Shown in pieces: positions 1-64,000 of a DNA stretch of 64,000 nucleotides. The notes under the pieces were generated by a model. It made no database searches and was not told where the DNA came from. It saw nothing but the letters and a program-made list of their open reading frames with translations. The stretch spans positions 1 to 64,000 of the forward strand of contig VGHE01000007.1 in assembly GCA_016868315.1 (NCBI GenBank), read 5' to 3'. The translations under genes were made by a program, and so were the position numbers. Origin of the DNA: Betaproteobacteria bacterium (GTDB lineage: Bacteria; Bdellovibrionota_B; Oligoflexia; Silvanigrellales; Silvanigrellaceae). Within the stretch, counting starts at the first letter, position 1. Each line of letters starts with the position of its first letter.

Positions 1-1122
1 CCACAGCCTACCGATCATTTTGCTGCGCTTGATGCAGAGCTGATACTGTCGGCCGCCGAGTCTACCGGACTCCGGTCGACAGGTCGTTTTCAGCAACTCA
101 ACAGCATGGAAAATCGCGTTTATGCCGTTGAGGTTGAAGATGACTCAAACGCTCGTGGCGTTGCACAAATTATTATTAAATTCTATCGCCCAGGGCGTTG
201 GACTCCGGCTATGCTTGTGAGTGAGCATGCGCTGTTGCGATTGCTCTCGGAAGAGAATATCGAAACACCACAGCTCATACCAATCTCCGATTCTGCATTT
301 GTGCATCCCGAGGCTCTCACTTTAAAAAGTAAGCTACGAGGTGAACTCCCTCCGCAATTTCCAGAGAGTCCGACTCTTGGGAAATTGGGGCCGTTTTGTT
401 TTGCGGTGTGGAAGAAAATTATTGGACGAGTTCCGCTTGAGCTCGAAGAAAAAGATCTGCTGAGCATTGGGCGAACCGTGGCACGCATGCACAATCTCTT
501 CGAAAGGCATATCAACCCCGAGTCTTTCGTACGTCCACGGTTTGGTCTCGATATGTATGTGCACACTCCTCTGCAGCATTTAAAGACCTGGGGTCGCATT
601 CCGAGGCAATTTGAGAGCTCGCTTCTCGACCTGATTGAAAACATTGGCAAGCGTCTCGATTGGCTTCCGGAAGCTGACAAATTCATTCCTGTGCATGGTG
701 ATTTGCACCGTTTGAATCTCGTGCAGATGAATGATGGTGGTCAGTTCTGGTTTGTTGATTTTGACGACTGCCAACTGGGTTTAGCTATGCAAGATCTGTG
801 GCCACTCGCTTCCACCTGCGGCATAAACGTGCCAGAGAACATTTCTCTTGTTGAAGATATCTCACCCACTGATTATGCATTGCGTACATTGTGTGAGGGC
901 TACCGTGATTTCCGAGCGCTGCCACAAGATTGGGAGATCTTTGTAGAGCCGCTGCGAACACTCAAAATGATTCACTATCTCGGATGGATTGCTGGGCGCT
1001 GGAGTGACCCATTCTTTAGGCAAACATTCTCATTTTTTGAAGATGTTGATTACTGGGAAAAGACCTTTTTCGACATCTCCGATCAGTATCAGATTTTGTC
1101 GGAAAAAGGCCTTTTCGAGTAG
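1..1122 (+). CDS. srkA: SrkA/YihE-type stress response serine/threonine kinase (5' partial)
   Basis: This gene encodes a cytosolic protein kinase of the YihE/RdoA (SrkA) family with an aminoglycoside-phosphotransferase fold, known in enterobacteria to limit stress-induced death. The frame is open from base 1, and the residues before the first internal ATG at 106 (ending LNSMENRVY) match the family N-terminus (LNSYENRVY in E. coli as I recall it). The true start is therefore outside the window. Visible motifs are the lysine in IIKFYRPGRW, the catalytic loop VHGDLHRLNL and the metal-binding FVDFDDC. It ends in TAG, 5 bp before the stop of the convergent lipoprotein gene. The family assignment is strong; the physiological role is inferred. 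Confidence 0.9.
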   Translation, partial: PQPTDHFAALDAELILSAAESTGLRSTGRFQQLNSMENRVYAVEVEDDSNARGVAQIIIKFYRPGRWTPAMLVSEHALLRLLSEENIETPQLIPISDSAFVHPEALTLKSKLRGELPPQFPESPTLGKLGPFCFAVWKKIIGRVPLELEEKDLLSIGRTVARMHNLFERHINPESFVRPRFGLDMYVHTPLQHLKTWGRIPRQFESSLLDLIENIGKRLDWLPEADKFIPVHGDLHRLNLVQMNDGGQFWFVDFDDCQLGLAMQDLWPLASTCGINVPENISLVEDISPTDYALRTLCEGYRDFRALPQDWEIFVEPLRTLKMIHYLGWIAGRWSDPFFRQTFSFFEDVDYWEKTFFDISDQYQILSEKGLFE

Positions 1123-1127
1123 TCAGC

Positions 1128-1997
1128 TTATGGAGTGCATTTGAAGAGGCGACGTCTGGTTTGAGCTGCGTCGGTAAAGAATGACGAAACACATCGACTC
1201 TCTTCAGCAAAGCATCGTGTGCCAGCTATATTTTCAGACACCGGGCACTGTCCGATTCCTGCGATTTCAGCGAGTGGCTTATCACCCATCCAGCGGTAGA
1301 AGAATTGTCCTTCCACTCCTGAGGTCAGACATTTGAAAGTGCGCCGTCCACAATCAGAACCACTGCCGCTCGTGCAAAAACTAGACAAACATCTATCATT
1401 GACGACGCTACAGGCAGATCCGGCAATATCTGCGCCAAGTGCACACAGAGGCAATCTGGTTGCTGAAGTTGTGAAGCCATCTCCCATCGGAAACCAGACA
1501 AGTGAGTTTGTTTGGCCGGTAACGCACTTGAAGAGGCGCCTGCAACTTGGTGAAGAGCAGGTCGTCGTGAAGGTTGAGCGGCAGCGTGAATTCTCTCCCA
1601 TACACACCGTGCGCTGCTGAGTTCCTGGGGCACAATCGGGGATAGTGCCCAGCGATTCAATCCCAAAGTCACCCATCACGATCCAACGTGTACTCGGCGC
1701 GACGGGCATAACGGGAGGTGGTGGCGCAGCGGGCTCCGGTGGAGCCATAGGGTCGGGGCCCTCAACCACCGGAGCGCCAGCACCGCCTTCGGGTGCTCCT
1801 ACGCCTCCAGCTTCAATTGCTTCCGGGTTGACAACCGCGTCGGCTCCTCCGGCGCCTTCTGATTTGCGAGAATCTTTGGGCACTTTTGTCTTGGGGCTGC
1901 TCACTGTGACACCCGAGGGAATCGCAGCACTACATCCCGAAAGTGCAAACACAAAAATTGTGGGTAGCACGTATTTGAGAATAAGCCGTCTAAACAC
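1128..1997 (-). CDS. Lipoprotein with three cysteine-rich repeats
   Basis: A predicted lipoprotein of 289 residues. I chose the GTG at 1997 because GGAGG lies 5 bases upstream; an ATG at 2048 would add 17 residues before the signal peptide. The lipobox is LSGC, with the lipidated Cys at residue 22. A Pro/Ala/Gly-rich linker (about 30-102) leads to three modules at about 105-158, 168-223 and 236-287. Each starts near a Trp and MGD, contains spaced cysteines and RC.S.F, and ends in R..FKC. Modules 1 and 2 have six cysteines; module 3 has four. The repeats resemble extracellular disulfide modules, but I do not recognise the family. Function is unknown, probably cell-surface. Confidence 0.8.
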   Translation of the reverse strand: MFRRLILKYVLPTIFVFALSGCSAAIPSGVTVSSPKTKVPKDSRKSEGAGGADAVVNPEAIEAGGVGAPEGGAGAPVVEGPDPMAPPEPAAPPPPVMPVAPSTRWIVMGDFGIESLGTIPDCAPGTQQRTVCMGENSRCRSTFTTTCSSPSCRRLFKCVTGQTNSLVWFPMGDGFTTSATRLPLCALGADIAGSACSVVNDRCLSSFCTSGSGSDCGRRTFKCLTSGVEGQFFYRWMGDKPLAEIAGIGQCPVSENIAGTRCFAEESRCVSSFFTDAAQTRRRLFKCTP

Positions 1998-2163
1998 ACG
2001 AACCTCCGAAACTACACCCTTCACTTTTCGACGTCGGTTGACTAACAATTAATTTTTTTTTATAATGTTAATAAAAGGTAGATTTTCTAGACACTTGTGG
2101 ATCGATGCAATGTTCCTGTTTACGCGGTTGTGCGAGAGGAATGTTGTTTATGAATGTCTTCGG

Positions 2164-2206
2164 AGGAAGAAAAGAACGCCTCGGGAGAGTAATGCTGCTC
2201 TCCCGA
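2164..2206 (-). terminator. Probable intrinsic terminator after the split lipoprotein gene
   Basis: A perfect 9-bp stem (2181-2189 with 2198-2206, 8-base loop) reads on the minus strand into a T-rich stretch (CTTTTCTTCC) after a five-base gap. It sits about 30 bases past the stop at 2238. The gap before the T-tract makes it less than ideal. Confidence 0.5.
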
Positions 2207-2237
2207 AGCGGCTGTAGAAGCGAGCAACGGTGCTGGC

Positions 2238-2999
2238 TCAGTTGTAAAACGGACGGAAGTCGAAACGGTAGCTTACGCCGTTCATTTCGTAGGTCACTGC
2301 GATTGATTCTGCCTGGCAGCCGCTGCTGCTCGAATATGGGTTGCCCGGGAACGCCGCTCCGAACGAGGAAACATCGAGGCTCATGGGCAAAGAATCGGTT
2401 GAAAGCTGACCAAAATCTTGTCTCTTGGAACAAACTTGTGAGTAGTGCCCGATCTCAGCACTGATGTTAGAAACAACACGTTTAAACGTATCCAAATTTG
2501 TGAGTTTTTCGAAGCTGCCTGAAGTTGCGTTCAAGAGAGACCAATCGGTCACTTCGATGCGCGTGATTTTGTTAGCGCCATCGAGAACGGCCTTAACGCT
2601 TGGGATGTAGACCGTTGCCTTTTCTGAAGCATTGAGCGGGCTGGCTGCGGCCAAATCATAGCGTCCAATCTCGGTGTTGTTCATCGAGAGTGTCCACACT
2701 CCTGCCTCAAGTTTACCGTCGTAGCCACCGCCGCCCCAGTTAAAGTTGAGCGGACGCTCTCTGCCGTCTTGGCTGGCTTCTTTCTTGACGTAAAAGAGAC
2801 CGTCGTCAGAGGCGATTGACGCGCCGTTCATATCGCTGCCGCAATAATTTCCACTCTGCACTGCAGTGGTGTTGAGGTTGGTGACCTGATCGTACTCGCG
2901 ACACGCTGCAGCATCGTTCTCTTTGCAGAGTTTAAGTTTTTTGCCAGCAGGTGGCTTCAAAGACAATTTGTTTGAGGCACTCGCTCCGCCACAGAGTGA
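2238..2999 (-). pseudogene. C-terminal half of a lipoprotein, separated from its N-terminal half by an in-frame TAG
   Basis: This 253-codon frame continues without any shift from the TAG stop (3000-3002) that ends the preceding lipoprotein frame. Its composition is coding-like, with balanced polar residues, a WSLLN segment and four scattered cysteines. The first alternative start is a TTG at 2966 with no suitably spaced ribosome binding site, and the first ATG is about 60 codons in, so independent translation looks unlikely. I infer that 3743-2238 was one gene of about 501 codons interrupted by one nonsense codon. Readthrough or a sequencing error are the other possibilities. The family is not recognised. 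Confidence 0.6.
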
Positions 3000-3743
3000 C
3001 TACATGGTCAGGCCAGCCCACTTCGCAATGAAATAAAGACCATAGCCATTATACGTGAGATCTGTTGCAGCAGAAGAGGTGTTCTTGATCTTTTGAATAT
3101 TGCTTTTGAACACCATGTAGGGCTTCGTAAAGATGTAATCACCGTTGTCCTTGATGTTGGCTATTACGTTGATGAGCCCGCGCGCGGAGTCGTCTGTTTT
3201 GGCAATTTCCTTCATCTTAGAAACATCGAGCGAAAACGAGCTGGCAACATCGTCGGTGCGCTTATTGGAGGTATATTCCTTACCTGCCGTATCGCTGCTT
3301 AAAGTTCCCATATTAAGGCTTCCTGAGCCCTCTGCTGCGGGGATCTTCATGAGCGAGCCACTGTCGTCTTTGAGTGACAACACACCACGGATACCATCGA
3401 GGCGGTTGGCAGCGTTGGAGTCGACGGCAACAAGCAGGGTGTCGCCATTGTTCGTTTTAACACTTGCCGAGAATTTTCCATCGGCACCAATGGGAAAAGT
3501 TGCAAGCATCGACTTATCAAAGCTATAGATATTCTCGATGACTTTTGCCGGCAGAGCATAAATAACATTGGGAGCGGAGGCTGCAAATTCGAGGTTAGAT
3601 TGAATTGCAAGTTGACCCGAAACTGCAAAGGTCGGAGCAGAGTCACCTGAACCCGAAGATTTCTTCTTTCCGCAGGCGGAGTAACCACCCACAACAACTG
3701 TGAGAAGAGCATAGGCAACGATCTGTGAATTGCGTTTCAACAT
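3000..3743 (-). CDS. Lipoprotein, N-terminal half ending at an in-frame TAG
   Basis: A 247-residue frame with an ATG start preceded by GGGGA. The N-terminus is basic, followed by a hydrophobic stretch and a cysteine at residue 24 (YSAC, then KKKSS). This is a plausible though non-canonical lipobox, so the product is probably lipid-anchored. The rest is Ser/Ala/Asp-rich with beta-strand-like segments (FAVSGQL, DGKFSASV), suggesting an Ig-like or carboxypeptidase-regulatory-like fold, but no family is identified. The frame stops at TAG (3000-3002) and then continues open for 253 more codons. The product may therefore be a truncated version of a protein of about 501 residues. Confidence 0.65.
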   Translation of the reverse strand: MLKRNSQIVAYALLTVVVGGYSACGKKKSSGSGDSAPTFAVSGQLAIQSNLEFAASAPNVIYALPAKVIENIYSFDKSMLATFPIGADGKFSASVKTNNGDTLLVAVDSNAANRLDGIRGVLSLKDDSGSLMKIPAAEGSGSLNMGTLSSDTAGKEYTSNKRTDDVASSFSLDVSKMKEIAKTDDSARGLINVIANIKDNGDYIFTKPYMVFKSNIQKIKNTSSAATDLTYNGYGLYFIAKWAGLTM

Positions 3744-3905
3744 CAGCGCTTTCCCCTATTTCAGGATTGCAAGAAATTTAACAGGCTTGTTCAAAATGAA
3801 ATCCCAAGGCCTCTAATTTACTCCAAAGGGCGGCCTACTTCGCGCCGCTTTGCCACGCCAATGACGTGCAAAAGATGGCTCATTCTGCATAAACATTGGG
3901 TGATT

Positions 3906-5306
3906 TCACAGGCTGCAGTTTGGGTTGGGTAGAGGTAGAGTTTCTGTTGCTAGGCAGTATTTCATCCATTGCCGAACCTTAGGGCTTGTTGCGACGCATT
4001 CAACTGTTGCCTGGTAGGGAGTTCCCCGCAAGGATTTACCTACAGAGAGCGAAACCGAGATTGTGTTTACGGCGCTGGTACGTGGAACATACACGGTTCC
4101 TGCCGCGACGAACTGACCTGGCTTGAGCCCTGGTAGGCGTGAGTGCAGAGAGACATTCTTTTTGATTTGCTCCTCGCGAAACTCAATGGTTGGAAAATAA
4201 TAAGAGCCTTGGGTGGGCATTTGTCCAGAATAGAACGCCGGTGCTGGATCAAGCTGAACGGAACTAAAATAGAAGGCATTGCCTGTTGTGCTATCTTTGA
4301 TCTCTCCTGCAAACCCGCTGATGAATGCTTGACCATCGTTGAGAACATTTCCGCGTTCGTCTTTCACTCTCCAGATGGAATCGAGAGCACCATTTTTTCC
4401 GCACTCGAACATCCGCACGTGTTTGTATTGAGTGTCATATTCAGCTGGGCGTGCTACCGGACGAAAGTCGCGCGCGGGCGGTGTTGGATTTGATGTGGTC
4501 GATGGATCGGGAATGGATTCAGACTTCTGAGATGCCATCGCACTGAGAATTTCTGTCGATGCAGCGATGCGCTGCGGCGCAGTTTTTGTTGCATAGAGTT
4601 TTTGATTTTGTGTCAGCGGCAGGAAAAGTTTGGCACGTGAACCACGGCTTGCATCGAATGCTGCAGAGCCATCCTTGCGCATGAATGTGTTCAAGCGTTC
4701 ACGAACTTTATCGTTGATTGCCTGACAGCTGAATTCATGAAATGCGCCACCCTCTATGCGCAGGTAATAGCGCGTGCTGTATTCACCGCCAATCACAAAT
4801 TTCGGAATGAAGAGTTGAGCCCCGGTGACATCGCTCGGGACAACTTTTTGTGAATTCAGTTTCACAAACGCCCACCCCGCATCTTGTTCGTCATAGGGGA
4901 AAAGCAGCGAGTAGGCTGAATAACTTCCAAGTGGAAATCGGTTGGGCTTGTTCACGGGTGGCACCGTGAAGCGTTCATCTTCCGAAGTGTTGATGCTTTG
5001 AAATTCAATCAGAGTGCCCTGAAGTGAGCGAAGGTTGCCGCTGAATCCTACAACAAACGGCGATATTGTTTGTCCAAGGGTTTTTCGCACCCGCCAGATC
5101 AAGTTCAGTGCACCGGTATTTCTGCCGTCGGAGTCAATGCATTTGGAGAATTCAGTAGCTTCAAATTGTTCTGTGTATTGCTTGTGGTTCAACGCGTGAG
5201 CGGGTGAGGTTTCCTCTGTCCTTTGGTTCGAAGGTGTTGACTGACACCCGAAAAGCATCAGGGTGAGGAGGGGCAGGATCTGGGGGTTCGCGAGAATCTC
5301 ACGCAT
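3906..5306 (-). CDS. Lipoprotein with an internally duplicated domain
   Basis: This 466-residue protein has a signal peptide ending in the lipobox LFGC (Cys21), so it is predicted to be lipid-anchored. Two copies of a domain of about 150 residues lie at roughly 53-205 and 299-451. Both contain GAL..IWRV, then GF.G and an aromatic strand, later a GSY segment, and finish with a C before a helix. A low-complexity Ser/Thr/Pro linker (about 262-280) joins them. I recognise no family and propose no function. A 35-bp gap separates it from the upstream barrel-like gene, so the two are probably co-transcribed. Confidence 0.8.
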   Translation of the reverse strand: MREILANPQILPLLTLMLFGCQSTPSNQRTEETSPAHALNHKQYTEQFEATEFSKCIDSDGRNTGALNLIWRVRKTLGQTISPFVVGFSGNLRSLQGTLIEFQSINTSEDERFTVPPVNKPNRFPLGSYSAYSLLFPYDEQDAGWAFVKLNSQKVVPSDVTGAQLFIPKFVIGGEYSTRYYLRIEGGAFHEFSCQAINDKVRERLNTFMRKDGSAAFDASRGSRAKLFLPLTQNQKLYATKTAPQRIAASTEILSAMASQKSESIPDPSTTSNPTPPARDFRPVARPAEYDTQYKHVRMFECGKNGALDSIWRVKDERGNVLNDGQAFISGFAGEIKDSTTGNAFYFSSVQLDPAPAFYSGQMPTQGSYYFPTIEFREEQIKKNVSLHSRLPGLKPGQFVAAGTVYVPRTSAVNTISVSLSVGKSLRGTPYQATVECVATSPKVRQWMKYCLATETLPLPNPNCSL

Positions 5307-5341
5307 GCAGCATCCTCTTCGTGTTCAATCAGGCGATGTTG

Positions 5342-6295
5342 TTAAAACACAACGGCAACTCGGATATCGGCAAGAGGCGCTGAGCCCATGCGTTGTTCGG
5401 TTTTTCTTCCAGTGACGTTGTTTTTGACCGTGGTGTTGCCTGCAAAAAATCCGAAAGATGGATCGAGTCTCAAGAAGCCGGTTGAAAAGCCTATGGGCAT
5501 GCCTACCGACCATCCAAGAATCATTTGTGCACCCACAAGTGTTATGTCTGCGTCGTCATCGTTGAAAAACTTTTTCGCATATCCTGACTCGCCGCTGAGT
5601 TCGAGACGGAGAAACAAAGACTGTCTTTGGGAAAATTTCCAGCGGGTGTGAATGTGGGAGGGTAGCCATCCGTCGATGCGCAGTTCAGGAGAGGGTTGCC
5701 ACGAGCCGCCAAGAAGTGGCATTAGATTCGAGCGTCTGGAGTTTGCGTTCCCCGCAGCACCAACGCCCAAGCCAACTTCGTCGTTGATTGACCACATCGT
5801 GAAGGTCTTGAGAACCGCAGATGTTTCGCTGGTTGTTCGGCCATTGGCTTCGAGCTCTTTGTAACCCACACCCGAGGAAAGAAAAAGCGAGTTTTCGTTG
5901 CTGAAGGCGTATTGCCCGGTAAGCTCCAGACTGAGTTGTGATGTTTGGATGGAGCGAAGCTGATTCTCGGCTAATATGTTCTGAACTGAACCTGAACCGG
6001 CACTCATTGTGAAGCCTGCAACGAAGTTATCGAGCAACGGATAAAGCCCGAGCAGATTCGCACTGGTTTTGCTGAGTCTGACCTCTGAGTCTTTTGGTTT
6101 GCGCAGATAGGTTTTATAACCCACCTGAACGATTTCTGCCGAAGGAGCTTGATCGAAGACCTTAGGTTTCTTCCATTGTTCGAGCTCAACCCAAGCCTTT
6201 GCCTCTGGGGATGCCAACAACGAGACGGAAGTGAAAAGAGATAAAAGCAAGGCAGTTAAATCAGTACGCATCATAGACCACAACTTTCTAGGCAT
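5342..6295 (-). CDS. Probable outer-membrane beta-barrel protein
   Basis: A 317-residue exported protein. After a short basic start (internal ATGs at residues 8 and 9 are alternatives) comes a hydrophobic segment and a likely signal-peptidase site after AKA, near residue 34. The mature part alternates hydrophobic and polar residues, with many short strands such as LSLELTGQYAF and SLFLRLELSGE. It ends in VAVVF, a terminal Phe typical of BAM-dependent outer-membrane proteins. It resembles generic DUF6268-like barrels, but that is a weak impression. It lies upstream of and close to the duplicated-domain lipoprotein gene, which suggests one cell-envelope operon. Confidence 0.7.
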   Translation of the reverse strand: MPRKLWSMMRTDLTALLLSLFTSVSLLASPEAKAWVELEQWKKPKVFDQAPSAEIVQVGYKTYLRKPKDSEVRLSKTSANLLGLYPLLDNFVAGFTMSAGSGSVQNILAENQLRSIQTSQLSLELTGQYAFSNENSLFLSSGVGYKELEANGRTTSETSAVLKTFTMWSINDEVGLGVGAAGNANSRRSNLMPLLGGSWQPSPELRIDGWLPSHIHTRWKFSQRQSLFLRLELSGESGYAKKFFNDDDADITLVGAQMILGWSVGMPIGFSTGFLRLDPSFGFFAGNTTVKNNVTGRKTEQRMGSAPLADIRVAVVF

Positions 6296-6443
6296 CTCTC
6301 GGGTTTCTGCATCGGAGACTGCCGCTCCTATGAATTTGCCATGTTGATGTGTTTGGGCAAGCCGCGCAACGTCAGCGCCTTAACAGCTCCGCTGAAAGCT
6401 AGAGTTGAGCCTGCGGATATTTTTGACGTTGAGTGGCAGAGGC

Positions 6444-9182
6444 TTAAAACAAAGGTGACAGACCGGATTCGTCCCAATTCTTTTTGCGCGACACACGGCG
6501 AGTGGCACCAGGAAGAGTATCCAAAGGATGGGGGGAGTCGCTAGACTGCCTGTCTTGTGCCGACAAGGTACCTAGAATTTCAGCTGCCCGAGTAATGATA
6601 TTCTCAGGCACTCCGGCAAGTCGGGCGACGTGTATGCCGTAGCTTTTCCCTGCCGCCCCGGTGAGGAAGCGGTAGGTGAAGATGATCTGTTCACCCGAAG
6701 CAGATTGCTCCTCTACAACTTCCATGCGCATAGGCACGACGTCAGGGCGTTGCGCTGTGGCATTAACAAGCTCGTGATAGTGGGTTGAGAAAAGTGCGCG
6801 TGCACGAACCCGCTCTGCGAGATCTTCGAGAATCGCCCAAGCCAGACTCAAGCCATCGAAGGTCGATGTACCACGGCCAATTTCATCCATGAGCAACAAG
6901 CTTGAAGGCGTTGCGAAACGCAGCATGTGCGCGGTCTCCAGCATTTCAACCATAAATGTGGATTGATTGCGGAGGGCGAAATCACCTGAGCCAATACGTG
7001 TGAAGATTTTGTCGCACAGTCCTAAAGTCGCGCTGCGTGCCGGAACATAGCATCCCATTTGAGCCAGAACGTGCGCCAGGGCAACCTGACGCATGACTGT
7101 GCTTTTACCGGCCATGTTGGGTCCTGTAACCAACAGAACGCAGCTCATGGGCGCACTGCAGCCAAAGCGTCCTGGTGGGATTTTTGCGGTGTCGCCCAAA
7201 ACGACGTCGTTGGGAACAAATTTTGACTGCGTTGTGCGCAAGCCGGCAAGGATTGGGTGCACACACTGCTCCAGTGCTGTGACCTGGGCATCAACAAGTT
7301 CAGGCTTACACCAACGGTTCTCCTGCGCGAGATAGGCAAAGCAGCGCCAGATGTCGATTTGTGCAATGATGCGCGAAAGCGCTGTGAGCGGCTCTGCGTA
7401 GGCCATGACATCGATGCGCAAATTCTCGAGCAGTTGACGTTCGATAGTGGTGCGTTTCTCGGAAGCAGAGAGTGCTTTTTCTTCAAGTTCTTTGAGTTCA
7501 GGCGTAATAAAGCGTTCGCCATTCACAAGCGTTTGCTTGCGCTCAAAATGCGCTGGAGCCTGTGCCAGTTTGCCTTTCGAGATTTCGAAATAATAGCCGA
7601 ACGCTCGCGTGTAGCCGATTTTCAGAGTCGGAATTCCTGAGCGGTTGCGCTCGTGAGTTTCAAGCTCAGAAATTTTGTTTTCAAAGTTGTTTTCGAGATC
7701 GCATAGTTCGTCGAGCTCGGCATGATAGCCGCTACGGAAAATACGTCCGCCTTTGCCAACCATTTGTGCTGGTTCGCTCTCGAGAGCTTTGTTCAGATGC
7801 TCATTGAGTGGAGCAAGTTGTGCAAGCAGTGATGCGCATTCGGTATTGCTCTGTTGCCAACCAGCACTCGCATCTTTCAGCTGTGCAATCAGCTCGCGTA
7901 CATAAGGCATTTTTGCGAGGGTTTGTCCGAGCCAAGCTAGGCCTTTGGGGTCGATGCTGTTTTGCGCTGCGCGACCCAGCGTGCGCTCGAGATCTGCGAA
8001 GGTGCGGAGTAGGTTGTATAGTTCGCGCTCAAAAACGGGATTTTTAAGCGTGGTATCGACACACTGGAGCGAGGTGGCGACTTTGTCGCGCGCCTTCTCG
8101 GGATAGTTCAGTTTATGAGCCAGCAGGCGCGCACCACAGGCAGTCGCACATTGGTTCAAATAGTGAAACAGGCTTCCTTTGCGTTCGCCAGTTGTGGTGA
8201 TGAAGAAGTCCAGGTGGCGCTTGGTGGCCTCATCGAGAACAAGATGCTTGGACACATCATAATATTCAATATGAGTGAGATTTTTCACCACTCCACGCTG
8301 AGTTTCCTTCAAGTAATTCAGGACCCCTGCAACCGCTTGTACGGAGGCATCTACGGCCGGTAGTCCGAATGCGTTCAGCTTTGAGAGAGGAAAGAAATCC
8401 TCGAAGAGCCGCAGAGCATCTGAAGACGAGCGGAGAATCCAGCTTGGCAGGGTTGAGACTCGAGGAATCAAGGAAAAATGTGAACGCGCGAATTCGCCAA
8501 AGCGTTCCAGATGAGCTCCTGGAACAATCACCTCACGTGGCACGAGCGTCACGAGTTCCTGTTCCAAATCAGAAAGAGAGAGCCGCCCGGTGAAACGGAA
8601 AACGCCAGTGGAGACGTCGACAAACGCCAGAGCCCAAAGTCCGCTTTGTGCAGGTGTAGCGCAGGCGAGCCATGTGCCAACGGGCGATGAGGAGTCGTCG
8701 TCTTCGCCCAAATCTCCAGGCACCGCGGGCGTAGCAATTCGGACGATGTCGCGTTTGACCAGCCCCTTAGCAAGTTTTGGATCTTCGAGTTGGTCACAGA
8801 CTGCAACCTTGAACCCGGCCGCCAGAGCCTTCTTGAGAGTGACACGGTGATTCACAACAGGAACACCTGCCATGGGAACAGGGTTCTCGGAATTGCGGTC
8901 GCGCGAGGTTAGGGTGAGTTGGCACACCTCGGCTGCAATCACTGCGTCAGCGCCGAAGAGTTCATAGAAGTCACCCATGCGGAAAAACAGCAGTGCGTCG
9001 GGAACAGCGTCTTTGGCCTCCTTGAACTGGCGCATCATGGGGGTTTCCATTTGCGCGAGTGCAATACCGGAGGCGTGTTCGTCGGAGAGCTTTTCGAAGG
9101 CTGTTTTGAGGTGCGGGGAGAGGTCGCTCCCCTGCGCCTGAAGGGTTTCAAGAAGAGCTAGAGTTAGAGGATGTTGTGCCAT
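6444..9182 (-). CDS. mutS: DNA mismatch repair protein MutS
   Basis: MutS recognises base mismatches and small loops and starts repair with MutL. The 912-residue sequence shows the mismatch-reading Phe-X-Glu in RMGDFYELF (F72, E74). It also has the core and clamp regions, the ATPase Walker A TGPNMAGKST near residue 690 and the signature DEIGRGTSTFDG near 767. About 44 residues precede the usual family N-terminus. The ATG has GGGAG about 9 bases upstream, so the extension is probably real, although Met46 is a possible alternative. It follows typA by 86 bp on the same strand. Confidence 0.97.
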   Translation of the reverse strand: MAQHPLTLALLETLQAQGSDLSPHLKTAFEKLSDEHASGIALAQMETPMMRQFKEAKDAVPDALLFFRMGDFYELFGADAVIAAEVCQLTLTSRDRNSENPVPMAGVPVVNHRVTLKKALAAGFKVAVCDQLEDPKLAKGLVKRDIVRIATPAVPGDLGEDDDSSSPVGTWLACATPAQSGLWALAFVDVSTGVFRFTGRLSLSDLEQELVTLVPREVIVPGAHLERFGEFARSHFSLIPRVSTLPSWILRSSSDALRLFEDFFPLSKLNAFGLPAVDASVQAVAGVLNYLKETQRGVVKNLTHIEYYDVSKHLVLDEATKRHLDFFITTTGERKGSLFHYLNQCATACGARLLAHKLNYPEKARDKVATSLQCVDTTLKNPVFERELYNLLRTFADLERTLGRAAQNSIDPKGLAWLGQTLAKMPYVRELIAQLKDASAGWQQSNTECASLLAQLAPLNEHLNKALESEPAQMVGKGGRIFRSGYHAELDELCDLENNFENKISELETHERNRSGIPTLKIGYTRAFGYYFEISKGKLAQAPAHFERKQTLVNGERFITPELKELEEKALSASEKRTTIERQLLENLRIDVMAYAEPLTALSRIIAQIDIWRCFAYLAQENRWCKPELVDAQVTALEQCVHPILAGLRTTQSKFVPNDVVLGDTAKIPPGRFGCSAPMSCVLLVTGPNMAGKSTVMRQVALAHVLAQMGCYVPARSATLGLCDKIFTRIGSGDFALRNQSTFMVEMLETAHMLRFATPSSLLLMDEIGRGTSTFDGLSLAWAILEDLAERVRARALFSTHYHELVNATAQRPDVVPMRMEVVEEQSASGEQIIFTYRFLTGAAGKSYGIHVARLAGVPENIITRAAEILGTLSAQDRQSSDSPHPLDTLPGATRRVSRKKNWDESGLSPLF

Positions 9183-9268
9183 GACAAAACGCTCCCAGCA
9201 TATCGATACGATTTCAACTGAAGCTTGGCAGAGTCCCTTCTGCTCCTTTTCCTCAACCCTTCAGCCTA

Positions 9269-11083
9269 TTACTTGCGCGAGATACTGCGCATGTTGGCCT
9301 GCAGAACACGCTTGCGAATGCGGATGTTCTTCGGCGTGATTTCAATCCACTCGTCTTCATCGATCCAGTCGATGGCGCTCTCGAGCGACATCTTGGTGAT
9401 GGGCGTAAGCTTGGTGCTGTCGTCTGTACCTGCAGAGCGCATGTTGGTGAGTTTCTTTTCACGAATCACGTTCACGTCGAGATTGTTGTCGCGGTTATTT
9501 TCGCCGACGACCATGCCCTCGTAAACTTCTTCGCCTTCGCGCACGAACAAGCGACCGCGATCTTCCAAGCCATGCAATGCGTACTCGGTAGTTTTGCCGT
9601 TGCGGTCAGCAATCAGCGCACCGTTCTGGCGCACGAGGAATCCAACTTTAACGGGTTCCCAGCCTTCAAAGTAGCTGGACATGATGCCTTCGCCCTTGGT
9701 GTCGGTGAGGAAGGTACTGCGGTAGCCCAGCAATCCGCGTGTTGGGACCGAGAACTCGATACGCACACGGTTGGTACCAATTGTCTGCATGTTGACCATG
9801 CGGCCTTTACGCAGCGACAATTTTTCGGTGACCACACCAACCGAGAAATCAGGGACGTCCACAACCACGCGCTCGATGGGGTCGTGTTCAACGCCGTCGA
9901 TCATGCGGGTAATAACCTTGGGCCGTGCAAGCATACACTCGCCGCCTTCACGGCGGAGGTTTTCCATCACGATAGAAATTTGAAGTTCACCACGTGCTTT
10001 GAGGAAGAACACTTCTGGAGTTTCGGTTTCCTCGATGCGCAGTGCCACGTTGTGCATTGCTTCCTTGGTGAGGAACTCATGCAGCTTGCGGCTTGTGAGG
10101 GGTTTGCCCTCGCGGCCAGCCATAGGTGAGGTATTCACCGAAACTTCAACGCTTACTGTTGGGGGGTCAACCTGAATGCGCTCGAGTGCTTCGGGTTTGA
10201 TTGCACAAGCAATGGTATCGCCGATGGCAAGGTCAGTGAGACCAGTGGCCACAATCGCGATATCGCCAGCATCGATACGCTCAAGGTCGACCTGCTCTAG
10301 ACCACGGTAGGCGCGCAGTTTGACGACTTTACAGTTCTGAACTTTGCCATTTTCGCCAAGCACGGAGATGTTTTGGTTCGTTGTGAGGCTGCCACGCTCA
10401 ACGCGGCCAATCACCAGACGCCCGAGGTAGGGATTGTAAGAAAGGTTGTTCACAAGCATCTGAACAGGGCCTTCGTCTTTGATGCGTGGAGGTTGAACGT
10501 GCTCGAGAACTGTGTCGAACAGGTCTCCGAGATTTTCTGTTTTTACATCGAGTTTTTTGCTGGCCCAGCCCTGCCGCCCGGAGGCATAAAGGACGGGGAA
10601 CTCGAGGTGATGATCTTCGAATGAGAGTTCGAGGAACAGATCGTGAATGGCTTCAACAACTTCTTCAACACGTGCGTCAGGGCGGTCGACCTTGTTGACG
10701 ACGACGATCATCGAAAGGTGACGCTGCAAAGCCTTTTGCAACACAAAACGGGTCTGTGGGAGACAGCCTTCGGCCGCATCGACCAGAAGAATAGCGCCAT
10801 CGACCATCATGAGAGTGCGCTCGACTTCGGCTCCAAAGTCCGCGTGTCCGGGCGTGTCGACGATGTTGATGCGGGTGTCCTTGTAAACCATCGAGGCGTT
10901 CTTGGCTGCAATCGTGATGCCGCGCTCACGTTCGAGATCCATGCTGTCCATGACGCGTTCGGCGACGGTCTGGTGAGCTTGGAATGTACCAGCTTGTTGA
11001 AGCAGACCATCAACCAAGGTGGTTTTGCCGTGGTCAACGTGTGCGATGATAGCGATATTACGGATTTTTTGATTGCTGCTCAT
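9269..11083 (-). CDS. typA: Ribosome-associated GTPase TypA/BipA
   Basis: A translational GTPase that binds the 70S ribosome and affects ribosome assembly and stress adaptation. I start it at MSSNQ (604 residues), where GAGGG precedes the ATG; the frame is open further upstream but without family similarity. G-motifs are visible as [19 protein letters not shown] and NKVDRP. An EF-G-like domain ([16 protein letters not shown]) and the TypA C-terminal region ([10 protein letters not shown]) follow. Length and motifs fit the family. It lies between the glycosyltransferase genes and mutS on the minus strand. Confidence 0.97.
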
Positions 11084-11168
11084 AAGGCCCTCGAAAAGTC
11101 TGGGCATCCCATACCCTGCGACAGGCCGGAAAACAAGCAGACAATTGTGGATGAATTGTGTCGGGAAA

Positions 11169-12305
11169 TCAGGAGTCTTGAGCCAGAATCTCGGAATAGA
11201 TGCTGAGCATGTGTTCACCGACCTGATACCAGCTAAAGCGCTGCACCTGGTTGTAGCCTTTTTCAATCAACTGAATGGCAACCTCGGGCTTCAGTGCGGT
11301 TTCAATTTTCTCGGCAATATCGAGCGGTGAGAAGGGGTCGACGAGCAGAGCTGCGTCGCCCACCACCTCGGGCAGACTCGAGGTCTGGCTCGTGACCACA
11401 GGTGTTCCGGCAGCCATCGCCTCCAGCGGTGGGAATCCGAATCCTTCATAGAAGGAGGGGTAAACCAGGGCTTTTGAGCTTCCAAACAGTTCCGCGAGCT
11501 CGCGGTCGGAGATGTAGCCCAAGAACTCAACGTCGTTGCCGACCTCGGCCGTGCTGATGCCTGCATCGGCGAACAACGGGTTCTCGCAGCCCACCACCGT
11601 GAGTCGGGTTTTGCATCCCGGGTTGCGTTGTTTGAAAATCGAAAAACCTTTGAGCAGACCCCTCAAGTTTTTCCGTGGCTCGAGCGAGCCCACAAAAATG
11701 ATGCGGTCGTCACGGGCATCGTAGCTCTTGCGGAACTGATGAAAAATGGGATCGACAGACCAATAGGTCAGGCGGATTTTTTCAATATTGAGCTTCAGCA
11801 GGCTGAGGATGTCGTTCTTCGAATAGTTTGAATTTGTGACAACCAGCGAGCTGTTGCGCGCCACCTGCGGAACCAACCAGCGGTAAATGGAGCGGAAGCT
11901 GAACGAGAACCACGCTGGCTGGACGAGAAAGCAGAGGTCGTGAATGTTGACGATGCTTTTCCCGCGGAAGGCGATGGGAGCAAGGTTGGCCGGACTGTGC
12001 AGGAGATCGACCTTGTACTTCTTCGCCAGGCGCGGCAACTCGACCTGTTCCCAATAATGATTACGGAGAACTGTGCGCTGTGAAAGCGGGCTCGTGACCA
12101 GTTGGACGTTGGGGCGTTGCCACTCGGGTGCGAAAATTTCGCTCTCGCCTGTGAACAGAACAAAATTGAACTGTGTGCCCTGATCGATCACGGTGCGGAA
12201 CAGCTGATAGGCCGAGCGCTGCACGCCTGTGCGTTGCGCCACCAGAAAGCGACCATTGAGTCCGATGGTCTTTCTGTTTGGATGGGCGAACTTCAATTCA
12301 CCCAT
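11169..12305 (-). CDS. GT4-family glycosyltransferase
   Basis: A 378-residue GT-B fold sugar transferase of the glycosyltransferase group 1 (GT4) family. The N-terminal half begins with IGLNGRFL and a TGVQR loop. The C-terminal nucleotide-sugar domain shows [10 protein letters not shown] (about 200-210), the acidic E..FG motif in [16 protein letters not shown], and [15 protein letters not shown]. It overlaps the end of the preceding glycosyltransferase gene by 8 bases, so the two are co-translated. The pair probably adds successive sugars to a surface polysaccharide or LPS. The acceptor cannot be read from the sequence, and no other polysaccharide genes are nearby. Confidence 0.9.
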
Positions 12306-13479
12306 GACCCGGCTCCTGTTGCCATTGAGCTTGGCTCACCTGCGGCGTCTTGGTGGGAGCCTCTTTCAGCAGAACGCGCATGTAAACAGAATGAGTTTCC
12401 TCTGCAGCCTTCGCCCAGGAATAACTTTTCGCCAGCTCACACCCGCGTTGGATGCGTTGCTGTTGTTCAGGCGAGCGAACTACCGCACGTTCGAGAGTGC
12501 GCGCGATTTCGTCTGTGTTTGAGGGGTCAATGTAGAGTGCGCAGTCACGCATGACCTCGGGGAGAGAGGAGCAATTCGACACAACCACGGGCACACCGCA
12601 GGCTGCTGCCTCGAGCGGCGGAAATCCGAAACCCTCATATATAGAAGGATACACAAAGAGCTCTGCGCCAGCATAAATGACTGGCAAGACATCGTTCGGA
12701 ATGAAGCGCAGGAAATGTAGATTGTGCTTTTTATGGTATTGATCCGCGATTTTGAGAAGGCTGGGATCGAAGTCGGACAGCAATACAAGTGGTAAGGTTA
12801 CGTTGCTTTTACACCAAGCTTCAACAAGGCGCGCAATGTTCTTGTGAGGTTTTCTATTGCCAATCGATAATATGTATTTTTCTGGCAACTCGTACTTCTT
12901 GAGAACCTGGCGCACTTCCGGCGCAACCGCTGACGGTGGGTTTTGGAAATTCTCACTGATGCCATTGTGGATCACCCGCACGTGCTCGCGCGGTGTATGG
13001 AAGAAGTTGATGATTTCCTGCTGTGAGAATTGAGAAACAGTGATGACTGCTTTTGCGCGTTTGATTTTCCGAGCCAACAGCACGCTGTAATAGAGGCGGT
13101 GAAAAATCGAGTAGTTCTCAGAGAGAACCACATGGTTGAGGTCGTGGATGGTCGTGACGAGTGGTACATTGCTCAGAAATGGAACGATGAAGCTTGGGGA
13201 ATGAAATAGATCGGGTTTGATGCGTCGTAAAAACCAGACCAATTCGAACTGGCCAAGCCAGCTGATCCAACTGGTTTTCAGAATCTGAAATTGGATGTGC
13301 GCAGGCCAGCTTTGGTTCAGCAGCGGTGAATTTCGAGTAACAAAAAGTGTGAAACGGAATGGGCTGCTGATGTTGCGCAGGTTTCTTACAAACTCATCGG
13401 TGTAGCGGGCTATTCCGTGGCTTTGGTTAGCCACCACAACCCGGGCATCAATAACAACATGTTTGGTTTCAGCGCTCAT
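12298..13479 (-). CDS. GT4-family glycosyltransferase
   Basis: A second GT4 glycosyltransferase, 393 residues from the ATG at 13479, which overlaps the TGA of the methyltransferase gene (TGATG). A TTG one codon upstream is a less likely start. It has the N-terminal NQSHGIARYTDE loop, LSIGNRKPHKNI in the donor domain, and [16 protein letters not shown] followed by SNCSSLPEVMRD. It is similar in layout to its downstream neighbour and may be an old duplication. Sugar donor and acceptor are unknown; membrane-associated cytosolic action is inferred from the family. Confidence 0.9.
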   Translation of the reverse strand: MSAETKHVVIDARVVVANQSHGIARYTDEFVRNLRNISSPFRFTLFVTRNSPLLNQSWPAHIQFQILKTSWISWLGQFELVWFLRRIKPDLFHSPSFIVPFLSNVPLVTTIHDLNHVVLSENYSIFHRLYYSVLLARKIKRAKAVITVSQFSQQEIINFFHTPREHVRVIHNGISENFQNPPSAVAPEVRQVLKKYELPEKYILSIGNRKPHKNIARLVEAWCKSNVTLPLVLLSDFDPSLLKIADQYHKKHNLHFLRFIPNDVLPVIYAGAELFVYPSIYEGFGFPPLEAAACGVPVVVSNCSSLPEVMRDCALYIDPSNTDEIARTLERAVVRSPEQQQRIQRGCELAKSYSWAKAAEETHSVYMRVLLKEAPTKTPQVSQAQWQQEPGHG

Positions 13480-14768
13480 CAAGGATTTTCACCCCTCCGC
13501 TGGGCTTGTGCTTGGGTAAAATGCGCAAGGGTACTGCGCCGCATGAAGAAGAGAGCTTTCAGGTAGAGGGAGTGCTTGTCGGTTGCAAGCACGGTGTGGT
13601 CGGGAGATTGTCGGCCGCGACCCAGGTAGACCCAATCGTCTGCCACGAGAGCAGAACTCACGATTTCGTAAAAATCTTCTTCATCAATATGGCGGGAGCA
13701 GCTGCATGCCACCAGCAGACCATTGGGGGCGACCAGTCGAGATGAGAGTTTTGCAAGTCGTTGATAAGCGCGTCGCGCTTCTGGAACATGTTTTGACGAT
13801 TTTGTGAACGCGGGCGGATCAGCCACCACAATGTCGAAACTCTTTTCGTCACGATTCAGCTTGGAAAGAATCTCGAAGAGGTCACCATGCAAAAGGTGTA
13901 TGTCTGGCGCAGGTGTTGCAGGCGACAGGTTGTTTTTGATGTTGAGTTCACAAAGTTCGAGCGCGTCTTTGTCTTGGTCGACAGCGGTATAAGCAGCGAC
14001 ACCTGCTTGAGCTGCCGCACACGACCAGGCGCCAGCATAGCTGCAGAGATCTAGCATAGTGCGCGCGCTGATGGAGCTCAGAATTTTTTGGAGCAGCAAT
14101 AGATTCTCGCGTTGGTCGAGAAATAAGCCCGTTTTTTGGCACCGCTGCGGCCGAAAGATCATACGGAGGCCAGCAAGTGTGGTGTGCACCTCGTCTTGTT
14201 TTTGTGAAGGCTCGGGAGCTCGCACCCACCGCGTTCTCTCCGGAAGTTTTTCGAGTGCGCGTATTTGTCCGGAGCTGCGTTCAAAGATGGGTTTGTCGGA
14301 GACTCGTCCGAGAGCATTGAGCAGGTTCGGTAGAAGGAAATCTCCGGCGTGTGAATTCGACTGAACCACCACAATCTCGCCGTAGTCGTCGACAACAATT
14401 CCTGGAAGACCATCGGCGTCGCCGTGAACCCAGCGGTATGCTTCAGCAGCATCGGAGAGCATCATTTTTTTGCGCTGTTGGAGCTGTTGGAGTTCGGTTT
14501 CAATTAAGGTCTCAAGAGTGCTTTCTGAGAGTTTGCGCCCATTGAAATGCGGAGTCCAAGACTTGGGCAAAAAGCGCACGGCAAGAAGGTGATCCCGTGA
14601 ATAAACACCCGCATGAAGACCTGCGACGAGCACAAACGCACAGCGCTGTTCGCTCAGTAGCTCTGATTGCAGGTGTTCGATTTGATTGCTGTAGAGGCAG
14701 TTCTGACTCGAGTGAAAGCGCTGCTCTGTTTTTATTTTGATGTAATGCAGGTCAAACGCATTGGCCAT
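13479..14768 (-). CDS. RlmI-like class I SAM-dependent 23S rRNA methyltransferase
   Basis: Resembles the RlmI/YccW family of 23S rRNA m5C methyltransferases (429 residues). An N-terminal PUA-like region is followed by the family signature YRWVHGDADGLPGIVVD (about 110-127) and KTGLFLDQREN. The SAM-binding motif LDLCSYAGAWS and the catalytic motif DPPAFTKS come next, then ACSCSRHID. Family motifs are clear; the exact target base is inferred. The PUA start is less conserved than usual. The gene heads a minus-strand run with two glycosyltransferases, joined by a TGATG overlap, and is divergent from the hydrolase gene at 14874. Confidence 0.85.
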   Translation of the reverse strand: MANAFDLHYIKIKTEQRFHSSQNCLYSNQIEHLQSELLSEQRCAFVLVAGLHAGVYSRDHLLAVRFLPKSWTPHFNGRKLSESTLETLIETELQQLQQRKKMMLSDAAEAYRWVHGDADGLPGIVVDDYGEIVVVQSNSHAGDFLLPNLLNALGRVSDKPIFERSSGQIRALEKLPERTRWVRAPEPSQKQDEVHTTLAGLRMIFRPQRCQKTGLFLDQRENLLLLQKILSSISARTMLDLCSYAGAWSCAAAQAGVAAYTAVDQDKDALELCELNIKNNLSPATPAPDIHLLHGDLFEILSKLNRDEKSFDIVVADPPAFTKSSKHVPEARRAYQRLAKLSSRLVAPNGLLVACSCSRHIDEEDFYEIVSSALVADDWVYLGRGRQSPDHTVLATDKHSLYLKALFFMRRSTLAHFTQAQAQRRGENP

Positions 14769-14873
14769 GTGCCTCAGGATTCTCCGTGCTGCAGATGTGT
14801 TCTTGTCAGGCCTTTTCCTCGCGCCGAGGCTAAGTTAAGCTGGCTGTTTCCGCAAGGGAAGGGAGACACAGAC

Positions 14874-15785
14874 ATGGGTAAAATAATTCAGACAGCTGAA
14901 GAGCTGAATTTCGATGTGAGATCAACGCCAGCAATGCCTGTTGCAAGGCGTATTATGATGGTCAGACCAACTTACTTTCACGTCGACAATCCGATTAACC
15001 CGCACATGCGCAAGGCCGACGGCTCGCTGCATGTTCTCGACAAGCCAAAGGCCATGCAAGAGTGGGATGGTTTGCGCACGGCATACATGAATCTGGGTCT
15101 GCAGGTTTTTGAGGCCGATGCAATCAATGGACTTCCCGACATGGTTTTTTGTGCAAACCAGTCACTGCCGTTTCTCACGCGGACAGGCGAGCGCAAGGCT
15201 ATTTTGAGCAACATGGCGAACGATATTCGCAACCGCGAAGTCCCCGGTATCGCTGCCGCCCTGGAGCGCAATGGGTACAAAACAGTGGCTCTGCCTCAGC
15301 GCAGTGCTCAGACCCTGTTTGAAGGTATGGGAGACGCCCTTTGGCTTCCTGGATATCGTGTACTGCTGGGTGGATACGGGCATCGCACCCATAAGGCAAT
15401 CTATGGATCTGTGGCTGAGTTGGTCGATGCTACGGTCATTGTTTTTGAGTTGGCGAACCCACGCTTCTATCACCTTGATACCTGCTTGAGTATTTTGGAC
15501 GGCAGTTCGGCTCTGGCCTGCCGTGAGGCATTCACCCAAGACGGCTGGGAATTGGTCAAAAAGGTCTTTCCAAACCTTATCGAAGTCCCCCTCTCTGAGG
15601 CGGACTCGCCTGCTTTTGCCTGCAATGCCCACTGTCCGGATGGAAAGAATGTCATTCTGCAGGCTGGTTCAAAACAGACTGTGACCCGCCTTAAGGCGGC
15701 AGGGTTTAAAGCCGTCGGGCTCTCCACTGAGGAGTTCATCAAGTCTGGTGGTTCTGTCTTCTGTATGAAGCTCCAGTTCTTCTAA
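14874..15785 (+). CDS. Amidinotransferase-fold hydrolase (dimethylarginine dimethylaminohydrolase/citrulline hydrolase type)
   Basis: A 303-residue member of the guanidino-group-modifying superfamily. The ATG at 14874 is preferred because GGGAG precedes it; the open frame extends upstream without similarity. Catalytic candidates are the acidic FEGMGD motif (149-154), His200 in FYHLDTCLS and Cys297 in GGSVFCMKL, matching the family order Asp/His/Cys. MVFCANQ replaces the VFxRDP-type motif of arginine deiminases, as in the DDAH-like subgroup. It probably hydrolyses methylated arginine, citrulline or a related compound; the substrate is not determinable. It ends 96 bp before the PDH E1alpha start, so it may share transcription with that operon. 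Confidence 0.8.
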   Translation: MGKIIQTAEELNFDVRSTPAMPVARRIMMVRPTYFHVDNPINPHMRKADGSLHVLDKPKAMQEWDGLRTAYMNLGLQVFEADAINGLPDMVFCANQSLPFLTRTGERKAILSNMANDIRNREVPGIAAALERNGYKTVALPQRSAQTLFEGMGDALWLPGYRVLLGGYGHRTHKAIYGSVAELVDATVIVFELANPRFYHLDTCLSILDGSSALACREAFTQDGWELVKKVFPNLIEVPLSEADSPAFACNAHCPDGKNVILQAGSKQTVTRLKAAGFKAVGLSTEEFIKSGGSVFCMKLQFF

Positions 15786-15881
15786 AACACTCTGTTGCAG
15801 CCCCTGCGCATTTGGCATAGCGTGTCGGTTCCTCGCACCCGGGCGGTCGAGGAATTGACCACAAACATAGGAAAAACGCCG

Positions 15882-16850
15882 ATGCCAGCGCCAACAAACG
15901 CACAGCTCGTCGAGTTTTACAAAGACATGCTGCTTGCCCGTCGCTTCGAAGAGCGGTGCGGCCAATTGTACGTACAGCAAAAGTTCAGTGGCTTCTGTCA
16001 CCTCTACATTGGCCAGGAGGCGGTCTCTACCGGCAGCCTCAATGCCATTCGTAAGGGTCAGGACTACGTGATCAGCGGTTACCGCGACCACGTTCAACCC
16101 ATCACTCTGGGCATGACACCGCGCGAAGTTATGGCAGAAATGCTCGGTAAAGCGACGGGTTGTGCTAGCGGACGCGGCGGCTCAATGCACATGTTTTCGT
16201 CGAAGCTCCGCTATCTGGGCGGCCATGGTATCGTTGGCGGTCAGGTTCCTCTGGCGGCTGGAGTGGGCTGGAAAATCAAGTCGATGAAAGAGGATCTCGT
16301 GATCCTGTGTTTCATGGGCGATGCTGCCATCAACCAAGGGCAGTTCCACGAGGCGCTCAACATGGCAGCCATCTGGGATCTCCCCTGCATCTTTATTATT
16401 GAGAACAACCTCTACGGCATGGGCACTGCGATTTCGCGCACCTGCTCTTTGAATGTGCTTGCGGATCGCGCCAAAGGCTACAACATGCGCCAGGCGGTGG
16501 TGGACGGACGCAACGTCCTCAACACCTATGCTCAGATGTATGAAATTGTCGAAGAGACACGCAAAACCAGCAAGCCGATTCTGGTTGAAATGCAGACCTA
16601 CCGCTTCCGCGGACATTCCATGTCCGATCCGCAAACCTACCGTTTAAAGGAAGAGGTTGAGCGCGAACGCCAGCAAGACTGCCTGCAAACACTGCGTGAC
16701 CACATGGTTGCTCAGAAAGTTGCGACCGACGATGACTTCGACAAGTGGGAAGAGGAAATCTCCGAAATCGTCGAAGACTCTGTCACCTTTGCGGAAGAGT
16801 CGCCCGAACCCGAGCTGCACACGATCTTTGATCACGTGTTGGCTCCTTGA
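15882..16850 (+). CDS. pdhA: Pyruvate dehydrogenase E1 component, alpha subunit
   Basis: The thiamine-diphosphate-dependent E1alpha subunit, which decarboxylates pyruvate and with E1beta passes the acetyl group to lipoyl-E2. I chose the ATG at 15882 (322 residues), with AGGA upstream. The TPP/Mg motif is GDAAINQGQFHEALNMA, followed by IIENNLYGMGT. The phosphorylation-loop-like region (YRFRGHSMSDP) and GRGGSMHMFS are also present. A branched-chain 2-oxoacid role is conceivable, but the subunit style and the E2 favour pyruvate. It is the first of three genes (E1alpha, E1beta, E2) spaced by about 32 bp. Confidence 0.93.
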   Translation: MPAPTNAQLVEFYKDMLLARRFEERCGQLYVQQKFSGFCHLYIGQEAVSTGSLNAIRKGQDYVISGYRDHVQPITLGMTPREVMAEMLGKATGCASGRGGSMHMFSSKLRYLGGHGIVGGQVPLAAGVGWKIKSMKEDLVILCFMGDAAINQGQFHEALNMAAIWDLPCIFIIENNLYGMGTAISRTCSLNVLADRAKGYNMRQAVVDGRNVLNTYAQMYEIVEETRKTSKPILVEMQTYRFRGHSMSDPQTYRLKEEVERERQQDCLQTLRDHMVAQKVATDDDFDKWEEEISEIVEDSVTFAEESPEPELHTIFDHVLAP

Positions 16851-16882
16851 ATTGATTCATCGAAAAAAGAGGTTTGCGAAAA

Positions 16883-17860
16883 ATGGCAATCATCAGTTTG
16901 AGAGAAGCTCTTCGCCAGGCGATGACCGAGGAAATGGAGCGCGACCCAACAGTCTTTCTGATGGGTGAAGAAGTCGGCGAATACAATGGTGCATACAAAG
17001 TCTCCAAAGGCATGCTGCAGCAATTCGGCCCTATGCGTGTCGTTGACTCGCCCATCTCCGAGGCAGGTTTCTGTGGTCTTGGTGTGGGTGCCGCTATGGT
17101 CGGCATGCGTCCCATCATTGAAATGATGACCTGGAACTTTGCGATTCAGGCCTTCGACCAAATCATCAACCATGCTGCCAAAATGCTTTACATGAGTGGT
17201 GGCCAGTTCCCGATTCCCATGGTCATCCGCGGCCCACACGGTGCAGCGCACATGCTTTCTGCGCAGCACTCGCAGTGTGTCGACCACATGCTCGTGAACG
17301 TGCCTGGCATGATCGTCATCAGCACGGTGATTCCGGCCGATGCCAAGGGACTCATGAAGTCCGCTATCCGCAACAACAACCCCGTGTGCTTCCTTGAAAG
17401 CGAAATGGTGTATGGCAAGGAAGGCGAAGTGCCTGAAGGCGAGTACCTCATTCCGATTGGTGTAGGTGACATCAAGCGCAAAGGCGAACACGTGACGCTC
17501 GTGGCCTGGAACAAGATGGTCTACGTCGCGCTGGAAGTGGCTGAGGAATTGGCTCAGGAAGGAATTGAGGTTGAAATCCTCGATCCACGCACGTTGCAGC
17601 CGCTCGATGAAAACATGATTTTTGAATCTGTGCGCAAAACTCACAGACTTGTGGTTCTTGAAGAAGGCTGGGGTATCTCAACCATCGGTAACTACATAGT
17701 CGACCGCACAGTCACCGAATGTTTCGATGACCTCGATGCACCTCCAGTGCGCGTGCACAACCATTTTGTTCCAATGCCCTACAACGAGACATTGGAACAT
17801 GAGGTTCTGCCGAACAAAGAGAGAACAATCGAAGCCATCAAGAAAGTTCTTTACCGTTAA
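16883..17860 (+). CDS. pdhB: Pyruvate dehydrogenase E1 component, beta subunit
   Basis: The E1beta subunit, which completes the TPP site and contacts E2. The ATG at 16883 gives 325 residues, with AGAGG about 10 bases upstream; a TTG three codons earlier is less likely. Family motifs include FLMGEEVGEYNGAYKVSKG, DSPISEAGFCGLGVGAAM and GPHGAAHMLSAQHSQ. The C-terminal transketolase half contains LEEGWGIST. There is no N-terminal lipoyl domain, unlike some alphaproteobacterial homologues. It lies 32 bp after E1alpha and 33 bp before E2, consistent with one operon. Confidence 0.94.
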   Translation: MAIISLREALRQAMTEEMERDPTVFLMGEEVGEYNGAYKVSKGMLQQFGPMRVVDSPISEAGFCGLGVGAAMVGMRPIIEMMTWNFAIQAFDQIINHAAKMLYMSGGQFPIPMVIRGPHGAAHMLSAQHSQCVDHMLVNVPGMIVISTVIPADAKGLMKSAIRNNNPVCFLESEMVYGKEGEVPEGEYLIPIGVGDIKRKGEHVTLVAWNKMVYVALEVAEELAQEGIEVEILDPRTLQPLDENMIFESVRKTHRLVVLEEGWGISTIGNYIVDRTVTECFDDLDAPPVRVHNHFVPMPYNETLEHEVLPNKERTIEAIKKVLYR

Positions 17861-17893
17861 TTTTTCAGCATCCAGAGAAAGAGGCTCACTGCT

Positions 17894-19153
17894 ATGGCAA
17901 CTGTAATGGAAATGCCCAAGCTCTCAGACACCATGAAAGAAGGTGCTGTCGCCCGTTGGTTGAAAAAAGAAGGTGAAAAAATCACTGCCGGAATTCCGGT
18001 TGTTGAAATTGAAACCGACAAAGCCACGATGGAGTTTGAATCTCCTGCATCAGGAACTCTCATCAAAATTATCGTTGGCGACAAACAAACCTGCGAGCTG
18101 AACGCCCCCATTGCAGTTATCGGTAAGCCCGATGAAAACTGGCAGGAAGCCGTGGACAAGTACCTGAGCAAGAAAAAAGGCGGTTCTGCCCCTGCAGCAA
18201 AAGCAGCAGCAGCTCCAGCGGCTGCACCTGCGGCAGCTCCCGCTCCTGCCGCTCAGGCATCAACCACTGCATCCACTCTCGATCGCCTGCGCGTGAGTCC
18301 GCTCGCCAAGCGTGTTGCTGCCGATAAGGGTATCGACCTGCGCTCGGTTCAGGGCTCAGGACCCAACGGTCGCATTATTGTTCGCGACGTAGAGAATCTC
18401 GGTGGCGGGCTACAGGCTCCATCTGATGCTGTTCCGGGTTTTGCTGGTGTACCTGCTGCAGAAATGGAAAAAGTCAGCCTCAGCATGATGCGCAAGACCA
18501 TTGCACGTCGGTTGGTTGAGAGCACAACCACTGCGCCACATTTCTTTCTGACCATCAGCTTGAACATGGGGCCTTTGTTGGCATGGCGCAAAGCCACAGT
18601 CGCCAAGCTGCCTGAGTCCGATAAATTCTCGGTCAACGACCTCATCGTGTTCTTGGTGTCGCGTGCACTGCGCAAGCACCCCAACATCAACTCCTCTTGG
18701 CAGGGCGATTATATCGCGCAGTACAACTCCGTTCATATGGGTGTTGCTGTGGCGCTGCCCGCAGGGCTGGTGACACCCGTGGTGCGTCATTCCGACAAAC
18801 TGAGCCTCGTTCAGATTGCGCAGAAGAACCGTGAGCTCATTAAGCTGGCGCGCGACGGCAAACTGCAGCCCGACGATTACTCGGGCGGAACATTCACCAT
18901 TTCCAATCTCGGCATGAGTGGAATTGAAGAGTTCACGGCCATCATCAATCCGCCTCAGGCTGCGATTCTTGCTGTGGGCACGACTTTGGCAACGCCAGTT
19001 GTGGATGAAAACGGCGATGTCTCGGTTGAGCAGCGCATGAAAGTCACCCTGAGCTGTGACCACAGGGTGATCGACGGGGCGCAGGGTGCTGAGTTCCTCA
19101 AGACCCTCAAGACCTTCTTCGAAGATCCGATGACCTGTCTTTTCATGGGTTGA
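17894..19153 (+). CDS. pdhC: Pyruvate dehydrogenase E2 component (dihydrolipoamide acetyltransferase)
   Basis: The core acyltransferase of the PDH complex, 419 residues. One lipoyl domain carries the lipoylated Lys43 in ETDKATMEF. An Ala/Pro linker (about 98-120) precedes the E1/E3-binding domain (RVSPLAKRVAADKGIDL). The catalytic domain ends with CDHRVIDGAQGAEFL, which contains the active-site His and Asp. Only one lipoyl domain is present. E3 (lipoamide dehydrogenase) does not follow; the next gene is a pseudouridine synthase, so E3 is encoded outside this window. A likely terminator lies about 50 bases downstream. Confidence 0.95.
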   Translation: MATVMEMPKLSDTMKEGAVARWLKKEGEKITAGIPVVEIETDKATMEFESPASGTLIKIIVGDKQTCELNAPIAVIGKPDENWQEAVDKYLSKKKGGSAPAAKAAAAPAAAPAAAPAPAAQASTTASTLDRLRVSPLAKRVAADKGIDLRSVQGSGPNGRIIVRDVENLGGGLQAPSDAVPGFAGVPAAEMEKVSLSMMRKTIARRLVESTTTAPHFFLTISLNMGPLLAWRKATVAKLPESDKFSVNDLIVFLVSRALRKHPNINSSWQGDYIAQYNSVHMGVAVALPAGLVTPVVRHSDKLSLVQIAQKNRELIKLARDGKLQPDDYSGGTFTISNLGMSGIEEFTAIINPPQAAILAVGTTLATPVVDENGDVSVEQRMKVTLSCDHRVIDGAQGAEFLKTLKTFFEDPMTCLFMG

Positions 19154-19202
19154 GTTGCTCACGATGCGTTCCATCGTCAGCAGCCATTTAAATGCTCTGT
19201 GG

Positions 19203-19232
19203 AGCCCTGTGTTCCGCAGGGCATTTTGGTTT
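19203..19232 (+). terminator. Probable intrinsic terminator of the PDH operon
   Basis: A 6-bp GC-rich stem (GCCCTG at 19204-19209 with CAGGGC at 19217-19222) with a seven-base loop is followed by ATTTTGGTTT. It lies between the E2 stop and the pseudouridine synthase start. The stem is short, so confidence is moderate. Confidence 0.5.
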
Positions 19233-19269
19233 ATGATAAAGCTGCATCGATTTGTTGAGGGAGAAGCAC

Positions 19270-20562
19270 ATGAGCAATGAACGCACAAAGAAGCCACAGC
19301 CTGAGGTTCAATCCGGGGTGCGTCTCAATGTGTTTTTGCAGGAGAATGGCGTCGCTTCGCGGCGCAAGGCCGATGAGCTCATTGCTTCCGGAGCCGTGAA
19401 AGTGAACGGCAAATCTGTCACACAGTTGGGCACTCGTATCGCGCGTGAAGACAAAGTTCACGTGAACGGAAAGCTTATCGGGAACAAGACACTTCCAAAA
19501 GTTGTTTATGTTCTCAATAAACCTCACATGTGTCTGACCACACGTTTCGATGCAAAAATGCGCCGCACGATTTTCGATTTGGCGGCAGTAAAATCGCTTC
19601 CCCCGAACGTTCAAGCTGTGGGACGACTCGACTACCGCAGTGAAGGTCTCCTGCTGCTCACCAATGATGGTGATCTCGCCTACGCTCTCACGCATCCACG
19701 CTTTTCCGTTGAGAAGAGCTATGCCGTGTTGGTTTCGGATGGTGTGACCATCGAAGATGTTGAAAAGCTCAGAGCAGGCGTCATGCTTGATGACGGTCTT
19801 GCCAAAGCTGTGAGCGTCCGGATGGGAAGTAAGGAACGCATGGGTGCAACCCGCGGGCAGTGGCTTGAAATTGTTGTCACCGAAGGGCGCAATCGTTTGA
19901 TTCGCCGAATGGCTGAAGCAATTGGTTTGAAAGTAGTTCGGCTCGTGCGTGTCGGCATGGGCGAAATTCTTTTACCTGCGACTTTGAAGCCTGGTTCGAT
20001 TATTCCCATTGATGCTTCTGGTCGGGAACAACTTGAGCAAATTAAGGCCGACATGCTGCGCAGCATGGTCGAAAAGCAGCCGCGCATGAGCCTCGACGAA
20101 GAAACGCGCTCAAAACGTCGCATGAAGCGCCAGCTCAAACTCAACGACGAAGAATATGCTCTCGAAGCGTCTCGACGCGCCGCCGAGGCATCGGAAAAAC
20201 GGAAACAGCGCACAACTGTTGCGCGCAAGCCTGCAGAAGATGACCGTCCTATTGCGCGCAAGCCTGCGGAGGATGACCGCCCCGTGCCGCGTGTGCGCAA
20301 GTCGCGTATTGAGGACGATAGACCAGTCCCACGTTCCGGAAAATCGCGACCCGAGGACAACCGTCCTGTGCCGCGTCCGCGCCGTGAGCCGTCGGGCAAG
20401 CCAAGTGATGCTCCGCAAGCTCGCGCTCACGACACGCGTCCGCAGCGCCGTCCGACGCGTTCTGATAGTTCTCGTCCACATGTCGGTGGCAAACCTAAGC
20501 CCCAGCCGCGGGGCAGATCGGGAACTCCTCCGCGGGGTAAATCCAAACCTCAATCGCGATGA
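19270..20562 (+). CDS. rluB: RluB/RsuA-family 23S rRNA pseudouridine synthase with a long basic tail
   Basis: Converts a specific uridine in rRNA to pseudouridine. The ATG at 19270 follows GAGGGAG and gives 430 residues. The N-terminal S4 RNA-binding domain (RLNVFLQENGVASRRKADELI) leads into the catalytic domain, with the active-site Asp121 in GRLDYRSEGLLLL and GRNRLIRRMAEA. The last 130 or so residues are a disordered, highly basic tail. It includes four copies of an EDDRPVPR-like unit, encoded at about 20220-20380. The target is probably 23S rRNA, by similarity to RluB. The stop overlaps the convergent DUF1501 gene by 13 bp. Confidence 0.88.
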   Translation: MSNERTKKPQPEVQSGVRLNVFLQENGVASRRKADELIASGAVKVNGKSVTQLGTRIAREDKVHVNGKLIGNKTLPKVVYVLNKPHMCLTTRFDAKMRRTIFDLAAVKSLPPNVQAVGRLDYRSEGLLLLTNDGDLAYALTHPRFSVEKSYAVLVSDGVTIEDVEKLRAGVMLDDGLAKAVSVRMGSKERMGATRGQWLEIVVTEGRNRLIRRMAEAIGLKVVRLVRVGMGEILLPATLKPGSIIPIDASGREQLEQIKADMLRSMVEKQPRMSLDEETRSKRRMKRQLKLNDEEYALEASRRAAEASEKRKQRTTVARKPAEDDRPIARKPAEDDRPVPRVRKSRIEDDRPVPRSGKSRPEDNRPVPRPRREPSGKPSDAPQARAHDTRPQRRPTRSDSSRPHVGGKPKPQPRGRSGTPPRGKSKPQSR

Positions 20563-21797
20563 AACAGATCGAGCTGAGCACTTGCGATTGATTTTCCAAA
20601 CACGTCGGTGAATTGCAGCTGAGGAGCGCGTAGCTTCAGGAATTCAAAAAACACCTGGCGTAGGTCACTCGTTGCAGCCAAATCCGCACGTTCAAAAAGT
20701 TTCTCGTGGATGAGACCCGGCCATTGTCCATGGAACTGTCCACCTTTCACCTTCGAGCCCATCAGCATGACCAGATTGCCATGACCATGGTCTGAGCCAC
20801 GGCTTGCATTTTCCTTGAGTCGCCGCCCGAATTCGCTGAAGACGATGGTTGTAACCCAGGCATCTGTAGCGCTCAGAGTTTCTTTGTGAAGGTCGGCCAA
20901 GGCTGTGCTGAGAGTTGCGAGCTGTTTTGCGAAATAACCCTCGCCCGTGGTGCCTTGCTGCCGATGGGTGTCCCAGCCGCCGATATCTAAGGTCACAAGA
21001 CCAAGCTTCTTATCGTGCTTAATGAGCTCTGCAGCGAGCGCAAATTTTTGTGGGATTTCACCAGAGGGCAGGTCTGGTAAATTCTTGGCCAGTGAGGGCA
21101 GCGCAAGATTTTCAATTTCATCGAGCATGTTGAGGGCTGCAATTCCATAACGCGCATCGTCCTGAGGACGTGAGTAGATGTTTCTCAGGGCTGTACGCAT
21201 TAGCCTCTGCTGTTTGGGTGAACCATCGAGTCCGAGACCTTTGAAGCGCGGCAGCACTAGGGGTTCGTCGCTGCCTAGCAGCGATGCTGGTTTGAGTGCA
21301 CCAATGGCAGCTGTTCTGCACGGGTGTGCCTTCAAGAAGCGTGACAGCCATCCTGAGTTGAATTCACCCGGGCGCGTGCTGCCCAAATCAACCAGTGACT
21401 GTGCCGCAAAGTGACTGCGTGAAGGCGTCACGAGTCCGCATGCATGAACAAACGCCATTTGCTTTTGTTGAAAAATGGGGAGTAACGGTTTCGCAGCGGC
21501 ATTTAATGCAAACGATTCTGTCAACGGCAGTGCAGCATCGTTCCCACTCAGGGGCACACCAATGTTTGGACGCGCCGCTTCATAGGGCGCTCGGTCGGGC
21601 GCCTGGGTTGGGCAGATGAAACCAAGCCCGTCGAATCCTCCACGTAAAAACACTGCAACCAAAACATGGCGGTTGCGCTCAACAAGGTTCGCAGAGGCCT
21701 GTGGTTGGATTGTATTCCCAAGACGAGGAAGAAAAAAACTCACACTCAATGCGCCTGATGCGGCCAGAAAATCTCTGCGTGTGTAATTATTTTTCAT
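20550..21797 (-). CDS. DUF1501 family protein with Tat signal
   Basis: A 415-residue DUF1501 protein, a family distantly related to sulfatases/alkaline phosphatases and of unknown activity. The N-terminus has a twin-arginine motif (TRRDFLAASGAL), so it should be exported folded. Later features are VLVAVFLRGGFDGL, DIGGWDTHRQQG and FSEFGRRLKENASRGSDHGHG, which hold probable metal ligands (Asp, His). It starts one base after the DUF1800 stop, the usual partnership for these families. The pair is thought to act together in the periplasm or at the surface; the substrate is unknown. Confidence 0.9.
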   Translation of the reverse strand: MKNNYTRRDFLAASGALSVSFFLPRLGNTIQPQASANLVERNRHVLVAVFLRGGFDGLGFICPTQAPDRAPYEAARPNIGVPLSGNDAALPLTESFALNAAAKPLLPIFQQKQMAFVHACGLVTPSRSHFAAQSLVDLGSTRPGEFNSGWLSRFLKAHPCRTAAIGALKPASLLGSDEPLVLPRFKGLGLDGSPKQQRLMRTALRNIYSRPQDDARYGIAALNMLDEIENLALPSLAKNLPDLPSGEIPQKFALAAELIKHDKKLGLVTLDIGGWDTHRQQGTTGEGYFAKQLATLSTALADLHKETLSATDAWVTTIVFSEFGRRLKENASRGSDHGHGNLVMLMGSKVKGGQFHGQWPGLIHEKLFERADLAATSDLRQVFFEFLKLRAPQLQFTDVFGKSIASAQLDLFHRD

Positions 21798-21798
21798 G

Positions 21799-23391
21799 TT
21801 ACGACCTCACCTGAAATTCCGGACTCAGCACGCAGAGCTCTGCAACAAGCTGGATGCGCTCCTCAAGGAGTTCAGTTGGTAATGCTGTTTGAGTGCGTCG
21901 TCCACCCGCAGCTAGCAAGGTTAATGTTTCCAAGAATTGTTTATCAGGTTCACGCATCAGAATGGCTTCAAATAATACTTTTGAAAGTATCTGCGGAGAG
22001 GTTTCGGAAACTTTCAGCGTATCGGGCCATTTAATGGGACAACCAGGAACTTCCTGGCGAATGATTTGCTGAGCTGTTCTCCAGCGGTCGATAAGGCTTT
22101 GAGGCGATTGCCAAGGTGCAGAGACATCGGGCGGGCCATCGGGTGTTTTCCAACCGAACAAACGTTGGCCGCTCTTTTGAGTTGCCTGTATGAATTTTTC
22201 TGAAGGAGAGAAATCAGGACTGAGAATTCTCAAGAGACTTGCGAAATAGTCCACGGGGCGTTTGAATTTGAAATCTTTGCCTTCGAGAAATTCCTTGGAA
22301 TAAAAGAGCTGAAGGAGTGTGTCTTTGATTTGTGTCGGTGAATCTTTGCGACTCAGCCAGAATTCGGCAAGTCGATTTACGAGCACTTCGGTTGGTGTGT
22401 CGGAGACGAAGCGACGACACAGTTTGCGCATCAGATGCCGCGCTGTTCCGGGGTGCGCTGACAGAGCATTGAGCACATCTTCGCCATCTTTCAGGGGTGC
22501 CTGGTGCTCAGGAATTTTCTGTCCAAGCACGATTTTCTGAAAACGGTCGTGCCATGGTTCGTGGTAGTGAAACTCGCCGGTGTTTTTGTCGAGACCAACG
22601 CTTCCATCAGCAACACGCCAACCCGTGAAAGCGCGAGCTGATTCATAAACATCCCCATCGACGTAGCCAGCAACGAATCCGTCGCGCCCCTTTTCGACGC
22701 TCTCGCGATCCAGTGTGCCAAGGTAGTTTTCGGCACCGAGCGTGTGCAACTCGAAAAGCTCGCGTGAAAAATTCTCATTTGGGTTGCTACTTTGGTTATA
22801 GGCGTTGTCGAGATAATAAAGCAGGGCCGGGTTGCGGCACGCCTGGCCAAGCAAAGCTCTGAAGTTGCCTAAGGCCATAGGTCTTATGGCATCACGGTTC
22901 AGTGCGAGAAGCCCTGGCGCGGTTCTTTGTTCGTATCCAAAAATATTGAAGTGATCGTGCCAAAACTCAACCATCCTTTCGTAAACTTGCCATCGCGAAT
23001 GAACCATGCGAATCCACGTGGCAGCCTCTAAAACCTGCACGGGTTCGAGAGCAAGATCGCGCCTTTCTCTTCTGGCCGCTCTCAGTTCCTTTTTAGTAGA
23101 TGGTGCTTTTTCAGCTGGCGTCTGACGCATTGCACGCGCGCTGAGGTTGTGCTCTCTCCAGAGCTGATTCAGAGGTTTGTTAAGCACCTTCAGGTCGAGA
23201 GTCGCAATTTTCTTTTCGACCTTTTCATCAATGAAATTTGCCGATGACAATTGGTCGTCAACAAATTTTTTCCAACGTTCGGTGTCATCTTTTCCGAGCG
23301 ACAAAAACGCCTGAACAAGTTCTTGGTTTAGGCCATAGGTCACCCGACTCAACAAAGAGAGTGCATTGTTGGACATTGGAAGTGTGGCCAT
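21799..23391 (-). CDS. DUF1800 family protein
   Basis: A 530-residue DUF1800 protein. The family hallmarks are an N-terminal LLSRVTYG helix, an MVEFWHDHFNI stretch, and YLDNAYNQSSNPNENFSREL followed by ELHTLG. SARAFTGWRV and a C-terminal region with WKTPDGPPD also fit. No clear signal peptide is visible; in this family it may be missing or atypical. It is translated just upstream of DUF1501 and almost certainly in the same transcript. Its biochemical role is unknown. Sequence and context give the family name, not the function. Confidence 0.9.
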   Translation of the reverse strand: MATLPMSNNALSLLSRVTYGLNQELVQAFLSLGKDDTERWKKFVDDQLSSANFIDEKVEKKIATLDLKVLNKPLNQLWREHNLSARAMRQTPAEKAPSTKKELRAARRERRDLALEPVQVLEAATWIRMVHSRWQVYERMVEFWHDHFNIFGYEQRTAPGLLALNRDAIRPMALGNFRALLGQACRNPALLYYLDNAYNQSSNPNENFSRELFELHTLGAENYLGTLDRESVEKGRDGFVAGYVDGDVYESARAFTGWRVADGSVGLDKNTGEFHYHEPWHDRFQKIVLGQKIPEHQAPLKDGEDVLNALSAHPGTARHLMRKLCRRFVSDTPTEVLVNRLAEFWLSRKDSPTQIKDTLLQLFYSKEFLEGKDFKFKRPVDYFASLLRILSPDFSPSEKFIQATQKSGQRLFGWKTPDGPPDVSAPWQSPQSLIDRWRTAQQIIRQEVPGCPIKWPDTLKVSETSPQILSKVLFEAILMREPDKQFLETLTLLAAGGRRTQTALPTELLEERIQLVAELCVLSPEFQVRS

Positions 23392-23432
23392 ATCATCCGC
23401 GTTTTAGAGGTTGTGTGTGCGGCGCGGGCATG

Positions 23433-23464
23433 AAGAAGGCAGCCCGAACTCGAGCCGCCTTCTT
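23433..23464 (-). terminator. Long hairpin downstream of groEL, possible terminator
   Basis: Arms 23433-23440 and 23457-23464 are perfectly complementary (8 bp), and the inner bases can extend pairing with GU pairs. It lies about 25 bases after the groEL stop on the minus strand. There is no good T-run after the stem, so factor-independent termination is uncertain; it may instead protect the mRNA end. Confidence 0.45.
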
Positions 23465-23487
23465 GCGGGGAAAGTTGCAGGTCGACT

Positions 23488-25176
<1,689 letters not shown>

Positions 25177-25220
25177 TTATCCAGAGAAGGGGTGATTCCT
25201 TGCGACATTTTGCGTCGGGA

Positions 25221-25517
25221 TTAGTTTTCCATGATTGCGAGAACTTCTTCTTCCTTGAGAAGAAGCTGCTCGACGCCGTCAATTTTGACTTCCGTTCCGC
25301 TCCACTTTCCGAACAGAATGCGGTCTCCCACTTTCACTTCCAAAGCGCGGCGGCTGCCGTCTTCCAGGATTTTACCGCTGCCCACGGCGAGCACTTTGCC
25401 TTCAGCGGGTTTTTCCTTGGCGTTGTCAGGAATCAGAATTCCGCCAGCTGTCTTCTGCTCGGCTTCAATGCGTTGAACGAGAATGCGGTCATTCAGTGGA
25501 CGAATCGACTTAGCCAT
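25221..25517 (-). CDS. groES: 10 kDa co-chaperonin GroES
   Basis: The heptameric lid of GroEL, 98 residues. It shows the N-terminal [16 protein letters not shown], the mobile loop ([19 protein letters not shown]), and the roof-loop/C-terminal part ending in the EEEVLAIM strand. GGAGG precedes the ATG. It is the first gene of the groES-groEL operon and is separated from the upstream nadB gene by 109 bp, which contains the likely promoter. Confidence 0.98.
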
Positions 25518-25590
25518 AAGGCCTCCCTAGAAATTCAAAGAGATGCTTCTTTTATGCGGGGCGTCATACCCCAATCCTTCGACCAGCGAA

Positions 25591-25618
25591 AGGCTAAGCG
25601 GGCTCAAAGTGCTGTCAA
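25591..25618 (-). promoter_or_regulatory. Candidate sigma-70-like promoter for groES-groEL
   Basis: On the minus strand a perfect TTGACA (25613-25618) is followed after 16 bases by TAGCCT (25591-25596), a poor -10. It lies about 75 bases upstream of the groES start and just before the end of nadB. No CIRCE inverted repeat and no clear heat-shock-sigma promoter were found. Confidence 0.3.
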
Positions 25619-25626
25619 GGGCGGGG

Positions 25627-27258
25627 TCAACAGAGAACTGTATCTTTGCGAAAATTGTTCTCGTCGGTTTTGGGGTAGTCGAGCGAATAGTGGATGCCCC
25701 GACTCTCTTTGCGGGCACGGGCGCACTGAACTGTAAGCATGGCAACTGCTGCAAGGTTACGCACTTCAATGAGCGCGCGGCTCGGTACCACATCCCAATA
25801 GTAATTTTCGATTTCCTGAGAAATCTGCCGAATTCGGGCGTCTGCGCGCGCGAGGCGTTTGTCGGAGCGCACAATGCCTACGTAGTTCCACATGGTTCTG
25901 CGGATTTCATCCCAGAGCTGACTCACGATGGTCATTTCGTCGGGTTCGCAGGCTTTACCGAGCTGCCAGCGGGGCACCCGGGGCATGGGGAGGTCGCGAA
26001 TGGAGTTCCAAATCGTGTTCACATCTTGGGCAATGAATTCGGCGAAGGCCAGGCCCTCAAGCAGTGAGTTCGAAGCGAGACGGTTTGCGCCGTGCAGTCC
26101 TGTGCAAGCCACTTCACCCAGAGCCCAAAGCGATTTGATACCGGTGCGTCCGCGGCTGTCAGTTACGACACCACCACAACTGTAGTGCGCCGCCGGAACC
26201 ACGGGGATGGGCTCACGGGTGATATCGAGCCCGAGGTCGAGGCATGTGGCATAGATGTTCGGAAAGTGCTGCCGCACGAAATCGGCGGGCTTGTGCGAAA
26301 TGTCGAGAAGCACGAAAGGTTCGCCCGTTCTTTTGATTTCAGCATCGATGGCACGTGCAACAATGTCCCGCGGCGCTAGCTCTTTCCGAGGGTCAACCCG
26401 CTCCATGAAACGCTCGCCCTTGCGTGACAGCAGAATGCCGCCTTCACCGCGAATAGCCTCGGTAATGAGGAAGTTTTTCTCTTTGGCGCTGTAAAGACAC
26501 GTGGGGTGAAATTGCATGAATTCCAGGTTGGCGACCCGCGCTCCTGCGCGCCACGCCATGGCCACACCGTCGCCTGAAGCGATGTCTGGATTGGAGGTGT
26601 AAAGGTAGAGTTTCCCATGCCCTCCGGTGGCCAGGAATGTACATTTTGCTAAAAATGAACGCACTTCGCGTTGCTGTTCATCGAGAACGTAAGCACCCAG
26701 ACAGCGGTTGCGCGAGAAGTCTGGGCAGGCCTTGTCGGTCACGATGAAATCGATGCAGGTATGAAACTCGTGGATACTGATGTTCGGGTGCTCACGTAGC
26801 TTCCGGGTCAGAGCCGTCTGAACGGCCATGCCAGTCATGTCGTCGGCGTGGATGATGCGTCTTTCGCTGTGCCCACCTTCGCGGGTCAGGTGGTATTCAA
26901 AATCAGGGCTTTTGGAGTCTGAAGGCGTGAACTGAACCCCAAAGTCGATAAGCTGCTTGATGGCCTTTGGTCCCGTTGAGACGACTTTGCGAACCACGTC
27001 ATCATGGCAAAGTCCTGCACCTGCCGTGATGGTGTCTTGGGTGTGAGATTCATAGCTGTCATGCTGGTCGAAGACACTGGCAATGCCGCCCTGGGCATAG
27101 CTTGTGTTTGTTTCCGCCACAGTTTCTTTGCAAAGAAGAGCAACCCGCCCCAAGGCAGCAAGCTTCAAAGCAAGTGTGGCTCCGGCAATACCACTCCCGA
27201 TGACCAGAAAGTCAAAGGAGTTATCTTCACCGACGGACAAAAACTTTTCACTTTGCAT
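25627..27258 (-). CDS. nadB: L-aspartate oxidase NadB
   Basis: A flavoenzyme that oxidises L-aspartate to iminoaspartate, the first step of de novo NAD synthesis. The 543-residue protein has the FAD dinucleotide motif VIGSGIAGATLALKLA at the N-terminus. The succinate-dehydrogenase-like elements TSYAQGGIASV, REGGHSERRI and NLEFMQFHPTC follow, then APRDIVARAID. The C-terminal GEVACTGLHGANRLASNSLLEG completes the signature. nadA and nadC are not nearby. It is divergent from lpoB, with about 100 bp between the starts. Confidence 0.96.
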   Translation of the reverse strand: MQSEKFLSVGEDNSFDFLVIGSGIAGATLALKLAALGRVALLCKETVAETNTSYAQGGIASVFDQHDSYESHTQDTITAGAGLCHDDVVRKVVSTGPKAIKQLIDFGVQFTPSDSKSPDFEYHLTREGGHSERRIIHADDMTGMAVQTALTRKLREHPNISIHEFHTCIDFIVTDKACPDFSRNRCLGAYVLDEQQREVRSFLAKCTFLATGGHGKLYLYTSNPDIASGDGVAMAWRAGARVANLEFMQFHPTCLYSAKEKNFLITEAIRGEGGILLSRKGERFMERVDPRKELAPRDIVARAIDAEIKRTGEPFVLLDISHKPADFVRQHFPNIYATCLDLGLDITREPIPVVPAAHYSCGGVVTDSRGRTGIKSLWALGEVACTGLHGANRLASNSLLEGLAFAEFIAQDVNTIWNSIRDLPMPRVPRWQLGKACEPDEMTIVSQLWDEIRRTMWNYVGIVRSDKRLARADARIRQISQEIENYYWDVVPSRALIEVRNLAAVAMLTVQCARARKESRGIHYSLDYPKTDENNFRKDTVLC

Positions 27259-27286
27259 GCCGACACTCCGAAATCTGCCGGTGGGC

Positions 27287-27316
27287 TTGCTCCCCCGGAA
27301 TCCGAACAGATATACT
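27287..27316 (+). promoter_or_regulatory. Candidate sigma-70-like promoter for lpoB-frr
   Basis: TTGCTC (27287-27292) and TATACT (27311-27316) are separated by 18 bases. The lpoB ATG follows 46 bases downstream, after GGAGAGG. The -10 is good and the -35 weak. The element is in the divergent nadB/lpoB intergenic region. Confidence 0.4.
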
Positions 27317-27361
27317 CCTCTCCTCTAGAAACAACGCTTCCACCCGGAGAGGTCGAACTCT

Positions 27362-27979
27362 ATGACACAAAATCTCGCCCAGCGCACGTTTTCAAGTTTC
27401 ATTTTGGCATCGGTTGCCCTTGTCAGTGCCTGCCAGACGACTCAAGGCAATTACGCCGATCCAAACAAAATCGAGATTGTGGACGACAAGTGGAATGACT
27501 CCGACGCGCGTTTGGTCGGGGAGGAAATGATCCGCTCCGCCCTGTCGAAGCGTTGGCTCACGGAATACACCCGCGAATACCAGGGCAAGCGCCCCTTTGT
27601 TTTGGTGGATGATTTTGAAAACCGCACATCCGAACAAATCGACACCAAGGCGATTTTTGAGTCCGTGCGCAATGAGCTCATCAATAGCGGAAAAGTCCGT
27701 TTTCTGGATGGTGCACAGCGCACCAAGATTCTTGAGGAATACAAGTACCAGCAGTCGGGTGTGGTGAAGGCTAATGCGGCCAAGGGACCTGGAAAGCAGG
27801 CCGCAGCTGATTTCTTCCTGGTGGGTGCCCTTTCAAGCATCGTTTCTGAAGCTGATGGTTACAAAACTGTGACCTATCAGGTCGAAATGCGCCTCACGAA
27901 TATCGAATCCTCCGAGATTGTCTGGACAGAGGTCAAGAAACTCAAGAAACAGTTCAGAAAGAGCAAGTTTGGCCTCTGA
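27362..27979 (+). CDS. lpoB: LpoB-like penicillin-binding protein activator lipoprotein
   Basis: An outer-membrane lipoprotein that in enterobacteria activates the peptidoglycan polymerase PBP1b from outside. The protein is 205 residues with lipobox VSAC (Cys24). The family pattern is visible in a globular domain from about residue 60: FVLVDDFENRTSEQIDT, LINSGKVRFLD, ADFFLVGALSSI and EMRLTNIESSEIVWTE. The start has GGAGAGG upstream. It is followed after 78 bp by frr on the same strand. The family is confident. The partner synthase is not in the window, so the role is inferred. Confidence 0.85.
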   Translation: MTQNLAQRTFSSFILASVALVSACQTTQGNYADPNKIEIVDDKWNDSDARLVGEEMIRSALSKRWLTEYTREYQGKRPFVLVDDFENRTSEQIDTKAIFESVRNELINSGKVRFLDGAQRTKILEEYKYQQSGVVKANAAKGPGKQAAADFFLVGALSSIVSEADGYKTVTYQVEMRLTNIESSEIVWTEVKKLKKQFRKSKFGL

Positions 27980-28057
27980 GCTGGACAGCATTCACAGCTG
28001 CCATTATGAAAAGCCCCATACGGGTTCAACGAAATCTGAAAGCCTGAGGAAGTTCAA

Positions 28058-28618
28058 ATGGACAAGAATAGCCTGATTGCAAAAGTGAAAGAGGGGATGG
28101 AGAAATCCATCAAATCGCTGCAGGATGATCTCACGAAAATCCGCACTGGTCGTGCCTCCACAAACCTTCTCGACGATGTGCGCGTTGAATCTTATGGCTC
28201 GCGTGTTCCCTTGAATCAGGTGGCGACTTTGGCAACTCCAGAGCCACGTCTCATTACCGTCAATCCGTTCGATAAGTCTCAGCTGACAGCCATTGAGAAG
28301 GCCATCCTGACCTCAGGCTTGGGCTACACGCCCAACAACGACGGCAAGATCATCCGCGTTCCTATTCCTGCTCTTTCCGAAGAGCGCCGTAAGGATATCG
28401 CTAAGCAAGTGAAGAAGATTGGTGAGGAGTCGAAGGTTGCTGTGCGTCATCATCGCCAAGAAGGTAACACCAAAGCCAAAAGCTCGCAGAAAGACCATGG
28501 TTGGTCTGAAGACGAAGTGAAGCGCGCAAACGACGAAATTCAAAAGCTCACCGATACCTATACCAAAAAGATCGACGAGCTGTGCGCAGCGAAAGAGAAA
28601 GAAGTTCTTTCGATGTAA
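28058..28618 (+). CDS. frr: Ribosome recycling factor Frr
   Basis: Splits post-termination ribosomes together with EF-G. The 186-residue protein matches the family along its length: DLTKIRTGRAST, LDDVRVESYGSRVPLNQVA, ITVNPFDKSQLTAIEKAI, a PIPALSEERR segment and DEIQKLTDTYTKKIDEL. The helix region around VRHHRQEGNTKAKSSQK is less typical than the usual NIRRDAN...K form, but the length is normal. It is separated from rpsB-tsf, which lie on the opposite strand 1.5-3.3 kb away, and pyrH is not in the window. A terminator follows. Confidence 0.96.
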   Translation: MDKNSLIAKVKEGMEKSIKSLQDDLTKIRTGRASTNLLDDVRVESYGSRVPLNQVATLATPEPRLITVNPFDKSQLTAIEKAILTSGLGYTPNNDGKIIRVPIPALSEERRKDIAKQVKKIGEESKVAVRHHRQEGNTKAKSSQKDHGWSEDEVKRANDEIQKLTDTYTKKIDELCAAKEKEVLSM

Positions 28619-28670
28619 GCCCTGGCGTTGCGCTTTTTGGTGCAAAAAAGTGCTCTGCTCTGGTGATTTG

Positions 28671-28697
28671 GCTGCCCCTGCGTGGGCGGCTTTTTGT
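28671..28697 (+). terminator. Intrinsic terminator of lpoB-frr
   Basis: A 7-bp stem (28671-28677 with 28684-28690, one GU pair) has a six-base loop and is followed directly by TTTTTG. It is about 50 bases after the frr stop and just before the convergent lipoprotein gene end. Confidence 0.7.
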
Positions 28698-28705
28698 TGC
28701 CTTAT

Positions 28706-30034
28706 TTATTCCAGTGCATCTTGTGGGGGGAGTTGCCACTGAGACAAAATTTGGCTGAGCTCGCTCCAGAATTTGAGCTTTGCGTTGTTGTTGAGATCTG
28801 TGAGAGGCACGCCATCCCAAACCGTTTTGACAGTGGTTTGGCCGAAGATCTCGAACTCTCGCGCGATTCCAAGCTTGTGCATCCGCGAGAGAGATTTGTC
28901 ACTGACCTGGATTGTCAGCAGTTCCTCGATATTGAAGCAATGATTCGATCCGGTTTTCCAACACCATCCGCTGAGCAACGTGACAAATTTTCCGTTGTCC
29001 CAATTGTAACGGTCAAAAATAGACTTCCATTGTGAGAATCTGATTTTGAGGAAGTTGTTTTCGATGCGCAGATCAATCGGCAATGCCGTATGCGTTACGG
29101 TGAAACTGCCCATGGCATAGTACATGTCGCTCTGCGCAGGCGAGGAGAGCAAAAGCCAAGCTCGACTCATCGGTCGGTGTGTTCGCCAAATGGCCTGTGT
29201 GAACTCAGATGTCGTGGGTGTTTTTTTGTTTCTGATAAAACCTGCAAGTGACTCAGACTCTGATTTAATGTTCAGACTTTTTGATTGGATGTGCTGAGCC
29301 AGCGACACAAAGATTTTCAACCGTGCGAGATAATATGCCCGTTCGCTGCGATTCATCGACACGATGTTTTCGGCGTCTTTATCGGAAATCAGCTGTCCTC
29401 TTTTTTTCATTTCATTTTTGAGTGCCTCGGATTCAATCTGAATCCCCACAGGGTCAGGTGCGGGACCACTCTCGGCCTGGCCAGCTGCACTCAGCAACTC
29501 CTGTGAGTCCTTCTGGCCGTAGCGCAACGGCTTTCCGGAGTTGCTGAGGTAGTGCTTCATGTGTCGTGATGCTCTCGAGTACTTTGCCAGTGCTGCTGCA
29601 TCGGCAATGCGGCTCCAGAGGGCATGGTAAAGGTAGTCCTGTGGCGTTCTTTCCCGCACAAGTGCGGCATGCGTGCCGGAGCCTTCCGTGCGTGTCAGAG
29701 TCATGGCTGTTTCGATGCTCATGGTAGAGAGATGATCGGGGTTGAACATCAGGCGTATTTTGTTGAGCGGGGATTTTGGGTCATTGCGTTGGGTCTCGAG
29801 AATCTTCTTTGCCCAGGCATCAAAAATTCTAAGAGCTGTATCATTTTCGAGTTTTTTGACTGAAGCCAAAACCTGGAGAGGCGGTGCAGTATCGAGATCC
29901 CAGCGCTGCTGGAGTTCCTGGAGGTCGGCCTCCGACCAACTTTCCGAGGGATTTTTTTTGCAGGAAAGTACGAGGCTCAATGAGAGCGCAAGAAGGCAAG
30001 ATTGAGTTAAGTTTTGCAGACGGGTTCTCTTCAT
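28706..30034 (-). CDS. Lipoprotein of unknown function
   Basis: A 442-residue predicted lipoprotein, taking the ATG at 30034, which sits immediately before a classic signal peptide. The upstream open frame is arginine-rich and overlaps the tsf terminator, so it is not used. The lipobox is VLSC at about residue 25, followed by KKNPSES. The mature protein is mostly alpha-helical in appearance, with charged helices at about 40-230 and a tryptophan-rich C-terminal region containing SGWCWKTGSNHCFN. No family is recognised. It has its own ribosome binding region and lies downstream of the tsf terminator. Confidence 0.75.
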   Translation of the reverse strand: MKRTRLQNLTQSCLLALSLSLVLSCKKNPSESWSEADLQELQQRWDLDTAPPLQVLASVKKLENDTALRIFDAWAKKILETQRNDPKSPLNKIRLMFNPDHLSTMSIETAMTLTRTEGSGTHAALVRERTPQDYLYHALWSRIADAAALAKYSRASRHMKHYLSNSGKPLRYGQKDSQELLSAAGQAESGPAPDPVGIQIESEALKNEMKKRGQLISDKDAENIVSMNRSERAYYLARLKIFVSLAQHIQSKSLNIKSESESLAGFIRNKKTPTTSEFTQAIWRTHRPMSRAWLLLSSPAQSDMYYAMGSFTVTHTALPIDLRIENNFLKIRFSQWKSIFDRYNWDNGKFVTLLSGWCWKTGSNHCFNIEELLTIQVSDKSLSRMHKLGIAREFEIFGQTTVKTVWDGVPLTDLNNNAKLKFWSELSQILSQWQLPPQDALE

Positions 30035-30083
30035 GAGCCATCTCGTGAGCGGGATTGTTCGTCGTTTTCGAGTGGCCCAAACA

Positions 30084-30120
30084 AAAAGGCCCCGAGGTAT
30101 TGTTCCTCGGAGCCTTTTGC
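30084..30120 (-). terminator. Intrinsic terminator of rpsB-tsf
   Basis: A 14-bp stem (30085-30098 with 30106-30119, one mismatch) has a seven-base loop and poly-A/poly-T flanks on both strands. On the minus strand it follows the tsf stop by about 25 bases. The strong stem and U-tract make it convincing. Confidence 0.85.
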
Positions 30121-30142
30121 AAATCAAGCGGGCACAGAACAA

Positions 30143-31090
30143 TCAGTTCTTGCTGCTCGCTGCAATCTGCTGAGCCACTTCAGCGGCGAAGTCTCCCGAC
30201 TTCTTCTCGACGCCTTGGCCGAGCTCAAGACGAACAAAGTTCGCGATCTTGAGGCCTGCAACTCCAGCTTGCTTGCCTGCGTCAGCCACATAAGCTGAAA
30301 CAGTTTTGCTGTCGTCCTTCACGAACATTTGTTCGGTGAGGCAGTTTTCTTTGTGCCAGGTGTCCATACGGCTCGAAACGATCTTGGGAAGAGCTGCTTC
30401 GGGCTTGCCTTGGTTCTTGTACTGGGTCCAGAACACTTCGCTCTCTGACTTCACCACGTCGGCTGGAACGCCTTCGCGGTTGGTGTAGAGGGGCTTCATC
30501 GCTGCGACCTGAAGGGCAACATCTTTCGCGATTTCGCTGAGAGCTGGATTGCTGCGCTGAGCGGTGAGGCCATCAGCAGTGAGCTCAACCAAGACGCCCA
30601 CTTTGCCGCCGCCATGAACATACGAAGCAACGAGGTTGGTGCCTGCGCCGAGTGTCGCGAAGCGACGTACGGTGATGTTTTCACCGATCTTGGCAACGAG
30701 GTTGGTTGTCGCTTCTGCCACAGTTCCGCCTGTGGTGTAGCCCGTAGCCGTGAGGGCTTCGAGAGTCGTTGGGTTGTTCTTCACAATGAGGTTCTGCAGG
30801 TTCGTGACGAACGCCTGGAACTCTTCGTTACGGGTAACGAAGTCGGTTTCGCAGTTCACTTCAACCAGATAACCTTTGCCAAGGTCGTTGGTGATGACCG
30901 CTGCGACGACGCCTTCGCTGGCCGCGCGAGAAGATTTCTTGGCTGCGGCGGCAAGGCCGCGCTCACGCAAAACCTTCAACGCTGCCTCCATGTCGCCAGC
31001 GGCTTCGTCGAGAGCTTTCTTGCAGTCAGTCATGCCTGCGCCAGTAGCTTCGCGGAGTTCTTTCACCATTTGTGCGGTTACGACTGCCAT
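30143..31090 (-). CDS. tsf: Elongation factor Ts
   Basis: The guanine-nucleotide exchange factor for EF-Tu. The 315-residue protein begins with the UBA-like ELREATGAGMTDCKKALDEA, followed by the core FVTRNEEFQAFV and the DVALQVAAMKPLY region. The later coiled-coil part has NCLTEQMFVKDDSKTV, and the protein ends in LGQGVEKKSGDFAAEVAQ. Length is normal for the long form. CAGGAG precedes the ATG. It lies 68 bp after rpsB, the conserved order, and is followed by a strong terminator. Confidence 0.98.
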   Translation of the reverse strand: MAVVTAQMVKELREATGAGMTDCKKALDEAAGDMEAALKVLRERGLAAAAKKSSRAASEGVVAAVITNDLGKGYLVEVNCETDFVTRNEEFQAFVTNLQNLIVKNNPTTLEALTATGYTTGGTVAEATTNLVAKIGENITVRRFATLGAGTNLVASYVHGGGKVGVLVELTADGLTAQRSNPALSEIAKDVALQVAAMKPLYTNREGVPADVVKSESEVFWTQYKNQGKPEAALPKIVSSRMDTWHKENCLTEQMFVKDDSKTVSAYVADAGKQAGVAGLKIANFVRLELGQGVEKKSGDFAAEVAQQIAASSKN

Positions 31091-31158
31091 TTTTTGTTCT
31101 CCTGTTTTTCTGGATTCAAAACGGATGCGGGTTGCTGCGTGAAAGAAGCGAGCGCTGC

Positions 31159-31962
31159 TTATTTTGCAGCGCCTTCGCCTTCGTCTTCACCATCGCGTGA
31201 GCGCAGGCGCTTGACCTTCGGTCCGCGAGCTGAGTCGCTGCTCAGGTTGCTGTCTTCGCGAACGATGTCACTCTTGCGGCGTTGCTTGCCCGCGATAGTC
31301 GCGTCCGCAATTAGAGTGGCGTAGAGCTTGATAGCTTTGAGGCTGTCGTCGTTGCCAGGAATGACGAAGTCAACGGCCGAAGGGTCGGAATTGGTATCGG
31401 TCACTGCAACAACTGGAATGCCAAGGCGGTTTGCTTCAGCAATCGCTGTGGCTTCTTTCTTCGCGTCGATAACGACCATGATAGAAGGCAGGCCGTTCAT
31501 GTTTTTGATGCCGCCGAGCGAACGGTCGAGCTTCTCGCGCAGGCGCTCTTTGAGAGAAACTTCTTTCTTGGTGATCGACTCGTAGGTGCCGTCGGTCGCC
31601 ATTTTTTCGATCTTCTTCAGCTTAGTGATGCTTGTCTTCACAGTTGTGAAGTTTGTGAGCATGCCGCCGAGCCAGCGGTGATGAACATGGAAGATACCTG
31701 CGCGTTCAGATTCTTCCTTGATGATGTCTTGTGCTTGCTTCTTGGTTGCAACGAAAAGAACGTTGCCGCCTTCTGCAACTGTGTTTTCAATTGCAGTGAG
31801 GGCGTTCTTGAAGAGCTTTTGAGTTTTTTGCAGGTCGATGATGTGGATGCCGTTGCGCTCGCCATAAATGTACGGGCGCATTTTTGGGTTCCAGCGGCGA
31901 ATCTGGTGACCGAAGTGAACGCCTGCGTCGAGCAGGTCTTTCAGTTGAACGTCAACTGCCAT
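31159..31962 (-). CDS. rpsB: 30S ribosomal protein S2
   Basis: A structural protein of the small ribosomal subunit. The ATG at 31962 (267 residues) starts MAVDVQLKDLLDAGVHFGHQ; the open frame continues upstream but without similarity. Other family landmarks are RRWNPKMRPYIYGERNGIHIIDL, HHRWLGGMLTNF and PIVAVTDTN-like PVVAVTDTNSDP. The C-terminus has a short basic/acidic extension (KVKRLRSRDGEDEGEGAAK). A leader of about 160 bases with an inverted repeat precedes it and may hold its promoter or an autoregulatory structure. Confidence 0.98.
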   Translation of the reverse strand: MAVDVQLKDLLDAGVHFGHQIRRWNPKMRPYIYGERNGIHIIDLQKTQKLFKNALTAIENTVAEGGNVLFVATKKQAQDIIKEESERAGIFHVHHRWLGGMLTNFTTVKTSITKLKKIEKMATDGTYESITKKEVSLKERLREKLDRSLGGIKNMNGLPSIMVVIDAKKEATAIAEANRLGIPVVAVTDTNSDPSAVDFVIPGNDDSLKAIKLYATLIADATIAGKQRRKSDIVREDSNLSSDSARGPKVKRLRSRDGEDEGEGAAK

Positions 31963-32058
31963 GTGAAAATCTCCTTGCCGGTTACGTGGATTAACCCCAA
32001 GCAAAACCAGGCTGCAAAGCTGCCACCGGCAATGGTCTTGCTGAGTAAACAAAACGAG

Positions 32059-32073
32059 GGTTATCGCATAACC
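32059..32073. repeat. Perfect inverted repeat in the scpB-rpsB intergenic region
   Basis: A 6-bp perfect inverted repeat with a 3-base centre, GGTTAT-N3-ATAACC, lies about 97 bases upstream of rpsB. It could be a protein binding site or an RNA hairpin in the rpsB leader. No established operator is recognised. Confidence 0.4.
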
Positions 32074-32120
32074 AAAGAATGGCCACAAAGGCAAGCGGAG
32101 GAGCCGCTCGGGAGAGACTC

Positions 32121-32939
32121 TTAGTCCTCGATTTGCGGCTCTGCGGGCTCAAAGTGCGGAAGGCTCTCGGCAGGTTCTGTAATTTCAGTGGTTTCCGTCT
32201 CAAGCGGTGCGTCGGCAGAGTCCTGGAAAGCAGACGCTCCATCCAGAGCGCCCTCCGAACTCTCGATGGGATCCTGGAAAGAGAGGTCTTGAGCATTGAG
32301 CTCGGGCTCGTCTGGCTCCTCACCATTGAGCCGAGCCAGAGCCTGCGCCATCTGTTCCTGATCTTCGGGTTTCATCTGCAATGAGCGCAGCGAGGGCAGG
32401 TCGGCCAAGGTTTTGAGGCCAAAAGTCTCCAAAAACCGCTGGGTCGTCTTGTATTCCATTGGGCTACCAACTTCTTTGCGCTGCCCGGCAACGGCAATCA
32501 GATCTTTTTCCTTGAGAGCCGTCATGATGGAAGAGGAGTCGACCTGGCGGATGGTATTGACCTCGCTGCGGGTCACAGGCTGGCGGTAGGCGACAATCGC
32601 GAGTGTTTCGAGAGCGGATTTCGATAAGCTGCGCGGTTTGCTCGCAAACTGCTTTTTCACCAATTCAGCATATTCAGGACGGGTGCGGAGCTGATATTTT
32701 CCGCCACATTCGAATAAAAAGAACGAACGTGGCTGATAGTCGGCCATGAGGTCGCGCAAAGCGAGGCGCACGTCGGAGAGTGATACCTCTCCAATAATAT
32801 TGCGAATTTCACTCACTTCCATAGCGTGTTCTGCTGCAAACAGAATCGCTTCAACTTGCTTTTTGAGTTCTTCAAAAGGCGAAACGCTTGCTGCGCCTTC
32901 GAGTGTGCGAGACACTCCCTCGTTGGTGAGAAATTCCAT
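32121..32939 (-). CDS. scpB: Segregation and condensation protein ScpB
   Basis: Part of the Smc-ScpA-ScpB condensin complex in chromosome segregation. The 272-residue protein shows two winged-helix domains. The first has QVEAILFAAEHAMEVSEI (about 29-46). The second has SKSALETLAIVAYRQPVTRSEV followed by RQVDSSSIMTALKEKDLI and the YKTTQRFLETFGL motif. The last 60 residues are an acidic, disordered tail. GAGGA precedes the ATG. scpA and smc are not in this window. It is divergent from the large exported-protein gene. Confidence 0.92.
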   Translation of the reverse strand: MEFLTNEGVSRTLEGAASVSPFEELKKQVEAILFAAEHAMEVSEIRNIIGEVSLSDVRLALRDLMADYQPRSFFLFECGGKYQLRTRPEYAELVKKQFASKPRSLSKSALETLAIVAYRQPVTRSEVNTIRQVDSSSIMTALKEKDLIAVAGQRKEVGSPMEYKTTQRFLETFGLKTLADLPSLRSLQMKPEDQEQMAQALARLNGEEPDEPELNAQDLSFQDPIESSEGALDGASAFQDSADAPLETETTEITEPAESLPHFEPAEPQIED

Positions 32940-32970
32940 GTGTGTTCCTCGAAGTGGAAAGAACTGGGAT

Positions 32971-35712
32971 ATGGATACGCGATTGCTGCGTGTGTGGTCA
33001 AATTGGTTGTGCCTCAGTCGCCCTGCTCTGGGTCATTTTGTTTGTCTCATCGCTCTGTTGTCTATTCTTGGAAGAACGCACGAGGGGTGGGCGCAGGCAG
33101 GGCAGGAGCCGCTCTCGCAAATTCGCCTCACCTGGAACCCCGCGGCTCGAAAGTTTATCGGGGTGCAATATCTGGCCTTGCCCCAGGGCTGGTTCGTGCT
33201 CCCAGCTGCGAAAAATGGATCCGCAATTCTGCCTGATTCAGCGGGGCTCGATTTTTGGTTGCTTCCGAACCGTGACTTGATTGAATCCACGCAGCAGCGC
33301 CTGACCCGTGAGCAACGGGAGTTCAAGGCTGCTGCTCCAACCATCGAGTGGCCCTTTGCCGACGTCGGACTCGGTGTGCTCTCTGTGCGTGAATTTCTCT
33401 CCGCAGGCTCAACTGCGCCATGTCCAGCGACACAGGAGCTGTTTTCAAACGAAGTTGAGCGTCTGACGTGGGGCAGCAAAGCCTTCGAGAAACATGACTC
33501 CGAGCGGCACTTGAGGCTCGAACTGGGTGTCACCGCCAAAACAAAATGCTCATACCTGCGGATTAAATTTGATTTTGAGCCACGCCCTGGCGAGGGAAAT
33601 TTTGCTTTAAAAAATGAAGGCAATTCTCATTTTTCTGGCCCTATATTTCCGCTCCTCAAAAACGAGCCTGTCGCCAGTCGCATCGTTTTTCAGCCCCTGA
33701 GAAGTAAAGTGGCGATGTCCTGCGCGGACTGTCGGACAACAGACGAGCGAGAAACATTTGTCGATTTTTATGGACTGCCCCCTGCATTGCATTTTCTCCC
33801 GGAAGGACGCGCCTCAGAAGACGTGTTGAAGGTGTCGGGCGTTGCTCTCGGTGCCGGGAGTTTGAAGGCGGGCAAGAGCGGAGAGGAAGAGATCATTCGG
33901 GGTGTTCAGCTGTTTCATGAGGCTTTAAAGGGTGCGATTGTTCGGGCGAAGAATGAAAGTGAAAGGGATTGGCAAGTTCTGCTTCGTCGAAACGTTCTGC
34001 TGGAACGACTCGTGCTGGAACAAGTGGGAGAAATTCAGCTCCATTCCTCCTACGGCAACGTCAGTCCTCTTTTGACTTCGTATCATCGTGCTGCGCTCTT
34101 TCGCGCACTCGCAAGAGATTTTTTGCGCAGCGTTCTGGGCGGAAAGCGTATCAATGACTGGAATGTTCATGGCGAAAATGAAATTGTGGCACGTGTGCTT
34201 GCGGAAATGTGGCTGCAAGCGGCTTTTCCGAGTTTAAACAACCTCAGAGAATTGTCTGATAGGTTGGACTTTCTTCCCTTCTTCAGAGCCATCCAACGGG
34301 GGAATGCATTCCTCAATAATTCTGTGTTCGTGGGTGCTGAAGAGCGAACCGGAGATTTGGATTTTTCGGTCTACCATGAATTCTTTTCTCCCCGGAGCGG
34401 TGCTGATCTCATTCTTCGGCTGAAAAGTTGCGCTGAGCCAAATGACTTTGGTGTTCTGCAAAAACTTGCGGAAGAGGTCGCACGAGGCACGGTATCGGTT
34501 CATGAATTCAGCAATCGGCTCAGAAGCATGAAACCGATTGCGCAATGCCTCACACCTATGCGTGTTGGACTTTTGCCCGATTTTTTTCCTGAGGAGGAGG
34601 TGCAGATTGTTGAAGACAGGAAGAATCTCGTTCTCAAGCGCAAAGTTGTTGACCCACCGCAGACCTTTGAATTCTTTTTTTCACGCAACAGAAAGTTACC
34701 GCGCGAAAATCTCAGGGTCACAGTGGTTGATGCCAAGGAGGGTAGGAAGGAGCTCGTGCTCTCTGCCCAGGACACCAAAGAGGAGAAAGTCAGTCTGGCA
34801 GCATCGGTTCAGGCTGTTCAGGTGGTTGCACCACACCCTGCGGTGAGCTCTGATCGATTGCTCTGGCCAAGATCATTGCGCACAGTTCTGCAGGCTTTGT
34901 CGTTGAATTATGATTCACGCCGCACGGATTTGGTTTTACGCAGCCAACTTCAGACCACGCAAACGGGTGATGAATGGGGGCGAGCACTATTGCTTGGCTA
35001 TCGCCGAGAGTTTTCCGATAACAACATTGATTTGCAGTTCAGCACGCGCTTGCCTTCACTGGTACCTGAGGCCTCTGCTTCGTTGACCATTGCGGGTACA
35101 ACCCGAATTCAGTCTGCTCCACCGACTTTCGTGGCGACGTCTTATGCTGTTGAAAGAGGACGCGGCAGTGTTCTTTATCCGGAGGGCGTTGGTTTGCGGC
35201 TTTGGCTGAGACGTCCTCTCAGCCTTTCAGCCCTGAATGAAAAATTGACCGATCCCGCTCAAGAGTGGATTTTCAGTTTCAATACCGGCCTGGCACCGCG
35301 CCTGACCTGGTCAGAGGTCATCTCCTATGGCTCGAGCGAAACAGATGTCGATGTGGGACTGCGCTCTGTGCCTGCCTGGCCAACTGCGGAGTACACGTCC
35401 AAGGAATATGCTCTTGTGCGGAGTGAGTTGCGGCATACGCTGACCCAGAATCTCAACGCCACGCTGGCTCGCTCGCTTCTGTTTCAACATGCGGTGCTCT
35501 ACGGAGCTCATGTGTTTGCGTTCGATCGTCTGCGTGCCGAGTCAAGTGCCGAGGTGGATGCAAGAGTTGCACAGTCACTGCTCATGGGGTTCCGTCTCTA
35601 TGGAGCTCTGTTTGGGGCAAAAGATCAGGCCGTTTCATTAGAAATTGCACGTGCACTCACAGATCCTGCGCGCACATCGTTTGGGTTCAGTCTTGGGAAA
35701 GCGCTGAACTGA
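32971..35712 (+). CDS. Large exported protein of unknown function
   Basis: A 913-residue protein starting at ATG 32971, 31 bases from the divergent scpB start. The N-terminus has a long signal peptide with a hydrophobic core (HFVCLIALLSIL) and a probable cleavage after WAQA near residue 38. The C-terminal third (from about 640) is rich in alternating strands such as LSLNYDSRRTDLVLRSQL and ends in FGFSLGKALN, resembling an outer-membrane barrel. The central part is mixed helical, including NEIVARVLAEMWLQAAF. I recognise no domain. A periplasmic region plus a beta-barrel anchor is an inference. Confidence 0.75.
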   Translation: MDTRLLRVWSNWLCLSRPALGHFVCLIALLSILGRTHEGWAQAGQEPLSQIRLTWNPAARKFIGVQYLALPQGWFVLPAAKNGSAILPDSAGLDFWLLPNRDLIESTQQRLTREQREFKAAAPTIEWPFADVGLGVLSVREFLSAGSTAPCPATQELFSNEVERLTWGSKAFEKHDSERHLRLELGVTAKTKCSYLRIKFDFEPRPGEGNFALKNEGNSHFSGPIFPLLKNEPVASRIVFQPLRSKVAMSCADCRTTDERETFVDFYGLPPALHFLPEGRASEDVLKVSGVALGAGSLKAGKSGEEEIIRGVQLFHEALKGAIVRAKNESERDWQVLLRRNVLLERLVLEQVGEIQLHSSYGNVSPLLTSYHRAALFRALARDFLRSVLGGKRINDWNVHGENEIVARVLAEMWLQAAFPSLNNLRELSDRLDFLPFFRAIQRGNAFLNNSVFVGAEERTGDLDFSVYHEFFSPRSGADLILRLKSCAEPNDFGVLQKLAEEVARGTVSVHEFSNRLRSMKPIAQCLTPMRVGLLPDFFPEEEVQIVEDRKNLVLKRKVVDPPQTFEFFFSRNRKLPRENLRVTVVDAKEGRKELVLSAQDTKEEKVSLAASVQAVQVVAPHPAVSSDRLLWPRSLRTVLQALSLNYDSRRTDLVLRSQLQTTQTGDEWGRALLLGYRREFSDNNIDLQFSTRLPSLVPEASASLTIAGTTRIQSAPPTFVATSYAVERGRGSVLYPEGVGLRLWLRRPLSLSALNEKLTDPAQEWIFSFNTGLAPRLTWSEVISYGSSETDVDVGLRSVPAWPTAEYTSKEYALVRSELRHTLTQNLNATLARSLLFQHAVLYGAHVFAFDRLRAESSAEVDARVAQSLLMGFRLYGALFGAKDQAVSLEIARALTDPARTSFGFSLGKALN

Positions 35713-35773
35713 TTTCACGCGGCAAAATTTATCAGCTGCGAGGCCAACCTGCTGGGTTAAGCTCCCTTGGGGG

Positions 35774-36625
35774 ATGGTAAAGGCCATGGATGTTTCACGC
35801 TATCTGCAAAAAGTTGCGGGTTCGGTGCGAACCAAAAAGTATGTGCTGCTTCTGCAGAAGTCACGCTACATGGCAGAGCAAGAAGTGCGTGTTATCTCCA
35901 AAGCGGTTGAGCATGCGCTGAGTGGCTATATTCAGATACGTCTTGATGATCCTGCTGAGGGGTTGAAAGTTCTCAACGTCAAGAACGTTGAGGTTGTCAT
36001 TCTCCATTATTCACTCATGAGTAACGAAGCAGATTTGGTGGATCTGGCCAAACAGCTCAAGGAAAGAAAAAAGGTGACCGTGCTTTTTGTCACCAACAAC
36101 GAGCGCGCCCTCATTGACGCCTACCGTGAGAAGATGTCGCTTTATGAAGAGCTCGACGACTTTGTCGCAGCACCTATCGACCCAGCCGAGCTGTATCGAA
36201 AATTGCAGAAGTCCGGCAGTGTGGAGGCGCGGGCTGCGAAGCGGTTTTCTATTGATGTGCCAGTCAAATTGACGCGAGTCGACAATCTTGAAGAGGTGGA
36301 TGCGACTTTAGCGGATTTGAGTTTGGTAGGAGCTGGACTCGATGTCCGCTCGGACACTCCGATGCGTCGTGATGAGCAGTTGCGGGTTCAGATTCCGCTT
36401 TATCCGTTTGGCATTTTTCATCCTCAGTATGGAGATTTCTTGAAGCTCTCTTTGCGGCTTCGGAGGATCGCTATCAAGGGTGACAACATCGGCTGCTCGA
36501 TAGAGCATCTGACTCCAATGCAGCACGATTGCCTTGTAAATCTGTTGGAAGATGTCTCGCGTCGACAAAGAATTTTTAGAATGACGAACAAAGATAAAAA
36601 AGGAGCGCAGCTCAATGCAAAATAA
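35774..36625 (+). CDS. PilZ domain protein with receiver-like N-terminus
   Basis: A 283-residue cytosolic protein. Residues about 25-140 look like a degenerate response-regulator receiver fold: KKYVLLLQKS, NVEVVILHYSL, KKVTVLFVTNN, then DDFVAAPIDPAELYRKL, without a clear phospho-Asp. From about 150 a PilZ domain follows, with the c-di-GMP motifs RAAKR (RxxxR) and DLSLVGAG ((D/N)xSxxG). It therefore probably binds cyclic di-GMP. The target is unknown. The ATG at 35774 and one at 35786 are both possible starts. Its stop overlaps the next lipoprotein gene by 11 bases, implying coupling. Confidence 0.85.
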   Translation: MVKAMDVSRYLQKVAGSVRTKKYVLLLQKSRYMAEQEVRVISKAVEHALSGYIQIRLDDPAEGLKVLNVKNVEVVILHYSLMSNEADLVDLAKQLKERKKVTVLFVTNNERALIDAYREKMSLYEELDDFVAAPIDPAELYRKLQKSGSVEARAAKRFSIDVPVKLTRVDNLEEVDATLADLSLVGAGLDVRSDTPMRRDEQLRVQIPLYPFGIFHPQYGDFLKLSLRLRRIAIKGDNIGCSIEHLTPMQHDCLVNLLEDVSRRQRIFRMTNKDKKGAQLNAK

Positions 36626-37298
36626 AACTCAGCTCGGTTTCCGATTTGAACTCCTGGCCGTGCTTTCGCTTGCACTTTTGCAAAGCTGTGTGAATCCGCC
36701 GCAGCGCACTTCGGGGGTGAATCCTTCGCCTGCAAAGCCACCGGCAGATCAGCCTACTCCCGATGACACAGCGGGGCGGCCTATTGGAGATGATGTGCGG
36801 GGTGATCGCCCGATTTTTCCACCAGCGAATGCACCGGTCGGCGCTCCGTCTGCCGACAAGGTTAAAGTGAGCTACTGGCTGAATCCGACAGTCAATAGCA
36901 ATTGTCTAACTGTTAGCGTGGAGGGCGCTGCAGAGGCGGTGAAAGCGCCTTGTACGGGAGTCACTCGCCCCACGGCACGGTGGGTTGATACTTTGTTTCC
37001 AAGCACAGGGAGCTCAGCTTTCAAGCTTAATGTAAAGCTTGAAACGACCGAAAACTCAGGCACTAAGTTTGAATCAACAACCGACATTCCGGGCGCCCAG
37101 GCATGGCGATGGCGTTGTTTTTCAGACTCCACAAAGAACCTTCACATTCTTTGTTATGAAGACGGCAATGCTTTGGCCAAAACCTTCGAAACATCTGATC
37201 TCTTCGTTCAAGTGGAAGGAGCGTCGAGTGTCGATTTTGGTGCGGTTCAGTGTCAGAAAGTGCCGGCAGCATCTTCTGCCAACTGCAATCAGAAGTAA
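36615..37298 (+). CDS. Lipoprotein of unknown function
   Basis: A 227-residue predicted lipoprotein with lipobox LQSC (Cys25) and AGGAG upstream of its ATG. A Pro/Asp-rich linker (about 28-80) precedes a compact domain with six cysteines. Recognisable pieces are VSYWLNPTVNSNCLTV, ARWVDTLFP, AWRWRCFSDS and VQCQKVP. The spacing suggests disulfides, but I recognise no family. It overlaps the PilZ gene by 11 bases on the same strand. Co-expression with a cyclic di-GMP receptor is therefore likely. Confidence 0.75.
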   Translation: MQNKTQLGFRFELLAVLSLALLQSCVNPPQRTSGVNPSPAKPPADQPTPDDTAGRPIGDDVRGDRPIFPPANAPVGAPSADKVKVSYWLNPTVNSNCLTVSVEGAAEAVKAPCTGVTRPTARWVDTLFPSTGSSAFKLNVKLETTENSGTKFESTTDIPGAQAWRWRCFSDSTKNLHILCYEDGNALAKTFETSDLFVQVEGASSVDFGAVQCQKVPAASSANCNQK

Positions 37299-37325
37299 TC
37301 AGCCCTTTTTGATTGTCTAAAAACT

Positions 37326-37366
37326 CAAAGCCCGCATCGGGAAACCGTGCGGGCTTTGTTATTTTT
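37326..37366 (+). terminator. Bidirectional intrinsic terminator between convergent lipoprotein and etfA genes
   Basis: An 11-bp stem (37326-37336 with 37348-37358) encloses a small CGG-GAAA-CCG hairpin. It is followed by TTATTTTT on the plus strand, and GAGTTTTTAG follows on the minus strand. It serves both the lipoprotein gene and the convergent etfA gene. Confidence 0.85.
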
Positions 37367-37386
37367 GGAAGAGCCTGAACTGCGGA

Positions 37387-38370
37387 TCAGCTGTGTTCGA
37401 CAATCTTCTTGAGCTCTTCTTTGAAGAGCGGCACGGCTTGGAACAAATCTGCAACAATACCGTAGTCAGCCTTCTGGAAAATAGGCGCATCGGGATCGGT
37501 ATTGACCGCCACAATGATCTTCGACGTGCGCATGCCTGCCAAGTGCTGGATCGAGCCAGAGATTCCAAACGCGATATAAAGGTTTGGGTTCACGGTCTTG
37601 CCCGTCTGACCAACCTGCATGTCGTGTGGTGCGTATCCGGAGTCCACAGCAGCGCGCGATGCACCCACAGTCGCTCCAACAACGTCAGCGAGGTCGTGGA
37701 GGATTTTGAAGTTGTCTGAGTTACCCATGGCGCGCCCACCTGATATGATCAAGCTGGCTTCAGTTAGGTCAGGCTTTTCCGATTTGCCTTTGCGAACTTC
37801 GACAATTTTCGACTTAACCGCAGCAGCGTCGATGTTCGGTTGGAAGTTTTCAACACTTGCTTCCGCAGCAGCGTTGAGAAGCTCCGCTGGAATAACGTTC
37901 GGACGAATGGTGACGAATGTGACAGGAGTCTGGCTCATAACCTCAGCAATGCACTTGCCTGCGTACATGGGGCGACGAACAACAACCTTTTCGCCATCGA
38001 GCGACACCGAGACAACATCGGTCAACATGCCTGATTTGTGGCGTGCTGCCAGACGAGGGAAGAAATCACGTCCTGTGGGAGATGCTGCACCCAAAACGAC
38101 CTTGTATGAATTCTTCTGGATGAGCTGAGAAATTGTTTGGATGTGAGGCTCGCACTGGTAGGTGTTGGTTGTCGCATGCTCAACAACAAAAACTTTACCT
38201 GCTCCGTAAGTGGCCAGAGTCTTTGCGTGTGCCGCACAACCTTCACCCAAAAGCACAGCATGGATGGAATCGGTTTTGCCGCCTGTGAGTCTGCGGGCTT
38301 CGGTCAAGAGTTCGCCGGCAGTGGATTTCAGTTTGCCGTTGCGCACTTCTGCGTAAACGAGAATATTCAT
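37387..38370 (-). CDS. etfA: Electron transfer flavoprotein alpha subunit
   Basis: The FAD-binding subunit of the electron transfer flavoprotein, which passes electrons from acyl-CoA and other dehydrogenases to the quinone pool. The 327-residue protein has the FAD domain signature SGYAPHDMQVGQTGKTVNPNLYIAFGISGSIQHLAGMR, interrupted here only for description. ISGGRAMGNSDNF and the N-terminal NILVYAEVRNGKL are also present. ETF-ubiquinone oxidoreductase is not in the window. It follows etfB after a 29-bp gap, the usual order. Confidence 0.96.
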   Translation of the reverse strand: MNILVYAEVRNGKLKSTAGELLTEARRLTGGKTDSIHAVLLGEGCAAHAKTLATYGAGKVFVVEHATTNTYQCEPHIQTISQLIQKNSYKVVLGAASPTGRDFFPRLAARHKSGMLTDVVSVSLDGEKVVVRRPMYAGKCIAEVMSQTPVTFVTIRPNVIPAELLNAAAEASVENFQPNIDAAAVKSKIVEVRKGKSEKPDLTEASLIISGGRAMGNSDNFKILHDLADVVGATVGASRAAVDSGYAPHDMQVGQTGKTVNPNLYIAFGISGSIQHLAGMRTSKIIVAVNTDPDAPIFQKADYGIVADLFQAVPLFKEELKKIVEHS

Positions 38371-38399
38371 GGTTTCTATCTCCCTCTTCGGCGTCGGTT

Positions 38400-39179
38400 T
38401 CAGATGACTTTGGCTTCGCTGCGCAACAGGCCAACCACTTTCTTGACCATTTCAGGCAGCGGCTCACCTTTGAAGACCTTTCCAGGGCTCTTCTCGGAGG
38501 GCAACGCATAATTCCGAACTGTGGTCAGTGGCGCATCGCTCAGGAGGTCGGAGAGTTTTTTCTCTGCAAGTGGTTTCTTCTTTGCCTTCATGATGCCTGG
38601 CAGCGGCGGGAAGCGGGGTTCGTTGAGGCTCTTGTGCGCGCCCAACACCATGGGGGACTTCACATCGTAGACTTCGATAATGCCGCCTTCAACTTCGCGC
38701 TCAACGCGAGCTGACTGGGCGCCATCTTGCCATTCAACCTTTGTGACCACCTGAACGTGCGGCATGCCACACAGCTCGGCGAGCATTGGGCCCACATGAG
38801 CGGAGTCGTCGTCGATAGCCTTTTGACCGACGAAGACAACGTCGGGTTTTTCTTCGGCAACGACTTTTGCGAGGGCTGTTGCAACGCAGAAGGAGTCGAG
38901 TTCGCCGCCATGACCATCCGTGTTGATCCAGACGCCACGGTCGATTCCCATGGCCATGGCCTTGCGCATGGCTTCCTGAACGCGCGTTGGCCCGAGGCTA
39001 ACAACGACGCTCTCTCCGGTCAGCTTTTCCTGCGTGCGCACGGCTTCTTCGATGGCGAATTCGTCGTAGGGGTTGACCATGTATTTGAATTCGGAATCGT
39101 CAAGGTTTTTTCCCCCTGCGGCGAGTTTGACCTTGGTTTCCGTGTCCGGGACATGTTTGACGAGAACCAGAATTTTCAC
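38400..39179 (-). CDS. etfB: Electron transfer flavoprotein beta subunit
   Basis: The AMP-binding partner of EtfA. It is 259 residues long from a GTG start, with GGAGG five bases upstream. Family features are the N-terminal MKILVLVKHVPDTETKVKL, the MNPYDEFAIEEA-like VNPYDEFAIEEAVR, and DVVFVGQKAIDDDSAHVGPMLAE. The adenine-binding stretch and LNEPRFPPLPGIMKAKKKP follow. It is the first gene of etfB-etfA and is divergent from the small membrane-protein gene at 39322. Confidence 0.96.
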   Translation of the reverse strand: MKILVLVKHVPDTETKVKLAAGGKNLDDSEFKYMVNPYDEFAIEEAVRTQEKLTGESVVVSLGPTRVQEAMRKAMAMGIDRGVWINTDGHGGELDSFCVATALAKVVAEEKPDVVFVGQKAIDDDSAHVGPMLAELCGMPHVQVVTKVEWQDGAQSARVEREVEGGIIEVYDVKSPMVLGAHKSLNEPRFPPLPGIMKAKKKPLAEKKLSDLLSDAPLTTVRNYALPSEKSPGKVFKGEPLPEMVKKVVGLLRSEAKVI

Positions 39180-39321
39180 GTGTTCCTCCGTTGTCTTTCA
39201 TCGCTTCAATCGCAGTGAAGTCTACATATTTTCCCAGTCCAGTCAAAAAAATCTCCGCGAATTGGGCGACATGTTTGCCGAAAAGAAGATGAACGGGAAG
39301 GTTTGGCCTAGGAGTGTAGCA

Positions 39322-40041
39322 ATGGCGAAGGAAAACCCGGTAAAACTCGCTCTGGCGTCTCTCGTCGCACTTGGGGCGCTCGGCTTTCTTGGCAGCACCA
39401 TGTACGGCATTGATCCGCTCGCAGAGCTGAAGACATCGTTGAGTAGCTTCTGGAGTGACGACCTTCCGAATGCAGATTCGGGCGGTGGTCAGTTTGCATC
39501 AGAAATTTTGGACAAAAACGAAACACAATCACAAAAGATTGGTAAGAACGCTGCGATGCCTCCTATGGAAACGCTCGACTTGAGTGGTGGCGATAATCTT
39601 GATCTGCTCAGTGAAGAGCTGATGGAGGACAGGCTCTGGGAGGAGGGTATTTCACGCAGCGGCAGAGAAGGCGTGCGCAGTGGAGCGGCAGTTCTCGATG
39701 CTCTCGCTGAAATTGAGGGCTGGACTCCTGTGGAGAGTGGATACAATGCAACCAAGCTGTCTGTTTATATGCGTCACCCCAAACTCTGGGTGAGGATGGG
39801 TGCATTTGCGTTTGCGCTTAAAGCGGGGTCACTCGATGAAAAGCAAACGAAGAAGGCTGCGCGTCTGATTGCACTGAAGAGCCGTGAGAATCCTTCGCAG
39901 GTGAGCCGTTTCCTGAAGCGCTACGAGCGGAAGGATCCCGAGCTATTTAAACTTCTGCTGAACCACCTTGTTAATACGAAGACCCCCGCGGAAGAGACCT
40001 TGCCGCTTCAGATAGATGAAGACGCCGAGGACGCTTCCTAG
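39322..40041 (+). CDS. Hypothetical protein with one N-terminal membrane segment
   Basis: A 239-residue protein. The ATG at 39322 follows AGGAG at a 7-base spacing, so it is preferred over in-frame ATGs at 39271 and 39289. Residues about 7-29 form one hydrophobic helix (VKLALASLVALGALGFLG); the remainder is acidic then basic and soluble, with a helical C-terminal part (LWVRMGAFAFAL, RFLKRYERKDPELFKLLLNHL). No family is recognised. The last 99 bases overlap the convergent corA-like frame. Confidence 0.7.
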   Translation: MAKENPVKLALASLVALGALGFLGSTMYGIDPLAELKTSLSSFWSDDLPNADSGGGQFASEILDKNETQSQKIGKNAAMPPMETLDLSGGDNLDLLSEELMEDRLWEEGISRSGREGVRSGAAVLDALAEIEGWTPVESGYNATKLSVYMRHPKLWVRMGAFAFALKAGSLDEKQTKKAARLIALKSRENPSQVSRFLKRYERKDPELFKLLLNHLVNTKTPAEETLPLQIDEDAEDAS

Positions 40042-40905
40042 CATCAGAGCGAGAGCGAGTCCGAAAAACCACCTCTCATGAAACGGCAAAAACTGGAAAT
40101 TCATTCCAAAGAAACTTGTCCAGAAGGCAAGCGGGATTATTGTGGTGGCCATGACTGTGAGGCGCTTGAGCTGATTGTTAGTTGAGGTGCTCATCGCGCC
40201 CCAGTAAGTATCGAAGAGCGCCAGCAACTCGGTATGGATGGATTCAGTTTCCTCGCGCAAGCGTTCTTGGTGATCGAGGATATTCATAAACATCAACTGG
40301 CTGTCGTCATTGAGCTCAAGCAGCTCAAGGAGCTCCTTCAAAACAGGAAAGACACCGTTGACGGAATGTTTGAAGTGCGTGGCATTGCGCTTAAGCTTGG
40401 TGATGAACTCCGGAGAAAACTTCTCGGCAAGGATGAGTGTCTCTGCCTCGTAAATCAGTTCCGTGATGTTGGCTGCACGACCTAATGCGCTATCGATACA
40501 CACATCAAAAATATTGTGGATGCACTGCTCCAGAGTGAGATCCGGGTTGAGATTCAAAAGGTGGTACCAATTTTGACCTTCGGAAGCCGGTCTATTTGCA
40601 AGGAAGATAAGGCTTTCATGGGTTATCACAACATGCAGTTCTGCAATGGCATTCGAAAATGGGTCGAAGTAATGCATTACTACAAACAGATATTCCGGAT
40701 AAACTTCAAACTTGGAGCGCTGTTTGCCTTTGCGACAGTCTTCGAGAGTGAGCGGGTGCAGCGGCACGATCTTACACGCATTGTCGAGCTGAGTGTTGAG
40801 CAGTGTTGCATCGCGACTCAGGACAAATTCATGAAAGGGAACGTTCTGTTAAGAAAAATCTGCTCGTTTGAGGCGAGCCGTGACGAGTGTCGACGGCTTT
40901 GTCAT
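39943..40905 (-). pseudogene. corA: CorA-like divalent-cation transporter, interrupted by an in-frame TAA
   Basis: A CorA-family Mg2+/Co2+ channel by sequence. Evidence is an N-terminal domain with LHPLTLEDC, long helices, and two C-terminal membrane segments around the signature GMN (FFGMNFQF). The natural start is ATG 40905, overlapping the miaB TGA as ATGA. From there the frame would be 320 codons, close to the family's usual length of about 316. Codon 19 (40849-40851) is TAA. After it the frame is open and CorA-like to the end. The nearest standard start is a GTG at 40767, giving 274 residues and lacking part of the cytosolic domain. It may be a pseudogene, a restart product or a sequencing error. 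Confidence 0.7.
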
Positions 40906-42440
40906 TCCGGATGACCCTCGAGTGCAGTGAGGTTTGCGCCTGTGATTTTGACGGGCACGGTGAGGCCGAGAATGTTTCGCGGCGTACCAACTTTGACAAG
41001 ACGACCCTCATAAGTTCTGCCGTACCAGGAGTGCTCTTCCTTGGGGTTTCTATAAAGAACGAGAACTTCTCGGGTGTGGCCGATTTCTGCTAGGTTTTGT
41101 CTCTCGGTTTCCTGACGTTGCAACGCAAGGAGAGCCTGTAGGCGCCGATCCATTTCTGCTTCTGGAATTTGATCGCGGAAACGCGTTGCGGGCGTGCCTT
41201 TGCGAGGAGAATACTTGAATGCGTAAATGAAGGCATACTTCATCTCGCGCACCAGGTTCATTGTGTCCTCGAAATCCTCTTCGGTTTCACCGGGGAATCC
41301 AACAATAATGTCAGTGCTGAAGGCGATTTGTGGACGCACCGCGCGAATCCAGCTGACCCGCTCGAGGTATTCTTCCCGCGTGTACTGACGGTTCATACGT
41401 TCCAGAATCTTGTTGGATCCTGACTGCACGGGCAGGTGAAATGCGTTGCAGAGCTTTGGCAAATCAGCAAAAGCCTGTGCCAGAGATGGAGTGAAATCGT
41501 GTGGATTTGAGGTGGTGAAACGGATGCGGTCGACGCCATCTACGGCTGCGACTTTGTAGAGGAGATCTGCGAACGGAAGCGTGATGCCCTCGGGCAACTG
41601 CGCCGCAGTTGGGGGTTGTTCTGGGAGAAAATCGAGTCCATAGGAGTTCACATTCTGGCCCAGCAGAACGATTTCTTTGATGCCGCGATCAACGAAATAT
41701 TTAACCTCGTCAATGACCTCCTCCAACTTGCGACTCTTTTCGCGCCCGCGGGTGTACGGAACGACACAGAATGTGCAGAAGTTGTTGCAGCCCTTGATTA
41801 TGTTTACATACTTGCTGATTTCGTTTTTGGTTTCATCGACGTAAGGCGGAATGACATCGACCGGGATACTATATCCTTCATCCTTGTTGAACTGCGCATT
41901 CACCAGGGGTTGATGAACATTAAAAGCACGCTGTTCTTTGGCGGTTTCGGCACGTGTCACCACATTCTCGAGCAGCGACGGCAGCTGTTCGATTTGGTCA
42001 GGGCCGATGATCAAATCTACAAAAGGCACTTCTTTGGCCAATTGTTTTGCTTCTGCCTGAGCGACACAACCTGAAATTGCGAGGATCAAATCTGGGTTCT
42101 TTTGCTTGAGCGGTCGGAGTTCACCAAGCCGGCTGACCACTTTGTGGCGTGCCTTTTCGCGGATGTGGCATGTGTTGAGAAGGATGAAGTCAGCCTCGTC
42201 AACGGTTTCTGTTGGCCGGTAGTTGCACTTGCCAAGAAGACTCAACATCCGCTCGGTGTCGGCCACATTCATTTGGCAGCCCCAGGTTTGCACATAGACT
42301 TTTTTCAAGAAGCTTTGGTTTTCTGCTCCCACGTCAGGATAGTTCACCTGAGGCTTCGGCATGTATTTTGCGAAAGGATTTTCATCCTGGCCGCCGGAAT
42401 GACCATCAAGGTGTTGTGCGTTTTTCAATAACTTGAACAT
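40902..42440 (-). CDS. miaB: tRNA-2-methylthio-N6-dimethylallyladenosine synthase MiaB
   Basis: A radical-SAM methylthiotransferase that modifies A37 in tRNAs. Three N-terminal cysteines (QTWGCQMN, LNTCHIREKA, SGCVAQ) bind the auxiliary cluster. GCNNFCTFCVVPYTRGRE holds the radical-SAM CxxxCxxC. The C-terminal TRAM-like domain contains VLVLYRNPKEEHSWYGRTYEG. Length is 512 residues, slightly long because of a 40-residue N-terminal extension. Its TGA overlaps the ATG of the corA-like gene (ATGA). ffh lies upstream. Confidence 0.96.
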   Translation of the reverse strand: MFKLLKNAQHLDGHSGGQDENPFAKYMPKPQVNYPDVGAENQSFLKKVYVQTWGCQMNVADTERMLSLLGKCNYRPTETVDEADFILLNTCHIREKARHKVVSRLGELRPLKQKNPDLILAISGCVAQAEAKQLAKEVPFVDLIIGPDQIEQLPSLLENVVTRAETAKEQRAFNVHQPLVNAQFNKDEGYSIPVDVIPPYVDETKNEISKYVNIIKGCNNFCTFCVVPYTRGREKSRKLEEVIDEVKYFVDRGIKEIVLLGQNVNSYGLDFLPEQPPTAAQLPEGITLPFADLLYKVAAVDGVDRIRFTTSNPHDFTPSLAQAFADLPKLCNAFHLPVQSGSNKILERMNRQYTREEYLERVSWIRAVRPQIAFSTDIIVGFPGETEEDFEDTMNLVREMKYAFIYAFKYSPRKGTPATRFRDQIPEAEMDRRLQALLALQRQETERQNLAEIGHTREVLVLYRNPKEEHSWYGRTYEGRLVKVGTPRNILGLTVPVKITGANLTALEGHPE

Positions 42441-42473
42441 GGGTTTGCATCCTTAGTCGGGCAGAACGTGCGC

Positions 42474-44069
42474 TTAGCGCCGGTTCTTGGCACGTGCTTT
42501 CTTTTCTTCTTTTTTCTTTTTTCGTTGGCGATTGATTTCGGCGAGATCTTGAGTGGAAAGGCCGCCTTGGCGTCCACCACCCATTCCGGGCATACCACCC
42601 ATCAATCCACCCAAACCGGGCATGCCACCCATTCCGGGGAATCCTCCCATTCCGCCCCCTTTCATCATTTTGGCCATGTTGGCAAGCTGATTCAGCCCCC
42701 CCATTCCTGGGATTTTACCGAGCAGTCCGCCTCCAAGTCCGCCAGAGAAAAGGCTCATCATTTGCTTCATCTGCATGAAGCGCTCGATGAGATCTTTTAC
42801 GTCCTTCTCTGTACGACCTGAGCCCCTGGCGATGCGTTGCAAACGCGAACGCCCTTCGGGAGTTTTAGGAAGAAGGATTTCTGGTGTGCCACGCTCCTGC
42901 TTGGTCATGGAATGCACCATGGCCGCGATGCGCATCATTTCCCGATCGTCGACTTTGTCGAGATCTTGTTGATTGATTTGGCCTGCGAGTGGCGTTTTGG
43001 AAATGATGTCCTTGAGTGGCCCCATCTTCTGAATACTCTGGAGCATCCCAAGGAAGTCATCGAAATCGAAGTGGCCTTCCATCATGCGGTTTGCGCTACG
43101 CGCAGCTTGGTCTTCGTCGATTGCTTTGCTGAAGTCCTGCATGAGTCCAACAACGTCGCCCATTCCAAGAATACGGGTCGCCATTCCCTCTGGACGGAAT
43201 TCCTCGAGGCGCTCGAGGCTCTCACCCACGCCCGTGAACAGAATGTTTTTGCCAGTCACTTTCTTGATGGAAAGCGCAGCTCCACCGCGTGTATCACCAT
43301 CGAGTTTAGTTAGGATGACACCGGTCAAATTGACTCGTGAGTCGAATGCGCTTGCCGTGCGCACTGCATCTTGTCCAATCATGGCGTCGATGACGAGCAG
43401 CACATTTTGCGGTTGAATTGCAGTTTTGATGTTTTCAATTTCAGACATCAAGGTTTCATCGATCGCCAAACGACCGGCCGTGTCGACGATAACGAGGTCG
43501 AGCCACTCTTGGCGTGCATGCTCCAGACCCTTGCGGGCAATTTCGACAGCATCATTTGTGTCGAGGGTAAAAACTGGAACGTCGATTCGTTCACCAAGCA
43601 CCTTTAGTTGTTCACGCGCAGCGGGGCGATAAACATCGGCCGCTACAAGCAAAGGCCGCATTTTGTGCGTTTCTTTGAGAAGCTTGGCGAGCTTTGCTGC
43701 GTGTGTGGTTTTACCCGCGCCCTGCAAACCAACGAGCAGAATAATCGTTGGGCCTTTTGTGTTGCGCACGATTTCTGTTTGCTCGCCACCGAGCAACAGC
43801 AGAAGCTCATCGTGACAAAGCTTAATGAAATGGTCGCCGGCGGAAACCTTCATCTCGGCTGATTTGGCTTTGGTGTGCACCACTGAGCCGAGAGCTTGGC
43901 CACGCACATTCTCAAGAAAATTTTTGACAACTCCGTAGTCCACGTCGGCATCGAGCAGACTCCGTCGCACGGTGTCGAGAGCTGGGGCGATGTTGTCCTC
44001 GGTCAGTCGGGTCTGGCCTTTGAGTTTGAGAGCAGCGTCTTTGAAGCCTTGGGAAACGATATCAAACAT
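42474..44069 (-). CDS. ffh: Signal recognition particle protein Ffh
   Basis: The GTPase that binds signal sequences together with 4.5S RNA. The ATG at 44069 (531 residues) begins MFDIVSQGFKDAALKLKG; the longer open frame lacks similarity. Visible are the G domain with LVGLQGAGKTTHAAKLA, DTAGRLAIDE and TKLDGDTRGGAALS. The methionine-rich M domain contains RIARGSGRTEKDV. The C-terminus has an unusually long Gly-Met tail (GMGGFPGMGGMPGLGG) ending in a lysine-rich segment. The 4.5S RNA gene was not found in this window. Confidence 0.97.
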   Translation of the reverse strand: MFDIVSQGFKDAALKLKGQTRLTEDNIAPALDTVRRSLLDADVDYGVVKNFLENVRGQALGSVVHTKAKSAEMKVSAGDHFIKLCHDELLLLLGGEQTEIVRNTKGPTIILLVGLQGAGKTTHAAKLAKLLKETHKMRPLLVAADVYRPAAREQLKVLGERIDVPVFTLDTNDAVEIARKGLEHARQEWLDLVIVDTAGRLAIDETLMSEIENIKTAIQPQNVLLVIDAMIGQDAVRTASAFDSRVNLTGVILTKLDGDTRGGAALSIKKVTGKNILFTGVGESLERLEEFRPEGMATRILGMGDVVGLMQDFSKAIDEDQAARSANRMMEGHFDFDDFLGMLQSIQKMGPLKDIISKTPLAGQINQQDLDKVDDREMMRIAAMVHSMTKQERGTPEILLPKTPEGRSRLQRIARGSGRTEKDVKDLIERFMQMKQMMSLFSGGLGGGLLGKIPGMGGLNQLANMAKMMKGGGMGGFPGMGGMPGLGGLMGGMPGMGGGRQGGLSTQDLAEINRQRKKKKEEKKARAKNRR

Positions 44070-44177
44070 AGAGATAACCTTTACTCTGCACGTGACGGCA
44101 GGCGAAGGTATAGCCTCAGCAATCAGGGCGGTCAAACGGGAAGATATAAGATTAAATGCCCTGAATTACAGATGAAA

Positions 44178-44687
44178 TTATGAGCCCTTGATGACCCTGA
44201 ACCTGAGGGTCTGACCTGAGGGTGGTGGAACAGGCTCTGGAGCCTGTACGGTCTCGTCTGCTCCGTCCTGGTCTTGGGGGTCATTTTCCAGCGCAGATGA
44301 GACAGCTTCCTTGAGTGCTTCCATGAACAGCTGTGTGCCCATGATGCTTTCACGGACGGCATCGACGCCGAGAAATTCCTGAACTTCGCGAACAAATTGA
44401 TCTGCGAAGGCCGCTTGGGTCAGGAGGTGACGTGCGAGTTCATCCGTGAAGGCTTTGTCGTTCAGTTTGAAGGCGCGCGCTACTTCAACAGCGTGCGTCT
44501 TGGAGCAGCGCTGTTTTGATTCTTCGGATGCATCGCGGAAATAGAAAGACCAGCAGCGGAATTGGTCGTTGCGATTGAACTCAATGCAAACATCAAGATC
44601 CTCTTCTGAACGCAGGATCATGTACAAATGCTCGTCGAGTGAGGTTCGCTCAAAGGCGTTGACCATGTCCTGCAGAGTAACGTTCAT
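44178..44687 (-). CDS. Hypothetical protein
   Basis: A 169-residue soluble protein with no recognised domain. The N-terminal two thirds look alpha/beta (VTLQDMVNAF, LYMILRSEEDLDVCIEFN, CWSFYFRDA), followed by helices. A disordered acidic/proline stretch (about 130-160) precedes the end, LRFRVIKGS. The start overlaps the stop of the preceding gene (ATGA), so the two are translationally coupled. The next gene downstream on this strand is ffh, 108 bp away. Confidence 0.7.
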   Translation of the reverse strand: MNVTLQDMVNAFERTSLDEHLYMILRSEEDLDVCIEFNRNDQFRCWSFYFRDASEESKQRCSKTHAVEVARAFKLNDKAFTDELARHLLTQAAFADQFVREVQEFLGVDAVRESIMGTQLFMEALKEAVSSALENDPQDQDGADETVQAPEPVPPPSGQTLRFRVIKGS

Positions 44688-45034
44688 ATGCCCACGTTCC
44701 TGAGTCCAATCTGCGACAGCTGTTGTTCGAGTGCTTCGAGAATTGTCTCACGCAAATGTGAGTGAGTTGAAGTAATGGCTCTGCGAATAGTATTGAGATC
44801 GTCGGCAGTGAAAGAATGCTCAATTCCATTCATTGTAGCCGATTTGCTGCCATTCACTGTTCGGAAACACTGCTCGAGTAGATTCTCGAGATACACAAGT
44901 TTGCTGAGGTACAATTCGTACCGGACGTGCGCATCCATCGAGGTCTCGATGGGTGCCATCAATTCCTCGACGAGCTCTTTGTAGAGCTCATATGACGTCT
45001 CCAACGGTACTGGGTGTGCTGATCCTTTAGCCAT
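44684..45034 (-). CDS. Hypothetical protein
   Basis: A 116-residue, mostly helical protein, starting at ATG 45034 after a strong GGGAGGGC ribosome binding site; an in-frame ATG at 45058 is less likely. Visible helices include YELYKELVEELMAPIETS and ETILEALEQQLSQIGL. No family is recognised. It overlaps the next gene by four bases (ATGA), so the pair probably forms a functional unit. The hairpin at 45064-45082 lies in its upstream region. Confidence 0.65.
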   Translation of the reverse strand: MAKGSAHPVPLETSYELYKELVEELMAPIETSMDAHVRYELYLSKLVYLENLLEQCFRTVNGSKSATMNGIEHSFTADDLNTIRRAITSTHSHLRETILEALEQQLSQIGLRNVGI

Positions 45035-45063
45035 TTCGCTGCCCTCCCGCTCAGGCAATTGGC

Positions 45064-45082
45064 GTTGTTGCTTTCCAACAAC
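45064..45082. repeat. Short perfect hairpin upstream of the 45034 gene
   Basis: A 7-bp perfect stem (GTTGTTG with CAACAAC) has a five-base loop, without a T-run on either strand. It lies between the end of rnhB and the start of the next gene, so it may be a leader structure or a weak processing site. Confidence 0.35.
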
Positions 45083-45130
45083 TTCATTGGCCGCATCGGA
45101 ATTCAGCGGATTTTATTGAGAAAGGTGGCG

Positions 45131-46069
45131 TCAATGAGCCAACTCTGGGCAAAGATTCTTCAGAAAAGAGAGGCGATGCAGAGGGGTTGGGCCATGCTTG
45201 GAGAGGGCTCGGCGGTGTAATTCCGTGCCGTATCCGCGATTTTCTTCGAAGCCAAATTCCGGAAATGAATCAGAATAATTTTCCATCCAACGGTCGCGAA
45301 CGACTTTTGCAATCACCGAGCTCGCTGAAATGGACTTGAGATGATCGTCACCCTGAACCACCAGCAGCTGGGGAAGCTCAAACCAGGGGGCGGTCAGCTT
45401 CAATGGGCGATTGCCGTCGAAAAAGACCACGGTTGGGGTTTGAACTTTTGGAAGGGCTTCTAAAGCTCGACTTGCGGCCATGCCGAGTGCGGTAATGACT
45501 CCAAATCCGTCGATTTCTTTGGCCGAGGCTGAACCAATACTCGCGGCAGCGAGCCTCATGGAAATGTTTGGGCATCCCTTCACCGAGGCGCGGGTTTTCT
45601 GCACGTCTGCCCCGTTGAGCTTCACAACCAAGGGGGGCGAATGAAGCGGCGAGTGAAGATGCATGGGCGGCTTATTTCCAGAGCCAAGGCTTTTGGTCAG
45701 AGGTCTCGCCGTTAATTCCGGAGGCTCTTTCCAGCTGCCGACAAGCAATTCGTGTTGAATAAAATCGCTGAAAAGAATGTCGCGTTTTGTGCCACTGAGC
45801 TTTTTGCTGTCACGCAAATGAGGGTACCACGATATGAGGGGATCATCGTGCGTAATCGAGCTCCAGAGGGTTGTGCACACCACCACAGGACCAGCAAGAC
45901 ATCCGCGTCCTACTTCGTCGATGGAAATAAAGTAGACTGGTGATTCACAATTTCGAGCAGGGGAGATGTGAAACAGAGTATTAGGCTGCGCATATGACAG
46001 GAGCGCACTCTCGGCAGAGAAAATGCGCTCATCAGATTTCAGTGGGTTCTTCTTGGGAAAATTAGCCAT
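45131..46069 (-). CDS. rnhB: Ribonuclease HII
   Basis: Cleaves RNA in RNA-DNA hybrids and removes single ribonucleotides from DNA. The ATG at 46069 (312 residues) overlaps the trxA stop by 8 bases. Catalytic motifs are SIDEVGRGCLAG (about 48-59), VVFFDGNRPL, and GDDHLKSISASSVIAKVVRDRWM. It is about 100 residues longer than usual. Part of this is an insertion of roughly 60 residues, rich in Pro, His and Ser, between the first catalytic block and the region SAKEIDGFGVITA. The rest is N-terminal. Function is inferred from the intact motifs. Confidence 0.9.
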   Translation of the reverse strand: MANFPKKNPLKSDERIFSAESALLSYAQPNTLFHISPARNCESPVYFISIDEVGRGCLAGPVVVCTTLWSSITHDDPLISWYPHLRDSKKLSGTKRDILFSDFIQHELLVGSWKEPPELTARPLTKSLGSGNKPPMHLHSPLHSPPLVVKLNGADVQKTRASVKGCPNISMRLAAASIGSASAKEIDGFGVITALGMAASRALEALPKVQTPTVVFFDGNRPLKLTAPWFELPQLLVVQGDDHLKSISASSVIAKVVRDRWMENYSDSFPEFGFEENRGYGTELHRRALSKHGPTPLHRLSFLKNLCPELAH

Positions 46070-46394
46070 TGGCAACAGAGTCAACAGCCTTCAGTATGGT
46101 CTGCTTCGGTTGATTGCCAACCAGGTCACCCACTTTTTGGCCATTTTTGATGAAGGCCAGGAAAGGGATGTTGCGAATATTAAATTGCGCAGCGAGTTGG
46201 GGCTCTTCTTCAACGTTCACTTTGCAGACTTTGATTTTACCTTGGCGCTCGCGCGCGACTTCCTCAAGCGTAGGAGCCAATGCCACGCATGGCCCACACC
46301 AATCAGCCCAGAAATCGACGAGAACGGGGACGTTGCTTTCGAGGACTTCGGTTTGGAAATTTTTCTCTGTGACGTGCATAACGAGTTCTGACAT
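46062..46394 (-). CDS. trxA: Thioredoxin
   Basis: A 110-residue cytosolic thiol-disulfide oxidoreductase. The active site WADWCGPCVALAP holds the CGPC pair, and the cis-proline region NIRNIPFLAF is normal. The length is typical. It is upstream of rnhB and overlaps it by 8 bases, so the two are co-transcribed. The divergent CPBP gene starts 75 bases away. No export signal is visible. Confidence 0.97.
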   Translation of the reverse strand: MSELVMHVTEKNFQTEVLESNVPVLVDFWADWCGPCVALAPTLEEVARERQGKIKVCKVNVEEEPQLAAQFNIRNIPFLAFIKNGQKVGDLVGNQPKQTILKAVDSVANG

Positions 46395-46468
46395 TGGGCG
46401 CGCTCCGCAAAAGGGTCCAAGAGATTCTTCTGATTTTGCACCCTAGCGCGTACACTCGAGAAGTTCAA

Positions 46469-47224
46469 ATGCTGGATTTGCCCCGCAATTGGAGAGATGC
46501 GTTGGAGACCTCGCAGCAGCCAGAAAAGTTCGATTTTTTTCGACAATCTACGATTTTGTGCTTGATTGTTGCATTCATTGGCATCAAGGCGCTCCAACAC
46601 GTACTGGCTGCGGACACTCCCCGGCATTTGCTGGTGGCTTTGCTTTTGCTGCTCTTACCAGCTGTTTTTGGAAGTTCTTCGCTCCGCTCGACTCTGCGTG
46701 AGATTCTATTGACCCGCCTGCGCCTCGAAGATGCTGCTGTGCTCGGATTTTTTTTGTTGCCGATTGTTTGCAACGTTCTGTTTTTGCCTGAGAGTTGGCA
46801 GCAAGCCCGAATAAATTGGCAAAGTTGGGTATGGAGTGAGCTCGGCCTGCTCTCGTTGTTGTGCGCACCAATTGCAGAGGAATATTTTTTCCGTGGATGG
46901 TTATTGAAGCGTCAGCTCGGTGTGCTGGCGCAGCGGTCCAGCTTGGGCTTCAGCGCGATGCTGAAGCTCTGTTACTTCAACGCGCTGGCATTCTGGATCA
47001 TGCACATGCCCATCGATTTGAACATGTGGAGAGAGGCACTGCCGGTGGGGGCAGTTCCCGTTTCACCGGGATCATTTTTGCTGGGTCTTATGACTTCCGT
47101 TCTCACTCTAAGAACAGGCAACATTCGCGCAGCTCTGTTGTTTCATGCAGTTGCTAATGCTTCGGGGCCGCTGTGGTGGCCGTTGCTTGGCATGGATTCC
47201 CTGCGTTCTCTTTTTTATCAGTGA
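46469..47224 (+). CDS. CPBP-family intramembrane glutamic protease
   Basis: A membrane protease-like protein of the CPBP (Abi/CAAX) family, 251 residues from the ATG at 46469. That start is preferred because the longer open frame overlaps the trxA start. About six to eight hydrophobic segments are visible. The catalytic motif 1 is EEYFFRGWLL, motif 2 includes FWIMHMP with a His, and motif 3 is LLFHAVANA (His, Asn). All key residues are present. Substrates of bacterial members vary, from bacteriocin immunity to maturation of exported proteins; none can be named here. It converges on ptsI, 7 bp away. Confidence 0.85.
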   Translation: MLDLPRNWRDALETSQQPEKFDFFRQSTILCLIVAFIGIKALQHVLAADTPRHLLVALLLLLLPAVFGSSSLRSTLREILLTRLRLEDAAVLGFFLLPIVCNVLFLPESWQQARINWQSWVWSELGLLSLLCAPIAEEYFFRGWLLKRQLGVLAQRSSLGFSAMLKLCYFNALAFWIMHMPIDLNMWREALPVGAVPVSPGSFLLGLMTSVLTLRTGNIRAALLFHAVANASGPLWWPLLGMDSLRSLFYQ

Positions 47225-47231
47225 ATTAAAC

Positions 47232-49103
47232 TCAGCTGGCGCGGATACGGGAGCCAGGTGCGGTTAGCAGGCGTGCGTGCAACTCTTCGTAACGCAGCTG
47301 AAGTCGTTGTTGAATTTCCTCGGCATCGCCCAGCCGCAAAAGTCCCTCTGCAAAGCGCCTTGCTTCGTCCACGTCTGTCTTGCGGATAATTTCTTTAATC
47401 AATGGGATGGCTGATGCGCGGCAGGAAAACTGCACGCATCCCAAACCAATGAGTAGTTCTGTTGCTATGGGATCTGAGGCAAGTTCTCCGCACAGACTGA
47501 TGCTCACATCGAGATGCTTCTGCTGCTCTAAAATCGACCGTATGCAGCGTAAAACCGCCGGATGGAACGAACTGTAAAGGTTTTGAGTATTGGGATTGTC
47601 GCGTTCAACACACAGATAGTGCTGGGTCAAATCGTTGCTTCCAATGCTCATGAAGTCACATTCTGCGGCAATATGGTCAAGCATTTGCGCCGCAGCTGGC
47701 GTTTCGACCATGGCACCGAAGCGCGGATAATGCAGTGCGCCGCGCTCGTCTTCCGGAATGTCGAGCCAGAGGGAATGAGCAATAGCTTTCACACGTCGAA
47801 TTTCACTGACGTCGGTAATATAGGGCAAAAGGATACGGATATTCCCAGAGGTATTTGCTCGCAGAAGCGCACGCAGTTGCAGCTCGAGAAGTTTCTGTTC
47901 GGCAAGCAAGAAACGTATCCCGCGGAGTCCAAAAACACCTTCGCTCGTGTTTTGTTTCTCGCGCATCGACATTGCGTTGTTTGGTGGATACGGCTTATCA
48001 CCACCGCAATCCAAAAGACGCAGAGTTGCCCAGCCCGGGGAGATGCTCTCGGCTGTGAGTTGGAAAAAGACCTTCAGTTGTTCGTCAGTACCAATAAATG
48101 ATGTTTGCTCTGCAGGATGTTCATTGAGATGCAAAAATTCCGTGCGCAATAGACCAATGCCTTCTGCACCTGAGCTCTTTAGGGCTCGCGCATCGACTGG
48201 GCCGTTTGCGTTGGCAAAGACGACAATCCGTTGTCCATCAACTGTGCGTGCGACGGACTGTGCGCTGGACTTGAGTTTCTGCTGCATCATCAGTTCGACG
48301 GCGCGCCGAGCTTCTGCTTTGCGCTGTTCGGTGCGACTCGGGTTGATTGTTATTTTTCCCTCGTGTGCATCGAGAATCACTTGCTGCCCATTGCTGCTCA
48401 TTCGTAAAATTCCTTCCGCGCCGAACACGGTAGGAATGTTGAAGCTCCGTGCAAGTATGGCTGCATGGCTGAGGTGAGAGCCCGTTTCTGAAACAAGTCC
48501 TGCAACTCCGACTTGGTGGAATCTGATGATGTCGTTTGGGCAAGGATGCTGAATAACAACAATGCGTCCCTTCAGATGCGACCATTGATGAGTCTGCAGA
48601 GACTCGGAATCACTCAGCGATGACAAGAGCAGTTCTTCACAGGCATCGAGGTCAAGAACCTTCTCTCGAATGTGTTGATCGCCCATAGATTCAACAACCG
48701 AGCGTACATCTTTGAATGCCTGAAGAACCGCAGAGGTGATGTCGAGTGACTGTCCGAACACCAAGTCCTTAATCCGCTCACTGAGAATTTCATCTGTCAG
48801 GAGCAAGGTGTAGCTGCTCATCACCTCAGGAAGCTCTTGGTCAGAAGTCTCATTTGCACGAGCTTGGGTCGGCAAGCTCTTTTTGGATTTTTGAATTTCA
48901 ATGGCATCGCGTCTCAGTTCATCGACGAGTTGGAGCGCCTTGCGCTGCGCATCGTGGTACTTCTGCCACTCGGAGTCAGGGGTATGTATAATAAGTGGGA
49001 CGTGTTTGTTGGACGATGTTCGGCCGGTCTTTGCCAGTCTACCGATCACCAACCCGTTGGATATGGGCTGACCTTGCAACGATTTCCTCGTTGTCGCTCT
49101 CAT
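47232..49103 (-). CDS. ptsI: PTS Enzyme I (phosphoenolpyruvate-protein phosphotransferase)
   Basis: Transfers phosphate from PEP to HPr. The start at ATG 49103 follows AGAGGGG and gives 623 residues, so the first 65 bases lie inside the 3' end of ptsH. The N-terminal QGQPISNGLVIGRL is family-like. The phosphorylated His213 is in TGSHLSHAAILARSFNIP. PEP-binding motifs LLRTEFLH and NDLTQHYLCVERDN are present. No GAF domain precedes it, so this is a plain EI rather than a PtsP (EI-Ntr) type. It is the last gene of the rpoN-ptsN-rapZ-ptsH-ptsI run. Confidence 0.95.
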   Translation of the reverse strand: MRATTRKSLQGQPISNGLVIGRLAKTGRTSSNKHVPLIIHTPDSEWQKYHDAQRKALQLVDELRRDAIEIQKSKKSLPTQARANETSDQELPEVMSSYTLLLTDEILSERIKDLVFGQSLDITSAVLQAFKDVRSVVESMGDQHIREKVLDLDACEELLLSSLSDSESLQTHQWSHLKGRIVVIQHPCPNDIIRFHQVGVAGLVSETGSHLSHAAILARSFNIPTVFGAEGILRMSSNGQQVILDAHEGKITINPSRTEQRKAEARRAVELMMQQKLKSSAQSVARTVDGQRIVVFANANGPVDARALKSSGAEGIGLLRTEFLHLNEHPAEQTSFIGTDEQLKVFFQLTAESISPGWATLRLLDCGGDKPYPPNNAMSMREKQNTSEGVFGLRGIRFLLAEQKLLELQLRALLRANTSGNIRILLPYITDVSEIRRVKAIAHSLWLDIPEDERGALHYPRFGAMVETPAAAQMLDHIAAECDFMSIGSNDLTQHYLCVERDNPNTQNLYSSFHPAVLRCIRSILEQQKHLDVSISLCGELASDPIATELLIGLGCVQFSCRASAIPLIKEIIRKTDVDEARRFAEGLLRLGDAEEIQQRLQLRYEELHARLLTAPGSRIRAS

Positions 49104-49392
49104 TCGCCCCCTCTGAAGCCGCAAAGCCAGTCTCGAAGAGATCTTTTACGGCCTTCAGGAGTTCATCGGCACGTGGGCCGCGGGTAATGAGTTCAATTTC
49201 GCTGTCTCGGCCTGCTCCGAGGCTCAAAATTGAAAGGAGGGAGTGACCTAAGGCTCTGGAATTTGTGGTTAAACACCTGAGTTCAAGCTCGGTTGGCCGA
49301 TGCGCCTGGGCGCAGCGGACGATACTGACCCCCGGCCTCGCGTGAAGACCCATGGGGTTCATGACGCGAACCCTGGTTTTGTATTCAATCAC
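49039..49392 (-). CDS. ptsH: Phosphocarrier protein HPr (extended)
   Basis: The phosphocarrier of the PTS, 117 residues. His17 in GLHARPG is the EI-phosphorylated site. Ser51 in GHSLLSILSLGAG aligns with the regulatory Ser46 of HPr, the HPr kinase target in other bacteria. Standard HPr is about 85-90 residues. Here about 27 extra C-terminal residues (acidic then basic, from ASEGANESDN) are encoded in a different frame from the overlapping start of ptsI. No HPr kinase gene is in the window. The gene is 3 bp downstream of rapZ. Confidence 0.93.
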   Translation of the reverse strand: MIEYKTRVRVMNPMGLHARPGVSIVRCAQAHRPTELELRCLTTNSRALGHSLLSILSLGAGRDSEIELITRGPRADELLKAVKDLFETGFAASEGANESDNEEIVARSAHIQRVGDR

Positions 49393-49395
49393 GGT

Positions 49396-50304
49396 CTACT
49401 CCCGGTCAAAGTGCCTATGTTCAATCTTAAGATTCGGAATCAAGGGGCGTAACCTTTTGCCGAGAGACTCAACAATAGCAACACTCCTGTGTTTTCCGCC
49501 CGTACAGCCAATCCCGACGCCCAAATAGCGCTTGCCCTCTGTTTTGTAGAGCGGAACAAGAAAGCTGAAAAGATCTGATACTTTGTCGACAAAAGTTGCG
49601 ACATTTGGATCGCTCAGGACAAAATCGGAGACCTTAGCATCGAGTCCGGTCAACGGACGAAGAGTAGCGTTGTAGTGGGGATTCGGAAAGCAGCGAACGT
49701 CAAACAGGGAGTCAAGATCTGCCGGGGTTCCGTGTTTGAAGCCGAAAGACACCAACAAGACGGCAAGCTCGAGATGCCTCGTCGATGGTGCATAATCATG
49801 GAAGATGATTTGGCGCAGCATTTGCGAGGACATTGCCGAGGAGTCGATCACTCGTGTGGCACATTTGCGCACAGGCTCAAGAATTTCTGCATCCAGTTCA
49901 ATCGCGCTTGAAAGGGTATCGGCCGCCGGATTTTCTTCATCACCCAAAATTGCACTCGAGAGCGGGTGTGAGCGGCGTGTTTCACGGAATCGATTCAAAA
50001 GAATTTCGTTCCTGGCTTCGAGGAACAACATGTCCACTTGTGCGATTTGGTTGAGTCTATCCCAGCAGCTCAGCAATGCGGTGGGCATGGAGCGGTCGCG
50101 CGCATCGAGTGCCAGCGCCACGTGTCGGGAATGCAATTGACCCGCCGCACAGGCTTCCAGGAACTGGGGCAGCAAAAGCGCGGGGAGATTGTCGACGCAA
50201 TGAAAGCCCAAATCTTCGAGAGCTCTGAGGGCAACACTCTTGCCAGACCCGGCCATGCCTGTGACGACAACAATTCTTGTTTGCGCCGAGTGTTGTTGAG
50301 TCAT
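49396..50304 (-). CDS. rapZ: RapZ-type RNase adapter / nucleotide-binding protein
   Basis: A P-loop protein of the RapZ (YvcJ) family. In enterobacteria it guides RNase E to the GlmZ sRNA and senses glucosamine-6-phosphate. The 302-residue protein has Walker A VTGMAGSGKSVALRALED, a DNLPALLLP segment and LFLEARNEILL. The C-terminal SFGFKHGTPADLDSLFDVRCFPNP and VGIGCTGGKHRSVAIVE are family-diagnostic. The RNA-binding role is inferred. It lies between ptsN and ptsH, as in many proteobacteria, with short gaps (11 and 3 bp). Confidence 0.95.
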   Translation of the reverse strand: MTQQHSAQTRIVVVTGMAGSGKSVALRALEDLGFHCVDNLPALLLPQFLEACAAGQLHSRHVALALDARDRSMPTALLSCWDRLNQIAQVDMLFLEARNEILLNRFRETRRSHPLSSAILGDEENPAADTLSSAIELDAEILEPVRKCATRVIDSSAMSSQMLRQIIFHDYAPSTRHLELAVLLVSFGFKHGTPADLDSLFDVRCFPNPHYNATLRPLTGLDAKVSDFVLSDPNVATFVDKVSDLFSFLVPLYKTEGKRYLGVGIGCTGGKHRSVAIVESLGKRLRPLIPNLKIEHRHFDRE

Positions 50305-50315
50305 GGCGAGGTCTC

Positions 50316-50822
50316 CTAGGTCACCGACGACGTGGGTGGGGCGGCGAGTTTGAGATCTTCCTCTTTTTTCAAGATTTCAAAGATCGCAGCGGGTGTTTGC
50401 GCGCGCAGCAGGCGCTCGCGCAAACTCTGTGAGCGCATCAATCTGCAGATACTCGAGATGAGCTGCAGATAGCTGGCCTGATGGGGATTGATTTTGGCAG
50501 GCGCCAAAACAACAAAAAAGAGTTGTGAATCTTCATTGTCGAGAGCGGCAAACGGCACGCCAACCTCCGACTTTCCGAAGGCAACCATGAGCTCCGATGT
50601 GTCGTGCAGAGTTGCGTGCGGTATGGCAACACCATGGTCAGCTCCAGTGCTTGCCTTGAGTTCGCGCTCCATAAGACGCGTGTAGATTTCTCTGACGTCG
50701 AGGTCGGTTCGAGTTGAGCCCACCAGGGTTGCAAATTCAAGCAACACGGAAGGCTTGTCGGTTGCTTTCAGTGAGGGGGCAATCCACTCAACTTTCATGT
50801 ACTCCGTGATACGGCAAGCCAT
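50316..50822 (-). CDS. ptsN: PTS EIIA-Ntr regulator (PtsN)
   Basis: A nitrogen-PTS EIIA protein, 168 residues from the ATG at 50822, with GAGG seven bases upstream; a GTG two codons earlier is also in frame. The phosphorylated His69 is in GVAIPHATL. The family fold is clear from LKASTGADHG, PFAALDNEDSQLFFVVLAP and LQLISSICRLMRS. No sugar EIIB or EIIC is nearby, so this is regulatory phosphotransfer. It is the first PTS gene after rpoN, about 107 bp downstream. An hpf gene, usually found between them in proteobacteria, is absent. Confidence 0.95.
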   Translation of the reverse strand: MACRITEYMKVEWIAPSLKATDKPSVLLEFATLVGSTRTDLDVREIYTRLMERELKASTGADHGVAIPHATLHDTSELMVAFGKSEVGVPFAALDNEDSQLFFVVLAPAKINPHQASYLQLISSICRLMRSQSLRERLLRAQTPAAIFEILKKEEDLKLAAPPTSSVT

Positions 50823-50860
50823 CCGCACACCTCAGCCCGAGGGTAAAAACTCTTTGTAAA

Positions 50861-50876
50861 CCCTAAGTAGTTAGGG
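50861..50876. repeat. Inverted repeat in the rpoN-ptsN gap
   Basis: A 6-bp perfect stem, CCCTAA with TTAGGG around GTAG, is followed on the minus strand by TTTACAAAGAGTTTTT. It could be a weak terminator or attenuator between rpoN and ptsN. Confidence 0.4.
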
Positions 50877-50929
50877 AATTTGGGTTGGGCTGTCAATTCT
50901 TGGCGGTGCTCAAACTCACATTTCTGAGT

Positions 50930-52654
50930 TCAAAAACGTCGGACGCGTTTAGACGAGGGGAGTATTCCAAGTGACTCCCGGTATTTTGCAACCGTACGGC
51001 GTGCAACTTTAACGTTTTTGTGACTCTGAATCCAATCAGAGATGTCTTGGTCGGAGAACGGTTTCTGCTCGGACTCTGCTTTGATGCACTCAGCGACCCA
51101 GGATTTTACGACTTCGTTGGCCAGTTCACCACCACTGTCAGTGCTCATGCCTGAGTTGAAGAAGTGCTTGAGCTCAAAAAGCCCTTGAGGGGTGTGCATG
51201 TATTTGTTGTTGGTGGTGCGCGATATTGTGCTTTCATGTAATCCAAGATCTTCTGCTACTGCCTTAAGTGTCAGTGGCTTGAGATGCTCTGGCCCTTCCT
51301 CGAAGAATGCCTTCTGTTTGTCGAGAATGACCTCAGTCACACGCAAAATGGTTTTGTTCCTGTCGGCAAGAGCTTTTACGAACGCACGCGCCGTTTTGAT
51401 GTTGTCGTTCACGAACTCTTTGAGTGATTTGTCATTTTCGGGCTGGTTGATTTCAGTACCGCTGTCACTTTTTTTGCCCTCGAGCGCAGCCTTAATCATG
51501 TTCTCGTATTTGGGCGATATCTTGAGCCGCGGAAGGCCATCTTCGTTGAGGCTGACCACCCATTCATTGTTTCTGCGAAAGATGAATACATCGGGTGAAA
51601 TGACCTGATCTTGTCCGCCACCAAATTGCCGCGCAGGGCGTGGGTCGAGTTCTTCGCGGATAAACACAAGCGCCTCTTTCACATCCTCGGGGGTACGTAC
51701 CAAAGCTCGAGTGATTTTCGCATCGTCGTTGGCTTCAAATTCTTTCCAGAAATCTCGAATGATCAATTCCTGAAGCAGGAATTGTTGCTCCTTGGCCTTG
51801 GTACGCTCGTGCTCCCGGAGGTAAGTCAGCAGCTGTTCTTGAATGCTGCGTTCGGGATCATTGAGCCCTTCAAATTTTGGCAAATGATGTTTGCGAAAAG
51901 CAGCAATGGCTTCTTTGATTGAGTCAGAACTCCGCGAGAGAATACGCAGAATTTTGCTGATGTCCTGCTTCTCGAAATCATCCCAGTGATGCTTCAAAAT
52001 TCGTTCGGCTAATTTCGGTGCATTCTTTTTTTGGCGCAGTTGAAGCAGCAGGCATTCCTGCATACCCGATGCACCGACTCCAGCAGGTTCACACTTCTGA
52101 ATCGCCTTTAAGGCATAACGCAGGTCATCGGGTGGGATGTTCTGCTCGCGTGCAAGTTCGTCAATGCTGGCTTTGAAAAAACCGTTGTCATCGAGGTACT
52201 GCAAGAGGAAGGTGGCGCAGTCGAGTTCATACTCGGTGAGGTGCATGAGTCGGAGCTGATCTTCGAGCGAATCGTGCAAATTTGACTCGGTGAGATTGAG
52301 ACGTTCATAACTCGGAGAATCAAATTCATTCTCTGAATTTTCACGTTGTAGGCTTTCTTCTCCTGGTAATTCGCGGAACCGAGAGAGAAGCTCATCGATA
52401 TCTGGCAGCACTTCTTTTTCGGGGTTCTCTTGCTGAGCTTTTTCTGTGTTGATTTGAGTGTCGAACTCTACAGCCTCAGTGTTCTCGGGAGTGTTTTCAC
52501 CCTCTTCAAGACATGGGTTTTGTCTGAGCTCCTCGGCGACTAATTCCTCCAGTTCTTGTCGACCAAGGGTCAGAATCTTGATGGCTTGTTGAATTTGAGG
52601 AGAGAGTACGAGCGTCTGGCCAAGTTTCAGACCTTGCTTTAGTTCAAAAGCCAT
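50930..52654 (-). CDS. rpoN: RNA polymerase sigma-54 factor RpoN
   Basis: The alternative sigma factor for -24/-12 promoters, which needs enhancer-binding activators. The 574-residue protein has the Gln-rich region I (LKLGQTLVLSPQIQQAIKIL), an acidic region II (about 60-130), and a core-binding region III. The C-terminal RpoN box ARRTVAKYRESLGILPSSK is intact, preceded by the helix-turn-helix (LHESTISRTTNNKYM). It is separated from the flagellin gene upstream by a strong terminator. It starts the PTS-Ntr cluster. No clear -24/-12 site was spotted. Confidence 0.97.
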   Translation of the reverse strand: MAFELKQGLKLGQTLVLSPQIQQAIKILTLGRQELEELVAEELRQNPCLEEGENTPENTEAVEFDTQINTEKAQQENPEKEVLPDIDELLSRFRELPGEESLQRENSENEFDSPSYERLNLTESNLHDSLEDQLRLMHLTEYELDCATFLLQYLDDNGFFKASIDELAREQNIPPDDLRYALKAIQKCEPAGVGASGMQECLLLQLRQKKNAPKLAERILKHHWDDFEKQDISKILRILSRSSDSIKEAIAAFRKHHLPKFEGLNDPERSIQEQLLTYLREHERTKAKEQQFLLQELIIRDFWKEFEANDDAKITRALVRTPEDVKEALVFIREELDPRPARQFGGGQDQVISPDVFIFRRNNEWVVSLNEDGLPRLKISPKYENMIKAALEGKKSDSGTEINQPENDKSLKEFVNDNIKTARAFVKALADRNKTILRVTEVILDKQKAFFEEGPEHLKPLTLKAVAEDLGLHESTISRTTNNKYMHTPQGLFELKHFFNSGMSTDSGGELANEVVKSWVAECIKAESEQKPFSDQDISDWIQSHKNVKVARRTVAKYRESLGILPSSKRVRRF

Positions 52655-52695
52655 AAAAAAAACCTCGATTTCCGCGAGTCCAATTCAAACAAATT

Positions 52696-52731
52696 AACAG
52701 AGCGGGATGCTTTCAGACATCCCGCTCTGTT
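52696..52731 (-). terminator. Strong intrinsic terminator after the second flagellin gene
   Basis: A 14-bp perfect stem (52696-52709 with 52718-52731) has an eight-base loop, followed on the minus strand by AATTTGTTTG. It is immediately after the flagellin stop at 52735. It insulates rpoN, whose start is at 52654. Confidence 0.9.
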
Positions 52732-52734
52732 ACG

Positions 52735-53607
52735 TTATCCACGCAGCAGGGTCAATACTGACTCTGGTAGCTGGTTGGCCTGAGCCAACACTGAGGTACT
52801 CGCTGCTGTAAGAATCTTGGACTGTGCCAGTCGAGCGGTTTCCGAGGCATAGTCGACGTCCCTGATGCGGGAAGCAGCTGCACTCAGGTTCTCACTGCTC
52901 ACATCAATAGATGTGATGGTTGAGTTCATGCGGCTCTGCATGGCACCGAGCGATGCTCGGAAGTCGGTGACCTTCTCCATCGCACCATCGATTGCGGAGA
53001 AGATGTCAGCCGTGTCACCTCCACCCAAAGTCTGACCCGTTTCACCTTCGATGCTTGTAGGCAAATCTGAGATCGCCTGGTTCAAGTCAGCTAGGTTGTC
53101 GAACTTAATGCGGACAATCCCAGAGGAGTCATCGCCATCGCGTGGTGCACTTGCGCCCACTTGGATGGTTAGATCCGTCTCTTGCTCGCCCGAGAGAATC
53201 TTTTTGCCGTTGAACTCTGTACCATCTTTGATACGTGAGAGTTCTTCACCCAGCTGTTCAAATTCTCTGTTCAAAAAGCTCCGTTCCTTTTCACCAACGG
53301 TATCAGAAGCTGCCTGTGTTGTGAGTTCCCGCATCCGCGTGAGGATGTTGTTCAGTTCACCCAGGCCACCCTCGGCCACCTGCAGAAACGAAACACCATC
53401 GCTGGCGTTGCGTTTGGCTTGCGCAAGACCCCGAATGCGAGCGCGCATGCTTTCACTGATGGCCAATCCTGCTGCGTCATCTGCGGATTTGTTAATCCGG
53501 ACACCGGATGACAATTTTTCCAGACTGTCGTTCATCTCTGCTCTATTTTGGCCGAGCTGTCTTTGTGCGACCAGACTCTCTACGTTACTCTTGATTCTTA
53601 AACCCAT
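52735..53607 (-). CDS. Flagellin (second copy)
   Basis: A filament flagellin of 290 residues with conserved D0/D1 ends and no large central variable domain. The N-terminus has MGLRIKSNVESLVAQRQL, KLSSGVRINKSADDAAGLAISE and RMRELTTQAASDTVGEKER. The C-terminus has RASLGAMQSRMNSTI, RIRDVDYASETARLAQ and ends in VLTLLRG. A hydrophilic segment (about 140-200, rich in Asp/Gly) is the only divergent part. It is the downstream member of a pair with the gene at 53693. The two share most of their ends and probably arose by duplication. Export is by the flagellar type III system. Confidence 0.95.
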   Translation of the reverse strand: MGLRIKSNVESLVAQRQLGQNRAEMNDSLEKLSSGVRINKSADDAAGLAISESMRARIRGLAQAKRNASDGVSFLQVAEGGLGELNNILTRMRELTTQAASDTVGEKERSFLNREFEQLGEELSRIKDGTEFNGKKILSGEQETDLTIQVGASAPRDGDDSSGIVRIKFDNLADLNQAISDLPTSIEGETGQTLGGGDTADIFSAIDGAMEKVTDFRASLGAMQSRMNSTITSIDVSSENLSAAASRIRDVDYASETARLAQSKILTAASTSVLAQANQLPESVLTLLRG

Positions 53608-53631
53608 GATACGTTCCTCCTTGTTGGACTC

Positions 53632-53652
53632 GCTGCTCAGACCCTGAGCAGC
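53632..53652 (-). other. Hairpin between the two flagellin genes
   Basis: An 8-bp perfect stem (GCTGCTCA with TGAGCAGC) has a 5-base loop. It lies about 25 bases upstream of the second flagellin start and has no T-run, so it is more likely an mRNA processing or stability element than a terminator. Confidence 0.5.
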
Positions 53653-53692
53653 GCATGCGTTTCAGGCGAATTTCACGAACGGGAAGTCCTCA

Positions 53693-54541
53693 TCAGCGGA
53701 GGAGTGAGAGAGCCATTTCTGGACGAGTGTTGGCTTGCGACAACACGGCCAAGCCGGCCTGGCTGAGAATGCGGTTCTGGGTCATGCGTGCAGTTTCCTC
53801 GGCGAAGTCCACATCACGGATGCGGCTCGAGGCAGCGGCCATGGTTTCTGTACCTTGGCTGATGTTGTTGATTGCAGCGCCCAGACGAGATTGAAGCGAA
53901 CCGAGAACAGCGCGCGAAGAGGCGATTGTCTCGAGGCCTTTGTCGATAGATTCGAGGTTGGAAGCCACTGTTTCACGGTCAGACGCAACCAGGTTGGTTC
54001 CGCGCACACCCAGTGTTTCGGCATTGATACCATCTGCGTTGTCACCGAATTTGAGTGTCAGCTGGTCGCTTTCGGTTCCGTTGTAGCCAACCTGAACCTT
54101 GATACCGTCTGGTTTGTCGTTAGAGCGGAGCAGCTGCAGACCGTTGAATTCAGTGGTTTCGGAAATACGGTCGATTTCCTGGCTGAGCTGATCAAATTCT
54201 TTCTGGATGTATGATTTTTCGCGCTCACCGACAGTGTCTGAACCCGCTTGCAGCGTAAGTTCACGCATACGCACCATGATGTTGCTCATTTCACTGAGAC
54301 CCGATTCGGCCACCTGAACAAGCGACACACCGTCGTTGGCGTTTCGTTTCGCTTGGTTCAAACCGCGGACTTTGGCGCGCAAGTTTTCAGAAATCGCAAG
54401 ACCGGCAGCGTCATCCGCTGAACGGTTGATGCGCAAACCAGATGCCAACTTTTCAAAGCTGTTACTGAGTTCGGCATTGCTGTTGGAAAGACCACGCTGA
54501 GCAACAAGTGATTCAACGTTAGTACGAATACGAAGTCCCAT
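53693..54541 (-). CDS. Flagellin (first copy)
   Basis: A filament flagellin of 282 residues from the ATG at 54541; eight further codons upstream are in frame but GGGAGG precedes this ATG. It shows MGLRIRTNVESLVAQRGL, FEKLASGLRINRSADDAAGLAIS and MRELTLQAGSDTVGEREKS. The C-terminal half has RAVLGSLQSRLGAAINN, RIRDVDFAEETARMTQ and ends in MALSLLR. It is similar to the adjacent copy, with a short variable section at about 140-190. It has the longer leader, with an inverted repeat and a possible flagellar sigma promoter. It is likely transcribed alone or with the second copy. Confidence 0.95.
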   Translation of the reverse strand: MGLRIRTNVESLVAQRGLSNSNAELSNSFEKLASGLRINRSADDAAGLAISENLRAKVRGLNQAKRNANDGVSLVQVAESGLSEMSNIMVRMRELTLQAGSDTVGEREKSYIQKEFDQLSQEIDRISETTEFNGLQLLRSNDKPDGIKVQVGYNGTESDQLTLKFGDNADGINAETLGVRGTNLVASDRETVASNLESIDKGLETIASSRAVLGSLQSRLGAAINNISQGTETMAAASSRIRDVDFAEETARMTQNRILSQAGLAVLSQANTRPEMALSLLR

Positions 54542-54628
54542 GACACACTCCTCCCTGAAGTTCACAGCCGCGACTCAACCCTTGAGTCCCAGCTCACCCG
54601 GTCGCCTCTCCTTGAGACTTTCCGAATG

Positions 54629-54672
54629 TGTGAGTCATTACCCAGTCCCTCCGGGTTGTTCCGTGACTCACA
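54629..54672. repeat. Perfect 9-bp inverted repeat in the flagellin leader
   Basis: TGTGAGTCA (54629-54637) and TGACTCACA (54664-54672) form a perfect inverted repeat separated by 26 bases. The interior also holds ACCC and GGGT, which could pair. It lies about 90-130 bases before the flagellin ATG, downstream of the candidate promoter. It may be a leader RNA structure or a dimer binding site. Confidence 0.55.
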
Positions 54673-54678
54673 TTTGCT

Positions 54679-54705
54679 ATTTCGTAAGAAGGAGTTGGTA
54701 CTTTA
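54679..54705 (-). promoter_or_regulatory. Candidate flagellar sigma-28 promoter for flagellin
   Basis: On the minus strand TAAA (54702-54705) is followed after 15 bases by TACGAAAT (54679-54686). This matches the sigma-28 spacing (TAAA-N15-GCCGATAA), but only four of eight bases in the -10. It is about 140 bases upstream of the flagellin ATG; the area around is AT-rich. Tentative. Confidence 0.3.
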
Positions 54706-54857
54706 GAAAAAGTTTAAGTAAATTTAAAAAATCAACATAAATTCAATATTTACATGCGCTTTGTTTTAAGTTCTCGACCGAGAGGGGCTATCGAAGGCAT
54801 TTGCCTAGTCTGAGTGATCCGCCGAGGCGAGGTGGCGGTTTTGCGGAAAAATCCCAA

Positions 54858-54889
54858 GCAAAACAAAAGCCCGGCACTCGGCCGGGCTT
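54858..54889 (-). terminator. Intrinsic terminator after htpX
   Basis: A 9-bp perfect GC-rich stem (54867-54875 with 54881-54889) has a five-base loop. It reads on the minus strand into TTTGTTTTG, about 30 bases after the htpX stop. The 375-bp gap between the flagellin start and the htpX end otherwise contains only the flagellin leader and AT-rich DNA. Confidence 0.8.
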
Positions 54890-54917
54890 CAATGAATCGT
54901 CTTGTGAGCGAGGAGTA

Positions 54918-55817
54918 TTAGAGACTGGGCATCTGGCGGAGGCGCGCAACACGCTCTTCAAGCGGAGGGTGAGTGCTAAACAAAGCAAAGAGCCCCCCAC
55001 GTTTGTTGGAAATCCGCATTGCTGCAACGGATTGTGGTGCGTTGTCGGCTTCCATGTGACCGAAGGCACGGCGCAAAGCCTCGAGAGCTGCAACCATTTT
55101 GTCGCGTCCGGCAAGGCGAGCACCGCCTTCGTCGGCGCGGTATTCGCGGAAGCGCGAGAACCACGAGACAACCAGCATTCCCAGGATTCCCAGGAGAATT
55201 TCACAGGCAATCGTGACCAGCATGGTGACCATTGCGCGGTTTTCTTCTTTGACGGTCTGTGACACTCCGAAAGCAATAATGCGCGCTATGAACATGACAA
55301 ATGCGTTCACAACACCTTGAACCAGGGTCATGGTGACCATGTCGCCATTTGCGATGTGCGCAACCTCATGGGCCAGAACTCCCTCAACTTCGTTTCTGTT
55401 CATGCGTTGCAGCAGTCCAGTGCTCACAGCAACCAGCGAGCGATTGCGTGTTGGACCTGTTGCGAAGGCATTCATATCGGGGCTGTCGTAGACACCCACT
55501 TCAGGCATTTTAGAAATGCCCGCCTTCTGAGCCAGCTGATAGACCGTTTGCAGAAGCTCACGGTTGTTGCCTGATGCATTGGCAGGATCAATGAGCTTGA
55601 CCCCCATAGTCCACTTGGCGAGCACTCGGCTGAGCGCAAGCGAAATAAACGCACCGCCGAAACCCCAGACGAGGCAAAATCCGGCGAGAGCCGTATAATT
55701 AATCCCGTAGGCTGTCATGTACCTGTTAAGGCCGAGCAGGCTCGTAACAATACTAATGCTCACCACAATGAGTATGTTGACGGCAAAGAACCAAAAGAAT
55801 CGTTTGAAAAGTTGCAT
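54918..55817 (-). CDS. htpX: HtpX-type membrane zinc metalloprotease
   Basis: An M48-family inner-membrane protease involved in membrane-protein quality control. The ATG at 55817 (299 residues) follows AAAGGAGG and precedes the first membrane segment (FFWFFAVNILIVVSISIV). Three more hydrophobic segments are visible. The zinc site is LAHEVAHIANGD (about 149-160), with a further zinc-ligand Glu expected in REYRADEGGARL. Length and topology are standard. It is followed by a terminator. It shares housekeeping neighbours with ftsH, which acts on overlapping substrates in E. coli. Confidence 0.95.
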   Translation of the reverse strand: MQLFKRFFWFFAVNILIVVSISIVTSLLGLNRYMTAYGINYTALAGFCLVWGFGGAFISLALSRVLAKWTMGVKLIDPANASGNNRELLQTVYQLAQKAGISKMPEVGVYDSPDMNAFATGPTRNRSLVAVSTGLLQRMNRNEVEGVLAHEVAHIANGDMVTMTLVQGVVNAFVMFIARIIAFGVSQTVKEENRAMVTMLVTIACEILLGILGMLVVSWFSRFREYRADEGGARLAGRDKMVAALEALRRAFGHMEADNAPQSVAAMRISNKRGGLFALFSTHPPLEERVARLRQMPSL

Positions 55818-55904
55818 TCGGATTCCTCCTTTAGAGAAAAACTTAATTAAGTTTTCCCAATACTTCACACTCTGTAACATATTCGGAAAAAGTCAACGCC
55901 AGTT

Positions 55905-56909
55905 TTAAGCGAACGACTGAATCCGATAAACTTTTTCGGGAAGTGCGGCGACCGGGCGTCCAGAGTGCTGTGAATCAACCACCACATGCACCGCGCGCGG
56001 TTCGCATTGCACCATGCCTCGGATGTTGACGTACTCGTTCTCGAAATTGCCGACGATGTTGTGCTTCGCTGCAATAGCCCGAAAAGCTTCCTCTTTGAAA
56101 ACGGCATCGTCGGTGACTGTGTTGAGCTTTAGAATCAACTCAGCATCCTCGAGCGGAAAACCGAATTTTTCCAGCTGTCGGCACGTTCCCGCATGCATTA
56201 CTTTATGGCTTCGTCCAGTCAAATAAACAATCTTTAACCCCATTTTCTTGCAGAACCAGACGAACTCTGATGCGCCGGTGTAAACAGCATCGAATTCAAC
56301 AAGGGTTTCGCCATCAAAGAATTTCTTTCGCCAAAATCTCTCCACGGTCACAAGGACTTCCATGACATCTGGATTGCGCATATCGAGTCCTGCATTCTCG
56401 AACGCATGAGATAGACTATAACCGATATGGTTGAATCCGATCCCTTCGATTTTTTTGATGAGTGGCTTTGGAAAATGAGAACATTCAGGCGAGCTCATCC
56501 AGCGTTTAAGAATTCCCAGTGTCCGGTGCCCGACGTCGAAGAGAGTGCCGTCGAGGTCAAACACGATTACTGCAGATTTGCCGTTATTCACTGTACCTAT
56601 TTCATTGCTGCGGGAGGCAATGAAGCTTTTGAGTGAGTCTGAGTTTGTGTCCTCAATCCACCACTCAGCAGGTTCGCTGCGGTAGGTTCGGCTGCGCGGG
56701 TGTGGGTGTGGTGGATGGTCGTAAACAGCGCTGACACTGATTTCCCGAGCAAGATCGGTGGAAAGCTTGTTAACGAGATTGAGTGCATCCTCGAAGCCCT
56801 GCTTATAATCAGCCGAGCGGGCGCCGTACTGAGAATTCAGTTCACGCAGTGCTTCGCGGTGTTCAGTGAGTTTGTCTTCCAAAAGACCAAACAAATTTTT
56901 ATTGTTCAT
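55905..56909 (-). CDS. HAD-superfamily phosphatase-like protein with extra N-terminal region
   Basis: A 334-residue protein, starting at ATG 56909 just after folP. The first 100 or so residues form a helical region of unknown type (KLTEHREALRELNSQYG). From about 110 a HAD domain is visible: motif I VFDLDGTLFDVG with the two catalytic Asp, motif II YLTGRSHKV, and a helical cap between. The usual motif IV acidic pair near the C-terminus is replaced or displaced (VGNFENEYVNI), so activity is uncertain. Substrate unknown; an acid-phosphatase-like or polynucleotide-phosphatase role is possible. It is 7 bp downstream of folP. Confidence 0.75.
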   Translation of the reverse strand: MNNKNLFGLLEDKLTEHREALRELNSQYGARSADYKQGFEDALNLVNKLSTDLAREISVSAVYDHPPHPHPRSRTYRSEPAEWWIEDTNSDSLKSFIASRSNEIGTVNNGKSAVIVFDLDGTLFDVGHRTLGILKRWMSSPECSHFPKPLIKKIEGIGFNHIGYSLSHAFENAGLDMRNPDVMEVLVTVERFWRKKFFDGETLVEFDAVYTGASEFVWFCKKMGLKIVYLTGRSHKVMHAGTCRQLEKFGFPLEDAELILKLNTVTDDAVFKEEAFRAIAAKHNIVGNFENEYVNIRGMVQCEPRAVHVVVDSQHSGRPVAALPEKVYRIQSFA

Positions 56910-56916
56910 GATTTCC

Positions 56917-57831
56917 TCATGAGACGGGCTTGATGACGTGTGTTCGGATGATACGTGCACCCCAATTTACGCAATTTTCTTCCCAAAGTGCACTTTGTTG
57001 GTCGCGCCACTGCATTTCAGCCTCCTTCGAGGCAAACAGGGGGAGTGCATTTTGAGCTTCGGCCAACATTTTAAGAAAGCTTTTGCGCGAAAGTCCAATG
57101 AGAACCGGAGCACCCAGTTCATTTAATTTCGCCAGGGCAGCCGGACAGAGCAACTCCAGGTTGTGCGCAAGTGTTTTCCCGAAGCCTATGCCAGGGTCGA
57201 CGGCCACCCAATGAACCCCGCAGTTGCGCGCAAATTCAATGCGCTCCTGCAAAAACAACGCGACTTCATCAACACAGTTTTCGTAGTTGGGATGACGCTG
57301 CATGTTCGAAGGTGTGCCTTGCATGTGCATCGCGATGAAACCGAGGTCAAAGTGTCCTGCGACGTGAGCGGTGGTTGCACCAAAAGCCTGAGACTTGTTG
57401 GTTTTCACGGAAAGAGCTGTGTCTACTGCTCTGGTTTTTCTCGCTGAGTACACATCGTTGATTATGTCGATGAGATTTTCCTGGGCGGCTGCATAGGCAA
57501 CTGTGGGAGATGAGGTGTCCAGGCTCACAAGAACATCCGTAGGCAGCTGACTCCGTAGAGCTTTGAGCACGGGCAGAACCCGTTCAAGCTCAGCCTCGGC
57601 GGAAATTTCGAGAGCGCCCGGGCGAGTGCTCACCCCTCCAACATCTACGATGTGCGCTCCCTGTTGCACAAGTTTCAGTGCCTGAGCGACCGCACTCTCC
57701 GGTGCGTCGAACTGTCCGCCATCCGAGAAACTGTCGGGAGTAACATTAATGATGCCCTGATAAACCGTTTTCGTGCGGTCCATCAGGGCATGGCATCGTT
57801 GCGCGCCAGAGGTGTGGAGGCTGCTATTCAT
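56917..57831 (-). CDS. folP: Dihydropteroate synthase FolP
   Basis: Condenses p-aminobenzoate with 6-hydroxymethyl-7,8-dihydropterin diphosphate in folate synthesis; the sulfonamide target. The 304-residue protein has the signature GIINVTPDSFSDGGQF and the second motif GAHIVDVGGVSTRPGA. DPGIGFGKTLAHN and LVGLSRKSF-like VLIGLSRKSFLKML follow. It has an ordinary TIM-barrel length with a slightly long N-terminus. The ATG overlaps the end of ftsH by four bases. The order tilS, ftsH, folP is common in bacteria. Confidence 0.95.
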   Translation of the reverse strand: MNSSLHTSGAQRCHALMDRTKTVYQGIINVTPDSFSDGGQFDAPESAVAQALKLVQQGAHIVDVGGVSTRPGALEISAEAELERVLPVLKALRSQLPTDVLVSLDTSSPTVAYAAAQENLIDIINDVYSARKTRAVDTALSVKTNKSQAFGATTAHVAGHFDLGFIAMHMQGTPSNMQRHPNYENCVDEVALFLQERIEFARNCGVHWVAVDPGIGFGKTLAHNLELLCPAALAKLNELGAPVLIGLSRKSFLKMLAEAQNALPLFASKEAEMQWRDQQSALWEENCVNWGARIIRTHVIKPVS

Positions 57832-59813
57832 GCGCTTGGTGCAGGAGTGGCGCCACCAGCCGAGAGAGTGTGTTCCGTCGAGGTGACTTGAGCCGTCGCA
57901 GAAGCTGCGGGAGCTCCTGCGGCTTCATTGCTGACCTGCGCAGCAGCAGCTTTCTTGAGCTGCATTTCGCGCACTTCTGCAAGGGATGCACCATTGATGA
58001 CCGCGAGGAATTCGTCGGAATCGAGAGTTTCCGCTTCAACAAGAATTTGCGCGCAGCGTTCAAAGACATCCATGTGATCGATGAGCGTTTGCTTCGCAAG
58101 TTCATACTGGGAGTTGATGAGTTTGGCGACTTCGAGGTCAATTTCGTGCGCAAGGGCGTCGGAGTAGTTTTTGCTTTCTCCCCAATCGCGGCCAAGGAAC
58201 GGATTTTCGCTTTTGTGTCCGAAGTTAATGGGACCCAAGCGGCTCATCCCGTACTGACAAACCATGGCACGGGCGAGGTTGGTTGCCTGTTGGATGTCAT
58301 TCGAGGCTCCGGTTGTGAGGCGTCCGAATTTGATTTCTTCCGCTGCCCGACCACCCATACCTTTTGCGATCTCAGTCATCAGATCTTCTTTCGATGAGCT
58401 GTAGATGTCTTCTTTGGGCAGGAAGGCAGTGACTCCCAGTGCTGGGCCGCGTGGAATGATTGTGACCTTATGAACGTCAGAGCGTGATTTCAAATAGTAG
58501 GCAACCAGCGCGTGTCCCGTTTCGTGGTAGGCCGTCATAACAAGTGTTTCCTTGTTCATGACCATGCTCTTGCGCTCTGGACCCATCAGTATTTTGTCTT
58601 TAGCTTCTTCAAAGTGTGTACCCGTGACGCGTTTGGCATTCGCACGGGCAGCCATCAATGCAGCCTCGTTGACCAGGTTTTCCAGGTCAGCGCCCGAGAA
58701 ACCGGGAGTACCAAGCGCAATCTTTTCGATGTTCACGTCTTCCGTAGCTTTCACGCGTTTGATGTAGACGTTGAGAATTTCTCTGCGACCACGCACATCG
58801 GGGAGATTCACGATGACGCGACGGTCAAAACGTCCCGGACGCAGCAGGGCAGGGTCGAGAACGTCGGGGCGGTTGGTTGCCGCGATCACAATGATGGCAT
58901 CGTGCGCTTCAAAGCCATCCATCTCGACAAGCAGCTGGTTGAGAGTTTGTTCACGCTCGTCGTGACCACCACCGACACCTGCACCACGGTGACGACCGAC
59001 GGCATCAATTTCGTCGATGAAAACAATGCATGGAGCATTCTTTTTCGCATTTTCAAACAGGTCACGCACGCGCGACGCGCCGACGCCAACGAACATTTCT
59101 ACGAAGTCGGAGCCACTGATGTGGAAGAAAGGTACGCCCGCTTCGCCTGCAATCGCACGGGCGAGGAGTGTTTTACCCGTTCCTGGTGAACCCATCATCA
59201 GCACGCCTTTGGGTATGCGCGCGCCGATTTCCTGGAAGCGCTTGTGGTCTTTCAGGAATGAGACGATTTCAGAGCATTCTTGCTTTGCTTCTTCAACGCC
59301 AGCAACATCTTTGAAGGTCACGCGCGTCGCATTTTCCGGCATCATTTTTGCACGGCTTTTACCGAACGAAAGAGCCTTGCCTCCTGCACCTTGCATGTTG
59401 CGTAGGAACAAAAACATCAGTGCTATGACGATAAGGAGTGGCACCCATGTTCCAAGAATACCCCACCATGCCTGCCCGTCGTCGCTGCGCTTGTAATTGA
59501 TTTTAACTTCGCGCTGCGCAAGCTTTTCACGCATTTCTTTGCGCAGAGTTTCATCGAACGGAGCAAACGTAGTTATCCGTTTCTTGTTCGCCAAGGTCGC
59601 AGAATATTCATCGCCACGCAGTGGATCGCCTTTGATTTCGACGTCACCATTGATGGATTCCAAATCGGGTGGCTTCTTTTCAACAAACTCCATGAACTGG
59701 GAGTAGCTGACAGATTCTTCGACCTGTCCACGATTCACGAACTTGAAGGCAAAGATCACAAGCGCAAATACGCCTGCCCAAACGATGACCGCCTTCAGCC
59801 AACTTTCTTTCAT
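57828..59813 (-). CDS. ftsH: ATP-dependent zinc metalloprotease FtsH
   Basis: A membrane AAA+ protease of 661 residues from the ATG at 59813, with AAGGAG upstream. Two membrane segments ([16 protein letters not shown] near the start and [14 protein letters not shown] near residue 105) flank a periplasmic loop. The AAA module has Walker [14 protein letters not shown] near 205, Walker [13 protein letters not shown] and SRH-like RPGRFDRRV. The zinc protease motif is [10 protein letters not shown] near 430. The C-terminus is Ala-rich and disordered. Upstream is the 26-bp tandem repeat. It overlaps folP by four bases. Confidence 0.98.
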
Positions 59814-59908
59814 CACAAACTCCTTAAGAGGCCGCCAAGATGGAAGCATCTCCGAACGTGAATTCCCAATGTCTATCTTAACGAGAGAAAGTCAACCATG
59901 CTTTGTCC

Positions 59909-59995
59909 CTGCGCTGCCCTATGTCAAAGCTCTCCTGCGCTGCCCTATGTCAAAGCTCTCCTGCGCTGCCCTATGTCAAAGCTCTCCTGCGCTGC
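59909..59995. repeat. 26-bp tandem repeat, 3.3 copies, upstream of ftsH
   Basis: Three perfect 26-bp units (59909-59934, 59935-59960, 59961-59986) and a partial fourth (59987-59995) lie between the end of tilS and the start of ftsH. On the minus strand each full unit contains TTGACA, a perfect -35 hexamer. No good -10 follows at 17 bases within the array, and no protein-coding role is evident. The function is unknown; an upstream control region of ftsH is possible. Confidence 0.9.
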
Positions 59996-60015
59996 ACTGG
60001 TTGAACATTAAAAAT

Positions 60016-61062
60016 CTAGGAAGTTACCTTGATTTCCAGCCGCTTGCTGTTAATTGTAACAAAACTTCGCTCCGACAATGCAATTTTGTACCCCTCACAG
60101 TGCGATTGATTCGCCACCAATTTGCGCACATGTGCGAGAATGTTGGCCAGTTTTTCGCGGGTCAATTGCCGGGCAAGCACAGGTTCAGCGTTCAGCAAGA
60201 AATCCCTCAGTTGCGGAACCCCGGTGAGTTTATGAAGCTCGATGCATCTGCTTGGAGCAGTTGATGTGTTCAGCGTTGCAGCTGTGTCGGCACTGGTCTG
60301 CTGGGCTGAACCTTTGTCATAATTCTTGAGATCTTGTGAAAGTGTCCAAATGTGCTCGACGGCCTGTGGGTTGATAAGCTCGAGCTCTGTGAGCACCACG
60401 TTGCGCAGGCGATTGCGTGTGTAGTCGAGTTGCTGATTCGATGAATCTTCGCGGTGAGGCAGAGATTTTCCCTGGATGTAGCCATCGAGTTCGTCGGCGG
60501 CGAGCCAAAGAAGCGGACGCAGGAGCCTCGTTTCAGAGCTCCAAGGTGACATGCTGTGAAGTCCAACAGCTCCGCACCCCCGCACCAAATTGTGAAGCAG
60601 AGTCTCCGCATGATCACGTCGGTGGTGGGCTGTGACGATCATCCAATTGTCTTTGTTTCCAGGTTGTGCGGCGTCCACTGCGGAGTTGCGGACGCTTTGA
60701 TAGCGCCATTCCCTCGCCAAGGCGTGAAAATTCAACCCATCCTTGAGTTTGTTGTTGAGCGTCTCAGACCACCTGTGGATGAGAATGGGGAGACCCAAGT
60801 GACGCGCAAGATCGATGCATAGAGCTTCATCTTGATTTGATTCTTCCGCCCGACGGCAGTGGTTGAAATGGTGCAGTGTTAGGTTGAAATGCAAGCCACT
60901 CCATGCTTGCGGGAGACGTTCAATGCGGTGAAGAATTTCGAGCAGCGCGACGCTGTCTTTACCGCCAGAGAGCATAAGGTGCAGGGTGCCAGGATGATCT
61001 GCGCAGAGGCGAGCCTCACGCAGATGCTGGAGAATTTTGAATTCAGCTGGCCTGAGCCGCAT
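60016..61062 (-). CDS. tilS: tRNA(Ile)-lysidine synthase TilS
   Basis: Makes lysidine at C34 of the minor tRNA-Ile so that it reads AUA. The 348-residue protein has the PP-loop ATP site MLSGGKDSVALLEIL (about 30-44), HHFNHCRRAEES and the ATP/tRNA region VTAHHRRDHAETLLHNLVRGCG. RLLRPLLWLAADEL and HREDSSNQQLDYTRNRLRN are also present. It is shorter than E. coli TilS (about 430 residues), consistent with lacking the extra C-terminal domain, as in many bacteria. It is upstream of ftsH, with the tandem repeat in between, and divergent from the peptide-transport genes. Confidence 0.95.
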   Translation of the reverse strand: MRLRPAEFKILQHLREARLCADHPGTLHLMLSGGKDSVALLEILHRIERLPQAWSGLHFNLTLHHFNHCRRAEESNQDEALCIDLARHLGLPILIHRWSETLNNKLKDGLNFHALAREWRYQSVRNSAVDAAQPGNKDNWMIVTAHHRRDHAETLLHNLVRGCGAVGLHSMSPWSSETRLLRPLLWLAADELDGYIQGKSLPHREDSSNQQLDYTRNRLRNVVLTELELINPQAVEHIWTLSQDLKNYDKGSAQQTSADTAATLNTSTAPSRCIELHKLTGVPQLRDFLLNAEPVLARQLTREKLANILAHVRKLVANQSHCEGYKIALSERSFVTINSKRLEIKVTS

Positions 61063-61134
61063 TGCCTTTCCACCTTGCCTGAGCTAAAACCGCCCGACTC
61101 TTTCGTATGTTGAGACCACAATTCGGAGCGGAGA

Positions 61135-62733
61135 ATGCCCATGCGCAAAATCTCGACTTCACTCTCTCTTGCTGCACTTACTGCTATTTTTAGCACCTTG
61201 GCAACCCGACCCGAGAGCGCCTTTGCGCAGTCTAAAGGGGTTCTCATTTATGGCCGAGGCGGCGACTCCGTATCGCTTGATCCTGCGAAGGAAACCGATG
61301 GTGAAAGCCTAAACGTCTGCGACAACATTTTCGATACCCTGGTTCAATTCAAAGACGGAACCACAGAAATCGAACCAGCTTTGGCACAGCGCTGGGATGT
61401 CGGCGCAGATGGACTAACCTATACTTTTCATCTGCGTCCGAACGTGAAGTTCCATGATGGTACGCCGATGAACGCCGATGCTGTTGTATTCAGTCTGTTG
61501 CGGCAACATGATCCCAAGCACGAAGCCTATAAATATGCACAGATGTGGTCGTATTGGCAGGATATGGGCATGGATAAACTCGTTGCCTCAGTCGATAAGC
61601 TCGACGACAAAACAGTCAAAATCGTACTCAAGTCACCCAGCGCACCTTTTCTCGCCAACATGGCCATGAGCTTTGCATCCATCGTTAGCCCAGCAGCGGT
61701 GCGCAAGTTCAAGCAGGAGTTTGCACGCAACCCTGTTGGAACCGGACCATTCAAATTTGTGAGCTGGACAAAAAGCGAAAAAATCGTGCTCGATGGATTC
61801 AATGAATTCTGGGGCGGACAGCCGAAACTCGGGCGCGTTATTTTCAGAAGCTATCCTGATTCCGCCACACGCCTCAATGCCTTTTTGGCTAAAGAGATTC
61901 ACATGATGAATCTCCCAACCCCCGATCAAGTCAACGTTATTCGCCAGAAGCGCGCAGATGCCAAAATTATTGAAGAGCCAGCAATGAATGTGGCCTACCT
62001 AGCCTTCAACACAACCAAGGGGCCATTCGCAAATCCCAAGGTCCGCCAGGCTCTGAACATGGCTGTCAACAAGGAAGCTATCATTAAAGGTGTCTATGCA
62101 GGTATGGGTATTCCAGCGGTGAATCCTATCCCGCCTTCGCTCTGGGGCTACAACACCAGCATTTCGCCCTACGCATTTAATCAGGTCAAAGCAAAGCAGT
62201 TGCTTGCTGAAGCTGGCTATCCAAAGGGTTTTGAATCGGAGTTGTTTTACTTGCCCGTTTCGCGACCCTACATGCCCGATGCAAAGCGCGTTGCAGAAGC
62301 CATCCAGGCGGACTTCAAGGCAGTGGGCGTGAAGGTTCAGCTGACCACCCACGAGTGGGCGGTTTATCTCGACAAAACCAAAAAAGGTGAGCATCCGATG
62401 GCACTCATGGGTTGGACGGGTGACAACGGTGACCCCGATAACTTTTTGAATGTGCTCTTAAGCGGCGACAACGCCAAACCACCTGCGTCCAATATCGCGT
62501 TCTACGACAATCAGAAGGTCACCCAGATTCTGCGTGATGCGCAAAAAGTCACTGTTCAAAAAAAACGTGCTGACCTTTACCGCCAGGCGCAGAAGCTTAT
62601 TCACCAAGACGCGCCCTGGATCCCCATTGCACACTCGCGTGTTGCGATGCCTATGGATCCCAAGGTTCAGGGTTTTATCCTTCAGCCGAATGGGTCGCGT
62701 CGTTTCTTTCGGGTCAGTCTCAACAACAAGTGA
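61135..62733 (+). CDS. ABC transporter periplasmic substrate-binding protein (oligopeptide/dipeptide type)
   Basis: The solute-binding component of a peptide-type ABC importer, family 5 (SBP_bac_5), 532 residues. A Sec signal peptide ends near AFAQ (residue 32); there is no lipobox, so it is soluble in the periplasm. Family motifs: SVSLDPAKETDGESLNVCDNIFD, ALAQRWDVGADGLTYTFHLR and FHDGTPMNADAVVFS. Later come NPVGTGPFKF and RQALNMAVNKEAI. Dipeptides or oligopeptides are the most likely substrates. GGAG lies 6 bases upstream of the ATG. It is followed after 6 bp by the permease genes. Confidence 0.93.
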   Translation: MPMRKISTSLSLAALTAIFSTLATRPESAFAQSKGVLIYGRGGDSVSLDPAKETDGESLNVCDNIFDTLVQFKDGTTEIEPALAQRWDVGADGLTYTFHLRPNVKFHDGTPMNADAVVFSLLRQHDPKHEAYKYAQMWSYWQDMGMDKLVASVDKLDDKTVKIVLKSPSAPFLANMAMSFASIVSPAAVRKFKQEFARNPVGTGPFKFVSWTKSEKIVLDGFNEFWGGQPKLGRVIFRSYPDSATRLNAFLAKEIHMMNLPTPDQVNVIRQKRADAKIIEEPAMNVAYLAFNTTKGPFANPKVRQALNMAVNKEAIIKGVYAGMGIPAVNPIPPSLWGYNTSISPYAFNQVKAKQLLAEAGYPKGFESELFYLPVSRPYMPDAKRVAEAIQADFKAVGVKVQLTTHEWAVYLDKTKKGEHPMALMGWTGDNGDPDNFLNVLLSGDNAKPPASNIAFYDNQKVTQILRDAQKVTVQKKRADLYRQAQKLIHQDAPWIPIAHSRVAMPMDPKVQGFILQPNGSRRFFRVSLNNK

Positions 62734-62739
62734 GTCGGC

Positions 62740-63798
62740 ATGTTCATACGCCACGCATTTACCCGCTTCGTTGCGTCCATTCCGGTGCTCTTGCTACTCA
62801 CTCTTGTTTTGTTCGGAGCGCTCAAGCTGATTCCCGGCGACATCGCGCTTGTCATGGCAGGAGAGCGAGCTACACCGGAACGCGTGGAGTATATCCGCGA
62901 GTCTCTGCATCTGAACGATCCTTGGTTTGTTCAGTACGGGCTTTATCTTAAGAGACTTGTGTTAGAGGCCGACCTTGGACACAGTCTCTTTCACGACCAA
63001 CCCATCAACACTCTTTTTGCGTCTGCCATCCCCGCAACAGTCGAGCTGGCTGTTGCAGCGTTGTTGATTGCGATTCCGGTTGGATTGTTTCTGGGTGTTG
63101 TGTCGGCTGTTGCCCGACGTTCCTGGTGGGATCGTTTTGCGAGCTTAATTGCGTTAACAGGAGTGAGCATGCCGATCTTCTGGTTGGCTTTGCTCCTAAT
63201 GTGGTTCTTCAGCCTGAATCTGGGATGGTTGCCAACGTCTGGGCGTTTGTCCGACGAAGTTCTCTTCGATCCTGCGAGTCAGTCACTCTTTAGAATGTAC
63301 ACACTTGATGGTCTGTATCTTGGGCTCGCTGGCGAAGGTTGGGATGTGTTCACGTCGGCCGTGCGCTATTTGGTTCTGCCCGCGGTCGCGTTGTCGACTA
63401 TTCCCATGGCGCACATTTGTCGCATGACTCGTTCTGCCATGCTTGATGTTCTTCAGCAGGATTACATCCGTACAGCACGCGCTAAGGGACTCTCTGTATT
63501 TAAAGTGGTACTTAAGCATGCGGCAAGAAATGCCGCTTTGCCTGTTGTGACTATTATGTTTCTGCAGGCGGGTGCACTGTTCGGTGGGGCTGTCATCACA
63601 GAAACCATGTTCGCCTGGCCAGGGTTGGGTAAGTTGCTCGTGGAGAGCATTGGTAGCCGTGATTTTCCCATGGTGCAATCGGGCACGCTTTTTGTTGGGT
63701 GTATGTTCGTTCTCTTTAACCTGATGGGTGACATTGTTGTGGGTTGGTTAGACCCTCGCATCAAGCAAGCGTCAGGCACTCAGAAAGGCAATGGCTGA
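62740..63798 (+). CDS. ABC transporter permease, DppB/OppB type
   Basis: A membrane permease of the peptide/nickel importer group (352 residues). It has an N-terminal TM (ASIPVLLLLTLVLFGALKLIPGD) and about five further segments. The cytoplasmic EAA-type loop is YIRTARAKGLSVFKVVLKHAARNAALPVV, which contacts the ATPase. The order (binding protein, DppB-like, DppC-like) matches dpp/opp operons. The stop overlaps the next ATG (TGATG). The substrate follows the binding protein (peptides, inferred). Confidence 0.93.
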   Translation: MFIRHAFTRFVASIPVLLLLTLVLFGALKLIPGDIALVMAGERATPERVEYIRESLHLNDPWFVQYGLYLKRLVLEADLGHSLFHDQPINTLFASAIPATVELAVAALLIAIPVGLFLGVVSAVARRSWWDRFASLIALTGVSMPIFWLALLLMWFFSLNLGWLPTSGRLSDEVLFDPASQSLFRMYTLDGLYLGLAGEGWDVFTSAVRYLVLPAVALSTIPMAHICRMTRSAMLDVLQQDYIRTARAKGLSVFKVVLKHAARNAALPVVTIMFLQAGALFGGAVITETMFAWPGLGKLLVESIGSRDFPMVQSGTLFVGCMFVLFNLMGDIVVGWLDPRIKQASGTQKGNG

Positions 63799-64000
63799 TG
63801 ACCGCCAAGCCCTCCGTTTGGTTTCAGTTGTGGATGGAAGTAAAGCACAACCGCACTGCGCAAATCGCTTTGCTTATCCTTTTCATCCTTGTTGTGTGCG
63901 CCATTGCAGCGCCCTGGCTCGCGCACCATGACCCTCTCACGCTGAATCTCGAGACTTCGCGTTTTGTTCCTCCCTTTTTTGTTGAAGGCGGTTCAATGCA
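63798..64000 (+). CDS. ABC transporter permease, DppC/OppC type (3' partial)
   Basis: The N-terminal part of the second permease. It starts at ATG 63798, overlapping the preceding stop. The first 67 residues contain an amphipathic start (FQLWMEVKHNRTAQIALL), a first membrane segment (LILFILVVCAIAAPWLA) and HHDPLTLNLE, matching the DppC N-terminus pattern. The frame is open at the window end, so the rest, and presumably the ATPases DppD/F, are outside. Confidence 0.88.
   Translation, partial: MTAKPSVWFQLWMEVKHNRTAQIALLILFILVVCAIAAPWLAHHDPLTLNLETSRFVPPFFVEGGSM

Follow-up and report, generated by a model that had tools for sequence, protein, structure and literature searches.

A single in-frame TAG probably truncates a gene for a predicted surface lipoprotein of the Silvanigrellaceae type

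In the window, the 64,000-nucleotide stretch of DNA that was analysed, a gene for a predicted exported lipoprotein of ∼ 500 residues is interrupted by one in-frame TAG. We think it probable that a nonsense mutation has recently struck what had been a Glu codon, cutting the protein to 247 residues and removing its C-terminal six-cysteine region. The ancestral frame is continuous, relatives have a sense codon at the site, the assembly holds no suppressor machinery and the part after the stop has changed faster. The stop is young. Single nonsense mutations are commonplace in bacteria; loss of function is the most likely outcome.

The region 3743 to 2238 (reverse strand) is a single open frame of 501 codons whose sole interruption is the TAG at 3002–3000 (codon 248). 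Translation gives 247 residues, the stop and then 253 residues up to a TGA, confirming the layout proposed in a first-pass annotation of the sequence. The upstream half (3003–3743, reverse strand) has an ATG start, a putative signal peptide and 247 codons, and is predicted to encode a truncated lipoprotein. The downstream half (2238–2999, reverse strand) comprises 253 codons and the ancestral TGA, and is open and in frame but has no credible start. TTG codons occur 12 and 14 codons past the stop, neither with a spaced Shine–Dalgarno motif, and the earliest ATG lies 57 codons in, so the earlier judgement that this half lacks a good start holds. Translated alone, it would be without a signal peptide. 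Both halves bear the coding signature of the contig: the log-odds are 0.22 for the upstream and 0.18 for the downstream half, with 0.16 for typical genes. Directly after the ancestral stop lies a terminator-like hairpin (2177–2210, reverse strand; 13 pairs and a T-rich tail), a consensus match only, whose position is consistent with transcription of the whole 3743–2238 unit as a single transcript. In 184 kb of the contig we found eight other same-frame gene pairs. In seven of them the second open reading frame has a start that could be used, and the eighth (at 11829) looks, on inspection, like chance shadow reading frames; the split gene is thus the sole convincing pair that combines a startless second half with a frame continuous in homologues.

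Orthologues align with both halves as one frame. The two same-genus orthologues, which are 62–76% identical to the upstream half, are uninterrupted: that of G002 has 504 aa, and that of G001, of 507 aa, is spread over two contigs whose ends overlap by 141 identical bases that include the site. Both carry GAA (Glu) opposite the TAG. Seven more distant homologues of the same class (∼ 520–570 aa) are open through the site with Asp or Ala in its place, and all nine continue past it to a conserved C-terminal SYRxxFR-like motif. The residue opposite position 248, to which the first-pass annotation had pointed as informative, is therefore encoded by a sense codon in every homologue examined, and TAG is found at this position in none of the nine. 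That annotation had also named two observations that would speak against a split gene, namely homologues ending near residue 247 and a separate conserved start downstream; neither was found among the nine. Two separate genes were rejected on the continuity of the homologues together with the missing start of the second half. A scan of the genome-contig collection with the downstream half gave no match, and one with the genus alignment of the upstream half returned the same two relatives only. In G001 a contig break falls within the orthologue (L003:1-141 and the end of L014; C324 and C200), and the overlap spans the site of the window's TAG. This resembles an assembly-graph break, perhaps caused by strain variation there.

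The homologues have Glu, Asp or Ala at this position, and both same-genus species use GAA there, so Gln or Trp is not supported as the ancestral residue. The proposal of a single-base change from CAG or TGG is thus supported as far as a single nonsense event in a once-continuous lipoprotein gene is concerned, and not supported with respect to the source codon. The simplest path to TAG would start from a Glu codon and take one or two substitutions.

Lineage-specific changes were polarised with G002 as outgroup, comparing the window lineage with its sister. Before the stop, the window lineage has 13 residue changes of its own and the sister 19; after the stop the counts are 33 and 15. Fisher's test (p = 0.02) and a permutation of sites (p = 0.005) both support this shift of changes to the post-stop part. 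In a codon model the nonsynonymous rate of the window branch is raised 2.5-fold in the post-stop part only (likelihood ratio test, p = 0.0004); that part evolved ∼ 2.5 times as fast as in the sister, the pre-stop part did not. The test covers three taxa, and as synonymous sites are saturated, the absolute rates of this model are unreliable and the contrast alone is used. A Trp kept by nearly all homologues is Leu in the window copy. These comparisons of three taxa point to a modest relaxation of constraint after the stop in the window lineage. Part of the acceleration may be older than the stop. All indels of the window lineage are multiples of three, which indicates that most of the divergence accrued under coding constraint. 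The 253 downstream codons contain no second stop or frameshift. The ∼ 20 excess missense changes lead one to expect ∼ 1 extra stop, with a probability of 0.35 of seeing none, so its absence is compatible with decay but not probative.

The lack of acceleration before the stop (13 vs 19 unique changes) would also suit a functional, lineage-specific short form, in which the 247-residue lipoprotein does its own work and the downstream part is a remnant. A low-confidence structural model places the stop near the transition from helices to a C-terminal β-rich part. However, that model is poor (pLDDT 48, too weak for structure searching) and no relative is as short, and we give this proposal hardly any weight.

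It is less far-fetched, though still unlikely, that a miscalled base, or a minority strain variant that entered the consensus, accounts for the TAG and that the gene is in reality whole. Apart from the TAG the downstream half is undamaged, its indels stay in frame and all six cysteines common to the same-genus orthologues are still present. The gene was seen as one copy in one assembly (3.24 Mb, 27 contigs), and since the related genomes are metagenome assemblies, that of the window may be one too. Yet the 184 kb of contig contain no other nonsense-split gene, so lone stops within genes are rare here and the assembly does not look rich in errors. The site has no homopolymer or simple repeat, and a rate rise limited to the post-stop part is not expected from a mere base-call error. 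Slippage- or repeat-based phase variation was rejected because the site lacks a repeat.

The genome reads TAG as an ordinary stop. RF1 is present, TAG terminates 10 of the 108 contig reading frames of at least 300 codons, and none of the 42 tRNAs typed has a CUA anticodon. With the assembly ∼ 95% complete, it is unlikely, though possible, that a suppressor tRNA was missed. Searches for PylS gave sub-threshold matches only, as in most control genomes. Genome-wide reassignment of TAG, doubted already in the first-pass annotation, was rejected on these data, as were pyrrolysine and a suppressor tRNA. RNA structure after the TAG is not above chance (z = −0.14), and a readthrough-promoting structure was rejected on this ground.

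The stop might also be tolerated if a near-cognate tRNA read the TAG at low frequency, which would yield mostly short and a little full-length lipoprotein and let selection on the C-terminus persist. The retained downstream frame and an average constraint that is still strong fit such a scheme. Belinky et al. (2021; PMC7918605) report that readthrough of in-frame stops is common in bacterial genes and that such stops, with a dN/dS of less than 1, are widespread. The window gene resembles those cases in having a stop within an otherwise constrained gene, but its stop occurs in one genome only. Against low-level readthrough stand the lack of a suppressor tRNA, of a PylS match above the cut-off and of notable RNA structure, a stop conserved in no relative and the weaker post-stop constraint in the window lineage; we consider it improbable. 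Lower still we rate a version in which the TAG is fixed in the species and is partly read by ordinary tRNAs, giving short and long lipoprotein in a set ratio; this is very doubtful.

We therefore return to a recent nonsense mutation. On this account the TAG would have arisen as a single event at the ancestral Glu codon in the window lineage, and RF1 would terminate translation there. The product would be a 247-residue lipoprotein, probably membrane-anchored and lacking the cysteine-containing C-terminal part, which would not be made in useful amounts. The gene would then be inactive or cut down to its N-terminal part. Like bacterial pseudogenes with a single nonsense mutation, it has one in-frame stop absent from orthologues and weaker post-stop constraint in the affected lineage; it differs from them in being very young, with no further stop or frameshift. 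Further inactivating lesions are not present, and a recent event does not require them.

The protein is an uncharacterised, predicted surface lipoprotein of the Silvanigrellaceae type with ∼ 500 residues. The family (∼ 500–570 residues) extends over several families of the same class (G001, G002, G004, G020, G021, G028, G045, G049 and G051). Searches of Pfam and NCBIfam with the protein gave no model over the cut-off. The putative signal peptide has a candidate lipobox with Cys24 as the likely lipid-bearing residue; this cysteine is invariant in the genus and aligned with Cys in the distant homologues, but the −3 residue is atypical (YSAC). The window copy shares with the family the cysteine of the putative signal peptide, an N-terminal SGQLA-like motif and the C-terminal NWGGGG/NFGTGG and SYRxxFR motifs, and differs in the interruption, which it alone has.

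The split gene is flanked by a 466-residue protein (3906–5306, reverse strand) and an APH-fold kinase (106–1122, Pfam). Both have counterparts in place in G001, which supports orthology with that genome. Together with a 317-aa protein, the 466-residue one makes up a pair next to the split gene (3906–6295, reverse strand), neither member of which matches Pfam; the G001 counterpart is that of the 466-residue protein. Between kinase and split gene, 1128–2048 (reverse strand) holds a separate Cys-rich lipoprotein-like reading frame of up to 306 residues with no Pfam match. The corresponding spot of G001 holds a different reading frame of 138 residues, so this spot is variable.

The analysis also outlines an unnamed lipoprotein family; its general weight is otherwise small. 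The split is best read as a lesion confined to this lineage, rather than as recoding or as a pair of genes, and the two reading frames should therefore be annotated as one interrupted gene.
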